A stretch of 64,000 nt of DNA from the NCBI GenBank assembly GCA_903876795.1, contig CAIRBK010000075.1:1-64000 (forward strand). The letters run 5' to 3'. Source of the DNA: an uncultured Verrucomicrobiota bacterium (lineage in GTDB: Bacteria > Verrucomicrobiota > Verrucomicrobiia > Opitutales > Opitutaceae). The position numbers and the translations under genes were made by a program. Positions 1 to 64,000 of this stretch are shown in pieces. A model generated the notes under the pieces. The model did not search any database and had not been told where the DNA came from. It saw only the letters and a list, made by a program, of their open reading frames with translations. How positions within the stretch are numbered: the stretch's first letter is position 1; each line of letters starts with the position of its first letter.

Positions 1-1
1 G

Positions 2-712
2 CCGAATCTGGTGATGGGGATGCATCGATTGCAGAGTGCGTTTTCGACGCGGTTTAACCGGTTCCGGTCGGAGCGCGGGCATTTGTTTCAGGGGCGCTAC
101 CAAGCATTGCCGGTGGAGGATGCGACCGCCCTCTCTGCGGTAGTGGATTACATTCACCTCAATCCGCTTCGGGCGGGGATCGTCGAGGTTGGGCAACTCA
201 CGGGTTTTCGATGGAGTAGCCTGCGGCGATTTGTCCGGGGTGATCGGCCGGAGGGTTTGACGGGTGACTTGGTGATGACGCGCTGGGGGCTGGCGGACGA
301 CAAGGCGGGTTGGACAACCTATTTGTCGCGGCTGCAGGAGCTGGCAACCGATGAAGCTGAGCAAGCCAAGCTGGGGTTTGGAGAAATGTGCAAGGGCTGG
401 GCCATCGGAACTGAGGGCTGGCGGCGGGCGGTGGCGAAGAGTTTGAACGAGCGCTCCTTGGTGGGCTTGGTGCAAGCGGAGGCGAGGGCGATGCGCGAGG
501 ACGGGTGGCATGCCGTGCTTGAGGACGGACTGCGAGAGACGACAAAAACACGGGCCGATCTCGGCGTGCTTAACCCCAGGCAGCGGGATGAGCCTTGGAG
601 ATTTCAGCTGGCTTTGAAATTACGGGAGTCGGGAGCGAGTCATGGTTGGATAGCCCAAGTTTTGGGTTACCCGAGCGCCAACAGCTTGAGGGTGAGATTG
701 AACAAGGCGTGA
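2..712 (+). CDS. REP-associated tyrosine transposase (RAYT, Y1_Tnp family), 5'-truncated by the window edge
   Basis: This is the C-terminal part of a single-strand HUH/Y1 transposase of the IS200-like RAYT group, which acts on short palindromic REP sequences. The reading frame is open to the first base of the window, and the residues before the first GTG (P-N-L) already fit the family, so the true start and the HUH histidines lie upstream. The visible part carries the family signature: FNRFRSERGHLFQGRY at about residues 18-33 and DYIHLNPLRAGIV some 20 residues later. The poorly conserved tail has a helix-turn-helix-like end (GWIAQVLGYPSANSLRVRL) typical of RAYTs. Downstream lies a short tandem duplication that may be the element's own end. 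Family assignment is from motif recognition. Confidence 0.88.
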   Translation, partial: PNLVMGMHRLQSAFSTRFNRFRSERGHLFQGRYQALPVEDATALSAVVDYIHLNPLRAGIVEVGQLTGFRWSSLRRFVRGDRPEGLTGDLVMTRWGLADDKAGWTTYLSRLQELATDEAEQAKLGFGEMCKGWAIGTEGWRRAVAKSLNERSLVGLVQAEARAMREDGWHAVLEDGLRETTKTRADLGVLNPRQRDEPWRFQLALKLRESGASHGWIAQVLGYPSANSLRVRLNKA

Positions 713-734
713 TTTAATTGCCAATTTACGGCCT

Positions 735-776
735 GACCCCTTTCGCGAAGGCTCGGACCCCTTTCGCGAAGGCTCG
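735..776. repeat. Exact 21-bp tandem duplication downstream of the RAYT gene
   Basis: Two identical, directly abutting 21-bp copies lie at 735-755 and 756-776, each containing the palindromic core TTCGCGAA. They follow an AATTGCCAATT near-palindrome right after the transposase stop. Their position suggests a REP-like end of the transposase element. The rest of 713-910 shows no gene. Confidence 0.8.
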
Positions 777-910
777 AAGTGATCCAGGCATAGGGAGCGC
801 CACAGGAGAGGAGCTGTGCGCAATGGCGAGGAGCCATCGGAATTCATCAATGGTGAACCACCCCAAATCCTTTTTAGGTCCAATTTGTTATACAAAAATC
901 CTCCCAAGAT

Positions 911-2659
911 TCAGGTCACTTTCCCGCTCCACAGCTTGTGATCAACGAGTCCCTTTTTGACCGCTTTTTCAATCGCATCAACCGCCGCGCCTCCGGCCGC
1001 ATCCCAAACCCGACGCTGAAGCCACGCCTTGAAGCCTCCGACCATCTGCCGGGTGCTTGCGTCCACCACATGATCCAGTCGCTTGGCGATGGCTTTTTTC
1101 AATTCGGCCAATCTCGCTTCATCATAAAAAGCAGGCCACCTGGGATCTTCCAGCGTCAACTTGGCGCTGCCGACCAAAGGAATGATGGGCATATACCATT
1201 TTCCGTCCTCCAAAAATGCGAACCCGCTTTTCTGCGCTTCCTCCGGAGTATTATAACCAAAACGCGGATTCACGACATGGGTGATATCCAGAGCATAGTG
1301 CTTCTCAAGAAACCGTTGGCAGTTGCGCCGCCCGAGCAGGAAATCATGCACTCGGAATTCACGCGCCAAAAAACCTCCAAAACCGCCCAAGCAACCGCAC
1401 GCTATCGCAAAGGGAGACAATAGGGTCTGCCCTTTGTCATTGGTCTTCTCGGGCGCGATCAAGTAGCGGCTGTAAACCTCGGGAAGCTGTGCCAGCAAAA
1501 GCTCTTCGGGTTTAAAACGCGCCTGTTGTTTGGCGGCGTTGAACATCTGCCCCGCAATACTCCACCACGGAGGCGGCTTGGGAGATGCGCTCCCTCCATC
1601 GGCAAAGGTATCCACAAAATCATCCGGCCCCCAGCCGACGAAGGGATCGATCAGCAGTGTGGTGCCTTTCACTTTATCGGATTGACGCGGGTTCCTCCCG
1701 CCCGGTCCCGCCAGATGACGGCGCACTTGCTCTAGGGGTTCATTGTCCACCACTCCGCCATCGATTGCCCAGTAGCCGTAGGGATGGTAGTGCAACCAGT
1801 CGTCCACCTTTGAAGGCCACGCCGGCTGAATGGCCTTGGGCTCATCTGTCACCGCAGTCGCGCCAGCGAGTGCCCCCGGCAAGGGCTCCGGAACATACCA
1901 GGTCTGCTGCTCCACCTGTTCACGGGGCTGAAAAAGACGACGCGGACGCAGACCGATGGGAAACGCCCCCGAGGCGACCGCAGCTTCGCGCATTCGCAGC
2001 CAATTGCCCTCGTCTCGCTTGGCATGGGCATCCAACGCGTAGCCATTCGCCAAAGGAGAGCCGAAGACAAATTTCACGGCATTCTGATGCCGCGACAAAT
2101 CATGGCCTTGAGGCGTTTGTGTGCCAGCCTCGAAGTCGATCCGGTAGGGCACGCCTCGCAGATTCGTCACCGAGAGATACAGAGCCAGATTATCGGCCAG
2201 ATAAGGCCGCGCTTTGGGCGCGGTATTGGCGCTGAAGGCATGGAGGGCGATCTCGTCGATAATGTTGCAATTCAGAAAAGAGGCCGCCGCCAGTTCGGTG
2301 GGGTCGTCGTTTTTAAGCAGGGCTGCGATGTCAATTTTGTTAACCCAACTTTCAAAAAGTGGATTGGCGCTGGTGGTTTCCCGGGCCGCAGAGGTCACGC
2401 GCGGACAGTCATGATTGTAGAGCGATGCAAGGATCGCGGCTGTCATGCCTCCGGCTGATGCCCCGGACACCGCGCTGATTTTAACTTGATGGCCGGGCAC
2501 CGTCTCGCCGCGCACTTTCGCAGCCTCCCACTCATCCATGGCCTCCAACAGAAAATCCATAACGCCGGCGGTATAGGCGCCGGCTGAAACAGCTCCGGCC
2601 ATGACAATGCCCAGATCAAAGGTATTGGGAGGGGGCGGTAGAGGGGTGCGATTAGGCAT
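911..2659 (-). CDS. Patatin-like phospholipase family protein
   Basis: A predicted lipid acyl hydrolase with a Ser-Asp catalytic dyad. The N-terminus has the glycine-rich oxyanion region (FDLGIVMAGAVSAGAYTAGV). The nucleophile elbow is GASAGG (G-x-S-x-G), about 50 residues later. The dyad aspartate is in AIDGGVVDNEPLE near the middle of the protein. At about 580 residues it is longer than single-domain patatins; the C-terminal third has no domain I recognise. An in-frame TTG exists 45 bases upstream, but the ATG at 2659 gives the sensible patatin N-terminus and was chosen. No signal peptide is seen, so it is probably cytoplasmic or secreted by a non-Sec route. Its base composition looks less GC-rich than that of neighbouring housekeeping genes, and it stands alone between repeats, which fits an acquired gene. 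Confidence 0.82.
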   Translation of the reverse strand: MPNRTPLPPPPNTFDLGIVMAGAVSAGAYTAGVMDFLLEAMDEWEAAKVRGETVPGHQVKISAVSGASAGGMTAAILASLYNHDCPRVTSAARETTSANPLFESWVNKIDIAALLKNDDPTELAAASFLNCNIIDEIALHAFSANTAPKARPYLADNLALYLSVTNLRGVPYRIDFEAGTQTPQGHDLSRHQNAVKFVFGSPLANGYALDAHAKRDEGNWLRMREAAVASGAFPIGLRPRRLFQPREQVEQQTWYVPEPLPGALAGATAVTDEPKAIQPAWPSKVDDWLHYHPYGYWAIDGGVVDNEPLEQVRRHLAGPGGRNPRQSDKVKGTTLLIDPFVGWGPDDFVDTFADGGSASPKPPPWWSIAGQMFNAAKQQARFKPEELLLAQLPEVYSRYLIAPEKTNDKGQTLLSPFAIACGCLGGFGGFLAREFRVHDFLLGRRNCQRFLEKHYALDITHVVNPRFGYNTPEEAQKSGFAFLEDGKWYMPIIPLVGSAKLTLEDPRWPAFYDEARLAELKKAIAKRLDHVVDASTRQMVGGFKAWLQRRVWDAAGGAAVDAIEKAVKKGLVDHKLWSGKVT

Positions 2660-2751
2660 AGAGATGAAAACAGAACAGCGGCTATAAGCAGTTAATCTAC
2701 ACAAGCACCAACCGTGCCCGCCGTTAGTCGGTTCTGAAAAACGCCCCGTCG

Positions 2752-2924
2752 GGGTCCGTTTCTGAAAGAACTCAGGTCATCGAACTCTGCGAGTGAGAGG
2801 AGAAGCCTGCGGGACCGTCGTTGCCCGCGACGGCACGAACCGCCGGGTCACCTCTGTCTCGGTCGACTTGGAGGAGCCCGCTTCTGCTCTCACGCCGACC
2901 CGTTTAATTTCCGAAACACACCCC
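2752..2924 (-). repeat. Dispersed TIR-type repeat, family 1, copy A
   Basis: About 170 bp, homologous over its whole length to 5988-6155 and 32171-32342. The ends are imperfect inverted repeats built on GGGTGTGTTTCNGAAA. Read on the minus strand it encodes the same peptide pattern as the other copies (SEI-K/N-RVGV, then VPSRA, then LT-x-RVR) and has one stop codon near its end. Here it is intergenic. Confidence 0.85.
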
Positions 2925-3275
2925 GCCGAAGACGTGACGAAAAGAAAACGGCTACAATCCCGTTTGATCTGCTCCAAACCGGTGCAGGTGGCTTCTCCTT
3001 AGGTCGAGGGTCCGCGAGGCGGTGCCGAACCATCGCCTGCAAGCAGGCTCCTGCCTGGAGACGTGGCGGCGATCACCATGTGTGGCAACGCCCGTCCCCG
3101 GGCGTTAGGGTTGAGCGAGAGCGTCCGGGGACGGACGCTGCTTCACGGGGTTGATTCAGAAACACGCCTTGGGGTGATCGGTTTGTGCGCCCTTTGCCCT
3201 CGTGACCACCCCGTGTCATCTTTTTCTGAACAACTTGGAAGGCACTTGGCCAAAAGCTGAGGTGTTTTTCTGGAT
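2925..3275. other. Gene-free spacer with two short GC hairpins and a possible repeat relic
   Basis: No convincing gene is present. Two short stem-loops lie 14 bases apart: 3087-3106 (8-bp stem, TCCC loop) and 3121-3138 (7-bp stem, GGGA loop). Their cores are inverted relative to each other, like the paired REPs of a BIME. Bases 3150-3168 resemble the right end of repeat family 1 and could be a decayed fragment. Confidence 0.5.
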
Positions 3276-4898
3276 TTATGCTTTCACATGAGCGGCGTGT
3301 CCCGCCAGCAACGACTCTTCGTGGTCGAGCAGATGCTGGAGCGGGCGGTGAGCTTCGTCCGTGATGATGTTTTTACGCCACAACTCATCAATGGCGACAC
3401 GTTCGGCCCGGAGTGCTTGCAGGCGGTGCCGAAGTCCGGTCGTGAGACGCCGTTTCGCGCTGGCTTTGACTTCGCCCTCGGTGGTCAGTTCGAGGAGCCG
3501 GTGTTCGTATTCCGCCACGACCAGAGCATGAGCAGCACGCTCTTCGTCGGTGTCGGCGGGCGAGCTCGCTGCCTCCCTCAGGTATCGGAGGGCACTTTCG
3601 ACTGCGGCGGTGCGGGCGAGTAGGTTCTCTCGTGCAAAAGTGTCGTCCGCCCTCAGCCCTAGTTTGCAGATCAAGGGTTCCAACGTGGTGCCTTGCAACA
3701 GCAGGGTCGAAACGATGACGCCAAACGCCAGTAATATCACGGTATCGCGCCCGGGGAAATCACTGCCATCCTCGAGGGTGAGGGGGATCGAGAGTGCCGC
3801 CGCGAGCGTGATGCTCCCGCGCATACCTGCCCAGCCCGATACGAGGACTCCTTTCCAGCTTGGCGGGGTTTCGGAGCTGCGGATCTTTTTTGAAAGGACG
3901 AACGGTAAATAGGCTCCGGGAAAAACCCAGACGAGCCGGGCTAGTATCGCCGCAAAGGTGACGGCACCTACAACGAGGAGCAGGAAGCCGGGTGAATAAC
4001 GGTCGTTGAGGCTCCCGAGGATAGCCGGGAATTGCAGACCTAGAATGATGAAGGCCAGCCCGTTCAGCCAAAAGAGAATGAAGGACCACACCGCCCATGC
4101 GCTGCGCCGGGTCTCGACCTCCATGCGGAGCGGGTCCCGCCAGCCCGAGTAGAGACCTGCGGCGACCACCGCGAGGATGCTCGACACCCCGCTGGCCTCG
4201 GCCGCGAGGTATACCGCGAAAGGTGTCAGCAACGAGAGGGTTACCTCGAACTGCGAGTCTGCGTTCTGGGTGGATAGGAGGAAGTCCCGCAGCTTTCCAA
4301 TCGCGTAGGCGAGCAAGAGTCCCAATCCGACGCCACCTGCGGCAAGGATGACAAAATCCAAGGCCGCCGCCTTCAGGGAGAACGAACCTGCGATCACCGC
4401 CGCCAGCGCGACTTTAAAGGCGACCAGCCCCGTGGCGTCGTTCATCAGGCTCTCTCCATTGAGAACTGCGGTCAGGCGGGCAGGGACTTTGAGCCGGTGG
4501 GTGATCGCACCCACAGCCACGGCATCGGTTGGAGACACCACCGCACCGAGCGCGAAGGCCATTGCCAGCGGCAGATCAGGCATCAGCAGATGCGCTGTCA
4601 GCCCTACCGCCAGGGTGGTGAAGATAACCAATCCCACCGAGAGAAGCAGGATGGGGCGTTTCGACTCCATGAAGTCGCGCAACGGCATCAACCAGCCATC
4701 GGCGAAGAGCAGGGGAGGCACGAAGCAGAGAAAAAAGAAGCCCGGATCCAGTTCGATGCGTGGAAAGCCCGGCCAGAAAGTGACGGCGATCGAGCCCAGC
4801 AGGTAAGTGATCGGCATCGGCCAGGGCAGCCGCCGACCGAGCACCTGCAAGACGGTCAGAAGAAAGAGTAAAACAAGCGCGTGGTGAAAGGAGGCCAT
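3276..4898 (-). CDS. Cation/proton antiporter, CPA1 family (Na+/H+ exchanger)
   Basis: An inner-membrane antiporter predicted to exchange Na+ (or K+) for protons, giving pH and salt tolerance. About 540 residues. The first ~400 form 10-12 hydrophobic helices. The family's ion-binding motifs are present: SPTDAVAVGAI in the first half and NGESLMNDATGLV shortly after, whose Asn-Asp pair corresponds to the CPA1 ND motif. GWAGMRGSITLAAAL in the second half is the conserved arginine helix. The last ~120 residues are a soluble, charged helical tail with many Glu and Arg, as in bacterial NhaP/YjcE-type proteins, and probably regulatory. The start is the only ATG giving a complete first membrane helix. 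Substrate ion cannot be decided from sequence. Confidence 0.9.
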   Translation of the reverse strand: MASFHHALVLLFLLTVLQVLGRRLPWPMPITYLLGSIAVTFWPGFPRIELDPGFFFLCFVPPLLFADGWLMPLRDFMESKRPILLLSVGLVIFTTLAVGLTAHLLMPDLPLAMAFALGAVVSPTDAVAVGAITHRLKVPARLTAVLNGESLMNDATGLVAFKVALAAVIAGSFSLKAAALDFVILAAGGVGLGLLLAYAIGKLRDFLLSTQNADSQFEVTLSLLTPFAVYLAAEASGVSSILAVVAAGLYSGWRDPLRMEVETRRSAWAVWSFILFWLNGLAFIILGLQFPAILGSLNDRYSPGFLLLVVGAVTFAAILARLVWVFPGAYLPFVLSKKIRSSETPPSWKGVLVSGWAGMRGSITLAAALSIPLTLEDGSDFPGRDTVILLAFGVIVSTLLLQGTTLEPLICKLGLRADDTFARENLLARTAAVESALRYLREAASSPADTDEERAAHALVVAEYEHRLLELTTEGEVKASAKRRLTTGLRHRLQALRAERVAIDELWRKNIITDEAHRPLQHLLDHEESLLAGHAAHVKA

Positions 4899-4940
4899 GA
4901 GTTAAAAGCGACAAGCCGAAGAGGGCAGGTCGTTGCTTAC

Positions 4941-4990
4941 ATACACTTTCCCGCTCGCAAGGAGCGCAAGCCTGATGCCGGATTGGCGAC
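4941..4990. repeat. Short dispersed repeat, family 3, copy 1
   Basis: About 50 bp, closely matching 6260-6308. The shared core is CGCAAGCCTGATGCCGGA, preceded by a TTTCCCG-(C/T)-TCGC block. It contains a small internal inversion (CGCTC/GAGCG). It is intergenic, just upstream of the antiporter gene. Confidence 0.75.
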
Positions 4991-5088
4991 GTTCGTTCCG
5001 GTAATGCGACAAACGCGTGAACTTCGCCGATGGGGCACTGCATCCCTTGACTCTGCCTTGGCGTGAAACCCAGCGTGAGAGCGCCTTC

Positions 5089-5997
5089 ATGCCGCTCATG
5101 TCCACCACCAGCTCCACTCTCACGCACGGCGAATACACGCGCAGCAGCTGGCGCCGCGGTTTATCACTCTACCTCGAACATCCCTTCATCCATGCCGGCC
5201 GCTGGTTAAGCTACATGAGCCGTCGTGCCTGGCCGGGCCGCGTGCTCCGCTTCACCGACGGCAAGGGCAATCGCTATGTATCCATGAAGAACAACTTCAC
5301 GTCCTTCGCCGTCGCCATACTCGGCGAACGCGACCCGGATGTGATGCGTTTCCTTCAACGCTGGATCCGGCCCGGTTTCGTCGCCTGCGACATCGGCGCC
5401 AACATCGGCACCTATACGGTCCCCCTCGCCCGCCTGGTCGGTCGCCACGGTCACGTGCTCGCCTTTGAACCCAACCGCCCCACCTGCGCCTGCCTGCGGC
5501 AAAACATCCGTCAAAACCATCTCACCAACGTGACCGTGGTTCGCGCCGCAGCAGGCCCCGAGGTGGGCGTTGCCGGCCTCATCGTTCCCGCGGATAACTT
5601 CGGCGAAGTTCATCTCGCCCCGCCCGGTGGAGCCGTGGATGCCCGCGTCGCTGTTACCACTGTGGATACCGAGGTCGCCCGACTGGGGCTCACCCGGGTC
5701 GATTTCATCAAAATAGACGTTGAAGGCTTTGAGCTCGCGGCCCTGCGCGGCGCTACCCGCACGCTCGCCCGCCAAACCAATCTCGTCATCCAAACGGAAA
5801 TCGTCCCCGCCCACTCCGCCCGGTATGGCTTCGAAATTGAGGACATGGTCACCTTCTTTGCCAGCCACGGTTACCACCCCTTTTCCTGTGATGCGGCTGG
5901 CCGCATGACCCCGGTTGATCCCGCTGCGGCCCAATCCGAAGCCGACTGGTTCTGGGCCCGCTCCGAAGAGGTCTTCACGCCTCGGGAGGGTTTCTGA
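5089..5997 (+). CDS. FkbM family SAM-dependent methyltransferase
   Basis: A predicted class I methyltransferase of the FkbM group, which typically O-methylates sugars or other small molecules. The SAM-binding motif I is ACDIGANIGTYTVPLA, with the acidic motif II residue in LAFEPNRP. The later VDFIKIDVEGFELAALRGA is the diagnostic FkbM motif. About 300 residues, as usual. Two starts are close together (ATG at 5089 and 5098); an upstream GTG at 5017 would add a non-homologous leader. There is no signal peptide and no neighbouring glycan cluster, so the substrate is unknown. The final codon and stop (TTC-TGA) lie inside a copy of dispersed repeat family 1, so the C-terminus was probably reset by that insertion. 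Confidence 0.85.
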   Translation: MPLMSTTSSTLTHGEYTRSSWRRGLSLYLEHPFIHAGRWLSYMSRRAWPGRVLRFTDGKGNRYVSMKNNFTSFAVAILGERDPDVMRFLQRWIRPGFVACDIGANIGTYTVPLARLVGRHGHVLAFEPNRPTCACLRQNIRQNHLTNVTVVRAAAGPEVGVAGLIVPADNFGEVHLAPPGGAVDARVAVTTVDTEVARLGLTRVDFIKIDVEGFELAALRGATRTLARQTNLVIQTEIVPAHSARYGFEIEDMVTFFASHGYHPFSCDAAGRMTPVDPAAAQSEADWFWARSEEVFTPREGF

Positions 5998-6155
5998 AAC
6001 AACTCAGGCCGTCGAACTCTGCGAGTGAGAGGATGCGCCGGCTGGGCCGGCTTTGCCCTCGACGGCACGACCCGCCGGAGCGCCTCCGTCTCGGCCGTCT
6101 TGGCCGAGCTCGCTTCTCCTCTCACGCCGACCCGATTGATTTCCGAAACACCCCC
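5988..6155 (-). repeat. Dispersed TIR-type repeat, family 1, copy B (overlaps the 3' end of the FkbM gene)
   Basis: About 168 bp, homologous end to end with copies A and C. On the minus strand it is open throughout and translates to the same peptide pattern (SEINRVGV, then VPSRA, LTRRVRR, ELFQ). Its left end supplies the TGA stop of the plus-strand methyltransferase gene. The terminal inverted repeats are GGGTTTCTGAAACAAC and, from the other side, GGGTGTTTCGGAAATCAA. Confidence 0.88.
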
Positions 6156-6259
6156 GGACGCCTCTGCAGACTGAATTTGTTCAAGCCCGACTTCCGGCAG
6201 GCTCCATCACGAAGGCCAGCGTTTTTGCACGTCAGAAAAAGGAGGCGGGGCATTCGTGG

Positions 6260-6308
6260 ATGCATTTTCCCGTTCGCGAGGGCCGCAAGCCTGATGCCGG
6301 AGTGACGG
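6260..6308. repeat. Short dispersed repeat, family 3, copy 2
   Basis: Matches 4941-4990 with few differences, including the core CGCAAGCCTGATGCCGGA. It lies between repeat copy B and the 3' end of argC. The rest of 6156-6362 shows no gene. Confidence 0.75.
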
Positions 6309-6362
6309 CTTTCGGGTTTTGGTGGGTTTCCTAGTTTTCCCCGGCCAGCAAGCCGCCGGGCG

Positions 6363-7313
6363 TCACCCCGCAAGTCCCGCACCTTCGTCGAAGCCGAGGT
6401 GCAGGTTCATGCACTGGATGGCCGCGCCCGACGCGCCTTTGCCCAGATTGTCGAGGCGGGCCACCACCACCGCCTGGTCGGCGTGACCGAAGACCGCCAG
6501 ATCGCAGCGATTGGTGTCGTTGCACGCCTGCACATCAAGGAAACCGCCGTCCAGCACGCCTTCGTCGCCGAAGGGCAGCACGCGGATGAATTTCTCGCCG
6601 GCATACGTCTCCACCAGGGCGTGGTGCAGCGCCTGGGGCGACGGCGAAACGGGCAACTGGCGCAGAGGCAACGGCACGGTCACCGCGAGGCCTTTGTAGA
6701 AGCTCGCCACGACCGGCGTGAAAATCGGCGACTCCTTGAGCCCGGTGTGGACGCGCATCTCGGGCAGGTGCTTGTGCATGAGGCCGAGCGCGTAGGGCCG
6801 CGGACTTCTCAGCCTGTCCGGCAGGGGGGATTGCTCGTAGTCGGCGATCATTTTTTTACCGCCGCCGCTGTAGCCGGTGATGGAAAAACACGAGAGCGGG
6901 AAATCCGCCGGGATGAGCCCGCGCTGGACCAGCGGGCGCATCGCCAGGGCAAACGCGGTCGCATGGCAGCCGGGATTGGCGATGCGTTTGCTCGTGCGGA
7001 TGGCCGCCCGGTAGTCGGCACCAAGCTCGGGCACGCCATAAACCCATGCCGGATCGACCCGGTGGGCGGTGGAGGCGTCGATCACGCACGTGCGCGGATT
7101 GGTCACGAGCGCGGCGGATTCCTTGGAGGCGGCGTCGGGCAGGCAGAGAAAGGCCACGTCGGCGGCGTTCAGGCAGGCGGCGCGGGCGGCCGGGTCCTTG
7201 CGCCGGGCGGCGTCGATCTCGATCAACTCCAACTCGGGTCGCAGGGCGAGTCGTTCGTGGATCTGCAGGCCCGTGGTGCCCTCCTGGCCGTCGACAAAGA
7301 TCTTGGTTTTCAT
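6363..7313 (-). CDS. argC: N-acetyl-gamma-glutamyl-phosphate reductase (ArgC, short type 2 form)
   Basis: Third step of arginine biosynthesis: NADPH-dependent reduction of N-acetylglutamyl-phosphate to the semialdehyde, in the cytoplasm. The N-terminus carries the dinucleotide-binding region ([18 protein letters not shown]). The catalytic cysteine is in [19 protein letters not shown], a canonical ArgC/ASADH active-site motif. At 316 residues and starting straight into [14 protein letters not shown] it is the type 2 ArgC rather than the ~345-residue type 1. Its start is 6 bases downstream of the purN stop, so the two are probably co-transcribed after grpE-dnaJ. No other arginine genes are in the window. 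Confidence 0.95.
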
Positions 7314-7319
7314 GTGAAC

Positions 7320-7898
7320 TTAGGACTGGGGGTTGCTCAAACGTGCAATGACCGCAGGAAGCAAAGCGTGTTCGGCGGCGTGGATGTTTTCCGTAAACGA
7401 TTCCAGCGTGTCCGCAGGCTCGATGCGCACCGCCGCCTGGTCGATGATCGGGCCGCCGTCCACCTCGGCGGTGACGTGATGCACCGTGCAACCGGCGATC
7501 TTGACGCCGCGGCGCCAGGCCTGGCCGATGCCGTCGAGGCCGGGGAAACTCGGCAGCAGGCTGGGGTGGAGGTTGATGATCCTGCCCGCGAAGGCCTGCA
7601 AAAAGCCCGGCTTGATGACGCGCATGAAGCCGGCGAGCACCACCAAGTCGGGCCGGCAGGCGTTGATGGCGGCGATGTAGCGGGCCTCGCCTTCGCCCTC
7701 GAGCTTGGTCTTGAAGGGGGCGGCGTCGAGGAACGCGGCGGGCACGTCGAAACGCGGACCGAGCGCGAGGATGCCCGCTCCGGCCTTGTCGGAGAATATC
7801 TGCACGACTTCGGCGCTGCCGAGCCGGCCGGCTTGTTTTGCGAGCAGGATGGCCTCGGCGTTGGAGCCGCGACCGGAACCGAGGATGACGACGCGCAT
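7320..7898 (-). CDS. purN: Phosphoribosylglycinamide formyltransferase (GAR transformylase)
   Basis: Transfers a formyl group from 10-formyl-THF to glycinamide ribonucleotide in purine synthesis. The phosphate-binding N-terminus ILGSGRGSNAEAI is clear. The catalytic block NLHPSLLPSFPG contains the essential His and is preceded by the Asn of IINLHP. GCTVHHVTAEVDGGPII carries the conserved His and the catalytic Asp. At 192 residues it is the normal single-domain length. It lies between dnaJ and argC in a tight minus-strand run. The residue after the catalytic Asp is Gly where many homologues have Thr, which is within family variation. Confidence 0.95.
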   Translation of the reverse strand: MRVVILGSGRGSNAEAILLAKQAGRLGSAEVVQIFSDKAGAGILALGPRFDVPAAFLDAAPFKTKLEGEGEARYIAAINACRPDLVVLAGFMRVIKPGFLQAFAGRIINLHPSLLPSFPGLDGIGQAWRRGVKIAGCTVHHVTAEVDGGPIIDQAAVRIEPADTLESFTENIHAAEHALLPAVIARLSNPQS

Positions 7899-7914
7899 GT
7901 TGGTTGGCCCGCGC

Positions 7915-9078
7915 TCAGAAAAACTTCTTGGCCTTCTCGAAGAAGCTCTTCGAGGTGGGCTCGTCGGCGTCGCCGCTCACGCGCGCGAAATCCTCGAGGA
8001 TCTTCCGTTGCTCGGGCGTGAGCGACTGGGGCACCTCGACGTGGACGCGGATCAACTGGTCGCCGGACGAACCGCCGCGCAGGGACGGCATGCCCTTGCC
8101 CTTGAGTCGGAAGGTCGTGCCGCTCTGCGTGCCGACGGGGATCTTGAGCGAGGCTTTGCCGAAGAGCGTGGGCACCTCGATGCTGCCGCCAAGGGAGGCG
8201 AGCGTGAACTTGATGGGGATCTCGCAGAACAGATCGCCGCCCTGGCGTTCGAACAGCTCGTGGTCGCGGATGTTGATCACGATGTAGAGATCGCCGGGCT
8301 GGCCGCCGGCGAGACCGGCCTCGCCGTTGCCGCTCGAACGCAGGCGGGAGCCGGACTCGACGCCGGCGGGCACGCGCACGTTGAGTTTGGTGGTCTTGGC
8401 GGTGCGGCCCTCCCCGCGGCAGGCGGTGCAGGGCTTCTCGACTCGCTGGCCGCTGCCGCCGCATGTCGGGCACGTCTGTGTGAACGTGATGATGCCGCCG
8501 CTGCGGCGCACCTGGCCGTGGCCTGTGCAGGTGGGGCACTGAACCTTTTTGGAGCCGGGCTCGGCTCCGCTGCCGTCGCAGCGCTCGCAGGTCATGGCCT
8601 TGCGGAAACTGATCTCCTTTTCGACGCCCTTGGCGGCCTCCTCGAGGGTGATCTCCAGGTCGTAGCGCAGGTCGGCGCCATCGCGGTCGCCCCCGCGGCC
8701 GCCGCCGCCTCCAAACATCTCCTCGAAAATGCCGCCGCCGCCTCCCCCGCCGCCTCCGGCCCCGCCGAAGACGTCACGGAAGATGTCGAACGGATCATGG
8801 AACCCGCCGCCGCCGGCCCCGCCGGGCCCGCGCGGACCGGCCCCGCCGCCCTGCTGGAAGGCGGCGTGTCCATAACGGTCATACGCGGCGCGTTTCTGCG
8901 GGTCCTTGAGCACCTCGTAGGCCTCGGAGACTTTCTTGAACATCTCCTCGGCCTCCTTGTTGCCCGGGTTTTTATCGGGGTGATACTGCACGGCCTTCTT
9001 GCGATAGGCCTTCTTGAGATCCTCGTCGTTGGCGCCCTTCTCGACGCCGAGCAGTTCGTAGTAGTCTTGTTGGGCCAT
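7915..9078 (-). CDS. dnaJ: Chaperone protein DnaJ (Hsp40)
   Basis: Co-chaperone that delivers substrates to DnaK and stimulates its ATPase. Domains in order: J domain at residues 1-70 with the essential HPD motif ([19 protein letters not shown]); a Gly/Phe-rich linker at about 75-125 with long glycine runs; a zinc-finger region with four CxxCxGxG-type repeats ([32 protein letters not shown]); and the C-terminal substrate-binding domain. It is a full-length type I DnaJ at 387 residues. grpE ends 9 bases upstream, the usual heat-shock pairing; dnaK is not in the window. No CIRCE inverted repeat was seen upstream of grpE. Confidence 0.98.
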
Positions 9079-9087
9079 GGCGATGGA

Positions 9088-9696
9088 TCAGGCTTGGGCC
9101 TGTTCGGGGGCGGCGACCGCCGGACCGGTGGACACGATGACCGAGGCCGGGCGCAGCAGGCGGCCGTTGAGCGTGAAACCGGTGCGCACGACGGTGACCA
9201 CGGAGCCCTCTGCGATTTCGGCGCTGGGCTGCTGGGAGATCGCCTCGTGGAGATTGGGGTCGAAGGCCTGGCCGGCAGGGTTGACCTCCTTCAGGCCGTG
9301 GTTGGCCAGGGAGGCCTTGAGCTGGTCGGCCACCATGGAGATGCCGCCGACGAGGGTTTTAAGATCGGCGTTCGGGGCCTTGGCTGCGGCGAGGCCGAGA
9401 CCGAGGTTGTCGAGAACGGGCAGCAGGTCTTCGAGGACCCGGGAGGCGGCGAACTGGCGCAGCTCCTCCTTCTCGCGGATCGTGCGGCGACGATGATTGT
9501 CGAGATCGGCGACCGAGCGCACATAGCGGTCATAGTTGTCGGCGGCCTCTTTTTTGGCCACGGCGAGTTGGGCGGCCAGATCGGGAGCGGCTGCGGGGGC
9601 CTCGGAAACTGGAGTCGCCGGAGCCGGCTCGGGGGCGGCGGCAGTCGGAGGCTGGGGGGTCGAAGGTTCTTGGGCTTGAGATTCGGGCGCGTTCAT
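9088..9696 (-). CDS. grpE: Nucleotide exchange factor GrpE
   Basis: Exchanges ADP for ATP on DnaK. The first ~60 residues are Pro/Ala-rich and disordered. A long helical region follows (residues about 65-110, AKKEAADNYDRYVRSVADL), then the compact beta domain, with the family pattern NPAGQAFDPNLHEAISQQPS and the ending VVRTGFTLNGRLLRPASVIVS. 202 residues is typical. It is the first heat-shock gene of the minus-strand run grpE-dnaJ-purN-argC. Confidence 0.96.
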   Translation of the reverse strand: MNAPESQAQEPSTPQPPTAAAPEPAPATPVSEAPAAAPDLAAQLAVAKKEAADNYDRYVRSVADLDNHRRRTIREKEELRQFAASRVLEDLLPVLDNLGLGLAAAKAPNADLKTLVGGISMVADQLKASLANHGLKEVNPAGQAFDPNLHEAISQQPSAEIAEGSVVTVVRTGFTLNGRLLRPASVIVSTGPAVAAPEQAQA

Positions 9697-9711
9697 AAAC
9701 CGCCCACATAA

Positions 9712-10524
9712 TCAAGGCTTCGGACGATCTTCAAGTTTCCTCAGAGTCCAATCCACGTTTTCCCGGTTTTCACCCCAGGCGTAGGTCTTGCGTTCGGTCG
9801 GCTTGGTGGCGTCGAGCACGACGCGTTTGAGATCGGAGGGAACCACTTCGCCGATACTCACGCCGGCGGCGGTTACCTCGGCAGGCAGGTCGTTGTTCAA
9901 AGCCCCGAGCGAGGTCACGTCCCGGTAGTTTCGCTGGAACGCCAACTGGTGCACCCGCTCGGACTCGCGCCCGGGGCGCTCGTCCTTGACGACCACCTGG
10001 CCGACGCGCAGGTCGAGTTTTTGCACGAGATACGCGGGCGAGGCCGCTTCGCCGCCCGGTTTGGCAGCCGGTCTGGCCGCAGGTTTGCTGGCGGGCTTGG
10101 TGTTCCTAGCGGCGGCCATACGGCGGTAGATCAGATCGAGATTGTTGGATCCACGGGCATTGGTGACGACGTTCACGCGGGTCACGTCGATCGTGGTCAT
10201 GTCGATCACCGGGTTGCTCGTGAGCACCGAGAATAGATCGGCCTTGGCTGAGAATTGATGGACCTCGAGGAAGTTGCCCTCGGAGAAGCCGGTGGGATTA
10301 ACGATCGCCAGCCCGCGCATTCGCACCTCGGCGGTAAATGGGTTGGCGTAGAAATAATCCACTCTGGCCTGACATCCGGTTCGGTTCTGGATGACGCTCG
10401 TGAACAAGCCCGGCAGAAAGACCATCCACCCCAGGGCAAGCGTGGAAAACAAGCACAGCAGAAACATCACCACCTGCATGAGGGCGCCGCCCCCCTGACT
10501 GGATCGTGAATATTTTAGGCGCAT
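9712..10524 (-). CDS. Membrane-anchored AsmA-like conserved protein
   Basis: Function is not assigned. Residues 15-40 form one hydrophobic segment (MQVVMFLLCLFSTLALGWMV), so the protein is probably anchored in the inner membrane with a periplasmic body. The region after it (GLAIVNPTGFSEGNFLEVHQFSAKADLFSVLTSNPVIDM) has the strand pattern of the AsmA/DUF748 N-terminus. A low-complexity stretch of Lys-Pro-Ala follows at about 140-160, then a beta-rich tail. An internal ATG at residue 16 is an alternative start and would begin directly at the membrane segment. It lies 15 bases upstream of grpE and could be its operon leader, but nothing ties it to heat shock. Confidence 0.65.
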   Translation of the reverse strand: MRLKYSRSSQGGGALMQVVMFLLCLFSTLALGWMVFLPGLFTSVIQNRTGCQARVDYFYANPFTAEVRMRGLAIVNPTGFSEGNFLEVHQFSAKADLFSVLTSNPVIDMTTIDVTRVNVVTNARGSNNLDLIYRRMAAARNTKPASKPAARPAAKPGGEAASPAYLVQKLDLRVGQVVVKDERPGRESERVHQLAFQRNYRDVTSLGALNNDLPAEVTAAGVSIGEVVPSDLKRVVLDATKPTERKTYAWGENRENVDWTLRKLEDRPKP

Positions 10525-10547
10525 AACTCTCCCCTGACAGCACCGTG

Positions 10548-11495
10548 TCAGTGAAAGTTCTCGGTTACGAGTACTAGAGCGTCGGTTTGCGCGATAAATG
10601 AATTTTTTACGGAATAGGGCATGACCACGTTGTCGCCCCGGCCGAGCATCTGGCCCTCAGGACCGGCAAGGCGTCCCTCGACGATGCTCAAGATTCTGGG
10701 TTGTTCCCCAGCCTCGAAAACGATCTCCGCACCCGCGGCCAAAGGCACGCGGCGGATGCGGAACTCATTTGCGTCAGCGATGGTCGCCGCGAGCCTCTGC
10801 CCGCGCACGGCCTCGGGCTCGAAGTCGTCCCACCTGATGGATTTCAATGATTGCTCGACGTGCATCGCGCGCGGCTTGCCGTCGAGGCCGACACGGCCCC
10901 AGTCGTAAACACGGTAGGTGGTGTCGGAGTTTTGTTGTATTTCCAGGATCAGGTTGCCGCCGTCGATCGCATGGATCTGGCCGCTGTGCACGAGAATGGA
11001 GTCGCCCGCCGTCACCGGGAAACGATGCACGCAATCCTCCAGAGTGAGATCGGCCAGAGCCTGCTCGAATCGGGCGCGGGTCACGCCGCGCTTCAGCCCT
11101 ACGATTAGGTGCGAGTCGGGAGCGCACGCGGCGATATACCAGTTCTCGGTCTTGGGCTCGCCCTTGAGCTCCGGGGCGACCGCCGCCGGCGGGTGTACTT
11201 GCAGACTCAACCGCTCCTTGCAGTCGAGCCACTTTACGAGAATCGGGAAAGCGCGGTCGGCCGGCCAGCCGGGTCCCATGATCTCGGCCGCATGATTCGC
11301 GATGACTTCTCGCAAGGTCCTTCCATCAAACCGACCGCCGACGACCACCGACTGGGCCTCGGGGCGATCGACTATCTCCCAACTCTCGCCGATCGGACGC
11401 CCGGCCGGCAATGCCCGGCCTAAAGCGCCTTCCAGGGCGCGACCGCCCCAGACGCGGTCTTGGTAAAGTGGCTGCAGACGTAGAAATGCTGACAT
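10548..11495 (-). CDS. manA: Class I mannose-6-phosphate isomerase (phosphomannose isomerase)
   Basis: Zinc enzyme interconverting fructose-6-phosphate and mannose-6-phosphate. Zinc-site motifs are visible: LSLQVHPP (Gln and His ligands), GEPKTENWY (Glu) and VHSGQIHAIDGGNLILEIQQNSD (His). ILVHSG is followed by TTYRVYDWGRVGLDGKPR, a hallmark of the short bacterial ManA/PMI type. About 315 residues. The frame is open a further 35 codons upstream, but MSAFLRLQPLYQDRVWGGR is the standard N-terminus, so the ATG at 11495 was chosen. It is divergent from ftsK with only about 105 bases between the two starts. Confidence 0.95.
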   Translation of the reverse strand: MSAFLRLQPLYQDRVWGGRALEGALGRALPAGRPIGESWEIVDRPEAQSVVVGGRFDGRTLREVIANHAAEIMGPGWPADRAFPILVKWLDCKERLSLQVHPPAAVAPELKGEPKTENWYIAACAPDSHLIVGLKRGVTRARFEQALADLTLEDCVHRFPVTAGDSILVHSGQIHAIDGGNLILEIQQNSDTTYRVYDWGRVGLDGKPRAMHVEQSLKSIRWDDFEPEAVRGQRLAATIADANEFRIRRVPLAAGAEIVFEAGEQPRILSIVEGRLAGPEGQMLGRGDNVVMPYSVKNSFIAQTDALVLVTENFH

Positions 11496-11600
11496 GATGA
11501 GATGTGAGTGTGGTGTGAAACCGAGAAGCGGGGTATATTCCGTTTGACCGACAGGGGCGTTGCCGTGGAATCCGTCCGGTCGTCCCAGGCCGTAACACAC

Positions 11601-14063
11601 ATGCCCAAGCCCGCGAGTTCAAATCCAAACACCGTTCCCTCGTTTCAACCGCCCCGCCCCCGGCCGCGGTGGGCTGCGGCCAGCGCTTGTTTTCTGATCG
11701 GGCTGCTTATCACCGTCGCGTTTTTGGACTTCGCACCCGAACAAAGCCGGCAAACCGGGACCAACTTCCGTCAGGCCACCCCGAACCTCGTCGGCTGGGT
11801 CGGGGCGGAGTCCACTTGGTGGGCACTGCATTATATTGGTCTGAGCATCTGGCTGCTGCCTCCCTTTCTCTTCTGGATGACCTACCTCGCGCTTCGGAAT
11901 GCCAAGCAGTTCGCCGCCACGCGGCTCGGGGCCATGCTCGTCTGCGTGCTCAGCGCGTCCTCGCTTGCCGCCATGGTCGAGAGTTTCGGCAAGACCAATT
12001 ACTTCACCGAGGGTCTGGGCGGGCTGCTCGGCAACCTCGTTTATCAGGGCCTCTTTAAGGAAACGCTAGGCGTGTTCGGAACCGTCCTGTTGCTAGGCAC
12101 CACTTACGTTGTTTGCTTCGTTTTCATCCTTGCGCGCGACATCGGCGCTGAGTTCGACAAACTCTTTCAGGCCTTCCATGCTTGGCGCGAAAGCCGGGCT
12201 GCCGCCAAAGCCGAAGCCGCCGAACTGCGCGCGCAGCTCAAGGCCTCCGCCGAAAAACGCAAGGCCGAGGCAAAAGCAGCCGCCGTCGTCGTCGATGCCC
12301 CGCCTCCGTCCGGTAAAAAGCTCACCCTCCCGCGAGCCTCCGACAACCCCCTGGCGCCACCCGCACCCAAACCGGATACGGAGCCCAAATCCGCATCGGA
12401 CGCCGCCGAGCCCGCGCCAGTCATCCCCAAAATCAACCGCGGCACCGCCAAGACTGAAGGCACCCTTGAGCCCATTCCCGGCGGCCTCGGCTCCGTCTCC
12501 ATCGTCAAACCCGAGGAGACCCGCAAGGCCAAGGCCCCCGCCGTGCCGCTCGTCGAGGAAAACTACCAATTTCCCCCGCTCACACTGCTCAAGGACCAAG
12601 CCCCCGGAGCCGCCGGCGGCTCCGACGACGAATACGCCAAAAACATGGCCGACCTCGTTCGCATCCTCGGCGAGTTCAACGTCATCGTCACCCCCGGCGA
12701 GATCCACGTCGGCCCCGTCATCACCTGCTACGAGGTTGTTCCCGCCCCCGGCGTGCGCGTCGAAAAAATCGCCGGCCTCGACAAAAACATCGCCTTGGGC
12801 ATGCGCGCGCAGTCGGTGCGCATCCTCGCTCCCATACCGGGCAAGGCCGCCGTCGGCGTCGAGATGCCGAACCGCACCCCGACCCCGGTCGGTATGCGCG
12901 AGATCCTTGAGTCCGAGGACTGGTCCGCCGCCAAGGCCGAGATCCCCATCGCCCTCGGCAAAGACGTCTCCGGCAAACCCCTGATCTCCGATCTCGCCAA
13001 GATGCCCCACCTCCTGATCGCCGGCGCCACCGGCTCGGGCAAATCCGTCTGCATCAACTCCATCATCGCCTCCATCGTTTATCGCAAAAGCCCCAAGGAC
13101 CTGCGCCTCATCATGGTGGACCCCAAGGTCGTCGAGTTGAAGGTCTTCAACACCCTTCCCCACATGCTCATCCCGGTGGTGACCGAGCCCAAGAAGGTCC
13201 CCTCCGCCCTCAAGTGGCTCCTCGGCGAGATGGAGCAACGCTACCAGCAGTTTGCCAAGGTCGGCGTGCGCAACATCGCCGGCTTCAACTCCCGCAAAAA
13301 ATCCGCCGCCCCCGCCGCCGACCTCCAGCCCTCTCTCGACGGCGTTGACCCACTCGCCGCCGACGACGGCCTGGAAATCCCCGAGCGCCTCCCCTACATC
13401 GTCGCCATCATCGACGAACTCGCCGACCTCATGATGGTCGCCCCGGCCGAGATCGAGACTTCCATCGCCCGCCTCGCCCAGCTCGCCCGCGCCGCCGGCA
13501 TCCACCTCATAATCGCCACCCAGCGACCCTCGGTCAACGTCATCACCGGCGTCATCAAGGCCAACCTGCCCTCACGCATCGCTTTCCAGGTCGCCTCCCA
13601 GGTGGACTCCCGCACCATCCTCGACGGCAAGGGTGCCGACACCCTCATCGGCCGCGGCGACATGTTGTTCTCGCCCCCCGGCAGCTCCCGTCTCGTCCGC
13701 GCCCAGGGTGCCTTCGTCTCCGACGAAGAGGTCAACGAATTCGTCGAGTTCCTCAAGCGCAACGGCCCGCCCCAATACGCCCAGTCCGTCCAGCAACAGA
13801 TCGACCGCGACGCCTCGGCCGCCGACGAAGGCGACGAGGAAGACGCCGACGAGGACCTCGGCGACGACGAAGACCTCTACAACCAGGCCCTCGACGTCAT
13901 CAAATCCACCAAACGCGCCTCCACTTCCATGATCCAGCGGCGTCTCCGCATCGGCTACAACCGCGCCGCCCGCATCATGGACCTCATGGAGCAGAAGGGC
14001 ATCGTGGGCCCCGAAAACGGCTCCAACCCCCGCGAGATCCTCGTTGACCTCGACAGCCTGTAA
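11601..14063 (+). CDS. ftsK: DNA translocase FtsK
   Basis: Septum-anchored ATPase that pumps chromosome ends during division and activates dimer resolution. Four hydrophobic segments lie in residues ~25-190 (N-terminal membrane domain), then a Lys/Ala/Pro-rich linker of ~130 residues. The motor has Walker A GATGSGKSVC and Walker B LPYIVAIIDELADLMMV, with the FtsK signature IHLIIATQRPSVNVITG. An acidic stretch (DEGDEEDADEDLGDDED) precedes the C-terminal gamma winged helix (STSMIQRRLRIGYNRAARIMDLME) that reads KOPS sites. About 820 residues. The ATG at 11601 was preferred to a GTG 93 bases upstream, which would extend into the manA promoter region. Confidence 0.97.
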   Translation: MPKPASSNPNTVPSFQPPRPRPRWAAASACFLIGLLITVAFLDFAPEQSRQTGTNFRQATPNLVGWVGAESTWWALHYIGLSIWLLPPFLFWMTYLALRNAKQFAATRLGAMLVCVLSASSLAAMVESFGKTNYFTEGLGGLLGNLVYQGLFKETLGVFGTVLLLGTTYVVCFVFILARDIGAEFDKLFQAFHAWRESRAAAKAEAAELRAQLKASAEKRKAEAKAAAVVVDAPPPSGKKLTLPRASDNPLAPPAPKPDTEPKSASDAAEPAPVIPKINRGTAKTEGTLEPIPGGLGSVSIVKPEETRKAKAPAVPLVEENYQFPPLTLLKDQAPGAAGGSDDEYAKNMADLVRILGEFNVIVTPGEIHVGPVITCYEVVPAPGVRVEKIAGLDKNIALGMRAQSVRILAPIPGKAAVGVEMPNRTPTPVGMREILESEDWSAAKAEIPIALGKDVSGKPLISDLAKMPHLLIAGATGSGKSVCINSIIASIVYRKSPKDLRLIMVDPKVVELKVFNTLPHMLIPVVTEPKKVPSALKWLLGEMEQRYQQFAKVGVRNIAGFNSRKKSAAPAADLQPSLDGVDPLAADDGLEIPERLPYIVAIIDELADLMMVAPAEIETSIARLAQLARAAGIHLIIATQRPSVNVITGVIKANLPSRIAFQVASQVDSRTILDGKGADTLIGRGDMLFSPPGSSRLVRAQGAFVSDEEVNEFVEFLKRNGPPQYAQSVQQQIDRDASAADEGDEEDADEDLGDDEDLYNQALDVIKSTKRASTSMIQRRLRIGYNRAARIMDLMEQKGIVGPENGSNPREILVDLDSL

Positions 14064-14122
14064 TCGCGCATCCGGCTAAAATCCGCCTTCCCCTCGCTCT
14101 CCCTTTTCCCTAATTCCCTCCC

Positions 14123-14938
14123 ATGCAGACCATCGGTGAACGCCTCGAAGAAGCCCGCAAGCGCAAAGGCATCTCCATCCGGGAAGCCGCCGAAGCGACC
14201 AAAATCCGCGGCGACTACCTGCACAAATACGAGAGCAACCAGTTCGACATCAAGCTGCCCGAGATCTACGTGCGCGGCTTCCTGCGCACCTACGCCAACT
14301 ACCTCAAGCTCCCCGGCGACAAACTCGTCAACGACTACCTCGCCCTCGGCCTCAGTGAAGCCACCAAGACCAGCCGCTCGCTCAACCGCGAGGTTTACGG
14401 TCGCATGGACATCAGCGTCGCCTCCGCCAAGGCCGGCGCCATCCCCGAAGCTCCTTCGGCCGCCGCCGCCATGACCCCCGCCGCCGACTCCGTCCACGGC
14501 GACAAAAATCCCGCCACCTTCCGTCCTCGCGCCCCCGGCGGCCTCAACCTCGACGCCGATCTCATTGTCAAAGCTGCCGCGCTCATCGGTGGCTTGGTGG
14601 TGCTCGTACTCCTGCTCGTGTGGGGCATCAGCGCCCTCACCACCAGCAAACCCGCCGCCGACGCCATCACCTGGGTCAAGCCCCAGCCCGGCGACAACCT
14701 GCTCGGCCTGGTCGCGGTGGCCCCCGTGGAGCTTGTGACCGCCACCGACTCGACCGGCACCGTGCTCTACCGCGGACCGCTCAAGACGGGCGAAAGCCGC
14801 TCGGTACCCCGCAACAACGCGATCACCATCCAGACCGAGACCCCCCAGTCGGTGCTGATCGAACTCGGCGGCCAGAAATGGCCCCTCAAGGACGCCACTG
14901 GCCAGTTCATCAAGCGCTCCACCGTCAAGGCCCCGTAA
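14123..14938 (+). CDS. RodZ-like helix-turn-helix membrane protein
   Basis: Cytoskeletal/cell-shape type protein: a cytoplasmic helix-turn-helix joined to a periplasmic beta domain by one membrane helix. Residues 1-70 are a Cro/cI-like HTH with the RodZ pattern (TIGERLEEARKRKGISIREA, then IYVRGFLRTYANYLKL). A disordered linker follows, then a membrane segment around residues 150-175 (VLVLLLVWGI). The C-terminal ~85 residues match the RodZ tail (VTATDSTGTVLYRGPLKTGE). RodZ binds MreB and helps the elongation machinery. It follows ftsK by 59 bases on the same strand, so it is probably co-transcribed with it. Confidence 0.85.
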   Translation: MQTIGERLEEARKRKGISIREAAEATKIRGDYLHKYESNQFDIKLPEIYVRGFLRTYANYLKLPGDKLVNDYLALGLSEATKTSRSLNREVYGRMDISVASAKAGAIPEAPSAAAAMTPAADSVHGDKNPATFRPRAPGGLNLDADLIVKAAALIGGLVVLVLLLVWGISALTTSKPAADAITWVKPQPGDNLLGLVAVAPVELVTATDSTGTVLYRGPLKTGESRSVPRNNAITIQTETPQSVLIELGGQKWPLKDATGQFIKRSTVKAP

Positions 14939-15248
14939 TGCCCGAGAAAACGGCCGGGAAGTACCCCGGCGCACGCCCGTTGCGTTCCGTCTGTTTTTAA
15001 AACCGGATTCTGGCGGCCCCTTGAGCCAAGGACGGGAAATCGACACCCGCGCGGGCCCGACCCGGGAAACGGGAGATCGACAGCGGATCGGCTGGATGAA
15101 AGGGCGAGCGTAGTTCACGCAGGAGTGCGATGACTCCCGAAGGAAGCCTGCTTGGCTAATCTTTGCGCACGGCGGTGTGGAGCAAAGAAAGACATAGGTA
15201 GGATTTCGCGTTGCCCACGCATAGGGGCTATCCATCTATGTCAGCTGC
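14939..15248. other. 310-bp spacer between the rodZ-like gene and the cyclase gene
   Basis: No gene is seen. A short GC hairpin (around 14953-14970, GCCGGG/CCCGGC) lies just after the rodZ-like stop, with a short T run near 14990, a weak terminator candidate. Two imperfect direct repeats of GGGA-(A/G)-ATCGACA lie at about 15036 and 15070. Confidence 0.4.
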
Positions 15249-17447
15249 ATGAACAAGCGTGCATACGGCTTTCTGCAAGAACACGTCCTGCCCGTTCTCG
15301 TGTGTGTCGGCCTGGCTTGGGCCATAAGCGGCACTTCCTGGATGCAACGCCTGGAAACCGTAACCCTGGATCTTATCACCCAATACCGGGTGCGCTTCCA
15401 AAAGCCGCCGGACCCAAGGATCGTCACGGTTGCCATCGACGATGACAGCATCGAGGCCTACGGCCGCTGGCCCTGGGATCGCAAAGTTCATGCGCGGTTT
15501 CTTTATAGTATGTCTTTTGGCAAACCGGCCGCTGTCGTGTGGGATATCTTGTTCCTCGAGCCGTCCCCGGAAGGTGAGAGCGATGACTCCATGCAAGCAG
15601 CCGCCTCTCAACTGGGCGGACGCGTGATCTTCGGAGCGTATGCGACCGACGACGATCCGCAGCAACCGCCGCCCCTACCCTCCGCCAATCAGCCCCTGGT
15701 TCGCATCGAGGGAGATCAAAACCTCCTCCCGTCCTCCCAATTCGCGATGCGCCCGGTGCTCAAGTTCCAGTCCGTCGGCTTGACCGCCTTTTGCGACACG
15801 CCCCCTGGCCGCGATGGCGTCCGCCGGCATGTTCCCATGCTCCTGCGCATCGGCGATCAGGTTTACCCCAGCCTCTCGCTGCAGAGTGTGATGCTTTACT
15901 ATAACGTTCAGCCGCGCCAGGTGCGCGTGGTGTTGGGCGACGCCATCTATTTGGAAAGCGACACCCGGCCGCTTCGTATTCCCATCGATGAGGGCGGCCT
16001 GTATCTGATTAACTACCGCTACGGCACCAAGGAGAGCAACATGGCGCGCTTCTCGATGCTGACGGAAAGTTACCGCCTGAATTACGTCGAGGAGACACCC
16101 CAGGAAAACCTGTTCCCGGTTCAGGACAAAATTTTACTCGTCGGGCAAGTCTCCACCGGACTGAGCGACAATGGCCTGACTCCGTTCGGCGCCGAGACCC
16201 CGCTCGTGCTCGTCCACGCCAACGTCATGGACAACATCCTCAACGAGGATTACGCGCACCGTAGCGCGAGCTGGCCGGTGCTCCTGGGGGCGTCACTTCT
16301 GGGCCTGGTCGGGCTTGTCTTTCTGGCAAAACGCCGACTCTACCTGCAGGCATTCTACGCATTTGGCGTGCCCGTACTCTATCTGGCGCTGGCCGCGTAT
16401 TGCTGGATACGGTTGAGCCTGTGGTTGCCGCTGCTCTGGCCGGTTCTCGGCTTCGGCGGTTTGCAGGTCTTCATGATCGTGCGTCAACTCGTCCGCGAGC
16501 AGCGCGCCAAGCAGCAGATCAAGGGCATGTTCGGCACCTACGTGTCGCCCGCGCTCGTCAACCGCATGATCGAGTCCGGCAAATCACCCGAGCTCGGCGG
16601 CCACGAGGAAAACATCACCGCGTATTTTTCGGACATTCAGTCGTTCTCCACGCTCGCGGAGAAGCTGCCGCCGGACCGTTTGGTCGTGCTGATGAATGAA
16701 TACCTCACCGCCTGCACCGACATCATACAACAGGAGGGCGGCACACTGGACAAATATATCGGCGACGCCGTGGTGGCCATGTTCGGCGCTCCCTTGCCCT
16801 TGCCCGATCACGCCCTGCGCGCCTGTGTCGCCAGCCAGCGCATTCACCTGAAGTTGCTCGAACTTCGCCGGAATTGGAAAGCCGCCGGTGAGCAATGGCC
16901 GGCCATCGTCCACGAGATGCAGTCACGCATCGGCCTGAACAGCGGCCCGGTCATCGTCGGCAACATGGGCAGCAGCACGCGGTTCAATTACACCATGATG
17001 GGCGACAACGTGAACCTCGCCGCACGCATGGAATCAGGCGCCAAGAGCTGGGGTGTTTATTCCATGTGTACCGAAGCGACCAAAACCGCCTGCGAGAGCC
17101 ATGGGCCCGGCCAGGTGTTCTTCCGCGCGCTGGGTCGCATCGTCGTCAAAGGCCGCACCACCGCCGTGCCCATTTATGAAATCGTGGGTCTGGGCGAACA
17201 CGTCACCGACCGCACCCGCGACTGCGTGCGACTTTTTGAAGAGGCGCTGAATCGTCACTACGCCCGCGACTGGGACGGTGCGTTGGAGTTGTTTCGCCGG
17301 AGCGAGCCGTTGGAGCCCAACCAGCCCGGTGTCACGCCCGGCGTATTCGGCAACCCCTCGCGCATTTATATCCAAATCGTACAGCGCTACCAGATCGCTC
17401 CCCCCGCTGCGGGCTGGGAGGGCGAATACGTCATGACGGAGAAATAA
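15249..17447 (+). CDS. Adenylate/guanylate cyclase with CHASE2 sensor domain
   Basis: Membrane sensor that makes a cyclic nucleotide in response to an extracytoplasmic signal. Order: a signal-anchor helix (residues ~12-30), a CHASE2 domain (~35-330, with RFQKPPDPRIVTVAIDDDSI near its start), two or three membrane helices (~340-420), then a class III cyclase domain (~455-650). The metal-binding aspartates are in AYFSDIQSFSTLAEKL and DKYIGDAVVAMFGAP. The later NYTMMGDNVNLAARMESGAK carries the transition-state Asn/Arg region. A short TPR-like tail follows (HYARDWDGALELFRRSEPLEPNQ). Length (732) and order are typical of bacterial CHASE2 cyclases. Substrate choice (ATP or GTP) is not decided here. 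Confidence 0.93.
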   Translation: MNKRAYGFLQEHVLPVLVCVGLAWAISGTSWMQRLETVTLDLITQYRVRFQKPPDPRIVTVAIDDDSIEAYGRWPWDRKVHARFLYSMSFGKPAAVVWDILFLEPSPEGESDDSMQAAASQLGGRVIFGAYATDDDPQQPPPLPSANQPLVRIEGDQNLLPSSQFAMRPVLKFQSVGLTAFCDTPPGRDGVRRHVPMLLRIGDQVYPSLSLQSVMLYYNVQPRQVRVVLGDAIYLESDTRPLRIPIDEGGLYLINYRYGTKESNMARFSMLTESYRLNYVEETPQENLFPVQDKILLVGQVSTGLSDNGLTPFGAETPLVLVHANVMDNILNEDYAHRSASWPVLLGASLLGLVGLVFLAKRRLYLQAFYAFGVPVLYLALAAYCWIRLSLWLPLLWPVLGFGGLQVFMIVRQLVREQRAKQQIKGMFGTYVSPALVNRMIESGKSPELGGHEENITAYFSDIQSFSTLAEKLPPDRLVVLMNEYLTACTDIIQQEGGTLDKYIGDAVVAMFGAPLPLPDHALRACVASQRIHLKLLELRRNWKAAGEQWPAIVHEMQSRIGLNSGPVIVGNMGSSTRFNYTMMGDNVNLAARMESGAKSWGVYSMCTEATKTACESHGPGQVFFRALGRIVVKGRTTAVPIYEIVGLGEHVTDRTRDCVRLFEEALNRHYARDWDGALELFRRSEPLEPNQPGVTPGVFGNPSRIYIQIVQRYQIAPPAAGWEGEYVMTEK

Positions 17448-17549
17448 TACCAATGGCCGGATGCTCCAAAACGAAATCGCTCGGCGATTCCGCTACGTTG
17501 GGAATCCGTGGCGGATCGGCGGAGCCGTTTCATCCGGATAGTCTTAATT
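17448..17549. repeat. Dispersed palindromic repeat, family 2, copy 1
   Basis: About 102 bp beginning at the base after the cyclase stop codon. It matches 45606-45723 from end to end (TACCAA-(T/A)-GGCCGGATG at the left, GGATAGTCTTAAT at the right) with a small internal deletion. The centre is an inverted repeat: ATTCCGCTACG and its near complement in ATCCGTGGCGGAT. Confidence 0.85.
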
Positions 17550-17588
17550 CACGCATCGATGGGTATAAGCCTTCGCCGGACGGCGTGG

Positions 17589-18428
17589 TCAGTCAGCCAG
17601 TTTGGACATCGCCTCGATGCGGGCCAGGTTGATGCCGACGGCGTCGATGTAGGGATTACCGCCATCGGGCATCTCCAGCAGGCGGTAGACGCCCTCGAAG
17701 TCTTTTTCCAGTTTAGGCAGCGCGAAATGCGTCCAGAAGCCGCCTGTCTTTGCCATCAGTTCTTTGGCGGAACGGAACATGCGCTTTTCGGCCGGCACTT
17801 GATTGAAGTCGTTGGACTCCTCGAACTCGGCAAAGAGTCCGGGTAGTTTCTCCGGGTAGCGGGGGTCCGCCATTTGCCCGAGGTAATCCGATGTCGCGAC
17901 CATGCAACCGGTCAGGCGTTCGACGTCGTTTTTGAAGTTAATCAGTTCGATCTTGCTGGTGAGTCCGGTGCAGCGGATGGCATTCATCACCCCTTCCAGT
18001 TCGTCGGCGTTGACTCCTGCGGGGGGCAAAAAAACCTGTGTCATCTTGCAGCTTCGATCCACATGGGAGGACGTGTATTTGGCCCCGGTCCCGGTCAAGT
18101 CGTCGCGAGATTTCAGATACCCGCCGTCGTGCAACAATATCGCCGCGCAACCCAGGGAAAACTCCCGGTGACTGAACGCCGGCCCAGCCCCGTGCCGGAG
18201 ACGGCCGGCGGCGAGATCGATAAAACAGTGCGTCGCGAGCAACGTGTGCTCCAGGTTATGATACTTGAGATCCGCTTTTTGATAACCGGGATGCCGGCCG
18301 GCAAACAAGTCGTCCACCAGTCCAATAACAGTCTCGACCAGCTGCGTGGAAGCCGTCGGCGACAAATCGCGCAAATGGGCGCGGGCCGCTTCCAGCGTGG
18401 ATCCAACCGTACAGTTAAGGGAGAGCAT
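17589..18428 (-). CDS. HD-domain metal-dependent phosphohydrolase-like protein
   Basis: A predicted HD-superfamily hydrolase of about 280 residues. The metal ligands can be proposed in order: His in YHNLEHTLLATH (residues ~55-67), the His-Asp doublet in AAILLHDGGYL (~94-104), and further acidic residues towards the C-terminus (ATSDYLGQMADP). Substrate is unknown; such proteins act on nucleotides or cyclic nucleotides. It follows a cyclase gene in the opposite orientation, which is suggestive only. There is no signal peptide. It is separated from gyrA downstream by about 160 bases in which no gene is visible. Confidence 0.75.
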   Translation of the reverse strand: MLSLNCTVGSTLEAARAHLRDLSPTASTQLVETVIGLVDDLFAGRHPGYQKADLKYHNLEHTLLATHCFIDLAAGRLRHGAGPAFSHREFSLGCAAILLHDGGYLKSRDDLTGTGAKYTSSHVDRSCKMTQVFLPPAGVNADELEGVMNAIRCTGLTSKIELINFKNDVERLTGCMVATSDYLGQMADPRYPEKLPGLFAEFEESNDFNQVPAEKRMFRSAKELMAKTGGFWTHFALPKLEKDFEGVYRLLEMPDGGNPYIDAVGINLARIEAMSKLAD

Positions 18429-18590
18429 GTTTGTGGGGATGCTGGCACAATCAGCCTAAAAACACGACCAAAACGACCAGGCATTGATCCTGACTGGCGG
18501 GAGTGTGGCCGGTAACCAAAAAGGCGGGCAGTCGCGCCGCGCCTCTTTACTGGCCGCGCATGCTCTGGGGATGCTCATAACGGCCGGATT

Positions 18591-21077
18591 TTACGCTTCG
18601 CCGGTGCCGGCTGCGGCTTGCTCTTCGTCGGTTTCGACCACGCGGGCGATGGAGAGGAGCTTGTCGCCTTCGGCCAGGCTGAGGAGTTTCACGCCTTTGC
18701 CGCCGCGGTTGACCTCGCGGATGGTGTTCACCGGGCAGCGCACGCTTTGGCCCTTGGCGGTGAGGAGCATGATTTCGTCGGTGTCCTTCACGCTGAGCGC
18801 GCCGGCGATGTTGACCGAGCCGTCTTCAGGCAGGTCGATCGCCCACACGCCGCTGGCGCCGCGGTTGACGAGGCGGTAATCCTCGAAGCGCGTGCGCACG
18901 CCGAGGCCGGCCTGGCTGGCGACGAGGAACTTGCTGTCGTGATCGACGACTTCGAGGACCTCGAGGTAGTCGCTGTCCAACTTGAACCTCATGCCGGTGA
19001 CGCCGCCGGTGGCGCGGCCGGTGTCGCGGAAGAGGACTTCGCCGGTTTCGGGGTCTTTCTCGCGGAAACGCACGGCGAGACCCTGGTGGGAGACAAGGAT
19101 CAACTCGTCGTCGCCGGTGGTGAGCACGCAGCCGATGACGGTGTCGCCTTCCTCGAGGTTGATGCCGATGAGGCCGGCCTCGCGGGTGGCGTTGGTGTAG
19201 TCGGCCAGGGCGGTCTTCTTGATGGTGCCCCGCTTGGTGGCCATGACCAGGTAGCGGTCCGGCGCGAAGTCGGGCGTGGTGAGCATGGCGGCGATCTTCT
19301 CGCCCTCGTCGAGCGCGAGGAAGGATTTGACCGACTTGCCCTTGGTGGTGCGCGCTCCCTCGGGGACGTCGTAGACCTTCTTGGCGAGGCACTGGCCGTG
19401 CGTGGTCACGATGAGGATGTAGTCGTGGGTGGAGGCGGTGAAGAGATGCTCCACAAAGTCCTCCTCGTAGGTCTCGGTGCCGATGACGCCCTTGCCGCCG
19501 CGTTTCTGCGAGCGGTATTCGGCGACGGGGGTGCGCTTGATGAAACCCAGGTGGGAGACGGTGATGACGCAGCCCTCGTTGGGGATGACGTCCTCCATGC
19601 GGAAGTCGCCGGTGGCGTCGATGATCTGGGTTTTCCGCTGGTCGCCGTATTTGTCCTTCATGGCGAGCAGCTCGGTCTTGATGACCTCGAGCAGGCGGGT
19701 CTCGGATTCGAGGATCTCGCGCAGCGAGGCGATGAGATTCTGGAGTTCGAGATACTCGGCCTCGATCTTGCCGCGCTCCAGGCCGGTGAGCTGGTAGAGG
19801 CGGAGCTCGAGGATGGCGTCGGTCTGGCGCTCGGAGAGCGGATACTTGGCCATGAGCTTCGTCTTGGCCTCGTCGCGGTTGGAAGAGGCGCGGATGATTT
19901 TGACGAAGTCGTCGAGGTTATCGAGGGCGATGATGTAGCCCTCGAGGATGTGGGCGCGGTCGAGGGCTTTGTTGAGGCGGAACTGGGTGCGGCGGGTGAC
20001 GACATCGCGGCGGTGCTCTAGGTAGCAGTCGAGCAGCTCGCGGATGTTCATCTGCTTGGGGCGCTTCTTGTCGAGGGCGAGCAGGGTGACGCCGAAAGAG
20101 GATTCGAGGGCGGTCTTCTGGAAGAGCTGGTTGATGACGACGCGGGACTGTTCGCCGCGCTTGAGCTCGATGACGATGCGGGTGTTTTCGTCGGACTCGT
20201 CGCGCACGTCGCGGATGCCTTCGAGCTCCTTTTCGGTGACGAGCTCGGCGATGCGGATGACGAGGTTGGCGCGGTTCACGTTATACGGGATTTCCGTGAT
20301 AACGATCTGCTCCATGCCGGTCTTGGTCTCCTCGGTGTGGGCCTTGCCGCGAATGCGGACGATGCCCTTGCCGGTCTTCAGGTAGGAGAGGATGCCCTCG
20401 CGGCCGGCGATAACGCCGCCGGTGGGGAAGTCGGGGCCGCTGATGAGGCCGCAGAGTTCGTCGACGGTGGTGCGCGGGTTGTCGATGATGGCGCAGGTGG
20501 CGGCGATGAGCTCGTGGAGGTTATGCGGCGGGATGTTGGTGGCCATGCCGACGGCGATGCCGGTCGAGCCGTTCATCAGGAGGTTGGGCAGGGCCGAGGG
20601 GAGCACGGTGGGCTCGGTGGTGGACTCCTTGTAGTTGGGGGCGAAGTTGACGGTGTCCTCCTCGATGTCGGCGAGGAGGTCCTCGGCGATGTCGCGCAGG
20701 CGGGCCTCGGTGTAGCGGTAGGCGGCGGGCGGATCGCCATCGACGGAGCCGAAGTTGCCCTGCGGATCGATGAGGGGGTAGCGCATGACCCAGTTCTGGG
20801 CGAGGCGCACGAGGGTGTCGTAAACGGAGGAGTCGCCGTGGGGGTGGTAGTTTTTCAGGACCTCGCCGACGACGCCGGCGCACTTGTCGAAGGCGCGGTT
20901 GTGGAGGAGGCCCTCGCGGAGCATCGCGTAGAGGATGCGGCGCTGCACGGGCTTCAGGCCGTCGCGGGCGTCGGGGAGGGCGCGGGCGACGATGACGGAC
21001 ATCGAGTATTCGATGTAGGCCGTCTGCATGATGTCGGTGATGTTGGCGGTGGCTAGTTTTTCGTTGCCGGTATACAT
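18591..21077 (-). CDS. gyrA: DNA gyrase subunit A
   Basis: Breaks and rejoins DNA in the gyrase A2B2 complex, introducing negative supercoils. The active-site tyrosine is in [10 protein letters not shown] (about residue 120). The region equivalent to the quinolone-resistance determinant reads [17 protein letters not shown], with Ser and Asp at the two positions usually mutated in resistant strains, so it is wild type there. The GyrA box QKRGGKG (around residue 530) marks a true gyrase rather than topoisomerase IV. The C-terminal beta-pinwheel is complete. 828 residues is normal. It lies downstream of gyrB on the same strand, but a restriction-modification pair separates them by ~2.7 kb. Confidence 0.98.
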
Positions 21078-21201
21078 TCGGGAAAAGGGGGAGGCGGATG
21101 ATGAGAGTGAAGATGCTTAGATAATCCCTAGGTGCTTGAGCGGTCGGGGAATCTCCTACAGTTGGTAGATTTTACGGGAGAATCGGTAGATTATCGGCAG
21201 A

Positions 21202-22068
21202 TTATGCAGCTACATAGTCGAGGAAGGCCCGGATCTCTTCGATTTTCCTGAAGGATGCATCAATCCGGCTGCCGTTGTCGTAGCAGACCAGAACATCAAT
21301 TTTTAACAAAGGCCCTTGGCCGGAGTCCGGAAGGCTCTTTTCGAGAAAGGTTTTCGCATCCCGCGCCGTAAGGAATTCCGTGGAGTTTCCGAATAATGGG
21401 GTGATGACAATTTTATTGATCTGTCGCGCCAAGGCGGCTTCGAGCTTAGATATAAAGGAGTCGAAATCGGCCTTCATGATTTCCCTAAGATCATTTTTGA
21501 ACTTCGTAAGCTGACTGGGTGTTAATTCATTAAAACCGCGGACAGCCTTTTTGAAGTCTTTGTCCGGTGTGCTTTCGTCAAAGTTGACGGGAATGCCGGC
21601 TCTTTCAAATGCACCCATGATGGCGGAGCGGTGAACGTATAAGACACGGAACCCCGTTTTCTCCATTTGAGTAATCGCTTTGGCTGTAAATATGCCGACC
21701 AAAACTACCCCGAGAAACGGGGCGTCACTCCAATACTTTTCGGCTGTCGGTAATATTGCTCCTTGGATTTCCTGTGCTTTGTTTTTCGAGTGCTTGGTGT
21801 ATCGCCGCCATGCAGTCTCGATAAATGCCAGCGGACGACCGCGTTGGTCAGCTGATCCGTTTTTTTCGATTACGAAATCGAGATCGTGCTCACAATCGTA
21901 TTTGTCGAGCCACGTTACTTTGTTGCCTTTGCGAGCCTTCCCGCGTGCCCCTTGTTTATCCAGGTAGTAGCCGTATTTTTTTGCAAAATCATCCAATGTG
22001 GAATGAACGATTTCTTCGACTAGGTGGCCGATGAGTTGGCCGAATTGATGCCCAGGTGCTTTTGCCAT
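21202..22068 (-). CDS. Putative type II restriction endonuclease (partner of the adjacent methyltransferase)
   Basis: About 288 residues. It starts 2 bases after the methyltransferase stop and so is translationally linked to it; this position is the main reason for the call. A PD-(D/E)XK-like core can be proposed: CEHDLDFVIEKNG (acidic strand) followed by PLAFIETAWRRYTKHSKNKA, where the usual E-x-K reads E-T-A with Arg/Lys close by. This is a weak motif match. The rest is mixed alpha/beta with a charged C-terminal half. The frame is open for 46 more codons upstream, overlapping the methyltransferase, but MAKAPGHQFGQLIGHLVEE looks like the real start. Base composition is more AT-rich than in gyrA or gyrB, which supports acquisition. 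It could instead be another accessory protein of the system. Confidence 0.6.
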   Translation of the reverse strand: MAKAPGHQFGQLIGHLVEEIVHSTLDDFAKKYGYYLDKQGARGKARKGNKVTWLDKYDCEHDLDFVIEKNGSADQRGRPLAFIETAWRRYTKHSKNKAQEIQGAILPTAEKYWSDAPFLGVVLVGIFTAKAITQMEKTGFRVLYVHRSAIMGAFERAGIPVNFDESTPDKDFKKAVRGFNELTPSQLTKFKNDLREIMKADFDSFISKLEAALARQINKIVITPLFGNSTEFLTARDAKTFLEKSLPDSGQGPLLKIDVLVCYDNGSRIDASFRKIEEIRAFLDYVAA

Positions 22069-22070
22069 AT

Positions 22071-23486
22071 TTAACCTTGAATCCAGAGATTGCCTTCGTG
22101 GAGTGGGACGTCGTGCACGCGGTTGTCCCATTTGATGTTTCTGTCGCGCAGTTTTTCGAAACGCCAATCGGTAAAGCCAGCGGCAATCGCAAGTTCTCCC
22201 AACCATCGTTCCGCCGGGACATGAATGCCGTAGGGGGCTGAATCGCCGATCACGAAACAGACTGTTGCTCCGGGCGCAGTGATCGCGCGCAAATTGATAA
22301 AGATGCGTCCGAGATCTTGGAAATAAGCCGCGATCATCGTGTGGTAGGTTTTTTTGCCACCTTTGGTTAGACGAATCTCGGCGAGCCGTTGGCAGACGGC
22401 TGAGAGTTCCGTATATATGGGGGTGATAATTGGGTCACTTAGGAGTTCGGCGAGGTTGAGGCGCTCGGCAGCAGTGTGCTGGGAGCATGAGTGCATCAGG
22501 TGGCGGCGAACGGTTTGCTGAAGGTCGCTCCAGCCTTCGATGTCTTTCCAGAAGGTCATCTCCAGTCGCGTGGCGTCGGCGTAATCGTAATTGTTGGGAT
22601 AGGGCGGCGACGTGATGACCGTGTCGAAGAGTCGATTGCCGAGAAAGCCAAAGGGTGATCGTGCGTCGTGAGAAACCACGGCTGACTGTTTCACCCAGCC
22701 GTCCAGTTGGACTGAGCGTTGGTCTTCAAACATCTGTTCAATGACCGCGTTTAAGGCGCTGAGGGGCGGGCGATTTCCCGTCTTGGTTTTGCTGGGCAAG
22801 ACATACTGCCATTGAGCGGTTCCGACGAAGCTGCAGGGGCGCAAAATCGCCGTTATTGCCAACCAGAGAAGCTCGTTGATGTGCGTGTTATAGGTGCCAC
22901 TCGCCGCGAGTTGGCGGTGAGCGAGCCGTAGTCGTTCAAGCTGCTCAAGAGATTGCGGGGTATAGATGCGGGCGATGAGTGAATCGGGATCACGTAGCTC
23001 GGCGGATGGAATAGCTTGGGCGAGATCGGTCAGCTCGCGTGCGGCTCGGTGAAGAGTATTCGCTTCAAAATTCCAACTGAGCTTGGCGTTGGCGACACGT
23101 TTGACGAACGGGTGGGATTCGGTGCCGACGGAGGGAACCCCCATCGCATCAGCCGCCAACATGGTCGTGCCTGATCCGGCAAAGGGATCGAAAACGTTGA
23201 GAGATTTTTTGTCCTTCAGAACCGATTCGACCCATTTTGCTGAGAAGCCTGCGGAATACCGAAACCAGCGGTGAATAGGCAGCTTTAGGTTATCAACAAA
23301 TGTGCCTGTGCGGGCGGCCTTGCGTGCTGTAGCGGCGCGGGTAGCCCATGTGGATACAGCGGCTGCAGGCTGGGGTTCGGTGGCAAGCAGTGCGGCAGGT
23401 GAGTGGGTTTCGATTGACAGAAAATCCACCTGACGTGTGTCCACGGCCTTTTTCCCCAAGCGTTTTACTGGTTTCGGGAGGGCCAT
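22071..23486 (-). CDS. DNA methyltransferase (amino-methyltransferase, N4-cytosine or N6-adenine)
   Basis: Modification enzyme of a predicted type II restriction-modification pair. Motif I (SAM binding) is NVFDPFAGSGTTMLAADAMG at about residues 95-115. The catalytic motif IV is TSPPYPNNYDYADA at about 290; S-P-P-Y is most common in N4-cytosine methyltransferases. The ~170 residues between them probably hold target recognition, the alpha-like order. 471 residues. Its ATG follows directly on the TAA of the preceding small ORF, and the predicted endonuclease follows after 2 bases. Codon use and composition differ from the flanking gyrase genes. The recognition site cannot be read from sequence. 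Confidence 0.85.
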   Translation of the reverse strand: MALPKPVKRLGKKAVDTRQVDFLSIETHSPAALLATEPQPAAAVSTWATRAATARKAARTGTFVDNLKLPIHRWFRYSAGFSAKWVESVLKDKKSLNVFDPFAGSGTTMLAADAMGVPSVGTESHPFVKRVANAKLSWNFEANTLHRAARELTDLAQAIPSAELRDPDSLIARIYTPQSLEQLERLRLAHRQLAASGTYNTHINELLWLAITAILRPCSFVGTAQWQYVLPSKTKTGNRPPLSALNAVIEQMFEDQRSVQLDGWVKQSAVVSHDARSPFGFLGNRLFDTVITSPPYPNNYDYADATRLEMTFWKDIEGWSDLQQTVRRHLMHSCSQHTAAERLNLAELLSDPIITPIYTELSAVCQRLAEIRLTKGGKKTYHTMIAAYFQDLGRIFINLRAITAPGATVCFVIGDSAPYGIHVPAERWLGELAIAAGFTDWRFEKLRDRNIKWDNRVHDVPLHEGNLWIQG

Positions 23487-26267
<2,781 letters not shown>

Positions 26268-26425
26268 TTAGTGGGGGAGAATGGTGTGAAATCTAAAGGG
26301 AAAATCGCATCTCAAAACAGGGGTGGCGACAACCCCATTCTCATGTGTTCTTCGGGGTAATTTTGGGTCTTAATAGCAGTGTTTAAGGTTGCGGACCAAA
26401 GATTCGGAAGTAGCGTGTCGTCCGC

Positions 26426-26839
26426 GTGAAACTCTCCGTCAAAGTCGATTATGCCTGCCGTGTCTTGGCCCAGATGACCAAGTATTACGGGACCGATGAA
26501 TTGGCGCACATCGAGCAGCTTGCGGAGGTCGAGGCGGTGCCGGCCAATTACCTCGTCCAGATCCTGAGCGAATTGCGCAACGGCGGGCTCATCATCAGCC
26601 GTCGTGGCAAACAAGGCGGCTATGCGCTGGCGAGGCCGCCGGAGGAGATCACCCTCTACGATATCGTGAAGTTGATCGAGGGCGACCTGCTTGAGTTGAA
26701 CGGCACCGGTGAGGGGCAGTCCGGGCGGCGTGTGAACCAGATCTGGCGCGAAGTGCGGACCTCGCTTGAGGAGAAGTGCCGGAGCTACTCGCTCGACATG
26801 TTCGCGGTGAAGGGTGACGACGAGATGTACTACATTTAG
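26426..26839 (+). CDS. Rrf2 family transcriptional regulator without an iron-sulfur triad
   Basis: A winged-helix regulator of 137 residues starting at GTG (VKLSVKVDYACRVLAQM). The wing helix region (EAVPANYLVQILSELRNGGLIISRRGKQGGYALARP) is the classic Rrf2/IscR DNA-binding part. Fe-S members carry three clustered cysteines after it; here only one Cys is present in that region (EEKCRSYSLDMF), so an Fe-S cluster of the IscR/NsrR type is not expected. It is divergent from gyrB with about 160 bases between starts. The next gene downstream is the zinc-ribbon protein. Target genes are unknown. Confidence 0.9.
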   Translation: MKLSVKVDYACRVLAQMTKYYGTDELAHIEQLAEVEAVPANYLVQILSELRNGGLIISRRGKQGGYALARPPEEITLYDIVKLIEGDLLELNGTGEGQSGRRVNQIWREVRTSLEEKCRSYSLDMFAVKGDDEMYYI

Positions 26840-26877
26840 GCTCGTCGCGGGCGGGTGGGAGCTGAGACCTTGGGTTC

Positions 26878-27597
26878 ATGCTTACTCCGACGCTCGCCAA
26901 GCTGTTGATTCTCCAAGATCGCGATAGCAAGCGACTGGGACTTGAGGCGCAGTTGAAGGCGGTGCCGGCCGACGTCGCCGCAGTGGATAAAAAAATCGCC
27001 GGCGAGAAGGCCGCCATCGAGACGGCCCGCGCCGAGTTGATGGCGTTGGAGTCCAAAAAGAAACTGCTTGAGACGGAAATCGGGTCGGCCGAGGCGAAGC
27101 TGGGCAAATACAAGACGCAGCAGTCCCAGGTGCGCAAAAACGACGAATATCAGGCGCTGGGCCAGGAAATCGCGCACACCGAATCGGCCATCGCGGCACT
27201 CGAGGGCCAGGAACTGGAGGTCATGTATGCGATCGACGAGGCGAAGAAGAAATTCGCCGCAGCCGAGGCGGTGTTGAAACAAAACATCGCCGGCCACGAG
27301 GCGCGCATCCGCACGTTGCGCGAACGCGAGGTCAACCTCTCCGCCGAACTCAAGGCCGCGCAGGCCGAGGTCGCCGCCGCCCGTGCGGCGGTCGAGGAAC
27401 CGGCGTTGCGCTTGTATGACCGCATCGCGGCCCGCCAGCAGCCTGTGTGCGTGGCGGTGCGCGGCAACAAGTGCGGTGGCTGCCACTTGAAGGTGTCCTC
27501 CGAGGTCGAGTCGGCCGTGCGCGGCAAGGGCGATCCGAGCGGCAAGCTGCCGACTTGCGACCAGTGCGGGCGCATCGTGTGGTGGGACGCCGCCTAA
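26878..27597 (+). CDS. Coiled-coil protein with C-terminal C4 zinc ribbon (zf-RING_7 / CT398-like)
   Basis: 239 residues. Residues ~1-170 form a long antiparallel coiled coil rich in Ala, Glu, Lys and Gln. The C-terminus has a four-cysteine zinc ribbon: NKCGGCHLKV and PTCDQCGRIVWW. This architecture is that of the widespread CT398/HP0958 family, described as associating with sigma-54 or flagellar functions in some bacteria; neither is evident here. It follows the Rrf2 gene by 38 bases and precedes the RNase P RNA, an arrangement that often recurs for this family in other genomes as far as I recall. Confidence 0.88.
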   Translation: MLTPTLAKLLILQDRDSKRLGLEAQLKAVPADVAAVDKKIAGEKAAIETARAELMALESKKKLLETEIGSAEAKLGKYKTQQSQVRKNDEYQALGQEIAHTESAIAALEGQELEVMYAIDEAKKKFAAAEAVLKQNIAGHEARIRTLREREVNLSAELKAAQAEVAAARAAVEEPALRLYDRIAARQQPVCVAVRGNKCGGCHLKVSSEVESAVRGKGDPSGKLPTCDQCGRIVWWDAA

Positions 27598-27646
27598 AGG
27601 CGCGCGAGGTGCGCGCCATGCGGTTCGGCCGGCGGGCGGATTGGCG

Positions 27647-27676
27647 TTGGACACACGAGTGGGCGGGCGTTTATGG
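27647..27676 (+). promoter_or_regulatory. Candidate sigma-70-type promoter for rnpB
   Basis: TTGGAC (27647-27652) and TTATGG (27671-27676) are 18 bases apart. A start about 10 bases downstream would coincide with the first base of the P1 helix of RNase P RNA (27686). Pattern match plus spacing only. Confidence 0.45.
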
Positions 27677-27685
27677 TTTCCCCTT

Positions 27686-28144
27686 GGTTTTGGGGCCGGT
27701 TCGTCGCTCCAGGTTCTTTGATCCCACGCGGGCGGGTAAAGCCGTCCGCAGTTTTACATGCTTGGAGAGGAAAGTCCGGACACCGCAGGGCAGGATGCCG
27801 CACAAGCTTCACGGCAAGTGCGGGCAACGCGTTTCAAGGCGCGTTGACGGAAAGTGTCACAGAAAACAAGTAGCCTCCGCCGCAAGGTGGCGGTGATAGT
27901 GAAAAGGCGGGGTAAGAGCCCACCGCGTCGGCAGCAATGCCGGCGGCACGACAAACCCCTTCCGGTGCAAGGCAAAATAGGTGGCTGGGCGGCTCGTCCG
28001 ATAGCCACGGGTATGCCGCACCCGTCCGGGGCTGCGCGAAAGCGGAGCTTCGGAGGGCAAGGTCGTCGCAAGGCGGTCTTGAGAGAAATGACGGACGCCC
28101 GCCGCAAGGCGGCGCACATAATCCGGCTTACAGGCCTCAAAACC
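27686..28144 (+). ncRNA. rnpB: RNase P RNA, bacterial type A
   Basis: Catalytic RNA that trims the 5' leader of tRNA precursors. The conserved core is clear: GAGGAAAGTCCGGAC near 27768, the GGTAAGAGCCCACCGCG block near 27910, the GCAAGG-type loops, and ACATAATCCGGCTTACAGG at the 3' end. The ends were set by pairing. GGTTTTGGGGCC (27686-27697) pairs along all 12 positions with GGCCTCAAAACC (28133-28144) as P1. CTCCAG pairs with CTTGGAG as P2, and a GC-rich stem caps P3. Length about 459 nt. A terminator follows. Confidence 0.93.
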
Positions 28145-28166
28145 AAAAAATCTTCAATCCGCCGGA

Positions 28167-28209
28167 CAAACGCCGGCCCGATGAGTTTCGGGCCGGCGTT
28201 TGATTTTTT
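28167..28209. terminator. Strong intrinsic terminator after rnpB (possibly bidirectional)
   Basis: A 14-bp stem (AAACGCCGGCCCGA with its complement) closes a short loop and is followed by TTTTTTC on the plus strand. It lies between convergent rnpB and the TonB receptor gene, whose stop codon starts at the last bases. AAA on the other side could let it serve the minus strand too. Confidence 0.88.
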
Positions 28210-30269
28210 CAGAAGCTCGCGCGGACGCCGAAGGTCACGGCGCGACCGGGCAGCGGGGCGATGTCCTTGATGTTGGCGAAGCTGGTGGCGTTGCGCGCCT
28301 CGGTGTCGGCGAGATTGCTGCCGCGCACGAAGAAATCATACGCGACGAGGCGGGTAGTCCACAGGTAGCCGACGGAGGCGCCGAGCAGGGTGTAGCCGTC
28401 GGTCGGCGTCTCGTTGGCGGCGCGGTTGCGCTGGGCGTCGGCGAGCTGCAGGTCGATGCCGGCGCGCCACGGGTCGCGGCGCCAGTCGAGCGCGAGCAGG
28501 CCTTTGACGGGCGGGATGCGCGGCAAGTCGGGGCCGCCGCGCTCGTGGGCGCGCGTGTGGTCGGCATTGACGCGCAGGTCGAGCGTCTGCCCCGGCCGGG
28601 AGAGCAGGTGAAAAACGGTCTCCAGTTCGGCGCCGTAGAAAATCGCGTCGCTTTGCACGAAGCGGTATTCGGGCAGGTCGTCGTCGGGATCGCCGGGCGT
28701 GTTTTCAAAGTCCGTGGTCGCGCCGCTATCCTGGAGATAGATGTAATGATCGAAGCGGTTGACGAACACGGTGAGCGCTCCGGTGACGAATCCTGCGGTC
28801 TTGCGCAGGCCGAGTTCGGCCCCGAGGGCGCGCTCGTTTTTCAGGGAGGCGTCGCCGATCTCGTAAGCGTCCGTGCCGAGGTGGGGACCGTCGGCGTAGA
28901 GTTCCTGGGCGTTGGGCGCGCGGGTGGTGTGGGTGAGGTTGAGCGCAAGGGTGTAGGCGGGCGCGAGGGCGTAGATCGCACCGCCCGAGAAGCTGAGGGT
29001 GCCGCGGTCGTCGTCGCGAGCGGCGTAGGTGCGGGACGGATCCGCCCCATTGGCCGCGATGATGCTTTCAAAGGCGTCGGCCTCGACATGGCGGTGTTCG
29101 TAGCGGGTGCCGGCCTGCCAGGTTAAGGCGCCGGTCTTGGCTTCTTCAAAGATAAACAAGGCCTGGTTGTCGGTGAGGCTGGTCGGGAGGTAGGCCTCGG
29201 CGCCGAGGGCGCTGAAATCGCTGCGGCCCAGCTCCACGCCGAAGGCGCCGGTGAAGCCGGCAAGCGGGCGGTGGAGGAGTTCGACGCGGCCGTTCCAGCC
29301 CTCGTTGGTGAAGGTGGTGCCGGGGGTGCCGTCCTCGAGCTCGATGTGGCGGTAGTCGGCCAGGCCCAGCTTGGTGCGGGCGCCGGTGAACACGCCGAAG
29401 TCCCGGTCGACAGTTGCGTTGAAATCCCAGCGGCGCTGGCGGAGATCGATCTGCACGCCGCGCTCGTTGGGCACGCCGTAGGTGGTGTCGAAGCCGTTGT
29501 GGTTGACGCCGGTCTTGAACCCGGGGCTGACGTAGGAAAGACCCAGCGAGGCGCCGCGACTGTCGAGTGCGGTGTTGGGGATGACGCCGTCTGTGGTCGG
29601 ATCCGTCGGATCGGCGCGACCGGGCACGCGAATATCGTTGGCCTCGCGGCGGAAACCGTCGAGGTGGAGCACGAAGCCGGAAGCGCGGTCTCGGTCGGGA
29701 GCGAGCGCGACATCCAGCGCGCCGCCAGTGGCGTAGCCCTCAGTGTTGGTGTCATGGCGGCTTTCAAAAGTGCCGGCGACCGGACCGGCGGGCAGCTCGC
29801 TTTCGATGCGGTGGTCGATGACGTTGACCACACCGCCGACGGCGGCGGCACCGTAGAGCAAGGACGCAGGACCGCGGACGACCTCGATGCGTTTTACCAG
29901 AAACGGCTCCACGCTCACGGCGTGGTCCGGGCTGGTGCTGGACGCGTCGAGCGTATCGACACTGTTTTGGAGGATGCGCACGCGGTTGGCGTCCAGCCCG
30001 CGGATCACCGGGCGGCTGGAGCCGGGCCCGAAGTAGCTGGAACTCACGCCCGGCAGGCCAGCGAGAGTCTCGCCCAGGGTGGGTTGTTGACGCAAGGCGA
30101 GCGAGTCGCCGCCGAGCAGCGAGGTGGCGGCGGTGAGCTCGGCCTGCGTGCGGGCGTAGGGCGAGGCGGTGATGACAAGCGGTTCGAGTGTGACGGGAGC
30201 GGGGGCGACTTGCGCGCGAAGGACCGCAATGGTCGCCAGAAACAACGGAAGACGTAGGGAAGGAGGCAT
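28209..30269 (-). CDS. TonB-dependent outer-membrane receptor, ZnuD-like (probable metal uptake)
   Basis: 686 residues. It has a signal peptide (PSLRLPLFLATIAVLRAQ), a TonB box-like VTLEPLVITASPY, and a plug domain (SLLGGDSLALRQQPTLGETL to GAAAVGGVVNVID). A ~550-residue beta-barrel follows, ending in Phe (RAVTFGVRASF) as outer-membrane barrels do. The final segment (NLADTEARNATSFANIKDIAPLPGR) resembles the zinc receptor ZnuD and relatives. The frame is open 140 codons upstream, but the ATG at 30269 directly starts the signal peptide. It is the last gene of a minus-strand trio with a His-rich membrane peptide and a copper-binding-like lipoprotein, which supports a metal substrate. No Zur-type operator was recognised. 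Confidence 0.9.
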   Translation of the reverse strand: MPPSLRLPLFLATIAVLRAQVAPAPVTLEPLVITASPYARTQAELTAATSLLGGDSLALRQQPTLGETLAGLPGVSSSYFGPGSSRPVIRGLDANRVRILQNSVDTLDASSTSPDHAVSVEPFLVKRIEVVRGPASLLYGAAAVGGVVNVIDHRIESELPAGPVAGTFESRHDTNTEGYATGGALDVALAPDRDRASGFVLHLDGFRREANDIRVPGRADPTDPTTDGVIPNTALDSRGASLGLSYVSPGFKTGVNHNGFDTTYGVPNERGVQIDLRQRRWDFNATVDRDFGVFTGARTKLGLADYRHIELEDGTPGTTFTNEGWNGRVELLHRPLAGFTGAFGVELGRSDFSALGAEAYLPTSLTDNQALFIFEEAKTGALTWQAGTRYEHRHVEADAFESIIAANGADPSRTYAARDDDRGTLSFSGGAIYALAPAYTLALNLTHTTRAPNAQELYADGPHLGTDAYEIGDASLKNERALGAELGLRKTAGFVTGALTVFVNRFDHYIYLQDSGATTDFENTPGDPDDDLPEYRFVQSDAIFYGAELETVFHLLSRPGQTLDLRVNADHTRAHERGGPDLPRIPPVKGLLALDWRRDPWRAGIDLQLADAQRNRAANETPTDGYTLLGASVGYLWTTRLVAYDFFVRGSNLADTEARNATSFANIKDIAPLPGRAVTFGVRASF

Positions 30270-30388
30270 GATGATGCGAAAAACGGTGATGAGCCCGCGT
30301 ACACATGGGCAGGCGCGGGAGGGAAGGATGGGACGGACACAAGCAGGCGGCTTCGCGCGGGAAGCCGGCCTGCGGGGAAGGAGGCGCT

Positions 30389-30745
30389 TCAACCGATCAC
30401 AGGCGGGCCGCGCACCGGGCGCAGCATTTGCCGGGGTGCGGGGATAAATCGCGCATCGCGGGCCGGAGGCAATGCGCTGATGCGGGCAAAAACCGGCGCC
30501 TCCAAAGTCGGGAGATCCAGCGGCGGGGTGACGCCGCCGTGGAAAAGCGTGACGACGCAGTCCGAGTCGTCCTGTGCCGACGGTGTGGCATGGTGGTGAT
30601 GATCGTCGGTCGTTGCATGGAGGCGGGCGTGCAGGTCGGGAGTCACCGCAAGCATGCCGAGCGTCATCACCAGGCCGACCAGCAACCACACGATCGCGCA
30701 TCGCGGGACGCCGATGGCTGAAGGTTGCGGACGGGCGGATGTCAT
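30389..30745 (-). CDS. Small His-rich membrane-anchored protein, metal-locus associated
   Basis: 118 residues, not recognised as a named family. One hydrophobic helix near the N-terminus (CAIVWLLVGLVMTLGMLAV) could be a signal anchor or signal peptide. Directly after it is a His/Asp cluster (DLHARLHATTDDHHHH) and then DDSDCVVTLFHGGV, followed by a Pro-rich tail. His clusters of this kind often bind Zn, Ni or Cu in the periplasm. It lies 49 bases after the lipoprotein stop and about 120 bases before the TonB receptor start, all on the minus strand. Start ATG at 30745 chosen because it leads straight into the membrane segment. Confidence 0.7.
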   Translation of the reverse strand: MTSARPQPSAIGVPRCAIVWLLVGLVMTLGMLAVTPDLHARLHATTDDHHHHATPSAQDDSDCVVTLFHGGVTPPLDLPTLEAPVFARISALPPARDARFIPAPRQMLRPVRGPPVIG

Positions 30746-30794
30746 GCGGAGTTCATTGATAGCACAGTCGTCAAGGGGGCAGCATTTGGTCGCC

Positions 30795-32399
30795 TCACGG
30801 CGCGACAAGCACGCGCGGGGTAAAAAGCCACCAGTCGGGACCGAGGCGTTCGATGCGGGCGAAGACCCTCGACCCCGGGCGCAGCACGGCGAGAACGTCG
30901 GGTGCCGCTTTTAAAACCGTGCTGGCGGCCTTCATCAGCCCGGGGATTTCCTCGTGGGCGAGGGTGACCGTGCCGACGGAGGAGTCGATGGAGAGGATGC
31001 GGCCCTTAATCGCATAGCCGCGTTGCTCCTCGGGGCGCGGGTCGCAGCCGCACAAGTCGGCCTCGGCCAGCTGGCCGGCGTCGGGCAACGTGAGGAGGCG
31101 TGTGTGGAGTTGCGCGGACGCCTCGTAGGCGACGAGCAGTTGGGCGGGGGTCGAGTCGCCGTCTTTGATGCGGACGAGGCTCGGGTGGCCGGTGATTTTT
31201 TCGGCGATGCGCACGGGCACGCCGAGCGTATGGCGAGGTGACAGGCGGCGCAGATAAAGGTTGTCGCCGGTTCCGTCGCGCTCGACCCAGCTGGCCAGGT
31301 TGGCCCCGTCGTCGAGCATCACGAGATCGGCGCGACCGACGGGGGCGACATCATCGATGCGCTCCGGCATGAGCCATTGGCGGCCGGCGTTGCTGGAGAC
31401 GGAAAGGTTGATGCGAGGTCCGTCGGCTGCGGTGAACCACACGGCCGCGAGGTGCGCGCCGCGCACGGCGAGGGCGGGACCTTCGGCGGGCGGCGAGGCG
31501 GGTTCCCAGTCATCGGGGCTCAGGGCTGCGGACGGGGTCCATGCGCCGTCCTGAAAGCGCAGCGTGCGGAGGTCGTGGGTGCGGCCGTTGATCACGGCGC
31601 GATAGGCGATCAAGGCGCCGCCATCGGGGAACGCCGCGAGCGCCGGCCGGCTGCCGGGACTGGCGGCGGCGAGCGTGAGCGGCGGGGCTTCCGGTGCGCC
31701 GAGTATACGGCCCTGGAGCGTGCAATCGCCGGGCGCGTGTTCCTCGAGCCAGACGGCGAGCAATCGTCCGTCGGCCAAAAATTGCAGAGCCGGCGCGCTT
31801 GGCGGGGCGGCATCCGTCGGGATGCGTTCGGTGTGCCAGTTGGCAAGCCCGTCGTCCGAGACAATCAGGCGCAGCAAGCGTTCCTCGGCGAGCAGGATGG
31901 CCAGGCGTCCAGCGGCGCCGGGGGCGACCGCGAAGCCGGTGGGAGGAGTGGACATGGCCAGCAAGGTGTTGGCCGGCGTCCATGAACGCGACGAATCGAG
32001 ATAGGTGGTGATGCGAAGTTGGAATCCCTTCCCCGACGGTTCGATCCAGGCGAGACGAACGGGGCCATCGGCGGAGCGGACCAATCGTGGAGAGCGGGCA
32101 CCGGAGCCCGCAGGGACGCTGATCGGCTCGTTTTGGACCACGAATGACGGTGAGTCCTCCGCCGGGCTTAGGGTGTGTTGCGGAAACAACTCAGCTCGTC
32201 GAACTCTGCCAGTGAGAGTATAAGCAGGCTGGTCCGGCGTTGCCCTCGACGGCACGACCCTCGGTGTCGCCTCCGTCTTGGCCGCCTTGGCCGAGCCCGC
32301 TTCTCCACTTACGCCGACCCGATTTATTTCAGAAACACACCCTTGCGTCGCGACCACCAGGAATACGAACAATGCGAGGAGTGGAGAGCGCCGGGTCAC
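30795..32399 (-). CDS. Exported beta-propeller (BNR/sialidase-like) protein with C-terminal copper-binding-like domain
   Basis: 534 residues. The N-terminus is a signal peptide (SPLLALFVFLVVATQ). Residues ~20-77 are encoded by repeat family 1 copy C. Residues ~85-430 carry repeated S/D-x-(D/G)-x-x-x-W-like blades (SNAGRQWLMPERI, DGRLLAVWLEE), as in BNR/sialidase-fold propellers. A CGC pair (DLCGCDPRPEE) comes next. The last ~85 residues match the CusF/Cu_bind-like pattern (GRILSIDSSVGTVTLAHEEI, then IPGLM); the His is kept, but the later Met pair of CusF is not seen. It is the first gene of the metal-related trio. Its ligand and enzymatic activity, if any, are unknown. Confidence 0.72.
   Translation of the reverse strand: MTRRSPLLALFVFLVVATQGCVSEINRVGVSGEAGSAKAAKTEATPRVVPSRATPDQPAYTLTGRVRRAELFPQHTLSPAEDSPSFVVQNEPISVPAGSGARSPRLVRSADGPVRLAWIEPSGKGFQLRITTYLDSSRSWTPANTLLAMSTPPTGFAVAPGAAGRLAILLAEERLLRLIVSDDGLANWHTERIPTDAAPPSAPALQFLADGRLLAVWLEEHAPGDCTLQGRILGAPEAPPLTLAAASPGSRPALAAFPDGGALIAYRAVINGRTHDLRTLRFQDGAWTPSAALSPDDWEPASPPAEGPALAVRGAHLAAVWFTAADGPRINLSVSSNAGRQWLMPERIDDVAPVGRADLVMLDDGANLASWVERDGTGDNLYLRRLSPRHTLGVPVRIAEKITGHPSLVRIKDGDSTPAQLLVAYEASAQLHTRLLTLPDAGQLAEADLCGCDPRPEEQRGYAIKGRILSIDSSVGTVTLAHEEIPGLMKAASTVLKAAPDVLAVLRPGSRVFARIERLGPDWWLFTPRVLVAP
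32171..32342 (-). repeat. Dispersed TIR-type repeat, family 1, copy C, in frame inside the propeller gene
   Basis: 172 bp. The termini are clear inverted repeats: GGGTGTGTTGCGGAAACAAC on one side and GGGTGTGTTTCTGAAATAAA on the other. It lies wholly within the coding region and keeps the frame, contributing about 57 residues (GCVSEINRVGV through RVRRAELFPQHT) right after the signal peptide. The left flank is TA and the right TT, so a TA target duplication is possible but not proven. Confidence 0.9.
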
Positions 32400-32467
32400 G
32401 GGTATACGGTGTCAGGGATTAATGATGGTTACAAGCGGTGCTGTTCGTGTAGGCCCCGGGCTTGCCG

Positions 32468-33178
32468 ATGAACTCTGGGAAGAGTTTAAACGAGACCATG
32501 CTCTCGAAACCGATACCGGGATGGATTTTGCTGGGAGGGTTCCTGCTGAGTTGCACGGCCGGGAGTGTGAATGCGGTGGGGTTTCTGGGTATGCACCACC
32601 AGGCGATTTCGCACATGTCGGGCACGGTGACGGTGCTCAGCAACGAGATCGCGAGGGGGCGGTTTTCCCTGGCGGTTTACGCGATCACGGTGGTGCTGGC
32701 GTTTTTTGGAGGCAGCGTGCTGAGCGCGGTGATCATCCGGCAGAGCGCGCTGAAGCTGGGGCGCCGCTACGGTGTGGCGCTGGCATTTGAATCCGGGTTG
32801 CTGTTCATGGCATATCGGATGCTCGCACGGGGAGATTATCTGGGGGACTGTTTCGCCGCGATGGCCTGCGGGCTGCAAAACGCGATGGCCTCCCATTACA
32901 GCGGGGCGGTCATCCGCACGACGCACATGACAGGCATCATCACGGATCTGGGTATCGCGTTGGGACTGAAATTGCGCGGTGATCCGATCGATCGTCGGAG
33001 GGTGGGGATGTATCTGGTGCTGCTCTGCGGATTTTTCACCGGGGGGATTCTGGGTGGTCTGGGCTACACCCGGATCGGCTTCGATACGCTGTTATTTCCA
33101 GCCGCGCTGACCGGACTAGCCGGAGTGGGTTATCTGCTGTTTAAGAATTATTTACGGATTTATTCGGGGAAATCTTAA
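32468..33178 (+). CDS. YoaK family (DUF1275) membrane protein
   Basis: An inner-membrane protein of about 236 residues with six hydrophobic segments. The family opening motif is present: GGFLLSCTAGSVNAVGFLGM, followed by HMSGTVTVLSNEIARG. A second conserved block reads AMACGLQNAMASHYSGAVIRTTHMTG. DUF1275 proteins are often proposed to be transporters, but no substrate is established. The ATG at 32468 was used; the ATG at 32498 (MLSKPIPGW) begins closer to the first helix and is equally possible. It is divergent from the metal locus. Confidence 0.88.
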   Translation: MNSGKSLNETMLSKPIPGWILLGGFLLSCTAGSVNAVGFLGMHHQAISHMSGTVTVLSNEIARGRFSLAVYAITVVLAFFGGSVLSAVIIRQSALKLGRRYGVALAFESGLLFMAYRMLARGDYLGDCFAAMACGLQNAMASHYSGAVIRTTHMTGIITDLGIALGLKLRGDPIDRRRVGMYLVLLCGFFTGGILGGLGYTRIGFDTLLFPAALTGLAGVGYLLFKNYLRIYSGKS

Positions 33179-33263
33179 ATTTGAGCGTCCTGTGTTGTTG
33201 GATTTGGGTAGTGCCGGGACTCATAGTTGTTAGTCAATAGGTTGCCCCTGAAACCCCCAAACT

Positions 33264-34442
33264 ATGACCCCAATGCCCCGAAACCTCCTCCCGGTCGGTT
33301 GTGATTCTTCCTTGCTGAGAGCCATTGCCGACGCCCTTGATCTTCGCGTTCTGCCTGCCGTGGACGATCCGGCCGCCCTGGAAGCCGCGTTGAAGGCGTA
33401 TCCGGTGGTGGTCGCCGTGATTGGAACCGCGTGGCCGAAGTCGGCGATGACCGTCGCCATGGAACTGCTTGGCGATCAGGCGGCTGCCTGTGTCGAGTTT
33501 TTAGATACAAATGTCTCCGGGCTTGAGGAACGTGTCGCGCGGGGGTTGGCGGAGCGTTCGCTCCGGATCGAGACGGCGTTTGCGGGGAGGATACTCGAAT
33601 TGTTGCCCGATCAGGCTTTTGTGAAGGACAGGAACGGGCGTTTTCTGGCCTGCAACCAGGCACTGGCGCGCCATTTTGGCGTCGAGGATCCGAGTTTGCT
33701 TCTCGGATGCAGTGATTTCGATTTTTTCAGCGCGGAGCACGCCCAGCAGGCGTTTAACGATGAGCAGGAGGTCATGCGCACCGGACAGGAGGTCAGGGCC
33801 AAGCTTGAGAAGGAAACCTACGACCAGGACCGGCCCACATGGTGCCTGACTTGGCGCGCGCCGTTGCACGATCCGTCCGGCCGGGTGATCGGCACCTGCG
33901 GGTTCTCGCGCGATGTGACCGAGTTGAAGTCCACCGAGGCGGCTTTGTCCACCGAGCGGCATCTGTTGGAGGCGTTGCTCACGGGCATGCCGGACTCGGT
34001 TTTCATCAAGGATCGGCAGGGGCGTTTCCTGCTCGCGAATCATGTCGTGGCGAAATGGATGGGCACGACACCCGAATTGCTGAGGGGGAAAAGGGACGAG
34101 GATTTTTTTCCGGCAGAAATAGCGGCGGCATATCGTGCCGACGAGGAATCGGTCATGGCGACCGGTATGCCGGTGGTGAACCGGGAGGAGCACGTGCGCA
34201 CCGCCGACGGCCGGGATCTGTGGGTGCTTACGACCAAGCTGCCCTACTGCAACGATGACGGGGCTATCGTGGGTATCATCGGAATGAGCCGGAACGTGAG
34301 TCTGCGAAAGGCGTTCGACGAACAGTTGAAGGCCGCGCAGACGGAGATCGCCGAGCTGCGCGCCGAAGTGGCCCGGCTCAGGAGTGATACGCAACCGCTT
34401 GATTTACATGAATCGGGTCGGTCCGTGCCAATCCACGCGTGA
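33264..34442 (+). CDS. Tandem PAS-domain protein without an output domain
   Basis: 392 residues. The first ~100 look like a degenerate receiver or similar alpha/beta fold. Two PAS domains follow. PAS1 has LLPDQAFVKDRNGRFLACN and ends at GTCGFSRDVTELK. PAS2 has GMPDSVFIKDRQGRFLLAN and ends at GIIGMSRNVSLRK. A short coiled coil (EQLKAAQTEIAELRAEVARL) closes the protein. No histidine kinase, GGDEF or HTH follows, so it must act through a partner if it signals. No cofactor ligand can be assigned. It stands alone between the YoaK-like gene and the corA pair. Confidence 0.85.
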   Translation: MTPMPRNLLPVGCDSSLLRAIADALDLRVLPAVDDPAALEAALKAYPVVVAVIGTAWPKSAMTVAMELLGDQAAACVEFLDTNVSGLEERVARGLAERSLRIETAFAGRILELLPDQAFVKDRNGRFLACNQALARHFGVEDPSLLLGCSDFDFFSAEHAQQAFNDEQEVMRTGQEVRAKLEKETYDQDRPTWCLTWRAPLHDPSGRVIGTCGFSRDVTELKSTEAALSTERHLLEALLTGMPDSVFIKDRQGRFLLANHVVAKWMGTTPELLRGKRDEDFFPAEIAAAYRADEESVMATGMPVVNREEHVRTADGRDLWVLTTKLPYCNDDGAIVGIIGMSRNVSLRKAFDEQLKAAQTEIAELRAEVARLRSDTQPLDLHESGRSVPIHA

Positions 34443-34552
34443 AAAACGGCGGGGCTTCGCGCGAGTTGCTGCGCGAGCACGCCCTTGCTCGGCCGCGCCC
34501 TTTCCAATCGTAGCTCGATTCGCTCCTCCGCCTTTCGTGTGAAGAATGCGGG

Positions 34553-35524
34553 TTAGATCCAGCGCTTGCGGCGCATGAAGAGAAGCATGGCGACCAGGCT
34601 GGACAACGTAAGAGCCACTGCGGTGGCGTAGCCGTGAGCGGAGCCGAGCTCGTGCATGCGCTCGAAATTCATGCCGAACCAGCCGCCCACCACCAGGGGG
34701 GGGATGGTCAGGGCGGTGATCGCGGTGATGACCTTGATGCCCTGGTTGGCCTCGTAGCCGGATTTATTGAGGTAAATGCGAAACGAGAGAATCAGCTGTT
34801 CGGCCCAGGACGCCGCCTGGGTCTCGATGCGCACGAGGTTGTCGCCCACGTCGCGCAGGTAGGGCACGATGGCGGGGCGGATCAACCGGGACTTGCCCTG
34901 GCTGAGCGCCGCCAGCACTTCGCGTTGCGGGCGCACCAGCTGGCGCAGGCGCGAGAGGTCCTTGCGAAGCGCCACCACGCGGGGAAAGAGTTCGTCGGCC
35001 GAGATCTGGCGGAGCACGCCGTCTTCCAGACGGTCCACTTCTGCCCGCAGGGCGGACAGGGCGGGCTGGCAGCCGTCGACCAGGCTGTCGAGCAGGCTGT
35101 GGGCGAGGCGGTCGGAGCCGCGCACGAGGGTGCCCGGCGAGCGTTGAGCACGTTCCCGCACGGCCTGCACCGCGCGCAGCGGTGTGCGATGGTAGGTTAC
35201 AAGATAGTTGGGGCCGATGAACAGATCGAGTTCCGAGGTGGTGAAGCCGCCTTCGGCGGTGTAGCCGATGCCGTGCGCCACGATGTAGAGGTAGTCCTCG
35301 TAGTCTTCGATCTTGGGCAGGGGGCTTTCGGCCACGCAGTCCTCGATGGTGAGCGGGTGGAAGCCGAAGGTTTTTTCCATCACGTTGGCGACCTCTTCCG
35401 GCGATGGCTGGTCGAGGTCCACCCAGAGCAGCACGCCGGGCTCCTGCCGCAGCGCGGCCAACGCGTGCGCCTCGGGTTGGTGGGCGGTGACCTTGTGGTC
35501 CCGGTAAACAAGGGTGGTGATCAT
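34553..35524 (-). CDS. corA: CorA family magnesium transporter, paralogue 1
   Basis: Divalent cation channel, probably Mg2+. 323 residues: an alpha/beta cytoplasmic funnel domain, a long stalk helix, and two C-terminal membrane helices. The signature GMN motif is in VVGGWFGMNFERM between the helices. The tail is basic (FMRRKRWI). It lies 26 bases downstream of the second corA gene on the same strand. The two proteins share the same layout and many identical blocks (FHPLTIEDC against FHPLAIEDC, SPLPKIEDYEDYLYIV against SPLPKIEDYEDHLFIV), so they come from a tandem duplication. Confidence 0.93.
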   Translation of the reverse strand: MITTLVYRDHKVTAHQPEAHALAALRQEPGVLLWVDLDQPSPEEVANVMEKTFGFHPLTIEDCVAESPLPKIEDYEDYLYIVAHGIGYTAEGGFTTSELDLFIGPNYLVTYHRTPLRAVQAVRERAQRSPGTLVRGSDRLAHSLLDSLVDGCQPALSALRAEVDRLEDGVLRQISADELFPRVVALRKDLSRLRQLVRPQREVLAALSQGKSRLIRPAIVPYLRDVGDNLVRIETQAASWAEQLILSFRIYLNKSGYEANQGIKVITAITALTIPPLVVGGWFGMNFERMHELGSAHGYATAVALTLSSLVAMLLFMRRKRWI

Positions 35525-35549
35525 GGGAGCGCCGCGTGGAAGGGAGCGG

Positions 35550-36518
35550 TCAGATCCAGCGTTTCTTTTTGCACCACGCCCAGGTGAGGCCGGTGAGCAC
35601 GAGGGTGAGCCCGATGACGGCGGGGTAGCCGTAGGGGGATTTAAGCTCGGGCATGTGCTCGAAGTTCATGCCGTACCAGGTGCTGATGAGCGTGGCCGGG
35701 AGGGTGAGGGCGGTGAGGGCGGTGAGGGTCTTGATGCCCTGGTTGGCCTCGTAGTCGGATTTGCTCAGGTAGAGATCAAAGGAGATGAGCAGCTGGTCGG
35801 CGAAGCCGGCGGCGGTCTCCTCGATGCGCGTGAGGTTGTCGCGCAGATCGCGGAAGTAGGGTAGCATGAGCGTGCGGATGAGTTTGTTTTCACCGTGGGC
35901 CAGGCGGCTCACCAACTCGCGCTGCGGGCGGATGATCTGGCGCAGGAGAGTGATGTCGGCGCGCACATGCATGAGATCGGGGATGAGGCCCTCGGAGTTC
36001 CTGGCCAGCACGGTCTCCTCGATTTCCTCCAGCTCGCCGCGCAACTCGTCGATGATGGGCTGGAAATTGTCCACCATCGCATCGAGGACGAAGTGGGCGA
36101 GGCGGTCGGGACCGCGGGCGACCACGCCGGTGGCCTTGACGCAGCGCTCAATGACGGCGCCGACCGACTTGAGGGCGTTGCGGTGAAAGGTCACCAGAAA
36201 GTCCTTGCCGAGGAAGAGATCGAGTTCGGTGGTGTTGAACTTCTCGGTGCGGGTGAAGTCCACCGCGTGGGTCACGATGAAGAGGTGGTCCTCGTAATCC
36301 TCGATTTTGGGGAGCGGGCTGGGGGTCACGCAGTCTTCGATGGCGAGCGGGTGGAACTGAAAGACATCGGTCAGGACGAGTTTGATCTCTTCCTCGGTGG
36401 GGTTTTCGAGGTCCACCCAGAGCACCAGGCCCTTGTCGGCGCGGACGAGGCGGAGGGCCTCCACCTCGAGGTCCTGTCCGACGAGTTTGCCGTCACTGAA
36501 TATGAAGGAGTGAATCAT
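35550..36518 (-). CDS. corA: CorA family magnesium transporter, paralogue 2
   Basis: 322 residues with the same architecture as its neighbour: a cytoplasmic funnel, a stalk and two C-terminal helices. The GMN motif is in ISTWYGMNFEHMPE. It ends in the basic KKKRWI. It is the upstream gene of the tandem pair. The N-terminus (IHSFIFSDGKLVGQDLEVEALRL) differs most from its paralogue, suggesting the two are tuned differently. The ion (Mg2+, Co2+ or Zn2+) is not decided by sequence alone. Confidence 0.92.
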   Translation of the reverse strand: MIHSFIFSDGKLVGQDLEVEALRLVRADKGLVLWVDLENPTEEEIKLVLTDVFQFHPLAIEDCVTPSPLPKIEDYEDHLFIVTHAVDFTRTEKFNTTELDLFLGKDFLVTFHRNALKSVGAVIERCVKATGVVARGPDRLAHFVLDAMVDNFQPIIDELRGELEEIEETVLARNSEGLIPDLMHVRADITLLRQIIRPQRELVSRLAHGENKLIRTLMLPYFRDLRDNLTRIEETAAGFADQLLISFDLYLSKSDYEANQGIKTLTALTALTLPATLISTWYGMNFEHMPELKSPYGYPAVIGLTLVLTGLTWAWCKKKRWI

Positions 36519-36588
36519 GCCGCGCGGCCGAGGATTGCGGCGTGTGGCAAGGCGGCAAGCCCAAGGTGGGTAAGATCACCCCGGAACC

Positions 36589-37065
36589 TCAGGCCGGCCT
36601 GAGGAGCTTGTCCTCGGCCGCGACCACGGCCGCGATGAAGCGTTCGGGGGTGGCGGCGTTCAAGAGCGCCTCGCGGTTGGAGGGTTCCTTGAAAATCTTG
36701 CAGAGGGCGCCGACGACTTGGAGGTAGTCGGTGGGATTGGACTTGGGGGTGCCCAGGACAAAGAGCAGCTTGACGGTCTGGTTGCTGTTTTCGAAGAGCA
36801 CGCCGGCGTCGCTGCGACCGACCGCCAACACGATCTGTTTGACGTGTTCGGTGCGGGCGTGGGGCAGGGCAATCTCGTTGCCGAGGCAGGTCGTGTCCAA
36901 ACGTTCACGGGCGAGGAGTTCGTTGTAAAATCCCTGGAAGTGGACGACATGGGCGTGGCCTTCGAGAAGACGGGCGACCTCGTTGATCGCAGCCGTGCGT
37001 TTGCCGCTTTGCACGTGGAGCGTGATCAGGGAGGGATCGAGGAGGGAGGAGAGTCGGCCGGCCAT
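36589..37065 (-). CDS. PTS EIIA type-2 domain protein (nitrogen/fructose type)
   Basis: 158 residues, a stand-alone EIIA domain. The phosphorylatable His is in NEIALPHARTEHVKQ (about residue 68). Another conserved block is KLLFVLGTPKSNPTDYLQVVGAL. There is no linked EIIB, EIIC, HPr or EI in the window, so it is more likely a regulatory PtsN-like protein than a sugar transporter part. It sits 70 bases upstream of the corA pair on the same strand; regulation of ion transport by EIIA-Ntr proteins is known for potassium systems, so a functional link is thinkable but unproven. Confidence 0.87.
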   Translation of the reverse strand: MAGRLSSLLDPSLITLHVQSGKRTAAINEVARLLEGHAHVVHFQGFYNELLARERLDTTCLGNEIALPHARTEHVKQIVLAVGRSDAGVLFENSNQTVKLLFVLGTPKSNPTDYLQVVGALCKIFKEPSNREALLNAATPERFIAAVVAAEDKLLRPA

Positions 37066-37250
37066 GCTGGGAAACGTTTAAGGCGTTAGCGGGAACGGAA
37101 AGAGACGCCTCCGAAAAATCATTGGCAAGCGTCGATTGCCTTAAGCGGAATTTTTGGACCACCGCTCGGCCCGATCCAGCCTGCCGGAGTTACGACTTGG
37201 CGTGGCCGCATGTGCGCGTAGAAACAAGCCGACCTCGAGAGGTTTTTTTT

Positions 37251-37550
37251 ATGAGCCAACCTATCAGCACAGCCGAGCAGGCCGGCGACATTCGCCAAGC
37301 GCAGCTTTGGCACGAGAATGCGATTCTGCCCAACGGCCACATCTCTTTTTTGATGGCGCCGGGGGTCTTTCTGGCCTCTCGAACCGGGGTGCTGGTGCGT
37401 AATCACGGAGGAGTCCGGTCGTCGGCCGACCCGTTGCGGGTTGCCGGTGTTTATGGCGGCTTGGCCGCTGTATGCGCGGTGTTGGGCGTGGTATGGGTCT
37501 TGGTGCAGTCGCCGAAGGTGGTCATGGTGTTCTTTGGCAAAGTCGGCTAA
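37251..37550 (+). CDS. Small hypothetical protein with one C-terminal membrane helix
   Basis: 99 residues, not recognised. The N-terminal half is soluble and ends in FLMAPGVFLASRTGVLVRNHGG. A hydrophobic helix lies at about residues 65-92 (LAAVCAVLGVVWVLVQSPKVV). An in-frame extension upstream exists, but the ATG at 37251 follows a T-rich stretch and gives a clean start. It ends 10 bases before ribBA on the same strand and may be co-transcribed with it. Confidence 0.6.
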   Translation: MSQPISTAEQAGDIRQAQLWHENAILPNGHISFLMAPGVFLASRTGVLVRNHGGVRSSADPLRVAGVYGGLAAVCAVLGVVWVLVQSPKVVMVFFGKVG

Positions 37551-37560
37551 TTTTCGTCAC

Positions 37561-38676
37561 ATGAATACAACCGCTCATTCTTTTGATCCCGTGGAGGACG
37601 CCATCGCGGCCATCGCCGCCGGGAAACTTGTCATCGTGGCCGACGACGAGGACCGCGAAAACGAGGGCGACCTCATCATGGCCGCCTCCAAGGCCACCCC
37701 CGAAGCCATCAACATGATGGTGCGCTACGGCAGCGGCATCGTCTGCGTGCCGATGCTCGGGCACCAGCTCGACCGTCTCGGTTTGGGACCGATGGTGGCC
37801 AAGAACCGCGAGGTGCACCGCACCGACTTCGCGGTGAGCGTTGACGCCAGCGAGGGGGTGACGACCGGAGTGAGCGCTTACGACCGCACGGTGGCGATCA
37901 AGATATTGGCGGATCCGTCGGCCCGTGCCGACCAACTCGTGCAACCGGGACATATCTTCCCTTTGCGCGCCCGTCCGGGCGGCGTGCTTGAGCGCGCCGG
38001 CCACACCGAGGCGGCGGTCGATCTGGCCATGCTCGCCGGGCTCGAGCCCGCCGGCGTGATCTGCGAACTCGTCAACGACGACGGCACCATGCAGCGCCTG
38101 CCGCAGCTTGTTGAGTTTAAGCACCGCTTCGGGCTGAAGATGATCTCGATCGAGCAGCTCATCGCCCACCGGCTGAAGCGGGAGAAGCTGGTGGAGAAGA
38201 TCGGCGAGAGCCCCTTTGCCTCGGCTTACGGGCAGTTCACCGTCCATGTGTTTCGCAGTCGGCTTGATCGTCGCCACCACTTGGCCCTCACGATGGGTGA
38301 CCTCGACGCAGTCACGCCCGCCTTGGTGCGCGTCCATAGCGCCAACGTGTTGACCGATGTTTTCCACGGACGCGATTGTGGTGTTCCTGCCGACGTGCTT
38401 GAGGCCAGCCTGCGGCTGATCGCCCAGGCCGGTCGCGGCGCCGTGCTCTACATGGAGCCGCTCAACGCCGGTGAGGCGCTGATGCACAAGCTCAACCCTG
38501 CCAAGGCCGCCGACGCCCCCCCCGCCATGGGGCTGCGCGACTATGGCATCGGCGCGCAGATCCTCGGGTCGCTCGGGCTCAAAAAAATCCGGCTGATTTC
38601 CAACAGCCACCGCAAGGTCGTCGGTTTGGAGGCCTACGGCATCGAGCTAGTCGAACAGATTCCGGTGCGCGGTTGA
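37561..38676 (+). CDS. ribB: 3,4-dihydroxy-2-butanone-4-phosphate synthase with degenerate GTP cyclohydrolase II domain (RibBA/RibBX type)
   Basis: Riboflavin synthesis. Residues ~1-205 are a complete RibB domain (VIVADDEDRENEGDLIMAA, then GVTTGVSAYDRTVAI, and HIFPLRARPGGVLERAGHTE). Residues ~210-371 align with RibA, but the RibA hallmarks are missing: the zinc-binding C-x2-GD...CDC cluster reads HSANVLTDVFHGRDCGV, keeping one Cys, and the RGQEGRG motif reads AGRGAVLY. The enzyme is therefore probably monofunctional RibB, like the described RibBX hybrids, with GTP cyclohydrolase supplied elsewhere. Start at the ATG 37561; the frame is open further upstream, overlapping the previous gene. Confidence 0.88.
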   Translation: MNTTAHSFDPVEDAIAAIAAGKLVIVADDEDRENEGDLIMAASKATPEAINMMVRYGSGIVCVPMLGHQLDRLGLGPMVAKNREVHRTDFAVSVDASEGVTTGVSAYDRTVAIKILADPSARADQLVQPGHIFPLRARPGGVLERAGHTEAAVDLAMLAGLEPAGVICELVNDDGTMQRLPQLVEFKHRFGLKMISIEQLIAHRLKREKLVEKIGESPFASAYGQFTVHVFRSRLDRRHHLALTMGDLDAVTPALVRVHSANVLTDVFHGRDCGVPADVLEASLRLIAQAGRGAVLYMEPLNAGEALMHKLNPAKAADAPPAMGLRDYGIGAQILGSLGLKKIRLISNSHRKVVGLEAYGIELVEQIPVRG

Positions 38677-38693
38677 ATGCAGGCCATTGCAAA

Positions 38694-38703
38694 TTTGCGC
38701 AAA
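38694..38703. promoter_or_regulatory. 10-bp perfect palindrome upstream of the sugar ABC operon (possible operator)
   Basis: TTTGCGCAAA is a perfect palindrome with a CG centre, as in LacI-type operators, 58 bases before the binding-protein start. A pattern match only; no regulator gene is adjacent. Confidence 0.25.
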
Positions 38704-38760
38704 GCTCGAACGCGTGCGTGACAAAGGGATGCTGCGTGGCACTTATGGGAGACCTTCCCC

Positions 38761-39765
38761 ATGAATGCCTTCCTTCGCACCTGCCTGCCGCTTTCGTTTA
38801 CCGCCCTGCTGTTTCTCTCTGCCTGCGGCAAATCGCCCGAAGCCGCCTCGACCGCCGATGGCAAGCCGTCCTCGCCCGCCAAGATCACCCTCGCCGTGAT
38901 TCCCAAGGCCACCACGCACTCCTATTGGAAGGCCGCCGAGGCCGGTGCCAGGCGTGCCGCCGCCGAATTCAACGTTCAGCTCGAATGGCAGGGGCCCCTC
39001 GACGACTCCAAAGTCGCCGATCAGATCGGCATTTTCAACAACCTGGCGGCTTCCGGCGTTCAGGGCATCCTGCTTTCGCCGTGCGACGACAAGGCCCTGG
39101 CTCCCCATGTGCGCACCGCCGCCAAACGCGGCATTCCCATCGCCATCTTTGATTCGCCTCTCGACGCCAAGGCCGGCGTTGACTACATCAATTTCACCGC
39201 CACCGACAACAAGGCCGCCGGAGCCACCGCCGCCAAGGCGCTCGTCAACCTGGTCGGCTCCGCGCCCGCCCACGGCGGCAAGGTACTCGTGATCCGGTTC
39301 ACCGAGGGCTCCGCCAGCACCCGTCTCCGCGAGGAGGGTTTCATCAACGAACTCGCCGCCTCCGGCCCGGGGCTCGCCATCGCCGCCAAGCAGTTCACGG
39401 ACGGCTCCATGGCCGGCGCCCAACGTGTCGCCGAGACGCTCCTGGGCGGATTCGTCAAAGACAACAAGCTGGAGCTGGCCGCCATTTTCGCCTCCAACCA
39501 GCCCACGGCGGAGGGCACCTACAACGCACTCCGGGCCCTGCGGGAAAAAGGCGTCGAGGTCGTCGCCAAGTTCGTCGGTTTCGATGATTCCACCTTGCTC
39601 ACCCAGGGACTGCAAAACGGCGTGATCGACACTCTGGTGGTGCAGGACCCCGAGAAGATGGGCTACCTCGGCGTGAAGTCGCTCGTCGATCACCTCAACG
39701 GCAAGCCGGTCGAAGCCTACACCGATACCGGCGTGACCGTTAAGACCAAGGTTTCCGCCCCCTGA
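38761..39765 (+). CDS. Sugar ABC transporter substrate-binding lipoprotein (ribose/xylose type)
   Basis: 334 residues. A lipoprotein signal peptide ends at LLFLSACGKS, with Cys as the lipidated residue. The rest is a Peripla_BP_4 fold of two lobes: ITLAVIPKATTHSYWKAAEAGARRAA opens it, then GVQGILLSPCDDKALAPHV, and the ending DTLVVQDPEKMGYLGVKSLVDHL is typical. It is the first gene of a three-gene import operon with the ATPase 9 bases and the permease about 1.5 kb downstream. The sugar is unknown, as no catabolic genes are linked. Confidence 0.92.
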   Translation: MNAFLRTCLPLSFTALLFLSACGKSPEAASTADGKPSSPAKITLAVIPKATTHSYWKAAEAGARRAAAEFNVQLEWQGPLDDSKVADQIGIFNNLAASGVQGILLSPCDDKALAPHVRTAAKRGIPIAIFDSPLDAKAGVDYINFTATDNKAAGATAAKALVNLVGSAPAHGGKVLVIRFTEGSASTRLREEGFINELAASGPGLAIAAKQFTDGSMAGAQRVAETLLGGFVKDNKLELAAIFASNQPTAEGTYNALRALREKGVEVVAKFVGFDDSTLLTQGLQNGVIDTLVVQDPEKMGYLGVKSLVDHLNGKPVEAYTDTGVTVKTKVSAP

Positions 39766-39774
39766 TTTCCGCCC

Positions 39775-41298
39775 GTGTCCGCCGCAACGCTCCTCTCCGT
39801 TTCGGGCGTCCAAAAAAACTTCGGCGCCACCCGGGCGTTGAGGGGCGTCGATCTCACGCTGGGGCGGGGCGAGGTGCTCGCCCTGATCGGCGAGAACGGG
39901 GCCGGGAAGAGCACGCTGATGAAGGTGCTCTCCGGCGCGCACCGGGCCGACGCCGGCGAGATGACGCTTGAATCCGAGCCGTATCGGCCCGCCGGCCCGC
40001 TCCACGCCCGCAGTCTCGGCGTCTGCATGATATACCAGGAGCTCGCGCTCGCGCCCCACCTCAGCGCGATGGAAAACATCCTGCTCGGCATCGAGCCAAC
40101 CATCGGCCCGTTCATGAACTGGCGGGAGACCCGCGCCATCGCCCGCCGCGCGCTCGACGAGGTCGGCCTGACCGCGCTCGATCCCGCCACGCCCGTCGCC
40201 GAACTCTCCATCGCCGAACGGCAGCTCGTTGAAATCGCCCGCGCCGTCGCCGTCGGTTGCAAGGTCCTCGTGCTCGACGAGCCGACCAGCTCGCTTACGC
40301 GGAAGGACGTGCAGGCTCTCTTCGCGCTGGTGCGCCGCCTGAAATCGAAGGGCGTCGCCATCGTTTACATCAGCCACGCGCTCGAGGAGGTCGAGGCGCT
40401 CTGCGACCGGTTCACCGTCATGCGCGACGGCGAGACCGTGGGCCACGGCCGCGTCGGCGAGGTCCCGGTTCACCGCATCATCGCCATGATGGTCGGCCGC
40501 GACGTGGCCGATCTCTATCCCCGTTCCGCTCACACCCCGGGCGAACCGGTGCTGGAGCTCCGCGCCTTGGCCGGCGCGAAACTTCCGAAGTCCGCCGGCC
40601 TCTCCCTCCGGCGCGGCGAGGTGCTGGGCATCGCCGGCCTGATCGGCTCCGGTCGCACGGAGACCTTGCGCGCACTCTTCGGACTCGACCCGGTGGCCGC
40701 CGGCGAGCTGCGCATCCACGGCCGGCCCGCGCCCTCCGCCGGTCCGGCCGTGCGCTGGGCCCAGGGACTCGGCCTGGTCAGCGAGGACCGCAAAACCGAG
40801 GGCCTCGCGCAAAATCTCTCCGTCGCCGAAAACCTCACGCTCTCCAGGCTGGACGGGCTCGGCCCGTGGCGCTTCGTGCGTCCGTCGCGCCAGAACGCCG
40901 CCGCCGCGCCGTGGATACAGGCGTTCCCCATCAAATGCCAGGGCGGCGAGCAGCCCGTCGAGGCACTCTCGGGCGGCAACCAGCAGAAAGTCGCCATCGC
41001 CCGGCTGCTCCACCATGACTGCGACGTGTTGCTCCTCGACGAACCCACCCGCGGCATCGACGTGGGTTCCAAGGCGCAGATCTACACCTGGATCGACCGG
41101 CTCGCGCTTGGCGACCCCGCCGCCGGCAAAGCCCCCAAGGCCGTGCTGGTCGTTTCCAGTTATCTGCCGGAGCTGCTCGGCATCTGCGACCGCATCGCCG
41201 TGATGACCCGCGGCGTCCTCGGCGAAGCCAGACCCGTCGCCGAGTGGACCGAACATTCACTAATGCTGGCCGCCACCGGCCAGGATCAGCGCGCCTGA
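39775..41298 (+). CDS. Sugar ABC transporter ATP-binding protein (RbsA-like, two ATPase domains)
   Basis: 507 residues with two fused ABC domains. The first has Walker A GENGAGKSTLMKVLSGA and signature LSIAERQLVEIARA. The second has the modified Walker A GLIGSGRTETLRALFG and signature LSGGNQQKVAIARLL, with Walker B VLLLDEPTRGIDVG. This is the standard RbsA/XylG/MglA form. Start is GTG at 39775. It is co-transcribed with the flanking binding protein and permease. Confidence 0.94.
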   Translation: MSAATLLSVSGVQKNFGATRALRGVDLTLGRGEVLALIGENGAGKSTLMKVLSGAHRADAGEMTLESEPYRPAGPLHARSLGVCMIYQELALAPHLSAMENILLGIEPTIGPFMNWRETRAIARRALDEVGLTALDPATPVAELSIAERQLVEIARAVAVGCKVLVLDEPTSSLTRKDVQALFALVRRLKSKGVAIVYISHALEEVEALCDRFTVMRDGETVGHGRVGEVPVHRIIAMMVGRDVADLYPRSAHTPGEPVLELRALAGAKLPKSAGLSLRRGEVLGIAGLIGSGRTETLRALFGLDPVAAGELRIHGRPAPSAGPAVRWAQGLGLVSEDRKTEGLAQNLSVAENLTLSRLDGLGPWRFVRPSRQNAAAAPWIQAFPIKCQGGEQPVEALSGGNQQKVAIARLLHHDCDVLLLDEPTRGIDVGSKAQIYTWIDRLALGDPAAGKAPKAVLVVSSYLPELLGICDRIAVMTRGVLGEARPVAEWTEHSLMLAATGQDQRA

Positions 41299-41308
41299 TT
41301 TCTCAACA

Positions 41309-42340
41309 ATGTCATCGTCCGTCTCCCCCAAAAAATCCTCGCGCGTGCTCACCCTGCTGGGCCGCCTGGCCGCGCTCGCCGCCGTGTATGCGTTCTTCGC
41401 CATCCTCACGCCGGGTGCCAAGGGCTTTACCTCCGACGCCAACACCCAGCTCATGCTGCAGGACATCGCCGTCGTCGCCATGGCCGCCATCGGCATGACC
41501 ATCGTGATCATCGCCGGTGGCATCGATCTCTCGGCCGGTTCGGCCATCGCGTTGTCGATGATAACGACCGCCCATGTGCTCAACCTCGGTCCCGACGGCT
41601 CCAGACTGGTGCTGCAACACCCGGTGCTCCTGCCGCTCCTCGCCATCGTGGCCGCCGTGGGCGTGTCGGTGGCGATCGGTTTCATCAACGGCGCCCTCGT
41701 CACTTGGCTGCGCATCGTGCCCTTCATCATCACGCTCGGCACGATGCAGATGGCCCGCGGCCTGGCCAAGCTCGTGGCCAACGAGCAGAACATTTATCCG
41801 CCCGCCGAAGTGCAGGATTTCTGGATCGCGCGTCTGCTCGATCCCGCGAAGACCGTCTTCACCTGGCCCTTTCTGCCGGCGGCGGTGTGGTTGGTGATCG
41901 GCGCGGCCGTCCTCACCGCGCTGTTCCTGCGCTACACGCGCCTTGGGCGGCATATTTTCGCCCTCGGCTCCAACGAAAAAACCGCCGTCCTCTGCGGCGT
42001 GCCGGTGGCGCGCACCAAGGTCCTCGTCTACATGATCGGCGGCCTCTTCAGCGGCCTGGCCGGTGTTCTGTTTTTCGCGCGGCTCGGGGCGATCGGGCAG
42101 CCTACCGAGGCGATCGGTTACGAATTGTTTGTGATCGCGGCGGCGGTGATCGGCGGCGCGAGCCTGCTCGGCGGACGCGGCACGATCCTCGGCACCATGA
42201 TCGGCGCGCTCATCATCACCATCCTGCGCAACGGCGGCGTGAAAATGGGCTGGCCGCAATACACGCAGGAGATCGTCATGGGCGCGGTCATCATCGTGGC
42301 GGTGGCGATCGACAACCTGCGCCAGCGCGGCCGGTCTTGA
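41309..42340 (+). CDS. Sugar ABC transporter permease (RbsC-like)
   Basis: 343 residues with eight to ten hydrophobic helices. The BPD_transp_2 family pattern is clear: MTIVIIAGGIDLSAGSAIAL near the N-terminus and GGASLLGGRGTILGTMIGAL near the C-terminus. It starts 10 bases after the ATPase stop. With no second permease, it presumably forms a homodimer, as RbsC does. Confidence 0.93.
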   Translation: MSSSVSPKKSSRVLTLLGRLAALAAVYAFFAILTPGAKGFTSDANTQLMLQDIAVVAMAAIGMTIVIIAGGIDLSAGSAIALSMITTAHVLNLGPDGSRLVLQHPVLLPLLAIVAAVGVSVAIGFINGALVTWLRIVPFIITLGTMQMARGLAKLVANEQNIYPPAEVQDFWIARLLDPAKTVFTWPFLPAAVWLVIGAAVLTALFLRYTRLGRHIFALGSNEKTAVLCGVPVARTKVLVYMIGGLFSGLAGVLFFARLGAIGQPTEAIGYELFVIAAAVIGGASLLGGRGTILGTMIGALIITILRNGGVKMGWPQYTQEIVMGAVIIVAVAIDNLRQRGRS

Positions 42341-42382
42341 AACGTCACTGGCTTCCCGGCGAAAACCGGGTAGCCTGAACGC

Positions 42383-42907
42383 ATGGCATCCCATAAATCT
42401 CTCGTTCTCGGCGGCGGTTGCTTTTGGTGCACCGAGGCCGCCTATGAATTGTTGCCCGGTGTCGTGTCGGTGGTGAGCGGTTACGCCGGCGGCGCCCGCC
42501 CCAACCCGACCTACGAACAAGTCTGCACCGGCGTCTCCGGCCACGCGGAGGTCATCCGCATCGATTACGACCCGGAGCGGATCGCGCTGGAAACGGTGAT
42601 CGATTTTTTTTGGAAGATCCACGATCCGACCACGCTCAACCGCCAGGGCGCCGACGAGGGCACGCAGTATCGCTCGGTCATTTTTTACGCCGATGCGGAG
42701 CAAAAGGCCGCCGCCGAGGCTTCTCTCGCCCGCGCCAACCCCGGATGGGGCGGCCGCATCGTCACGCAGATCGCCCCGCTGGAGACATTTTACGAGGCCG
42801 AGGCGTATCATCAGGATTATTTCCGCAACAACCCCTACGGAGGCTACTGCCAGGCCGTCATCCGCCCCAAGGTGGACAAGCTCAAGAAAGCCCTGTCCGC
42901 CGGCTGA
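42383..42907 (+). CDS. msrA: Peptide-methionine (S)-S-oxide reductase
   Basis: Repairs oxidised methionine, S-epimer specific. 174 residues. The catalytic cysteine is in LGGGCFWCTEAAYELLPGV (residue ~13); the family motif is GCFWC. Further conserved blocks are GYAGGARPNPTYEQVCTG, DPTTLNRQGADEGTQYRSVI and YHQDYFRNNPYGGYC. There is no signal peptide, so it is cytoplasmic. It is not fused to MsrB. It lies after the sugar transporter, 42 bases from its end. Confidence 0.97.
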   Translation: MASHKSLVLGGGCFWCTEAAYELLPGVVSVVSGYAGGARPNPTYEQVCTGVSGHAEVIRIDYDPERIALETVIDFFWKIHDPTTLNRQGADEGTQYRSVIFYADAEQKAAAEASLARANPGWGGRIVTQIAPLETFYEAEAYHQDYFRNNPYGGYCQAVIRPKVDKLKKALSAG

Positions 42908-42934
42908 ACCTCCCCCCCGCCAACGACTCTCATC

Positions 42935-42975
42935 CCCCGGGAACAACTAACACAATGGGTTAGTTGTTCCCGGGG
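42935..42975. terminator. Perfect 17-bp stem-loop between msrA and hslO
   Basis: Left arm 42935-42951, loop of 7 bases (42952-42958), right arm 42959-42975, with all 17 pairs perfect (CCCCGGGAACAACTAAC and its complement). No T run follows on either strand, so it is not a standard intrinsic terminator. It could be an RNA-stabilising or palindromic repeat element. Confidence 0.55.
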
Positions 42976-43067
42976 CGGGTGGCGGTGAATCAGGCCGGGG
43001 ATGGGCGTCGGCAGCGGGGTGTGATGCGGCGGCTTTACATCCCGGGTTTCCGGGCAACGCTGCGCGC

Positions 43068-43871
43068 ATGTCCGATTCGACGCCCGTCAATCCCGCCAGC
43101 TCCGGCCTGGAGGTCACCACCTGGTTTGTGCGCAGCCGCAACGCGCTTTATACCCGGGCCGACTTCGGTCCGCTCTACGTGGACTACTTCCTGCACCTCT
43201 CCGACCACGCCATCAAGGTCTCCCCCGAACACGCCGAGTTGTTCAAACGCGCCCTTGCCGCCTATGTGCTCCACGCCGTGTCGCGTCCGTGGAACGAACT
43301 CACCGCTTGGACCATCAATTTCCAAAACCCGTTGGTGAACCTCTTTCTCACCGGCGACAACGCCGACGGCTCGGTCACCGGCCGGGTGTTCGACGAAAAC
43401 GTGAAGGAGCTGCCCGCCAACCTGTTTTTCGCCGATGTCATCCGGGGCAAGCAGCCCAAGCGCCGCAGCTCCGTCGAGTTCAACGGAGCCGATCCCCTCC
43501 TGGCGGTGGAGACTTATTACCGGCAGAGCGAGCAGCGGCCGGCACGGTTTTTCCAGACGGGCGAGGAGGAATTCGCCCTGGTCGCCGCTCATCCCGACTT
43601 TGACGAAGCCTGGTTCGAGGCGCTGACCGTCGAACAGGTTGCGCGCATCCCCGGGGCCGAACCGCTCGGGCAACTCGAGAAACGCGTCTACCGCTGGCAC
43701 TGCGGGTGCAACCAGCGGCGCATGTTGGAGGTGCTCGCGCCGGTCTTCCGGCAGGACGCCGCCGGGCTCTTCGGCGACGACGAAAAAATCGAGATCCGGT
43801 GCCCGCGCTGCGCGGCGCGCCATGCGGTGACGCGCGAGGCCCTGGAGGCGTTTGTGGCCGACTCCAAATGA
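43068..43871 (+). CDS. hslO: Hsp33 family redox-regulated chaperone
   Basis: Holding chaperone activated by oxidation. 267 residues. The C-terminal zinc switch is visible: WHCGCNQRRMLEVLAPVF gives C-x-C and EIRCPRCAARHAV gives C-x-x-C, about 40 residues apart, which together bind zinc in the reduced form. The N-terminal domain (FVRSRNALYTRADFGPLYVD, then ALAAYVLHAVSRPWNE) is divergent from the Escherichia coli protein, so the call rests chiefly on the cysteine pattern, the length and the C-terminal fold. Its last bases overlap the tcdA start (ATGA). Confidence 0.8.
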   Translation: MSDSTPVNPASSGLEVTTWFVRSRNALYTRADFGPLYVDYFLHLSDHAIKVSPEHAELFKRALAAYVLHAVSRPWNELTAWTINFQNPLVNLFLTGDNADGSVTGRVFDENVKELPANLFFADVIRGKQPKRRSSVEFNGADPLLAVETYYRQSEQRPARFFQTGEEEFALVAAHPDFDEAWFEALTVEQVARIPGAEPLGQLEKRVYRWHCGCNQRRMLEVLAPVFRQDAAGLFGDDEKIEIRCPRCAARHAVTREALEAFVADSK

Positions 43872-44680
43872 GCGTCGGCGACACGGCGGGTGGTGATTAC
43901 TCGGACCGTTTCGGGGGCGTGGGCCGCCTGCTTGGCCGCGCCGCGCTTGCCCGCCTGCAAGCCGCGCATGTGTGCGTGGTCGGCGTGGGCGGAGTCGGTT
44001 CGTGGACGGTCGAAGGCCTGGCCCGCACCGGCGTGGGCGCGCTCACGCTGGTCGACCTCGACGACGTTTGCGTGACCAACGTCAACCGCCAGCTTCCCGC
44101 GCTCGACGGCCAGATCGGCCGGCCGAAAGTCGCGGTGCTGGCCGACCGCGTGCGGCTCATCAACCCCTCGTGCCGGGTGACCGCGCTCACGGATTTCTTC
44201 ACGGCGTCGACCGCCGAGGCGATGCTGGGCGCGACGCGCTTTGACTGCGTGGTGGACGCGATTGATGACACCACCAACAAGGCGCTGCTCATCGCCGAGT
44301 GCGTGCGGCGCGGGCTGCCCTGCGTGACGGTGGGCGGCGCGGGCGGGAAGCGCCGCGCCACGGGGATACTGGCGGGTGACCTCGGCGAGTCGGGCGGGGA
44401 TGATTTGTTACGCCTGCTGCGGAGGAAACTGCGCCACGACCACGGACTCCGGCCCGATGCGAACAAACGCTACGGCGTGCGCTGTGTTTATTCGCAGGAG
44501 CGGCCGGTGTTCCCGTGGGCGGACGGCACCTGTGCGGCGACGCCCGAGCCGGGCGGCAACCTCAAGCTCGACTGCGCGAGCGGCTTCGGCACGGCGGTGT
44601 GGGTGACGGGTGCCTTCGGCCTCGCGGCGGCGCAGGAGGCGGTCGGTGTCCTCGTGTCGACGCAGCCGACGCCGCGTTGA
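43868..44680 (+). CDS. tcdA: tRNA threonylcarbamoyladenosine dehydratase (TcdA/CsdL, E1-like)
   Basis: Cyclises t6A37 of tRNA to ct6A using ATP. 270 residues. The ThiF/E1 nucleotide-binding motif is VCVVGVGGVGSWTVEGLAR, followed by LTLVDLDDVCVTNVNRQL, with the Asp and Asn/Arg residues of the adenylation site. A later block VDAIDDTTNKALLIAECVRR is typical of TcdA. The start ATG overlaps the hslO stop (ATGA), so translation is probably coupled. Confidence 0.92.
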   Translation: MSVGDTAGGDYSDRFGGVGRLLGRAALARLQAAHVCVVGVGGVGSWTVEGLARTGVGALTLVDLDDVCVTNVNRQLPALDGQIGRPKVAVLADRVRLINPSCRVTALTDFFTASTAEAMLGATRFDCVVDAIDDTTNKALLIAECVRRGLPCVTVGGAGGKRRATGILAGDLGESGGDDLLRLLRRKLRHDHGLRPDANKRYGVRCVYSQERPVFPWADGTCAATPEPGGNLKLDCASGFGTAVWVTGAFGLAAAQEAVGVLVSTQPTPR

Positions 44681-44865
44681 TCGGAGCTTGGGATTCGGAG
44701 TCCGCCTGAACTGTATTCCTTGGGTTTACGGTCAGGGCTGTTTCCTGGAGTTACTCTGGATTCAACGGCGTCGAATCAGGGTGTGCCTGGTCAACAAACC
44801 GGGCGCGCGGGTTTCTTCGCCGGCAGACTTGTGAGCCGCCGGTCTCCCGCGCATGTTGTGGTCCC

Positions 44866-45561
44866 ATGAAATCCTACATCCGTCCGGTTCTCCTTGGTTC
44901 GGCGCTGCTGTTTGCCCCTGTGGTTCTCAATGCTGAAACGACTCCGGCGCCCGCAGTGGCGGGGGCGTTTTCGGTCCAGCAACTTGCCGACGGGCTCAAG
45001 GCCGGGCTCGGGTCGATCCTCACCCAGTCGCTCGCGGGCAACGCGGTCACGGTGACGCCTCCGCCGGCGCTGGCCAAAATCCAAGCGGCCCTCGGTAAAA
45101 CCGACAAAGGCGCCACCGCGAGTGGTTTTGGCGACGCGTTCAAGGCGGTGGTGGCCCAGGTCGCCCCGCAGGCCGGCGGTCTCTTTCAAGGTGCGCTCAA
45201 GGACGCGAAAATCGAGGACGCCCAGGCTGTGTTGTCCGGCGGCTCCGACGCCGGCACCCGGTTTCTCCAGAATGCGGTCGGCCCGGCGGTGCGCGAAAAG
45301 CTGCTGCCGCTCGTCAAGCAGGCGACGGCCTCCTCGGGGCTGGCGGCCAAGGCCAAGGACATGCTCGCCCTGGCCGGACCTCTGGCCGGTCTCGGCGGCA
45401 ACAAGGCGATGAACGATCTCGACGGTTACCTGACCGACCAGGTGCTGGCCCAGAGCTTTGCCCTCATCGCCAAGCAGGAAGCGGCGGTGCGCGCCAATCC
45501 CTCGCTCATCACCGGAAGCCCGCTGGCGCAAAAGGTCTTCGCCCAATTCAAGGCGAAGTGA
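44866..45561 (+). CDS. DUF4197 family exported protein
   Basis: 231 residues. A signal peptide (VLLGSALLFAPVVLNA) is cleaved near residue 23. The mature part is alpha-helical and has the DUF4197 core: LFQGALKDAKIEDAQAVLSG, followed by GSDAGTRFLQNAVGPAVREKL. Function is unknown for the family; a periplasmic or lipid-associated location is likely. It stands alone on the plus strand, 185 bases after tcdA. Confidence 0.85.
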   Translation: MKSYIRPVLLGSALLFAPVVLNAETTPAPAVAGAFSVQQLADGLKAGLGSILTQSLAGNAVTVTPPPALAKIQAALGKTDKGATASGFGDAFKAVVAQVAPQAGGLFQGALKDAKIEDAQAVLSGGSDAGTRFLQNAVGPAVREKLLPLVKQATASSGLAAKAKDMLALAGPLAGLGGNKAMNDLDGYLTDQVLAQSFALIAKQEAAVRANPSLITGSPLAQKVFAQFKAK

Positions 45562-45605
45562 TGCCGCCGCGTCCCGTCGTCTGGGATTTGAATCGGGTGG
45601 TGTGA

Positions 45606-45723
45606 TACCAAAGGCCGGATGTGTTTAGGCTAAACGATCGCCAAACCGAAATCGCTCCGCGATTCCGCTACGTTGGGAATCCGTAGCGGAACGGCGGGGC
45701 CGTTTCGTTCGGATAGTCTTAAT
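45606..45723. repeat. Dispersed palindromic repeat, family 2, copy 2
   Basis: 118 bp matching 17448-17549. The central inversion TTCCGCTACG / CGTAGCGGAA is perfect here. It starts 44 bases after the DUF4197 stop codon. The remainder of 45562-45866 shows no gene. Confidence 0.85.
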
Positions 45724-45866
45724 GCACTCAACCATTGGAGAGAGACGGGTTGGTGATGCGTCGCCCGCAGGTTGCCAGGATCGCATGACTCAAAAGGACC
45801 GGAGCCACGGGAGTGTTGCGGCCTGGCGGCTGCCCATGAAGCGGACGGCTGCGTGCTGCGCGGCGT

Positions 45867-46574
45867 CTAGCTGATGAGAAGCAGGCGGGGCTCGTCGGGG
45901 CGTTGGGCCGGGGCGCGGTGGATGCAAGGGGGCACGGGACTTCCGGGGTAGGCGATCGCGATGCGCCAAAGGTTGCCCAGGCCGAAGGCGAACGGGACGG
46001 CGTCGGGCGTCGTCGCGTAGTGAAGATCGTAACAGTGCTCGTTGAGAAACGCGTGGAACCCGGCGTCGTCTTCGCCGCCGTAGAGCGCGAGCAGGCGGGC
46101 GCGGGTGGCGGGGTCGTCGATGCGGCGGAGGGCGTGTTCGTTGCTCACGCCCTCACTGCTGGGGCCGTGGTAAGTGCAAAGGAAGGTGTCGGCGGGCACG
46201 GGGGCGCTGTCGGCATGGAAGGAGTAGACGTCGGTGGCGATGCCGGCGGGGCTCTCGTCGCGGGGGTAGGCGTGGATGCAGTCGAGGACGGGGGCGAGCC
46301 CGTGGGTGCGAAGCAGGTGCAGATCGGCGATGAGGTGGGCGATGGCGGCGCGACCGGCGGGAGAGGCGGGGAGCGCGTTGAGGGTGGCGGCGTCGAGCGT
46401 GTCGATGTCGTCGCCGGAGCCGAGCAGGGCGACGATCTCGGCGAAATCGCCACTGAGAGTGCGCGGCCAGCAGAGAGCATTGACGCCGCCGGTGAGCGGG
46501 GTGCTCACGAGTTCGTGGAAACTGTGGACGGTCTTGATGCGGGGGTAGTCGGCGGGGAGGGCGAAGGGGGGCAT
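45867..46574 (-). CDS. DUF1826-like conserved protein
   Basis: 235 residues, soluble, no signal peptide. The pattern FHADSAPVPADTFLCTYHGPSSEGV followed by PPCIHRAPAQRPDEPRLLL is what I associate with the DUF1826 family (H-x-D, then TY-x-GP, then C-x-HR-x-P), whose function is unknown. Other residues (LLRTHGLAPVLDCIHAYPRDE) look alpha-helical. It ends close to the repeat copy at 45.6 kb and is 11 bases downstream of the broken fic gene. The family call is from memory of its motifs. Confidence 0.6.
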   Translation of the reverse strand: MPPFALPADYPRIKTVHSFHELVSTPLTGGVNALCWPRTLSGDFAEIVALLGSGDDIDTLDAATLNALPASPAGRAAIAHLIADLHLLRTHGLAPVLDCIHAYPRDESPAGIATDVYSFHADSAPVPADTFLCTYHGPSSEGVSNEHALRRIDDPATRARLLALYGGEDDAGFHAFLNEHCYDLHYATTPDAVPFAFGLGNLWRIAIAYPGSPVPPCIHRAPAQRPDEPRLLLIS

Positions 46575-46585
46575 GGGAGGGGGCG

Positions 46586-47675
46586 TCAGGTGGACAGGAG
46601 TTTAAAGAGCGGTTCGTTGATGTAGAAGTGGGTGTGGCCGAGCTTGTGTTTACGCACGATGGCGGCGGCGCAAAGGTCGCTTAAGTATGTGGTCGCGGTG
46701 GGGCGGGATAATCCGAGGTCGCGTTCGGTGAACTCGATCCTGCTGTAGGGGTGGTGGAAGAGGTTGTTGATGAGATCTTGGGAGTAGAGGCGGGGGAGTT
46801 CGGCGCCCAGGCGTTGTTTGGTACCTTGCATTAGGTCGCGAATGACATGGACTTGGGAAATGGTCTGGAGCGAGGTGTCTTCGACGGCACGGAGAATGTG
46901 GAGCACCCAGGCGGTCCATTGGCCGGTGTCGCGCACACTCTGAAGGTGGTGATAAAATTCAGCCTTATGGCGCACGATGTAGCGGTTGAGCTGTGGCACG
47001 GGCAGGTCGAGCCGGGGTGGAGCAAGAGGTGGAGCAGGTTGAGAATGCGCCCCGTGCGGCCATTGCCTTCGCAGAAGGGGTGGATGCTTTCAAACTGGAG
47101 GTGAGGCACGGCCATGCGGACGAGGGGATCGGGGGAGCCGGCTTCATCGGCCAGGTTAAAGTATTCGAGGAAGTTAGCCATCAGGCGCGCGATTTCGTCG
47201 GGGTCTTGGGACGGAATGTCGATGACGGCACCAGTGTATTGGTTTTTGAGCACGGTGCCCGGGAGGGGGCGCAGGCCGATGCGGCTTTGGAGTAGCGTGG
47301 ATTGGATGGAGAGGACGTCGTCGAGGCGTAGGATGCGTTGCTGGCGCACGCGGGAGAAGCCGAGTTTTAAGGCGGCTGCGTAGCTGTGGACTTCCTTGGT
47401 GGCGAGGGAGGGGAACTGGGCGGCGACGACATCGCCCTGAAAAAGCTCATCTGCGTGGTGACGATGTTTTCTATCTCGGAGGAATCCTTGGCCTCTTGCA
47501 GTGCGCGGGTGTCGAAGAGGATGGATTCATTGGGAATGGTGCCTGCAACGCCCTTGAGTTCAGCGATTTGACGATGGGCGCGGGCGAGTTGCCGTAAGAC
47601 TTCGGGCGTCTCCACGAGTGCGGTCGAGGGCAGGGGAAGGGTGGGAGGGACAGAATCGACGAAGCCATGTATCAA
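46586..47675 (-). pseudogene. Fic family protein (AMPylator type), interrupted by two single-base frameshifts
   Basis: Three consecutive reading frames reconstruct one Fic protein of about 360 residues. Frame 1 (from 47675) carries an N-terminal inhibitory motif DSSEIENIVTTQ, fitting S-x-x-x-E-N of class II Fic proteins. A missing base near 47451 ends it; adding one restores DELFQGDVVAQFPSLATKE. Frame 2 holds the catalytic HPFCEGNGRTGRILNLL (HPFxxGNGR, Glu where Asp is commoner). A missing base near 47010 ends it; adding one restores LDLPVPQLNRYIVRHKAEFY. Frame 3 has a C-terminal winged helix (LSRPTATTYLSDLCAAAIV). The translation start is TTG. Either a decayed gene or two sequencing errors. 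Confidence 0.85.
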
Positions 47676-47794
47676 GAAGGTGAACGTTTTCTTAACACGT
47701 CGGGGTGATGCATAAAGAAATCAGCCGTTTTCTTGGTGTGTCGGGCTGGTTATGTCAAAATACCGATCATTTTTTGACACGCTGAGGGGGGATG

Positions 47795-48697
47795 CTACGG
47801 GCCGAACAGGCTGTGGAAGTTGGCGGTGATTTGGGCGGTGAGGTCGGTTAGAGGCAGGCCGCGTAGCGAGGCCAGGGCGGTGTAGGCGGCTTCGAGGTTG
47901 CCGGGGTGGTTGACGGGCGAGCCGTCGGGGGCGAGCGGGAGTTTGTGGGTGCGCCAGGCGGGGGGCAGGGGCATCGCCGGGGCATCCGTTTCGACGAGCA
48001 GGCGCTCAAGGGGGATGGTTTTGAATGTATCGAGGCGGGTGGGCCTGGCGACAGTGTCACCTATTAGGTGACACTTGGTTTGGGGCGCGGACGAGGGAGT
48101 TGGACGGGAGTCTTTGAGGAAGTAGGCGTTGAAGGAGAAGTAGGCGCCGCGGGCGGCGAAGCGGGCTGCCATCCCGGGGGGGCCGCCGTAGGCGTGGAGG
48201 AGGAAACCGCGCGCGGGGACGGGGTGGGCGTGGAGGGCTTCGTCAAGCGCTCCCCAGGCTTGGAGGCAGTGGAGGGTCGCGGGGCGGTCGAGGCGGGCGG
48301 CCAGGGCAAGTTGCGGGAGAAATGTCGCGAGTTGTTCGGTGAGCGACGGGCGGCGCACGCCGGCGAGGCGGGGGTCGTCGGGGCGGGCGGAGTCCAGAAT
48401 CCAGCGGTCGAGGCCGATCTCGCCAACGCTGGCGCGGGGATCGGAGAGGAGGCGGGCTTCGAGTTGCGCGAGCCAATCGTCGGGGCGGGGGCGGCCGGCG
48501 TCCCACGGGTGGATGCCGTAGGCGGGGCGGACAAACGGGTAACGCGCGGCGAGCTCGGCGACGCGGGGCCAGTCTTCGGGGTGCGTGCCGTTGACGACCA
48601 TGTCGGCGATGCCGAGGCCGGTCGCGGCGCGGGCGATGCGGTCGAGGTGCGGGGCGAGCCAGTCGTCTTGCAGGTGGTTGTGGGCGTCGTGGAGCAT
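47795..48697 (-). CDS. TatD family metal-dependent hydrolase with an in-frame palindrome insertion
   Basis: TIM-barrel metallohydrolase of the TatD group, often a 3'-5' exonuclease. 300 residues. The metal motif HDAHNHLQD at the N-terminus is followed by YGIHPWDAGR, VGEIGLDRW, LHCLQAWG and VETDAPAMPLPP. Between YFSFNAYFLKDS and IPLERLLVETDAP there is an extra ~28-residue stretch that includes KCHLIGDTV. This is the translation of a 23-bp perfect palindrome (48053-48075), so the loop was probably expanded by a REP-like insertion. The ATG at 48697 is preferred to an upstream in-frame start. SufE precedes it on the minus strand. Confidence 0.9.
   Translation of the reverse strand: MLHDAHNHLQDDWLAPHLDRIARAATGLGIADMVVNGTHPEDWPRVAELAARYPFVRPAYGIHPWDAGRPRPDDWLAQLEARLLSDPRASVGEIGLDRWILDSARPDDPRLAGVRRPSLTEQLATFLPQLALAARLDRPATLHCLQAWGALDEALHAHPVPARGFLLHAYGGPPGMAARFAARGAYFSFNAYFLKDSRPTPSSAPQTKCHLIGDTVARPTRLDTFKTIPLERLLVETDAPAMPLPPAWRTHKLPLAPDGSPVNHPGNLEAAYTALASLRGLPLTDLTAQITANFHSLFGP
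48053..48075. repeat. REP-like palindrome inside tatD
   Basis: AGTGTCACCT, loop ATT, AGGTGACACT: a 10-bp perfect stem with a three-base loop. It lies within the coding frame of tatD and does not interrupt it. The sequence looks like a RAYT-associated REP core. Confidence 0.8.
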
Positions 48698-48749
48698 GGG
48701 GCGGTTTTTTTGGACCACTCGCTTATGCTCGCGGCCGCGGGGTGCGCGG

Positions 48750-49163
48750 TTAGGCGGCGGTGGTGGCGGCGAGGGCCTTTATCTGGGCGCGGACGGCGGC
48801 GAGGCCGTTGCGACGGGTGGGGGTGAGGTCGCGGGTGATGCCGAGGGTGTCAAGGAGCACGGGTTCGGTGGCGACGATGTCGGCGGCCGCGGCGCCGTCG
48901 TAGAGATCGACGAGGAGGGCGACGAGGCCTTTGACCAGAGGGGAATCGGCGTCGAAGTGGAAGTGCAACGTGACGCCGCGCCGCTCGCCGACGACCCACA
49001 CTTGGGAGATGCAGCCGTGGACGCGGTGGACGTCGGTGCGGGCGGACTCGGGCAACGGCGGACGTCGGCGGGCGCGGTCCACCACGGCGGCGAGGCGCTC
49101 CTGGCGGTCCTCGATCACGGAAAGATCTTCGATGAGCTGGGCTTGTTTTTCAGCGACGGTCAT
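48750..49163 (-). CDS. sufE: SufE family Fe-S cluster assembly protein
   Basis: Accepts sulfur from the cysteine desulfurase SufS and passes it to the scaffold. 137 residues. The active cysteine is in VHRVHGCISQVWVVGE (about residue 50), the SufE signature. The C-terminal helices (LVDLYDGAAAADIVATEPVLLDTL) fit. Start is the ATG at 49163. The reading frame continues far upstream through a GC-rich region without the right composition, and that part is not coding. The partner sufS and other suf genes are not in the window. Confidence 0.92.
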   Translation of the reverse strand: MTVAEKQAQLIEDLSVIEDRQERLAAVVDRARRRPPLPESARTDVHRVHGCISQVWVVGERRGVTLHFHFDADSPLVKGLVALLVDLYDGAAAADIVATEPVLLDTLGITRDLTPTRRNGLAAVRAQIKALAATTAA

Positions 49164-49177
49164 GGGCGGCGGGGGGC

Positions 49178-50065
49178 TTAGTATTCGACGTCGCGGCAGC
49201 GGGCGTCGAGTTGGCGGGCGATGAGGTCGAGTTGGCGTTCGTCGAGCACGGGGGCGCCGCGCAGGGCGACGGCGGCGGGGATTTGTTTGGGGTTGAGCAC
49301 GGTGACGGCGCCGCGGGCGCGGGTGATGACCATCCAGCCCGGGAAGGTCAGGATGGGTTGCACGGGCGTGGGTTGACCGAGGAGGGTCGCGAGATGCTGC
49401 TCCAGCCAGCGGGCCTGGCGGAGGGCCTGGTCGAGTCCGTAGCGGTCTTCGCCCCACGGGTAGGCGAGGACCTGGCCGTCGTAAATGATCTGGTGTTCGG
49501 CAAAGCCGGCGCGCGCGCGGCCTTTGCGGCGGGTCTTGGTCTCGATGGCGAAGACGCCGGAGGGGCCCACGAGGACGTGGTCGAGGTTGAACGGGGCCAG
49601 GGCGTCGCCGGCGGGGATGTCGTGGAAGATGCGGAAACCCTCGGCTTTGAGCGGTTCGAGGGACTCGGCGACAATGCGTTCGCCGTAATAGCCGAGCCAG
49701 GTGTTGCGCCAGCGGTCGAGGCCGGAGGCCAGGCGACGGACGGAAAAGACGAGACTCGCGAGCAGCGCGACCGCGATGATTGCCAGCCAGGCGATCGCAG
49801 AGGCCCCTGAAAAACGGGTGGCGATCCACGCCAGCGCGAGGCCGACCAAGAGCGGCGCGAGGAGGGCGGTGAAAAAGTTATGGAGGAGCTGCTCGTCGAG
49901 CTCGGCCAGTTTTCTGCGCAACGTCTCGCCGGGGCCGCGGAGGAGCTTGGTGTTGTCGGGGAAGGGGGAGCGCTCCTTGCGGGTTTTTTTGCGCCAGTAA
50001 ACGGTGCCCGCGAGCAGGCCCATGAAGAGGAGGAAATAACTGCCCAGGAAAATCCAAGTTGCCAT
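49178..50065 (-). CDS. NERD domain membrane protein
   Basis: 295 residues. Two or three hydrophobic helices (WIFLGSYFLLFMGLLAGTVYW, and a pair at about 65-105) anchor the protein. The cytoplasmic part is a NERD domain, a nuclease-related fold of the PD-(D/E)XK superfamily, recognised by FNLDHVLVGPSGVFAIETKT with the Asp, Glu and Lys of the motif. Activity on DNA is often proposed for NERD proteins but not established for this one. It ends 14 bases before sufE on the same strand. Confidence 0.85.
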   Translation of the reverse strand: MATWIFLGSYFLLFMGLLAGTVYWRKKTRKERSPFPDNTKLLRGPGETLRRKLAELDEQLLHNFFTALLAPLLVGLALAWIATRFSGASAIAWLAIIAVALLASLVFSVRRLASGLDRWRNTWLGYYGERIVAESLEPLKAEGFRIFHDIPAGDALAPFNLDHVLVGPSGVFAIETKTRRKGRARAGFAEHQIIYDGQVLAYPWGEDRYGLDQALRQARWLEQHLATLLGQPTPVQPILTFPGWMVITRARGAVTVLNPKQIPAAVALRGAPVLDERQLDLIARQLDARCRDVEY

Positions 50066-50125
50066 GTCCTTGGCTTAAATGGCGACGGTCCCGGGGCAGT
50101 CGAGCATGGAGGCCAGGGGGCGCGC

Positions 50126-52660
50126 TTAATTGTAGAACGCGGCTTCGTTGGTCTGGAAGAGGGCGTGGGCGAGGCGGGCCCAGGCGTCGAGGGGCCCTTC
50201 GTTTTTGGCGCCGCCGACCGGGCCGGTTTCGGCGAAACGGCGGGCGGGGTTGAGGGCGAGGCGGGGTTCGACCGGTGCGGTCGCGGGGGCTTTGGGGCGC
50301 GGCGGCGTCGCGGCGGCGTCGATTTTGGGTGTGTGGTTGACGTAGTAGGTGGCCAGGGAGATTTCGCGCAGGGTGGGCGGACGCTGGAGGATGGCGTAGT
50401 AGAGGGAAATGACGCGGTCCTCGGTGCGGGTGAGGCGGGTGAACTCGGGACGTTGGGTGAGTTTGCGGGCGGTCTCGATGATGAGCGGGTTGTTCATGAA
50501 GAACAGGGCCTGCTGGGGGACGGTGGTCTCGTGGCGGCGACCGCTGGGAACATCGGGGTTGGGAAAATCAAACTGGGTGAAAAGGTCGGGCGGGTTGCGT
50601 CGGTCGATGAACGTGTAGAGAGCGCGGCGGGTGGCGAAGCCTTCGCTGCTCAGGAGCACGGATTTGCCGCCGATGACGGGGTCGAGGGTGCCGGCGATGG
50701 CGAGGATGGCGTCGTGCATCTCTTCCATGGTGAGGCGGCGCAGGTTATAGCGCCAGAGGAGGCGGTTGTAGGGGTCCTTGGCAGAGTAGGCGGGGTTGTT
50801 GGCTCCGGCCTGCTGATAGGTGGCGCTCAGGACGATGAGGCGGTGGAGACTTTTGATAGACCAGCCGTCCTCCACGAAGCGGGAGGCGAGGTAGTCGAGC
50901 AACGCGGGGTGGCTGGGCGGGGCGGACTGGTTGCCGAGGTCGTCGGGCGTGGTGACGAAGCCCTCGCCGAAGTGTTGCTGCCAGACGCGGTTGACGAGCA
51001 CGCGGGCGGTGAGGGGGTTGGTCGGGCTGGCGATGTCGCGGGCGAGTTCGAGACGACCGCTGCCCTGGGTGTAGGCCGGGCGGCGGGCGGGGTCGGGTGA
51101 GAGGATTTCGAGGAAACGGCGCGGGACGACATCGCCTTTGTTCTGGGCTTCGCCGCGGATGAGCACGGGGAAGTCGCGGGGATTGCGGCTGTCGGTCAGG
51201 ACTTGGGCGCGGGGCGGGGCCCCGGGGTGGGTGGCTTCGAGGTCGCCGATTTCGGCTTGGAGAATCGTCTGCCGGCGGATGAGTTCGCGGCGTTTCTCGG
51301 AATCAACATCTCCACCGCGGCGGAGGGCTTTGAACTCTTCGGCGAGGGCGGTTTCCCTGGCCTCGAGGTCGGCGAGCCTGGCGGCGTAGTCGAGGTAGTC
51401 GGGCGTGTCGGCGACGGGGTGGAGCGTGGGCAGCTCGGAGTTGCGCCGAGGCTGGGTGCTGCTGGCGAAGATCCCGTAGAGCGAGTAGTAATCCTTGGTG
51501 GGAATGGGGTCGAACTTGTGGTCGTGGCAGCGGGCGCAGGAGACGGTGAGGCCGAGAAAGGCCTTGGAGGTGACGTCGATGCGGTCGTTGATGACGTCGT
51601 GGGGGTTGCCGTCGAAGTGGTTTCCGAGCGTGAGAAAACCCATCGCGGCGAGGACCTGGCGGTCGCCGGGGGATTTTTCATCGGGGAGGGTTTTGCGGTT
51701 GAGCGATTTGCGCACGAGGAAGTCGGCGGCGAGCTGTTCGGTGATGAACCGGTCGTAGGGTTTGTCGGTGTTGAAGGCGTCGATCACGTAGTCGCGGTAG
51801 GTCCAGGCGCCGGGGTGGCGCGGGTCCTCGCGGCGGTTGACCTGGCCCTTGGTGTCGGAGAAGCGGGCGAGGTCGAGCCAGTCGCGGGCGGAGTGTTCGC
51901 CATAGTGCGGGGAGGCCAGCAGGCGATCGACGACCTTGGCGTAGGCGTCGGGCGAGGTGTCGCCAAGGAATGCCTGGATCTCCGCCTCGGTGGGCGGGAG
52001 CCCGATGAGGTCGTAGGTGACGCGGCGGAGCAGCGTGCGGCGGTCGGTGGCGGGATTGGGTTTGAAGCCGGCGGCTTCGAGACCGGCGAGGATGAAGTTA
52101 TCAACCGGTGTCAGGCACCAATGCGGGTGCCGGGTGACGGGCACCTCGGGGCGGACGACCGGCTGGAAAGACCAGTGGTCCTTGGCGGGGGCGTAGGCGT
52201 GCGCGGTTTTGGCGGCGGTCGAGGAGTCGCCGGTGGCGGCGGTCACGCGGGGATCGGGGGCTCCGCGACGTATCCACTCGACGAAGTCGGCGACGACGTT
52301 GTCGGGGAGTTTGCCGCCCTTGGGGGGCATGCGCAGGTCGGGGTTGCCGTAGCGGATGGCCTCGATGAGCAGGCTTTCGTCGGGTTTGCCGGGGACGAGG
52401 GCGGGGCCGCTGTCACCGCCTTCGAGCGTCGCGGCGCGGGTGTCCAGCCGCAGGCCGGCGCGGACTTTTTCGGCCTGGCTGCTGTGGCAGCGGTAACACT
52501 GGTCGGCGAGGACGGGGCGTATCTTGGTCTCGAAGAACCGGAGGTCTTCGGCGGAGATCGGGGGGGGCGGCTCGCTCACGCCCGCCGCCACGAGGAGACG
52601 CGGCGAGGCGAGCAGCGCGAGGAAGACGGTGGGGAACGCCCGGGTGAAGCGTGGGCTCAT
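50126..52660 (-). CDS. DUF1549/DUF1553 protein with planctomycete-type cytochrome c domain
   Basis: 844 residues, exported (signal peptide FPTVFLALLASPRLLVAAG). A haem-binding CXXCH lies near residue 57 (QCYRCHSSQ) in a PSCyt1-type domain, followed by DUF1549 (NPATDRRTLLRRVTYDLIG, HSARDWLDLARFSDTKG) and DUF1553 (LLWRYNLRRLTMEEMHDA). A second CxxCH (SCARCHDHKF) lies between. Such proteins are hallmarks of Planctomycetes and Verrucomicrobia and are linked to polysaccharide degradation. The DUF1501 partner lies 14 bases upstream on the same strand. Confidence 0.93.
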   Translation of the reverse strand: MSPRFTRAFPTVFLALLASPRLLVAAGVSEPPPPISAEDLRFFETKIRPVLADQCYRCHSSQAEKVRAGLRLDTRAATLEGGDSGPALVPGKPDESLLIEAIRYGNPDLRMPPKGGKLPDNVVADFVEWIRRGAPDPRVTAATGDSSTAAKTAHAYAPAKDHWSFQPVVRPEVPVTRHPHWCLTPVDNFILAGLEAAGFKPNPATDRRTLLRRVTYDLIGLPPTEAEIQAFLGDTSPDAYAKVVDRLLASPHYGEHSARDWLDLARFSDTKGQVNRREDPRHPGAWTYRDYVIDAFNTDKPYDRFITEQLAADFLVRKSLNRKTLPDEKSPGDRQVLAAMGFLTLGNHFDGNPHDVINDRIDVTSKAFLGLTVSCARCHDHKFDPIPTKDYYSLYGIFASSTQPRRNSELPTLHPVADTPDYLDYAARLADLEARETALAEEFKALRRGGDVDSEKRRELIRRQTILQAEIGDLEATHPGAPPRAQVLTDSRNPRDFPVLIRGEAQNKGDVVPRRFLEILSPDPARRPAYTQGSGRLELARDIASPTNPLTARVLVNRVWQQHFGEGFVTTPDDLGNQSAPPSHPALLDYLASRFVEDGWSIKSLHRLIVLSATYQQAGANNPAYSAKDPYNRLLWRYNLRRLTMEEMHDAILAIAGTLDPVIGGKSVLLSSEGFATRRALYTFIDRRNPPDLFTQFDFPNPDVPSGRRHETTVPQQALFFMNNPLIIETARKLTQRPEFTRLTRTEDRVISLYYAILQRPPTLREISLATYYVNHTPKIDAAATPPRPKAPATAPVEPRLALNPARRFAETGPVGGAKNEGPLDAWARLAHALFQTNEAAFYN

Positions 52661-52674
52661 GCGCGGCGGGCGGT

Positions 52675-54111
52675 TCAGGCGAGGATGGGGCTGACGACCT
52701 CGCCGGCGGTGTCGGTGAGGCGGAAGTCGCGGCCGTTGAAGCGATAGGTGAGCCTGGTGTGGTCGAAGCCCAGCCGGTTGAGAATGGTCGCGTGGAGGTC
52801 GTGGACGTGGACCTTGTCGGTGATGGCCTCGCCGCCGAGTTCGTCGGTGGCGCCGTGGACCACGCCGCCCTTGATGCCGCCGCCGGCGAGGACGGTGGAG
52901 AAGGCCTTGGCGTTGTGGTCGCGGCCGGGGTTGTCGAAGCCGTTGCGGTCCTTGGTGGGTTTGCGGCCGAATTCGCCGCCCCAGATGACGAGCGTGCTGT
53001 CGAGGAGCCCGCGTTGCTTGAGATCGCTGAGGAGGGCGGCGAGGGGTTGGTCGATTTCGGAGGCCTTGGCGCTGAGCTTGACCTCAAGGTCCTGGTGATG
53101 GTCCCAGCCGTCGTGCCAGATCTGGACGACGCGGACGCCGCGTTCGACGAGGCGGCGGGCGATGAGGAGCTGGCGGCCGGTGTTGGTGTTGCCGTAGGCG
53201 GCGCGGGTGGTGTCGGATTCCTTGAGGATGTCAAAGGCGTCGGTGGCCTCCGTCTGCATGCGGAAGGCGGTCTCGTAGGACTGGAGACGGGTCTCCAGGG
53301 CGGCCTCGCGCTGGATGTTGTAGGGGTGCAGGGTGTTGAGCTGGTTGACGAAATCGAGCTGGCGACGTTGCTCGGCGGGAGGGAGGTAGGAGTTGCGGAT
53401 GTTTTGGATCATCTGCGCGACGGTGCTCGACTGGGTGTTGACGCTGGAGCCCTGGTAAACGCCGGGGAGGAAGGCGGCCTGGTAGTTGGCGGCGCCGCCG
53501 GTGGGAAGGCTGCCGGTGCGCAGCGAGATGAAGCCGGGGAGGTTTTGGTTTTCGGTGCCGAGGCCGTAGACGATCCAGGAGCCGAGGCTGGGCTTGGCGA
53601 TGCGCAGCGAACCGGTGTTCATGAACACGGTGGCGACATCGTGCGCGGGGATGTCGGTCCACATGGAGCGGATGACCGCAAGGTCGTCGGCGTGCGCGGC
53701 GGTCTTGGCGAAGACATCGCTGATCTCTATGCCGGCGCGGCCGTATTTTTTGAACTCAAACGGCGAACCCATGGCGACGCCGCCGCCCGGCAGAGTCTTG
53801 TTGTTCATCGCGTTGAGGGCGGGCTTGGGGTCCCAGGTGTCGATGTGGGAGGGTGCGCCCTGGGCGAAGATGTGGATGACGGCCTTGGCCTTGGCGGGGA
53901 AATGCGGCGCGCGCGGCAGCAGGAGGGTGTTGCCTCCGCCAACGGCCGACGGACCGGCGAGGGCGGAAAGGGGATCGATGACCGACGCGAGGCCAAGGGC
54001 GCCGAGGCCCAGACCGACGCGGCTCAAAAACTGACGACGGGTGAGGAAGTAGTCCTCGGGGTTGGTGGAGATGCCACAACAGGGGTGGTTGTGATGAGGG
54101 TGGTCAGACAT
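52675..54111 (-). CDS. DUF1501 family Tat-exported protein
   Basis: 478 residues. A twin-arginine signal peptide (LTRRQFLSRVGLGLGALGLA) directs export in folded form. The body is a sulfatase-like/alkaline phosphatase-like fold: VIHIFAQGAPSHIDTWDPKP near the start, then IWGGEFGRKP and NAKAFSTVLAGGGIKGGVVHG towards the end, all typical of DUF1501. It forms a two-gene unit with the DUF1553 protein; its own order, first in the pair, is reversed from what I expect most often. Substrate unknown, probably a polysaccharide or sulfated ester. Confidence 0.92.
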   Translation of the reverse strand: MSDHPHHNHPCCGISTNPEDYFLTRRQFLSRVGLGLGALGLASVIDPLSALAGPSAVGGGNTLLLPRAPHFPAKAKAVIHIFAQGAPSHIDTWDPKPALNAMNNKTLPGGGVAMGSPFEFKKYGRAGIEISDVFAKTAAHADDLAVIRSMWTDIPAHDVATVFMNTGSLRIAKPSLGSWIVYGLGTENQNLPGFISLRTGSLPTGGAANYQAAFLPGVYQGSSVNTQSSTVAQMIQNIRNSYLPPAEQRRQLDFVNQLNTLHPYNIQREAALETRLQSYETAFRMQTEATDAFDILKESDTTRAAYGNTNTGRQLLIARRLVERGVRVVQIWHDGWDHHQDLEVKLSAKASEIDQPLAALLSDLKQRGLLDSTLVIWGGEFGRKPTKDRNGFDNPGRDHNAKAFSTVLAGGGIKGGVVHGATDELGGEAITDKVHVHDLHATILNRLGFDHTRLTYRFNGRDFRLTDTAGEVVSPILA

Positions 54112-54205
54112 GGCGGGTGGGGGTATGCCAAGCTATGACGCGGCCGGCATGTGCTTGGTTTCACTGCAAAACAGACCGGGGTGGGGTATGGTCTGCCTAA
54201 CACAC

Positions 54206-56119
54206 TTAGAGTAACGGCACGGGCATGGGGCAGTCGAGCGCGGAGGAGAGCGCGCGGAGCAATTCCGTCTCGTCGGTATCCATGCGACCGTCGCTGGCCA
54301 GCGCGGAGGCCAACGCGGTGAGCAGGCGTTTTTTGGCCGGACCTTGAAGGAGAGCGAGTTTGTCCAGCGCGGCGTCCAGATGAACGAGATCACTCGCGCC
54401 CGCCGATTGCAGCGCGAGAGGGGGGTGTAGGCCTGAAAAGACGGCCGTGGCGACGTTGAATGCGGCGAGTGCCTCCGATTCATCGGCTGCGTGCAGGCAG
54501 GCGCCGAAGGAGAGGACAACGGATATCTCGGCGGAGACTTCGGCGGGAGAATGTTTTTCGCCTGCGCCGGCGGGGCGGGAGGCGAGGCCGAGGTGGTGGG
54601 CGAGAGATTTTTGCAGGGCGAACTCGAACAGGCTGACCTCGGCATCGGCGTGGACGAGTTCGTCAAGAGTTTCCAGCAGACGGGCGAGGTCGGCTGGCGG
54701 GAGTTGCCGGAGCGCGGGCGGGGTGAGCAGAAGGAGAGGCAGGCGCGCTTCGGCCGGGAGGGTGCGCAGGCAGTCGTCGAGCGGGGGCAGTGTGGAAGAG
54801 ATGGCATCGCCGCCAAGTCGGGTGATCATGGTAAGTTGGCGGACGCGGCGCACCGGATCGGCGGAGAGCAGGAGGCCGCAAACAAGGGCGGCGGCGCCGA
54901 CCGGGGTGCGCGCCGCAGTCCGCAATACCTCGGGGATGGATTGGGCGATCTCCCTGGCCCGGGCGGTATGCGCCTCGGCCACGGCTCCGATCGTGGCGAC
55001 GAGCGCGAGCGGGTCGAAGGAGATGGGAGACCGAGGCCGGATCGCCGGGCGGGCGGTATGGCTCCAGGGCTCGGTGGCGACATCGACCACTTCCGGCGGC
55101 TCGAAGTAGCGACCATCAAAAGAGGAGTCCATGGCCCGGATGCGTTGGTCGAGCGGGGGGTGGGTGGCCCAAAGATTGTCCAAGTAGGAGCGAAAGGCTT
55201 GGGCGAAGAAGAAATGGCCGAGTTGGGCGGCTCTGGCCGTCTGGATACCGGAGCCGAGGGCGTAGCCGCCGATTTTTTTGAGTGCGCCGGTGATGCCGGC
55301 GGAATTGCGCGTGAATTGCACGGCGGAGGCGTCGGCGAGGAATTCGCGCTGCCGCGAGACGGCGGCTTGGATCAGGCGACCAAAAAAATAGCCCACGTAG
55401 CCGATGACAAGCATGGCCAGGCCGACGGCCAGGAGCAGAATAACTCCCCCGTTTTTGTTGTCTCGGCCGGAGCGCGGGCGGGTGTGCCGCAGGCCGCCCA
55501 GAAAGCCGCGACCGATCAGTCCGATGAAGAGGATGCCGAACAGAATGGCGGTGAGGCGCAGGTTGAGGCGTATGTCGCCGTTGAGGATATGGCTGAACTC
55601 GTGGGCCACGACGCCCTGGAGTTCGTCCCGGTTAAGTTTTTCCAGCGTGCCGCGGGTGACGGCGACGACGGCGTCGCTGGCAGTGAGGCCGGCGGCGAAG
55701 GCGTTGATGCCCTTCTCCTCGTCGAGGACGTAGACAGCGGGAAGCGGCAGGCCGGAGGCGATGGCCATTTCCTCGACGACGTTGAGCAGCTGGCGCTCGC
55801 GGAGGTCGGTGGTCTGCGGAGGCACAGGGCGGGCGCCGACCATTTCGGCCACGGCGCGGCCTCCGGCACGCAGTCGCAGCCATTTGCCCAGAGAGGCCAG
55901 GCCCACGATGGCCACGGTGACTGCGGTGACGCCGGCCAGAAGGCGGGGTTGCCACCAGGGGAACGGGTCGGTCGAAGATCCCCGGACACCCAGACCCCCG
56001 GTCAGCGCCAAGGCGGCGACGTAACCGGCCGCGATGGTGCCGAGCACTGCCACCGCGAAGAGCGCGACGAGGCGAGTCGTGCGCTTGCGGGCGCGGGCCT
56101 GGGCTTCGAAGAAGTCCAT
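54206..56119 (-). CDS. M48 family metallopeptidase with long C-terminal helical region
   Basis: 637 residues. Two N-terminal membrane helices (about 15-80) are followed by an M48 peptidase domain with the zinc motif VVAHEFSHILNGD (HExxH) around residue 170 and two more helices. The third ligand Glu is probably in RQREFLADASAV. A C-terminal ~250-residue alpha-helical region ends in a TerB-like stretch (LTALASALASDGRMDTDETE), with D-G-x-x-x-x-x-E. M48 proteins of this kind are often linked to lemA, as here: lemA lies 20 bases upstream on the same strand. Role inferred: membrane-protein or lipoprotein quality control. Confidence 0.9.
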   Translation of the reverse strand: MDFFEAQARARKRTTRLVALFAVAVLGTIAAGYVAALALTGGLGVRGSSTDPFPWWQPRLLAGVTAVTVAIVGLASLGKWLRLRAGGRAVAEMVGARPVPPQTTDLRERQLLNVVEEMAIASGLPLPAVYVLDEEKGINAFAAGLTASDAVVAVTRGTLEKLNRDELQGVVAHEFSHILNGDIRLNLRLTAILFGILFIGLIGRGFLGGLRHTRPRSGRDNKNGGVILLLAVGLAMLVIGYVGYFFGRLIQAAVSRQREFLADASAVQFTRNSAGITGALKKIGGYALGSGIQTARAAQLGHFFFAQAFRSYLDNLWATHPPLDQRIRAMDSSFDGRYFEPPEVVDVATEPWSHTARPAIRPRSPISFDPLALVATIGAVAEAHTARAREIAQSIPEVLRTAARTPVGAAALVCGLLLSADPVRRVRQLTMITRLGGDAISSTLPPLDDCLRTLPAEARLPLLLLTPPALRQLPPADLARLLETLDELVHADAEVSLFEFALQKSLAHHLGLASRPAGAGEKHSPAEVSAEISVVLSFGACLHAADESEALAAFNVATAVFSGLHPPLALQSAGASDLVHLDAALDKLALLQGPAKKRLLTALASALASDGRMDTDETELLRALSSALDCPMPVPLL

Positions 56120-56139
56120 GCGGAGACGCGGTCGCCGAC

Positions 56140-56739
56140 TTAGAACTGGACCTTGGGGGCGACGCGTTCGGCGGGGTTTTCGATTTTGAAAAGTTCGGCG
56201 GGAAGGAAACCGAGAGCGCCGGCCAGGATCACGGCGGGGAAGGATTCGCGACGGGTGTTGTAGACCATGACACTATCGTTGTAGGCCTGTCGGGCGAAGG
56301 AGATTTTGTTCTCGGTCGAGGTGAGCTCCTCGGTGACCTGCATCATGTTTTGGCTGGCCTTGAGCTCCGGGTAGGCCTCGGAGACGACCATGAGGCGGGA
56401 GAGGGCGCCAACGAGGCCGGTTTCGGCGGAGACGAGGCCGCGCAGGGCGTTGGCATCGGCCGGATCGGCGGCGGCGGTTTGCGCGGCGGCGGCGGCGATG
56501 TTGCGGGCCTTGATGACGGCCTCGAGAGTGCCGCTCTCGTGTTTCAGATAGCCCTTGGCGGTCTCGACGAGATTGGGGATGAGATCGTAGCGGCGCGTGA
56601 GTTGCACATCGATCTGGGCGAAGGCGTTTTTGAAACGGTTGCGCAGAGTGACGAGGCCGTTGTAAAGGCCGACGGCCCAAAGCGCCATCAGAACCACGAG
56701 GACCAGGAGAACGCCGAAAGTGACAAGAATGATAGTCAT
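56140..56739 (-). CDS. lemA: LemA family protein
   Basis: About 199 residues. One N-terminal membrane helix (VTFGVLLVLVVLMALWAVGLY) is followed by the LemA helical bundle: YNGLVTLRNRFKNAFAQIDVQL, RYDLIPNLVETAKGYLKHES and NDSVMVYNTRRESFPAVILA. The ending (FFPAELFKIENPAER-like) is typical. Function is unknown; a membrane-associated partner of M48 peptidases is proposed from this recurrent linkage. Start at ATG 56739; the longer frame upstream lacks similarity and overlaps the divergent promoter region. Confidence 0.93.
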   Translation of the reverse strand: MTIILVTFGVLLVLVVLMALWAVGLYNGLVTLRNRFKNAFAQIDVQLTRRYDLIPNLVETAKGYLKHESGTLEAVIKARNIAAAAAQTAAADPADANALRGLVSAETGLVGALSRLMVVSEAYPELKASQNMMQVTEELTSTENKISFARQAYNDSVMVYNTRRESFPAVILAGALGFLPAELFKIENPAERVAPKVQF

Positions 56740-56863
56740 TGGGTGTGGTTGTGGAGGATCGAACGACCGTCGAGTATCACCGGCCGGACCGACGGAGCGA
56801 GCCGTAAGGGATACAACACGATTGATTGTTTCATGCGCGACGGGCAACGTGCGTGCTCCCCGC

Positions 56864-59515
56864 ATGCCGTTCCGCCTCCCGTCTCTTATCATCCTGTGCC
56901 TCGCCGCAGTGTTTTCTTCGGCGCTGGCCGTGGAGTCACCCGTGGCGGCCGTGCCGTTGGTTTCTTCGCAGGAAGCGCCGGTGCCGCCCGGAGCCGAACT
57001 GCGGCCGTTTGTCGCGGCTCGCCGGGCGATGGAGCTCGGGTTGCCGGCGGTGGCGGCGGAGCTTTATTCAAAGCAGCTGGAGTCGGTGCGTCTTTTCGGT
57101 GCGGAGCGCGACGCGCTGGTTTTGGAACTTGTGACCGCGCGCCTGGATCAGGGGCGGATCGCGGACGCCGAACGTGCGTTGCAGGATTATACCGGGGTCC
57201 AGGGCTCGGCCTACCACCTGCGCGCGGGCCTGGTCGCGGCCGGTCGCAGGCGCCTCGAAGCGGCCCGGTCGGCACTGGCGGCATCAAAGCCCGAGGAACT
57301 GCCCGTTTCGGACCGCGCGTGGTGGTTTTTCCTGCAAGGACAACTGGCGGACGCGGCCGCCGATTTCGCCAAGGCCCGCGATGTTTATCAACGGGCAAGC
57401 GATCTGGCGGTTTCGGAGATCCAGCGCGCGTATCTGCTGCTGGCCCGCGAACGGGCGCGGATGAACCTCGGCGAGACCACGGACGCGCAACTCAACACGC
57501 TCAGGCAAGGCGCCGAGCGTTTCCAAGGGCGCAGTGTCGGCTACGCCTATGCCCGCCAATACGCCGCGTTGCTCGCGGCACGAGGCAGTGTGTCCGAGGC
57601 GGTGGATTTCCTCAGGATGCAGCTTCAACTGCTGCCCCCCGGCGAGGATGCGGCGCGCGACGACTTTCGAATCCTGCTGGGCCTGATCGCCGGCGCGAAA
57701 AAACTGGAGGGCCGCACGGCCCTTGATGGGCTGCTGGCCGAGGCCGCCGACCCGACGCTGCAACGGGTGGCGTTGCAATTGCTCGCCAAGGACGCTGCCG
57801 ACGGCGTTTTTTTTGCCCGGCTCAACGCGTTGATCACCGCCAGCCCGGCGCATCCCATCCTGGCCGATCTTTTGCTGGTGCGCGCGCAGCTGGGCCTGAT
57901 TGAAAAAGACACTCCCGTGCTGCCGAAGTTGGGCTCGGCCGACACTGCGGTCGCGGCCAATCGCGCGCAGGCGGAGGCCGATGCCAAGACGTTGCTCGCG
58001 AAGTTCCCCGGCTCGGAGCTGAAGCCGGCGGCGCTCGGGTTGCTGGCCGATCTTGCGTGGGAACTGCGCCGCTATCGCACCGCGGCGGACTACGCATCGC
58101 AGGCCAGGGCCGGGCTGCCCGCCGGCGACGTGCGGGCAGCGCTCGGCATCATGATCGCCGAGGCGGGTTTTCGCGCCGGCGACTATGCGGCGGCCGAGGC
58201 GGCCTACGCGGCCGCGCTCAACGAAATCCCCGCCGGCGTGTCCCCGGGATTGTTGATCTCGCAGCGCGTGATCTCGCGTATCCAGGCGGACCGCCTTGAC
58301 GACGCGGCCGCGTTGCTCGACGAATTCGCCGCCGATCCCCGGCTCGACGCCGTGCAACGCTGGCAGACGGAGTGGACGCTTGCGCGGGCGCTGCAGGCCA
58401 CCGGCCGGGACAAGGATGCCTATGCCCGGATCAATCGCCTGATCGCCGGCGGCGGCGGCCTCGCCTCGGGATTGCCGGCTCCTTTGCGGGCACGACTGGC
58501 CTGGTTGCAGGCCCGGCTCTCTCTCGAGGCCGATGTTCCCGCCAGGACGCTGGAGTTGATCGCGGCTCTCCCGGCAACGCTCGAGGGCATCGACGCCGGC
58601 TTGCGCAAGGAAGTCGAGGCGAGCACGCGTTTGTTGCAGGCCAAGGCGCATTTCCGGCTTGGGCAGCCCGAGGAGGCGTTGAAGGTTCTGGCTTCGCTGC
58701 GAAGCGATTTTCCACAATCGGATTCCGCAGTTTATTCATACATCGACGAGGCGGATTTTTATGCGGAAAACAACCGCTTCGTCGACGCCCAGAAGCGGCT
58801 CACCGAGCTGGCCGACGAGTTTCGCCAGCACGACTACGCGCCCTATGCGCTCTACCGCGCCGCGCTCAACGCCGAGCAGCGCGGGCAGGATGACTTTTAC
58901 GAGGAGGCCTACCGGATTCTCGAACGCCTGGTGAAGGATTATCCGGCGAGTCCGCTGGTGTTCTATGCGCGGCTCAAACAAGGCGATCTCGCCCGCCGGT
59001 TAAACGACTTCCCGCGCGCCCGGCTGACCTACGAGTTTCTCATCAACAACTACGCCCAGCACCCCGGGGTGCTGTCGGCCGAGCTGGCCCTGGCGGCGTG
59101 CCATCGCGCCCAAATCACGCCGACGGACGTGTCGCACTACGAGAGCGCGCTGACGATCCTGGAGCGGCTGCAGGACCTGCCGGCGGCGTCGGTTGATCTG
59201 CGGATCGAGGCGGGCTTCCATCTCGGGGATCTGTTGGCCACGCGCGGCAAAGCCCCGGACTTCGGCCGCGCCGAGAGCGTGTGGTGGGCGCTCGTCGCCA
59301 CCTACCTGTTGGACGACGCGCAGGCGGCCCGTCTGGGGCCCAAGGGACGCTACTGGCTCGCACGGGCGTTGCTGCGTTTCGGCGACCTCCGCCGCGAGCG
59401 CGGCAGCCTGGAGGAGGCCCGCAACGCCTACGAACTCGTCCTCCGCAAAAATCTGCCGTTTGCCAAACTCGCCCGTGAACTTTTCATCCGGGCGGGAGGC
59501 CGGCCGGCGCCATGA
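56864..59515 (+). CDS. Large exported TPR-repeat protein
   Basis: 883 residues. A signal peptide (FRLPSLIILCLAAVFSSALA) is followed by many degenerate tetratricopeptide-like helical pairs through the whole length, for example QPEEALKVLASLRSDFPQSD and DFYEEAYRILERLVKDYPAS, where the hairpin pattern is recognisable. It is probably a periplasmic or outer-membrane-associated scaffold. It is followed by an ExbB-like, an ExbD-like and a TonB-like gene on the same strand with tight spacing, so it is likely the protein these energise or organise. The ATG at 56864 starts the signal peptide. Confidence 0.85.
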   Translation: MPFRLPSLIILCLAAVFSSALAVESPVAAVPLVSSQEAPVPPGAELRPFVAARRAMELGLPAVAAELYSKQLESVRLFGAERDALVLELVTARLDQGRIADAERALQDYTGVQGSAYHLRAGLVAAGRRRLEAARSALAASKPEELPVSDRAWWFFLQGQLADAAADFAKARDVYQRASDLAVSEIQRAYLLLARERARMNLGETTDAQLNTLRQGAERFQGRSVGYAYARQYAALLAARGSVSEAVDFLRMQLQLLPPGEDAARDDFRILLGLIAGAKKLEGRTALDGLLAEAADPTLQRVALQLLAKDAADGVFFARLNALITASPAHPILADLLLVRAQLGLIEKDTPVLPKLGSADTAVAANRAQAEADAKTLLAKFPGSELKPAALGLLADLAWELRRYRTAADYASQARAGLPAGDVRAALGIMIAEAGFRAGDYAAAEAAYAAALNEIPAGVSPGLLISQRVISRIQADRLDDAAALLDEFAADPRLDAVQRWQTEWTLARALQATGRDKDAYARINRLIAGGGGLASGLPAPLRARLAWLQARLSLEADVPARTLELIAALPATLEGIDAGLRKEVEASTRLLQAKAHFRLGQPEEALKVLASLRSDFPQSDSAVYSYIDEADFYAENNRFVDAQKRLTELADEFRQHDYAPYALYRAALNAEQRGQDDFYEEAYRILERLVKDYPASPLVFYARLKQGDLARRLNDFPRARLTYEFLINNYAQHPGVLSAELALAACHRAQITPTDVSHYESALTILERLQDLPAASVDLRIEAGFHLGDLLATRGKAPDFGRAESVWWALVATYLLDDAQAARLGPKGRYWLARALLRFGDLRRERGSLEEARNAYELVLRKNLPFAKLARELFIRAGGRPAP

Positions 59516-59580
59516 ATCGGCCTGCCGTTGAGAAGTTCGACGTTGGCGTCACCGCCCGCAGATCCTAGACCGTTTTTCCC

Positions 59581-60249
59581 ATGCCCACCGACACCAGTAT
59601 CCTGACCCGAGGCGGCCCCATGATGTGGGTGCTGCTGCTCATGGCGGTCATCGTCCTCGTGCTTTTCATCGAGCGCACGTTTTATCTCCATCGCGGGCAG
59701 ATCAAGTCCACCGCCTTTGTGGACGGCATCAAGAACACCCTCGCCAAACGCCGCATCGTCGAAGCGTTGACCCTTTGCGAGGAGACCCCCGGTCCGGTCG
59801 CCGCCGTGGTCAAAGCCGCTCTCATCCATGCCCATGATGACGAGACGCGCCTGCGCTACGCGGTGCAAGAGGCCGCCGTGGTTGAGTTGCCCGCGCTGGA
59901 GCGCCGCCTCGGCTCCATCGCCGCGATTGCGCAGATCGCCCCTATGGTCGGCCTGCTGGGCACGGTGCTCGGCATGGCCTCGACCTTCCATGCGTTTATG
60001 CAAGGCGGCCAATACGCCACCGCCCAGGCGCTCTCGCACGGGATGTGGCAGGCATTGCTGGCCACGGCCGGCAGCCTGGTTCTCGCGATCCCGGCCCACC
60101 TCGCGTATCATTTTCTTCAAGGCCGCGTGCGTTCGCTCGTGCGCGACATCGAATGGGCGGGCAACGAGATCATGGGCTACCTGCTGATCGACTATCGCAA
60201 GGACCCTGTCGAACCGACCGCCGGGCCTCGCGTCCTCTCCGAGTCATGA
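59581..60249 (+). CDS. MotA/TolQ/ExbB proton-channel family protein
   Basis: 222 residues with three membrane helices: WVLLLMAVIVLVLFIERTF near the N-terminus and a pair in the C-terminal half (GLLGTVLGMASTFHAF, AGSLVLAIPAHLAY). The P-G-x-x-G-T-x-x-G pattern of the family is visible (APMVGLLGTVLGMA). It forms a proton channel with an ExbD/TolR partner, whose gene overlaps its stop (ATGA). Confidence 0.93.
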   Translation: MPTDTSILTRGGPMMWVLLLMAVIVLVLFIERTFYLHRGQIKSTAFVDGIKNTLAKRRIVEALTLCEETPGPVAAVVKAALIHAHDDETRLRYAVQEAAVVELPALERRLGSIAAIAQIAPMVGLLGTVLGMASTFHAFMQGGQYATAQALSHGMWQALLATAGSLVLAIPAHLAYHFLQGRVRSLVRDIEWAGNEIMGYLLIDYRKDPVEPTAGPRVLSES

Positions 60250-60674
60250 TCACGCGCCCACTTGAGCTTTCCTCGCGCCTGCGGCCGCCGCCTCGCGGCT
60301 TCGAGATCCTTTTTTACGTAAATGCGGGATTGATCGCGTTGTTCTTTGTGCTGTTCGGCTCGCGCTTTGTGCTGTCGCCGGGGCTGGGCGTGGACTTCCG
60401 AGTGCCGGAGATGCCGGAGGCCGTCGCTGGAGCCGTGCCCACGGATGTGGTGATCGCCATAAAGGGCGCGGACCTGGCCTTCGTCGAGGGGGCCAAGGTC
60501 GATTTCCCCGGCTTGCGCCAATACTTGACGGAGAGGGCGCGCGGCCATCCGGGGTTGCGACTCCTCGTCCAGGCCGACGCCAGCCTGACCACACGGAATC
60601 TCACCGAGGTTTATGATATGGCGCGAAACGCCGGCTTCGCCTCCGTGCAGATCGCCGCCGAGCCCCTGCGTTGA
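60246..60674 (+). CDS. ExbD/TolR-like biopolymer transport protein
   Basis: 142 residues, one N-terminal membrane helix (FYVNAGLIALFFVLFGSRFVL) and a periplasmic alpha/beta domain (VVIAIKGADLAFVEGAKVDF, then LRLLVQADASLTTRNLTEVYD). The family's conserved Asp in the membrane helix is not seen in the usual place (N in VNAGLIA), which is odd for a proton-motive partner and worth checking. The start overlaps the ExbB stop by 4 bases, so translation is coupled. Confidence 0.78.
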   Translation: MITRPLELSSRLRPPPRGFEILFYVNAGLIALFFVLFGSRFVLSPGLGVDFRVPEMPEAVAGAVPTDVVIAIKGADLAFVEGAKVDFPGLRQYLTERARGHPGLRLLVQADASLTTRNLTEVYDMARNAGFASVQIAAEPLR

Positions 60675-60678
60675 ACCG

Positions 60679-61398
60679 ATGCGCACGACGCAACGTTTTC
60701 CCTGGGTGGCGGTGAGCACCGTGGTGGCGATCATCGTCGTCGGTGCCACAGCCTGGCTGCAACCGCCGGACGACGCCCCGGGTTCCGCCTCGACTGCCAG
60801 TCGGCCGACACTGGGATTGGCGCGGATCGACCCCGCGCTCCAGGGTGAACTGCTTGCCGAGCAACTCGCCGCCTACGATCCCTCGCCGATGTTCATGCCC
60901 TCGGCGATGAACAGCAGCGATCCGGCCCTCCCAGAAGGCGTAAAACCGGGCGCGCGCGGCCCATTTGCCATCATCGAGCCCGAGTTTACCAAGAAGTCGC
61001 CGTTGATCTTCCCGCCAACGGTCAAGGTATCTGTCGGATCATTCGAGGGGCTGCGGCTTACGGAGAGAGCCGGTTCGCCAGTGGCCATGGGTCGATTAGA
61101 TTCGGAAGGGGGTGGACTGGAGAACCGGGTCGGCCGCTTGGAAGCGGTGGCCGCCAGGGGAGGCAGTATTCTTTTGACGCTGGACATCCCGTCGATGCCA
61201 GTCCCGCCCGAGGCGGATTGGCAGCCGTTGGAGTTGCTGGGTGCCGTTTCACGGACCGGCCTTGTTGGCGAACTCGTGGTCACCTCCAGCTCGGGCTTCA
61301 GTGAGGTCGATGATTTTTTTCGTTCCCAACTGAAAAGAAACCTGCGCATTGGTGAAAGACTGCCCGAAGGTTTTTACGCATTTCGTGTTGGCCCTTAA
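60679..61398 (+). CDS. Membrane-anchored TonB-like hypothetical protein
   Basis: 239 residues. An N-terminal membrane helix (FPWVAVSTVVAIIVVGATAW) is followed by a Pro/Ser-rich region and two beta-rich blocks (PLIFPPTVKVSVGSF, QPLELLGAVSRTGLVGELVV). The ending (FSEVDDFFRSQLKRNLRIGERLPEGFYAFRVGP) resembles a TonB C-terminal layout but is not a clear match. It follows ExbD by 4 bases, filling the place of TonB in this four-gene unit. Function inferred from position. Confidence 0.6.
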   Translation: MRTTQRFPWVAVSTVVAIIVVGATAWLQPPDDAPGSASTASRPTLGLARIDPALQGELLAEQLAAYDPSPMFMPSAMNSSDPALPEGVKPGARGPFAIIEPEFTKKSPLIFPPTVKVSVGSFEGLRLTERAGSPVAMGRLDSEGGGLENRVGRLEAVAARGGSILLTLDIPSMPVPPEADWQPLELLGAVSRTGLVGELVVTSSSGFSEVDDFFRSQLKRNLRIGERLPEGFYAFRVGP

Positions 61399-61494
61399 AC
61401 TCCCCTGAAAAAAGCCAAGATTGCAGTTGACGGCCCAAAAACAGCGCGCCACGGTCACCATTCCTTTTCTCGTTTTTTGACCTTTCCTAGTCAC

Positions 61495-61570
61495 GCCCAG
61501 ATAGCTCAATTGGTAGAGCACGTCCTTGGTAAGGACGAGGTCGTCGGTTCGAATCCGATTCTGGGCTCCA
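61495..61570 (+). tRNA. tRNA-Thr (anticodon GGT)
   Basis: A complete cloverleaf. The acceptor stem GCCCAGA pairs with TCTGGGC. The anticodon loop TTGGTAA has GGT at positions 34-36, the T-loop is GGTTCGAATCC, and CCA is encoded at the 3' end. It is followed by tuf, 61 bases downstream. Confidence 0.97.
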
Positions 61571-61631
61571 GGTCATACAACGCTAAAAGCTACATTTAAG
61601 ATCATTCACACCACTCACTTCACTTTTCACC

Positions 61632-62822
61632 ATGGCTAAAGGCACATTCGAACGCACCAAACCCCACGTCAACGTTGGCACCATCGGCCACGTCGACCAC
61701 GGCAAAACCACCACGACGACCGCCATCCTTGCCGTTCAGGCGCGCAAGGGGCTCGCCGAGGTCAAGACCTACGCGGACATCGCTAAGGGCGGCACCGTCC
61801 GTGACGCCTCCAAGATCGTCACGATCTCGGTCGCTCACGTCGAGTATCAGACCGAAAAGCGCCACTATGCACACGTCGATTGCCCCGGCCACGCCGACTT
61901 CGTGAAGAACATGATCACCGGCGCCGCCCAGATGGATGGTGCGATCCTCGTGGTCTCCGCCGCCGACGGTCCGATGCCCCAGACCCGCGAGCACATCCTA
62001 CTTGCCCGCCAGGTGGGCGTTCCGAAGATCGTGGTTTGGCTCAACAAGGTCGACCTCATCGACGACAAGGAACTCCTCGATCTCGTCGAGATGGAAATCC
62101 GCGAGCTTCTCTCCAAGTATCAGTTCGACGGCGACAACACCACGATCGTCCGTGGTTCCGCCACCGCCGCTCTTGAAGACAAGCCCGAGGGCAACGCCGC
62201 CATCACCGCCCTCATGGATGCCATCGACAAGGACATCCCCGAGCCCCAGCGCGAGAACGACAAGCCCTTCCTGATGTCCGTTGAAGACGTCTTCTCGATC
62301 ACTGGCCGCGGCACCGTCGCCACCGGTCGTATCGAGCGCGGCATCATCAAGGTCAACGACACCGTCGAGATAGTCGGTCTCAAAGACACTTCCACCTCCG
62401 TCGTCACCGGTATCGAAATGTTCCGCAAGCTCCTCGACTCCGGTCAGGCTGGCGACAACGTCGGTATCCTCCTCCGCGGTATCGACAAGGACGGCATCGA
62501 GCGCGGCCAGGTCCTGGCTGCCCCGAAGTCCATCAAGCCCCACAAGAAGGCCAAGGCCGAGATCTACGTCCTCTCCAAGGAAGAGGGCGGCCGCCACACG
62601 CCTTTCTTCAACGGCTATCGTCCACAATTCTACTTCCGCACCACGGATGTAACCGGTATCGTCAACCTGCCGAAGGGCGTTGAGATGATCATGCCCGGCG
62701 ACAACATCGCCGTCGAGATCGACCTCATCGTTCCCATCGCGATTGAGACGACACAGCGGTTCGCCATCCGCGAGGGTGGTCGCACCATCGGTGCCGGCCG
62801 CGTCACCGAGATCATCGAATAA
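61632..62822 (+). CDS. tuf: Elongation factor Tu
   Basis: GTPase delivering aminoacyl-tRNA to the ribosome. 396 residues, all three domains present. G motifs: [11 protein letters not shown] (P-loop), [11 protein letters not shown] (G3), NKVDLID (G4), GSATAALED (G5). Domain 2 begins with [12 protein letters not shown]; the C-terminus is standard. The switch I region is unusual: the common ...ARGITINTSHVEY reads [13 protein letters not shown] and the preceding block [13 protein letters not shown] replaces the usual IDNAPEEKARG. The key Thr of GIT-I is kept. It is flanked by tRNA-Thr and tRNA-Trp, with secE-nusG-rplK downstream. Confidence 0.97.
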
Positions 62823-62851
62823 GATCTTAGCACTTGTTTAGAACACGCCCG

Positions 62852-62879
62852 CCGAGGCCTCGTAAAAGGGGCCTCGGCT
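62852..62879. terminator. GC stem-loop after tuf
   Basis: GCCGAGGCC (62852-62860) pairs perfectly with GGCCTCGGC (62871-62879) around a 10-base loop. It is not followed by a T run, so it may attenuate or process the tuf transcript rather than end it. It lies between tuf and the tRNA-Trp gene. Confidence 0.45.
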
Positions 62880-62902
62880 GCGTCGTCTAAAAAACAACCC
62901 AC

Positions 62903-62978
62903 AGGCGTGTAGCTCAATTGGTAGAGTAGCGGTCTCCAAAACCGTTGGTTGGGGGTTCGATTCCCTCCGCGCCTGCCA
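62903..62978 (+). tRNA. tRNA-Trp (anticodon CCA)
   Basis: The acceptor AGGCGTG pairs with CGCGCCT (one G-U). The anticodon loop is CTCCAAA with CCA at 34-36, and the T-loop is GGTTCGATTCC. Discriminator G and encoded CCA follow. It lies 9 bases before secE, as in many bacterial operons of this type. Confidence 0.97.
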
Positions 62979-62987
62979 CTTTTTTAA

Positions 62988-63191
62988 ATGAAGAACCCGT
63001 TCCGCAGCACCCGCATCTTTTTCGGCGAGATGGTCGATGAGCTTAAGAAAGCCACCTGGCCCACCAAGACCGAGCTGCGCGATTCGACGATCGTGGTCAT
63101 TGTGGCCGCCGTCATCCTCGGCGTATTTACCAGCATCAGCGACTTCGCCCTGTATCAGGTCGTCGATCTCCTCACCTCCTGGGTCAGCTAA
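62988..63191 (+). CDS. secE: Preprotein translocase subunit SecE
   Basis: 67 residues, the short single-helix form. The conserved cytoplasmic part FGEMVDELKKATWPTKTELRDST precedes one membrane helix (IVVIVAAVILGVFTSISDFAL). It stabilises SecY in the inner-membrane channel. It lies between tRNA-Trp and nusG, its standard position. Confidence 0.95.
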   Translation: MKNPFRSTRIFFGEMVDELKKATWPTKTELRDSTIVVIVAAVILGVFTSISDFALYQVVDLLTSWVS

Positions 63192-63211
63192 TCCCGACTT
63201 TTCTGACGTTC

Positions 63212-63787
63212 ATGTCCACCGAAACGACCGCGCCCGCCGGCGCCCAATGGTTCGCCCTCCATACCCTCTCCGGCCAGGAGAACAAGGTGAAGGCCTACAT
63301 TGAGAAATTCAAAAGGGCCGAAGAGCTCGATGATTACATCTTTGACGTGCTCCTGCCGACCGAAGTCGTTTCCGAGGTCAAAAACGGCAAGAAAACCACC
63401 AAGACCCGCAAGCTTTATCCTGGTTACGTGTTTATCCAGATGCGCCTCTACGAGGACAAGCACCTGATCAACAAGCCTTGGTACTTCGTCAAGGAGGTCG
63501 CCGGAGTGATTAGCTTCGTCGGAGGCGAAAATCCCGCAGCCCTTCGTCAGGCCGAGATAGATGAGATCAAGGCGCGCATCGCCGAGGCCAACGGCAAGGA
63601 AGTGCCCAAGGTTTCCTACGAAATAGGCGAAGAGGTCAAGATCACCGACGGAGCCTTCGCCAACCTCACCGGCCGCATCGACGAGATCGATCCTGCCCGC
63701 GGCAAACTCAAGATTTCCGTTTCCATTTTCGGCCGGTTCACTCCGGTCGAGCTCGAATACTGGCAGGTGCAACGTCTCACCGAGTGA
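63212..63787 (+). CDS. nusG: Transcription termination/antitermination factor NusG
   Basis: 191 residues. The NGN domain (WFALHTLSGQENKVKAYIEKF) and the C-terminal KOW domain (YEIGEEVKITDGAFANLTGR with a Gly-rich strand, then GRFTPVELEYWQVQRL) are both present. It couples RNA polymerase to Rho or the ribosome. It follows secE by 20 bases. Confidence 0.96.
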   Translation: MSTETTAPAGAQWFALHTLSGQENKVKAYIEKFKRAEELDDYIFDVLLPTEVVSEVKNGKKTTKTRKLYPGYVFIQMRLYEDKHLINKPWYFVKEVAGVISFVGGENPAALRQAEIDEIKARIAEANGKEVPKVSYEIGEEVKITDGAFANLTGRIDEIDPARGKLKISVSIFGRFTPVELEYWQVQRLTE

Positions 63788-63862
63788 GCCGACGCCCTCT
63801 TTGACACCGCCGACGTTCAGCAAACCACACGTCACTAAACACCCGCCAATTCACTTACTCAC

Positions 63863-64000
63863 ATGGCCAAGAAGATCCAAGGTTACATCCGTCTCCAACT
63901 ACCCGCCGGCGCCGCTAATCCCGCGCCTCCCGTCGGTCCCGCACTGGGTGCCCAGGGCGTCAACATCATGGCGTTCTGCAAAGAATTCAACGCCAAGACC
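63863..64000 (+). CDS. rplK: 50S ribosomal protein L11, 3' part cut by the window edge
   Basis: The first 46 codons are visible: [20 protein letters not shown], followed by [20 protein letters not shown], the L11 N-terminal pattern with the PxxPVGPALGxxGVNIMxF motif. It sits in its expected place after nusG. Confidence 0.95.

Follow-up and report, generated by a model that had tools for sequence, protein, structure and literature searches.

In a 64,000-nucleotide stretch of DNA from an uncultured Opitutaceae bacterium (the window), the gene of an exported beta-propeller-like protein carries in its leader, in frame, one copy of a 172-bp repeat. Very probably this repeat represents a family of non-autonomous MITEs of the Opitutaceae that form a hairpin over their full length, duplicate TA and are mobilised in trans, and its copy in the propeller leader has been tolerated. 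The element is a small dispersed repeat with inverted termini, it duplicates TA at YTAR (CTAG-like) targets, and it is too short to hold a transposase gene. The pairing of the hairpin is maintained by compensatory changes across genera of the Opitutaceae. The family looks undescribed and of a known kind, resembling ERIC and RU-2, and its in-frame fusions appear to be recurrent but infrequent. The features are located in Table 1.

Table 1. Location of the element, its targets and the fused genes; positions refer to the window unless a contig (C) or a locus of a relative (L) is named.
Feature	Position	Strand	Remarks
Exported beta-propeller-like protein, 534 codons, carrying the insertion	30795..32399	-	GTG start
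Start and hydrophobic part of the old signal peptide	32345..32399	-	placed by eye
In-frame copy of the 172-bp hairpin MITE in the propeller gene	32171..32342	-	modelled strand is the coding strand
TA target duplication, 3' side in coding orientation	32169..32170	.	low-coordinate side of the element
Opposite copy of the duplication, changed to TT (coding strand: AA)	32343..32344	.	
Second window copy	5984..6155	-	85% identity; at the 3' tip of a roughly 323-codon gene
Third window copy	2752..2923	-	81% identity
Element ends, as expected of a cognate IS			TAGGGTGTGTTTCTGAAAT
R2 repeat in the same genome	C72:102763, C12:13253, C58:8604, C50:36957 and others		based on the flanks of the element
Empty R2 copy	near 45600	-	
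271-bp form in L168	1503-1773		after codon 3 of a POTRA/BamA-like gene, ahead of its hydrophobic leader
271-bp form in L306	1706-1976		93% identical to the L168 form; between two nucleotidyltransferase pieces

Copies and insertion sites of the element

A local BLAST within the window confirmed the identity of the repeat that the first-pass annotation had reported in the propeller gene and found its two further copies. The annotation had described imperfect inverted termini of about 20 bp; inverted termini are present, but the structure is really a hairpin over the whole length. It had also allowed that no copies might exist beyond these three, whereas the genome contains at least 60. The first search of this genome gave at least 41 main places (40 of 122 candidates were scored), and a 26-base core pattern with at most three mismatches gave 54 places, compared with none for a reversed-pattern control. 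The figure of at least 60 was reached once the fetched stretches were merged; in this merged set the copies are 84-97% identical to the consensus, and 55 of 60 cover at least 121 consensus positions, one of which is truncated where its contig ends. Around orphan terminal repeats we found six more copies, full or partial. Among 32 aligned copies the length ranges from 171 to 176 bp and is exactly 172 in 24.

Some copies stand head to tail, one or two bases apart (G000:C44:2948-3290 and G000:C87:17823-18117). A third repeat, with another body, has the left terminus of the element, GGGTGTGTTTCTGAAATAA (L206, L207, L208, and L205 near 8547-8740), and in contigs C89 and C11 it directly precedes an element copy, as if both could move as one unit.

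The target was examined at the flanks and at R2, a second dispersed repeat of the same genome into which several copies have inserted. When filled and empty R2 sites were compared, the gap was 181 in five of seven filled sites (one was 180 and one was misread by the pattern) and 7 in three of four empty sites (the other was 6); these sites were chosen by eye, and the loose pattern also gave many chance matches. The difference of 174 bp corresponds to the 172-bp element plus a 2-bp TA duplication, so an insertion adds 58 codons in frame. Flanks of the copies in this genome mostly read YYA on the left and TRR on the right. Among 54 old copies of this genome, 7 are flanked by TA on each side, 22 on a single side and 25 not at all, and we attribute its loss from about half of them to the age of the copies. 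Copies in relatives have TA on both sides in 25 of 41 cases, with an end-finding rule that favoured TA. R2 itself begins GTAGCGGAATCGCGGAGCGATTT, ends near GCATCCAGCCATTGG, has served repeatedly as a target for the element and looks like a GTAG-type REP repeat.

At E<=0.001, 47 of 252 genomes and 15 of 49 genera of the family had a match to the element, often a short and weak one. The exact core pattern was found in 61 contigs among 84,980 species genomes, each of them titled as Verrucomicrobiota (Opitutaceae, Opitutae, Opitutus, Rariglobus, Verrucomicrobia/Verrucomicrobiota and Akkermansia muciniphila), and one of the carriers is a complete genome, CP011265.1 (Verrucomicrobia bacterium IMCC26134). 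The MAG records titled Akkermansia muciniphila (L217, L220, L224 and others) carry this Opitutaceae repeat, and we suspect that they are mislabelled. No match to the element was found in viral contigs and phages, and the sole plasmid match, which covers 32% of the query with an E of 3e-3 inside a Tsukamurella gene, was taken as chance.

The propeller gene carrying the insertion

The minus-strand open reading frame of the propeller gene runs through the element in frame, and leader, insert and about 457 further codons form one frame with no stop. In Pfam, BNR_2 matched weakly and CusF_Ec reached 26.7 bits against a cut-off of 27. At E<=1e-10, 116 of 252 genomes of the family have a match to the protein, some of them being counted for a match to the repeat alone; the best matches align from about residue 77 onward. 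Element sequence was absent from all 29 orthologue loci inspected, and 18 of 22 aligned orthologues span the junction and have roughly 58 residues fewer there; the remaining four are truncated or have poorly chosen starts. Leaders of the closest orthologues end in LHA, LRA or VRA and are followed by a mature start with DSP or DPP, from which we infer that the old leader of the window protein probably ended in VVATLSPA before EDSP. With cleavage sites placed by eye, the insert is predicted to be inside the signal peptide, just before the putative old cleavage site.

The first-pass annotation had proposed a mobile palindromic element, in frame in the leader of an exported protein and free of stops on the coding strand, and the 174-bp sites, the continuous frame and the orthologues that lack the segment support this proposal. 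Two details of it had to be corrected: the addition is 58 codons (172 + 2 bp) rather than about 57 residues, and its position is inside the signal peptide rather than exactly at its end. The annotation had also found the same open frame in another copy, which holds for the second window copy but not for the third, where one stop occurs.

In an AlphaFold2 model of the protein the mean pLDDT was 82.7, residues 17-84 were below 50 and the first strand began at residue 89; a low pLDDT would be expected in any case for a stretch that no other sequence of the alignment covers. The model suggests that the 58 residues added between hydrophobic core and mature propeller are probably disordered. The propeller protein may be made and exported in its present form. 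Elsewhere on the minus strand of the window, two adjacent tandem genes lie at 34553-36518, which by their sequence we take to be CorA-like magnesium transporters.

Fold and covariation of the hairpin

The consensus folds as one end-to-end hairpin, a stem-loop over the whole element, with an energy of -119.5 kcal/mol compared with -65.0 for shuffled sequences (z -13.7). To follow this pairing between genera of the Opitutaceae we used 47 sequences, comprising 43 of the 76 elements placed in relatives and four copies from the window's genome picked by hand; elements of relatives were kept for a match of at least 14/19 to the terminal inverted repeat, a length of 170-184 and non-redundancy. Both sides had changed in 41 of 59 pairs, compared with 29 in shuffled and at most 27 in slid versions, and the covarying cells numbered 431, compared with 133 and at most 84, respectively. 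Since the sequences were selected partly for intact termini, helix 1 is favoured in this count and the inner helices are not; among the latter, 14 of 21 pairs in helix 3 and 6 of 10 pairs in helix 5 had changed on both sides. Full-length elements of relatives have termini that differ in sequence yet stay complementary, and a middle stretch is nearly invariant in the aligned relatives and the copies of this genome.

Compensatory changes that reach the inner helices, together with the conserved core, also favour an alternative that we consider unlikely, namely that the element is kept for a function of its own, in the form of structured RNA or of a single strand that folds (a regulatory RNA, an RNase site or a terminator) and that its mobility is old. 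Its strand preference points the same way: the alignment energy was -81.9 for the forward and -45.0 for the reverse strand, the forward strand folded better in 36 of the 43 elements of relatives, and G.U cells outnumbered A.C cells, at 47 to 32 for the pairs that both strands predict and at 184 to 42 on the forward fold, which is itself biased towards G.U. Some copies also lie at the 3' tips of genes. However, the forward strand folded better in 28 of 32 decaying copies of this genome as well, so the strand signal is inherited and is no proof of present function, and single-sided changes in the copies of this genome gave 57 G.U and 73 A.C. Moreover, arm-to-arm correction in a DNA palindrome can also yield covariation, and an Rfam scan of nine loci gave no family for the element but only a tRNA and a sub-threshold antisense match.

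Search for the mobilising transposase

Under the preferred reading of a MITE mobilised in trans, a DDE transposase able to recognise the termini and to duplicate TA would have moved the element, and one copy would have entered a TA in the c-region of the signal peptide of the propeller protein. Since 172 + 2 makes 174 bp and the frame is stop-free, the gene would have stayed open and gained a 58-residue segment. We guess that the transposase might be IS630-like. IS630 prefers CTAG.

A search of this genome with the terminal repeat gave at least 101 matches, with no long pair among the matches listed, and no long pair appeared when a variant terminus was searched in five relatives. Five transposase-like loci, two with PF13358 and three with PF01609, have ends unrelated to those of the element. 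Thus no autonomous partner with matching ends was found in these searches, and a draft assembly can lose IS elements. In L202 (1241-2884) a PF01609 transposase gene is framed by near-perfect inverted repeats starting CTAGCAGCCCGTCGGACT, and these ends are not those of the element.

Further in-frame fusions

A second leader fusion lies in the same genome at C27:40713, in a gene for a 376-residue protein with PF12974 (1.8e-44), where the element separates MKTRGKKIVREATAL from LALLLAFLAAGWLL. Relatives of this protein occur in five of 252 genomes, its own included, and the orthologue in L192 crosses the junction without the insert. Altogether 37 open reading frames of this genome were flagged as passing through or entering copies; 20 of them were read, and the other 17 had no coding signal on both sides. 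Other apparent fusions of this genome, in genes named from sequence, were rejected, as the native start follows the element or the frame looks antisense.

Among 106 distinct elements of relatives, 14 frames run through the element into coding-like sequence, and two of these fusions are convincing (L168 and L306). The gene downstream in L168 has PF07244 (2.6e-18), and the upstream TamB gene (PF04357, 8.9e-17) ends in the target CTAG itself. In L306 the element lies inside an enzyme, with NTP_transf_5 at residues 6-99 and AbiEii at 208-255; a distant solved relative (E 0.28) has the two pieces closer together, and no orthologue without the insert was found among plasmids. Like 172 + 2, the sum 271 + 2 is a multiple of three. 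The element has the same orientation in all four fusions and the same frame in three, and three of the four sites are in leaders of exported proteins while one is inside a globular enzyme. The form of about 271 bp has an extra hairpin-forming stretch before its right end and occurs also in L187, L286, L052, L305, L053 and L287.

Is the insert carried as protein?

The four in-frame fusions of one orientation, three in the same frame and one between the two halves of a nucleotidyltransferase, together with the palindromic structure and two length classes (172 and 271 bp), each divisible by three when the duplicated TA is added, would fit a Rickettsia-type palindromic element (RPE), selfish DNA adapted to life as protein sequence. 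We regard this second alternative as quite improbable, because the copies are mostly intergenic and the peptide of the propeller copy appears to be unconstrained. In a codon-usage gene model 50 of 55 copies of this genome overlap no predicted gene and the other five touch only a gene edge; this model covers 81% of the fetched sequence and misses both leader fusions of this genome that we found by hand. The propeller copy differs from the consensus by 13 substitutions, of which 9 are nonsynonymous compared with 8.9 expected at random (one copy, small numbers), and a random placement of the observed changes leaves no stop in 75% of cases. These values give no sign of constraint on the peptide and make the open frame unremarkable in itself; the frame is stop-free in 19 of 32 aligned copies of this genome. 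Frames and lengths in relatives were taken from a census in which 79 places were found, 76 elements placed and 65 distinct. The element frame is open in 29 of 56 of them and one reverse frame in 34 of 56, indicating that the element frame is not specially kept, and the commonest lengths with both TA present, 180 and 181, are not multiples of three once inserted.

It is most likely that the insertion survived because the leader tolerated added sequence, not through selection for the peptide. The weakest alternative, which we hold to be very improbable, is that the in-frame passage arose by chance, the propeller gene being a pseudogene or having its start beyond the insert: the codon-usage model does begin the gene after the insert, leaving it out, and most random placements of the changes are stop-free, as given above, but leader, insert and remaining codons share one stop-free frame, the leader of orthologues meets the same junction, and three other genes show the same pattern.

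Returning to the hairpin MITE as the preferred reading, we tentatively consider a wider one as possible, in which the family has been kept across genera of the Opitutaceae as an oriented folded single strand, either an RNA or a single-stranded transposition substrate, with changing paired ends and a conserved core, and in which leaders (three of four fusions) would be a recurrent place where a non-coding hairpin of frame-keeping length becomes protein. With arms that covary so strongly, it can be tested whether selection acts on such palindromes as RNA or solely as substrates of a transposase. The collection provides four cases of a mobile hairpin turned into protein sequence, and since orthologues of relatives without the insert were seen in two of them, it is directly testable what a mobile element costs when it sits in an export signal. 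It also provides a family-wide set of hairpin MITEs in a phylum without such a MITE in the literature listings.

Comparison with known systems

Literature searches on MITEs and palindromes of Opitutaceae and Verrucomicrobia gave no such element among the matches listed, and a search combining MITE, signal peptide and in-frame insertion found no paper. Three kinds of known element were compared with ours by their description.

The first is the GTAG-tagged REP repeat, in which Opitutus terrae is reported to be highly enriched (PMC3733652). Both are dispersed palindromes, and R2, into which copies of the element inserted, begins GTAG; the GTAG repeats of O. terrae may correspond to R2. The element itself differs in length and ends from a GTAG-tagged stem-loop moved by a RAYT, REPs being described as 20-40 bp long, whereas the element has 172 bp with terminal inverted repeats and a TA duplication.

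The second is the RPE, to which the first-pass annotation had likened the insertion. In the account of PMC10969869, RPEs are palindromic repeats of about 150 bp with in-frame insertions, which lie in open reading frames in nearly half of the cases with the peptide conserved, while prokaryotic MITEs are normally intergenic. Palindromic structure, similar length (172 bp) and in-frame insertions, four of them independent and one in a globular enzyme, are common to both. In contrast to that account, the element is in frame in a few per cent of the copies examined (two of at least 60 in this genome and two of 106 in relatives). With copies so largely outside genes, fusions this few and a peptide free of signs of constraint, the likeness to Rickettsia is partial.

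The third comprises ERIC (RU-1) and RU-2 of enterobacteria, 127 and 168 bp long, which are, like our element, non-autonomous stem-loops with TA duplication found mostly between genes; for RU elements, TA ends and an occasional signal-peptide fusion are described as well (PMC2759123). They belong to another lineage and are likened here by description, not by sequence, and for our element the orthologues point to the state before insertion, and covariation of the arms is seen between genera. On this comparison, TA-duplicating stem-loop MITEs of the ERIC/RU-2 type appear to fit better than RPEs, and we do not adopt the RPE label.
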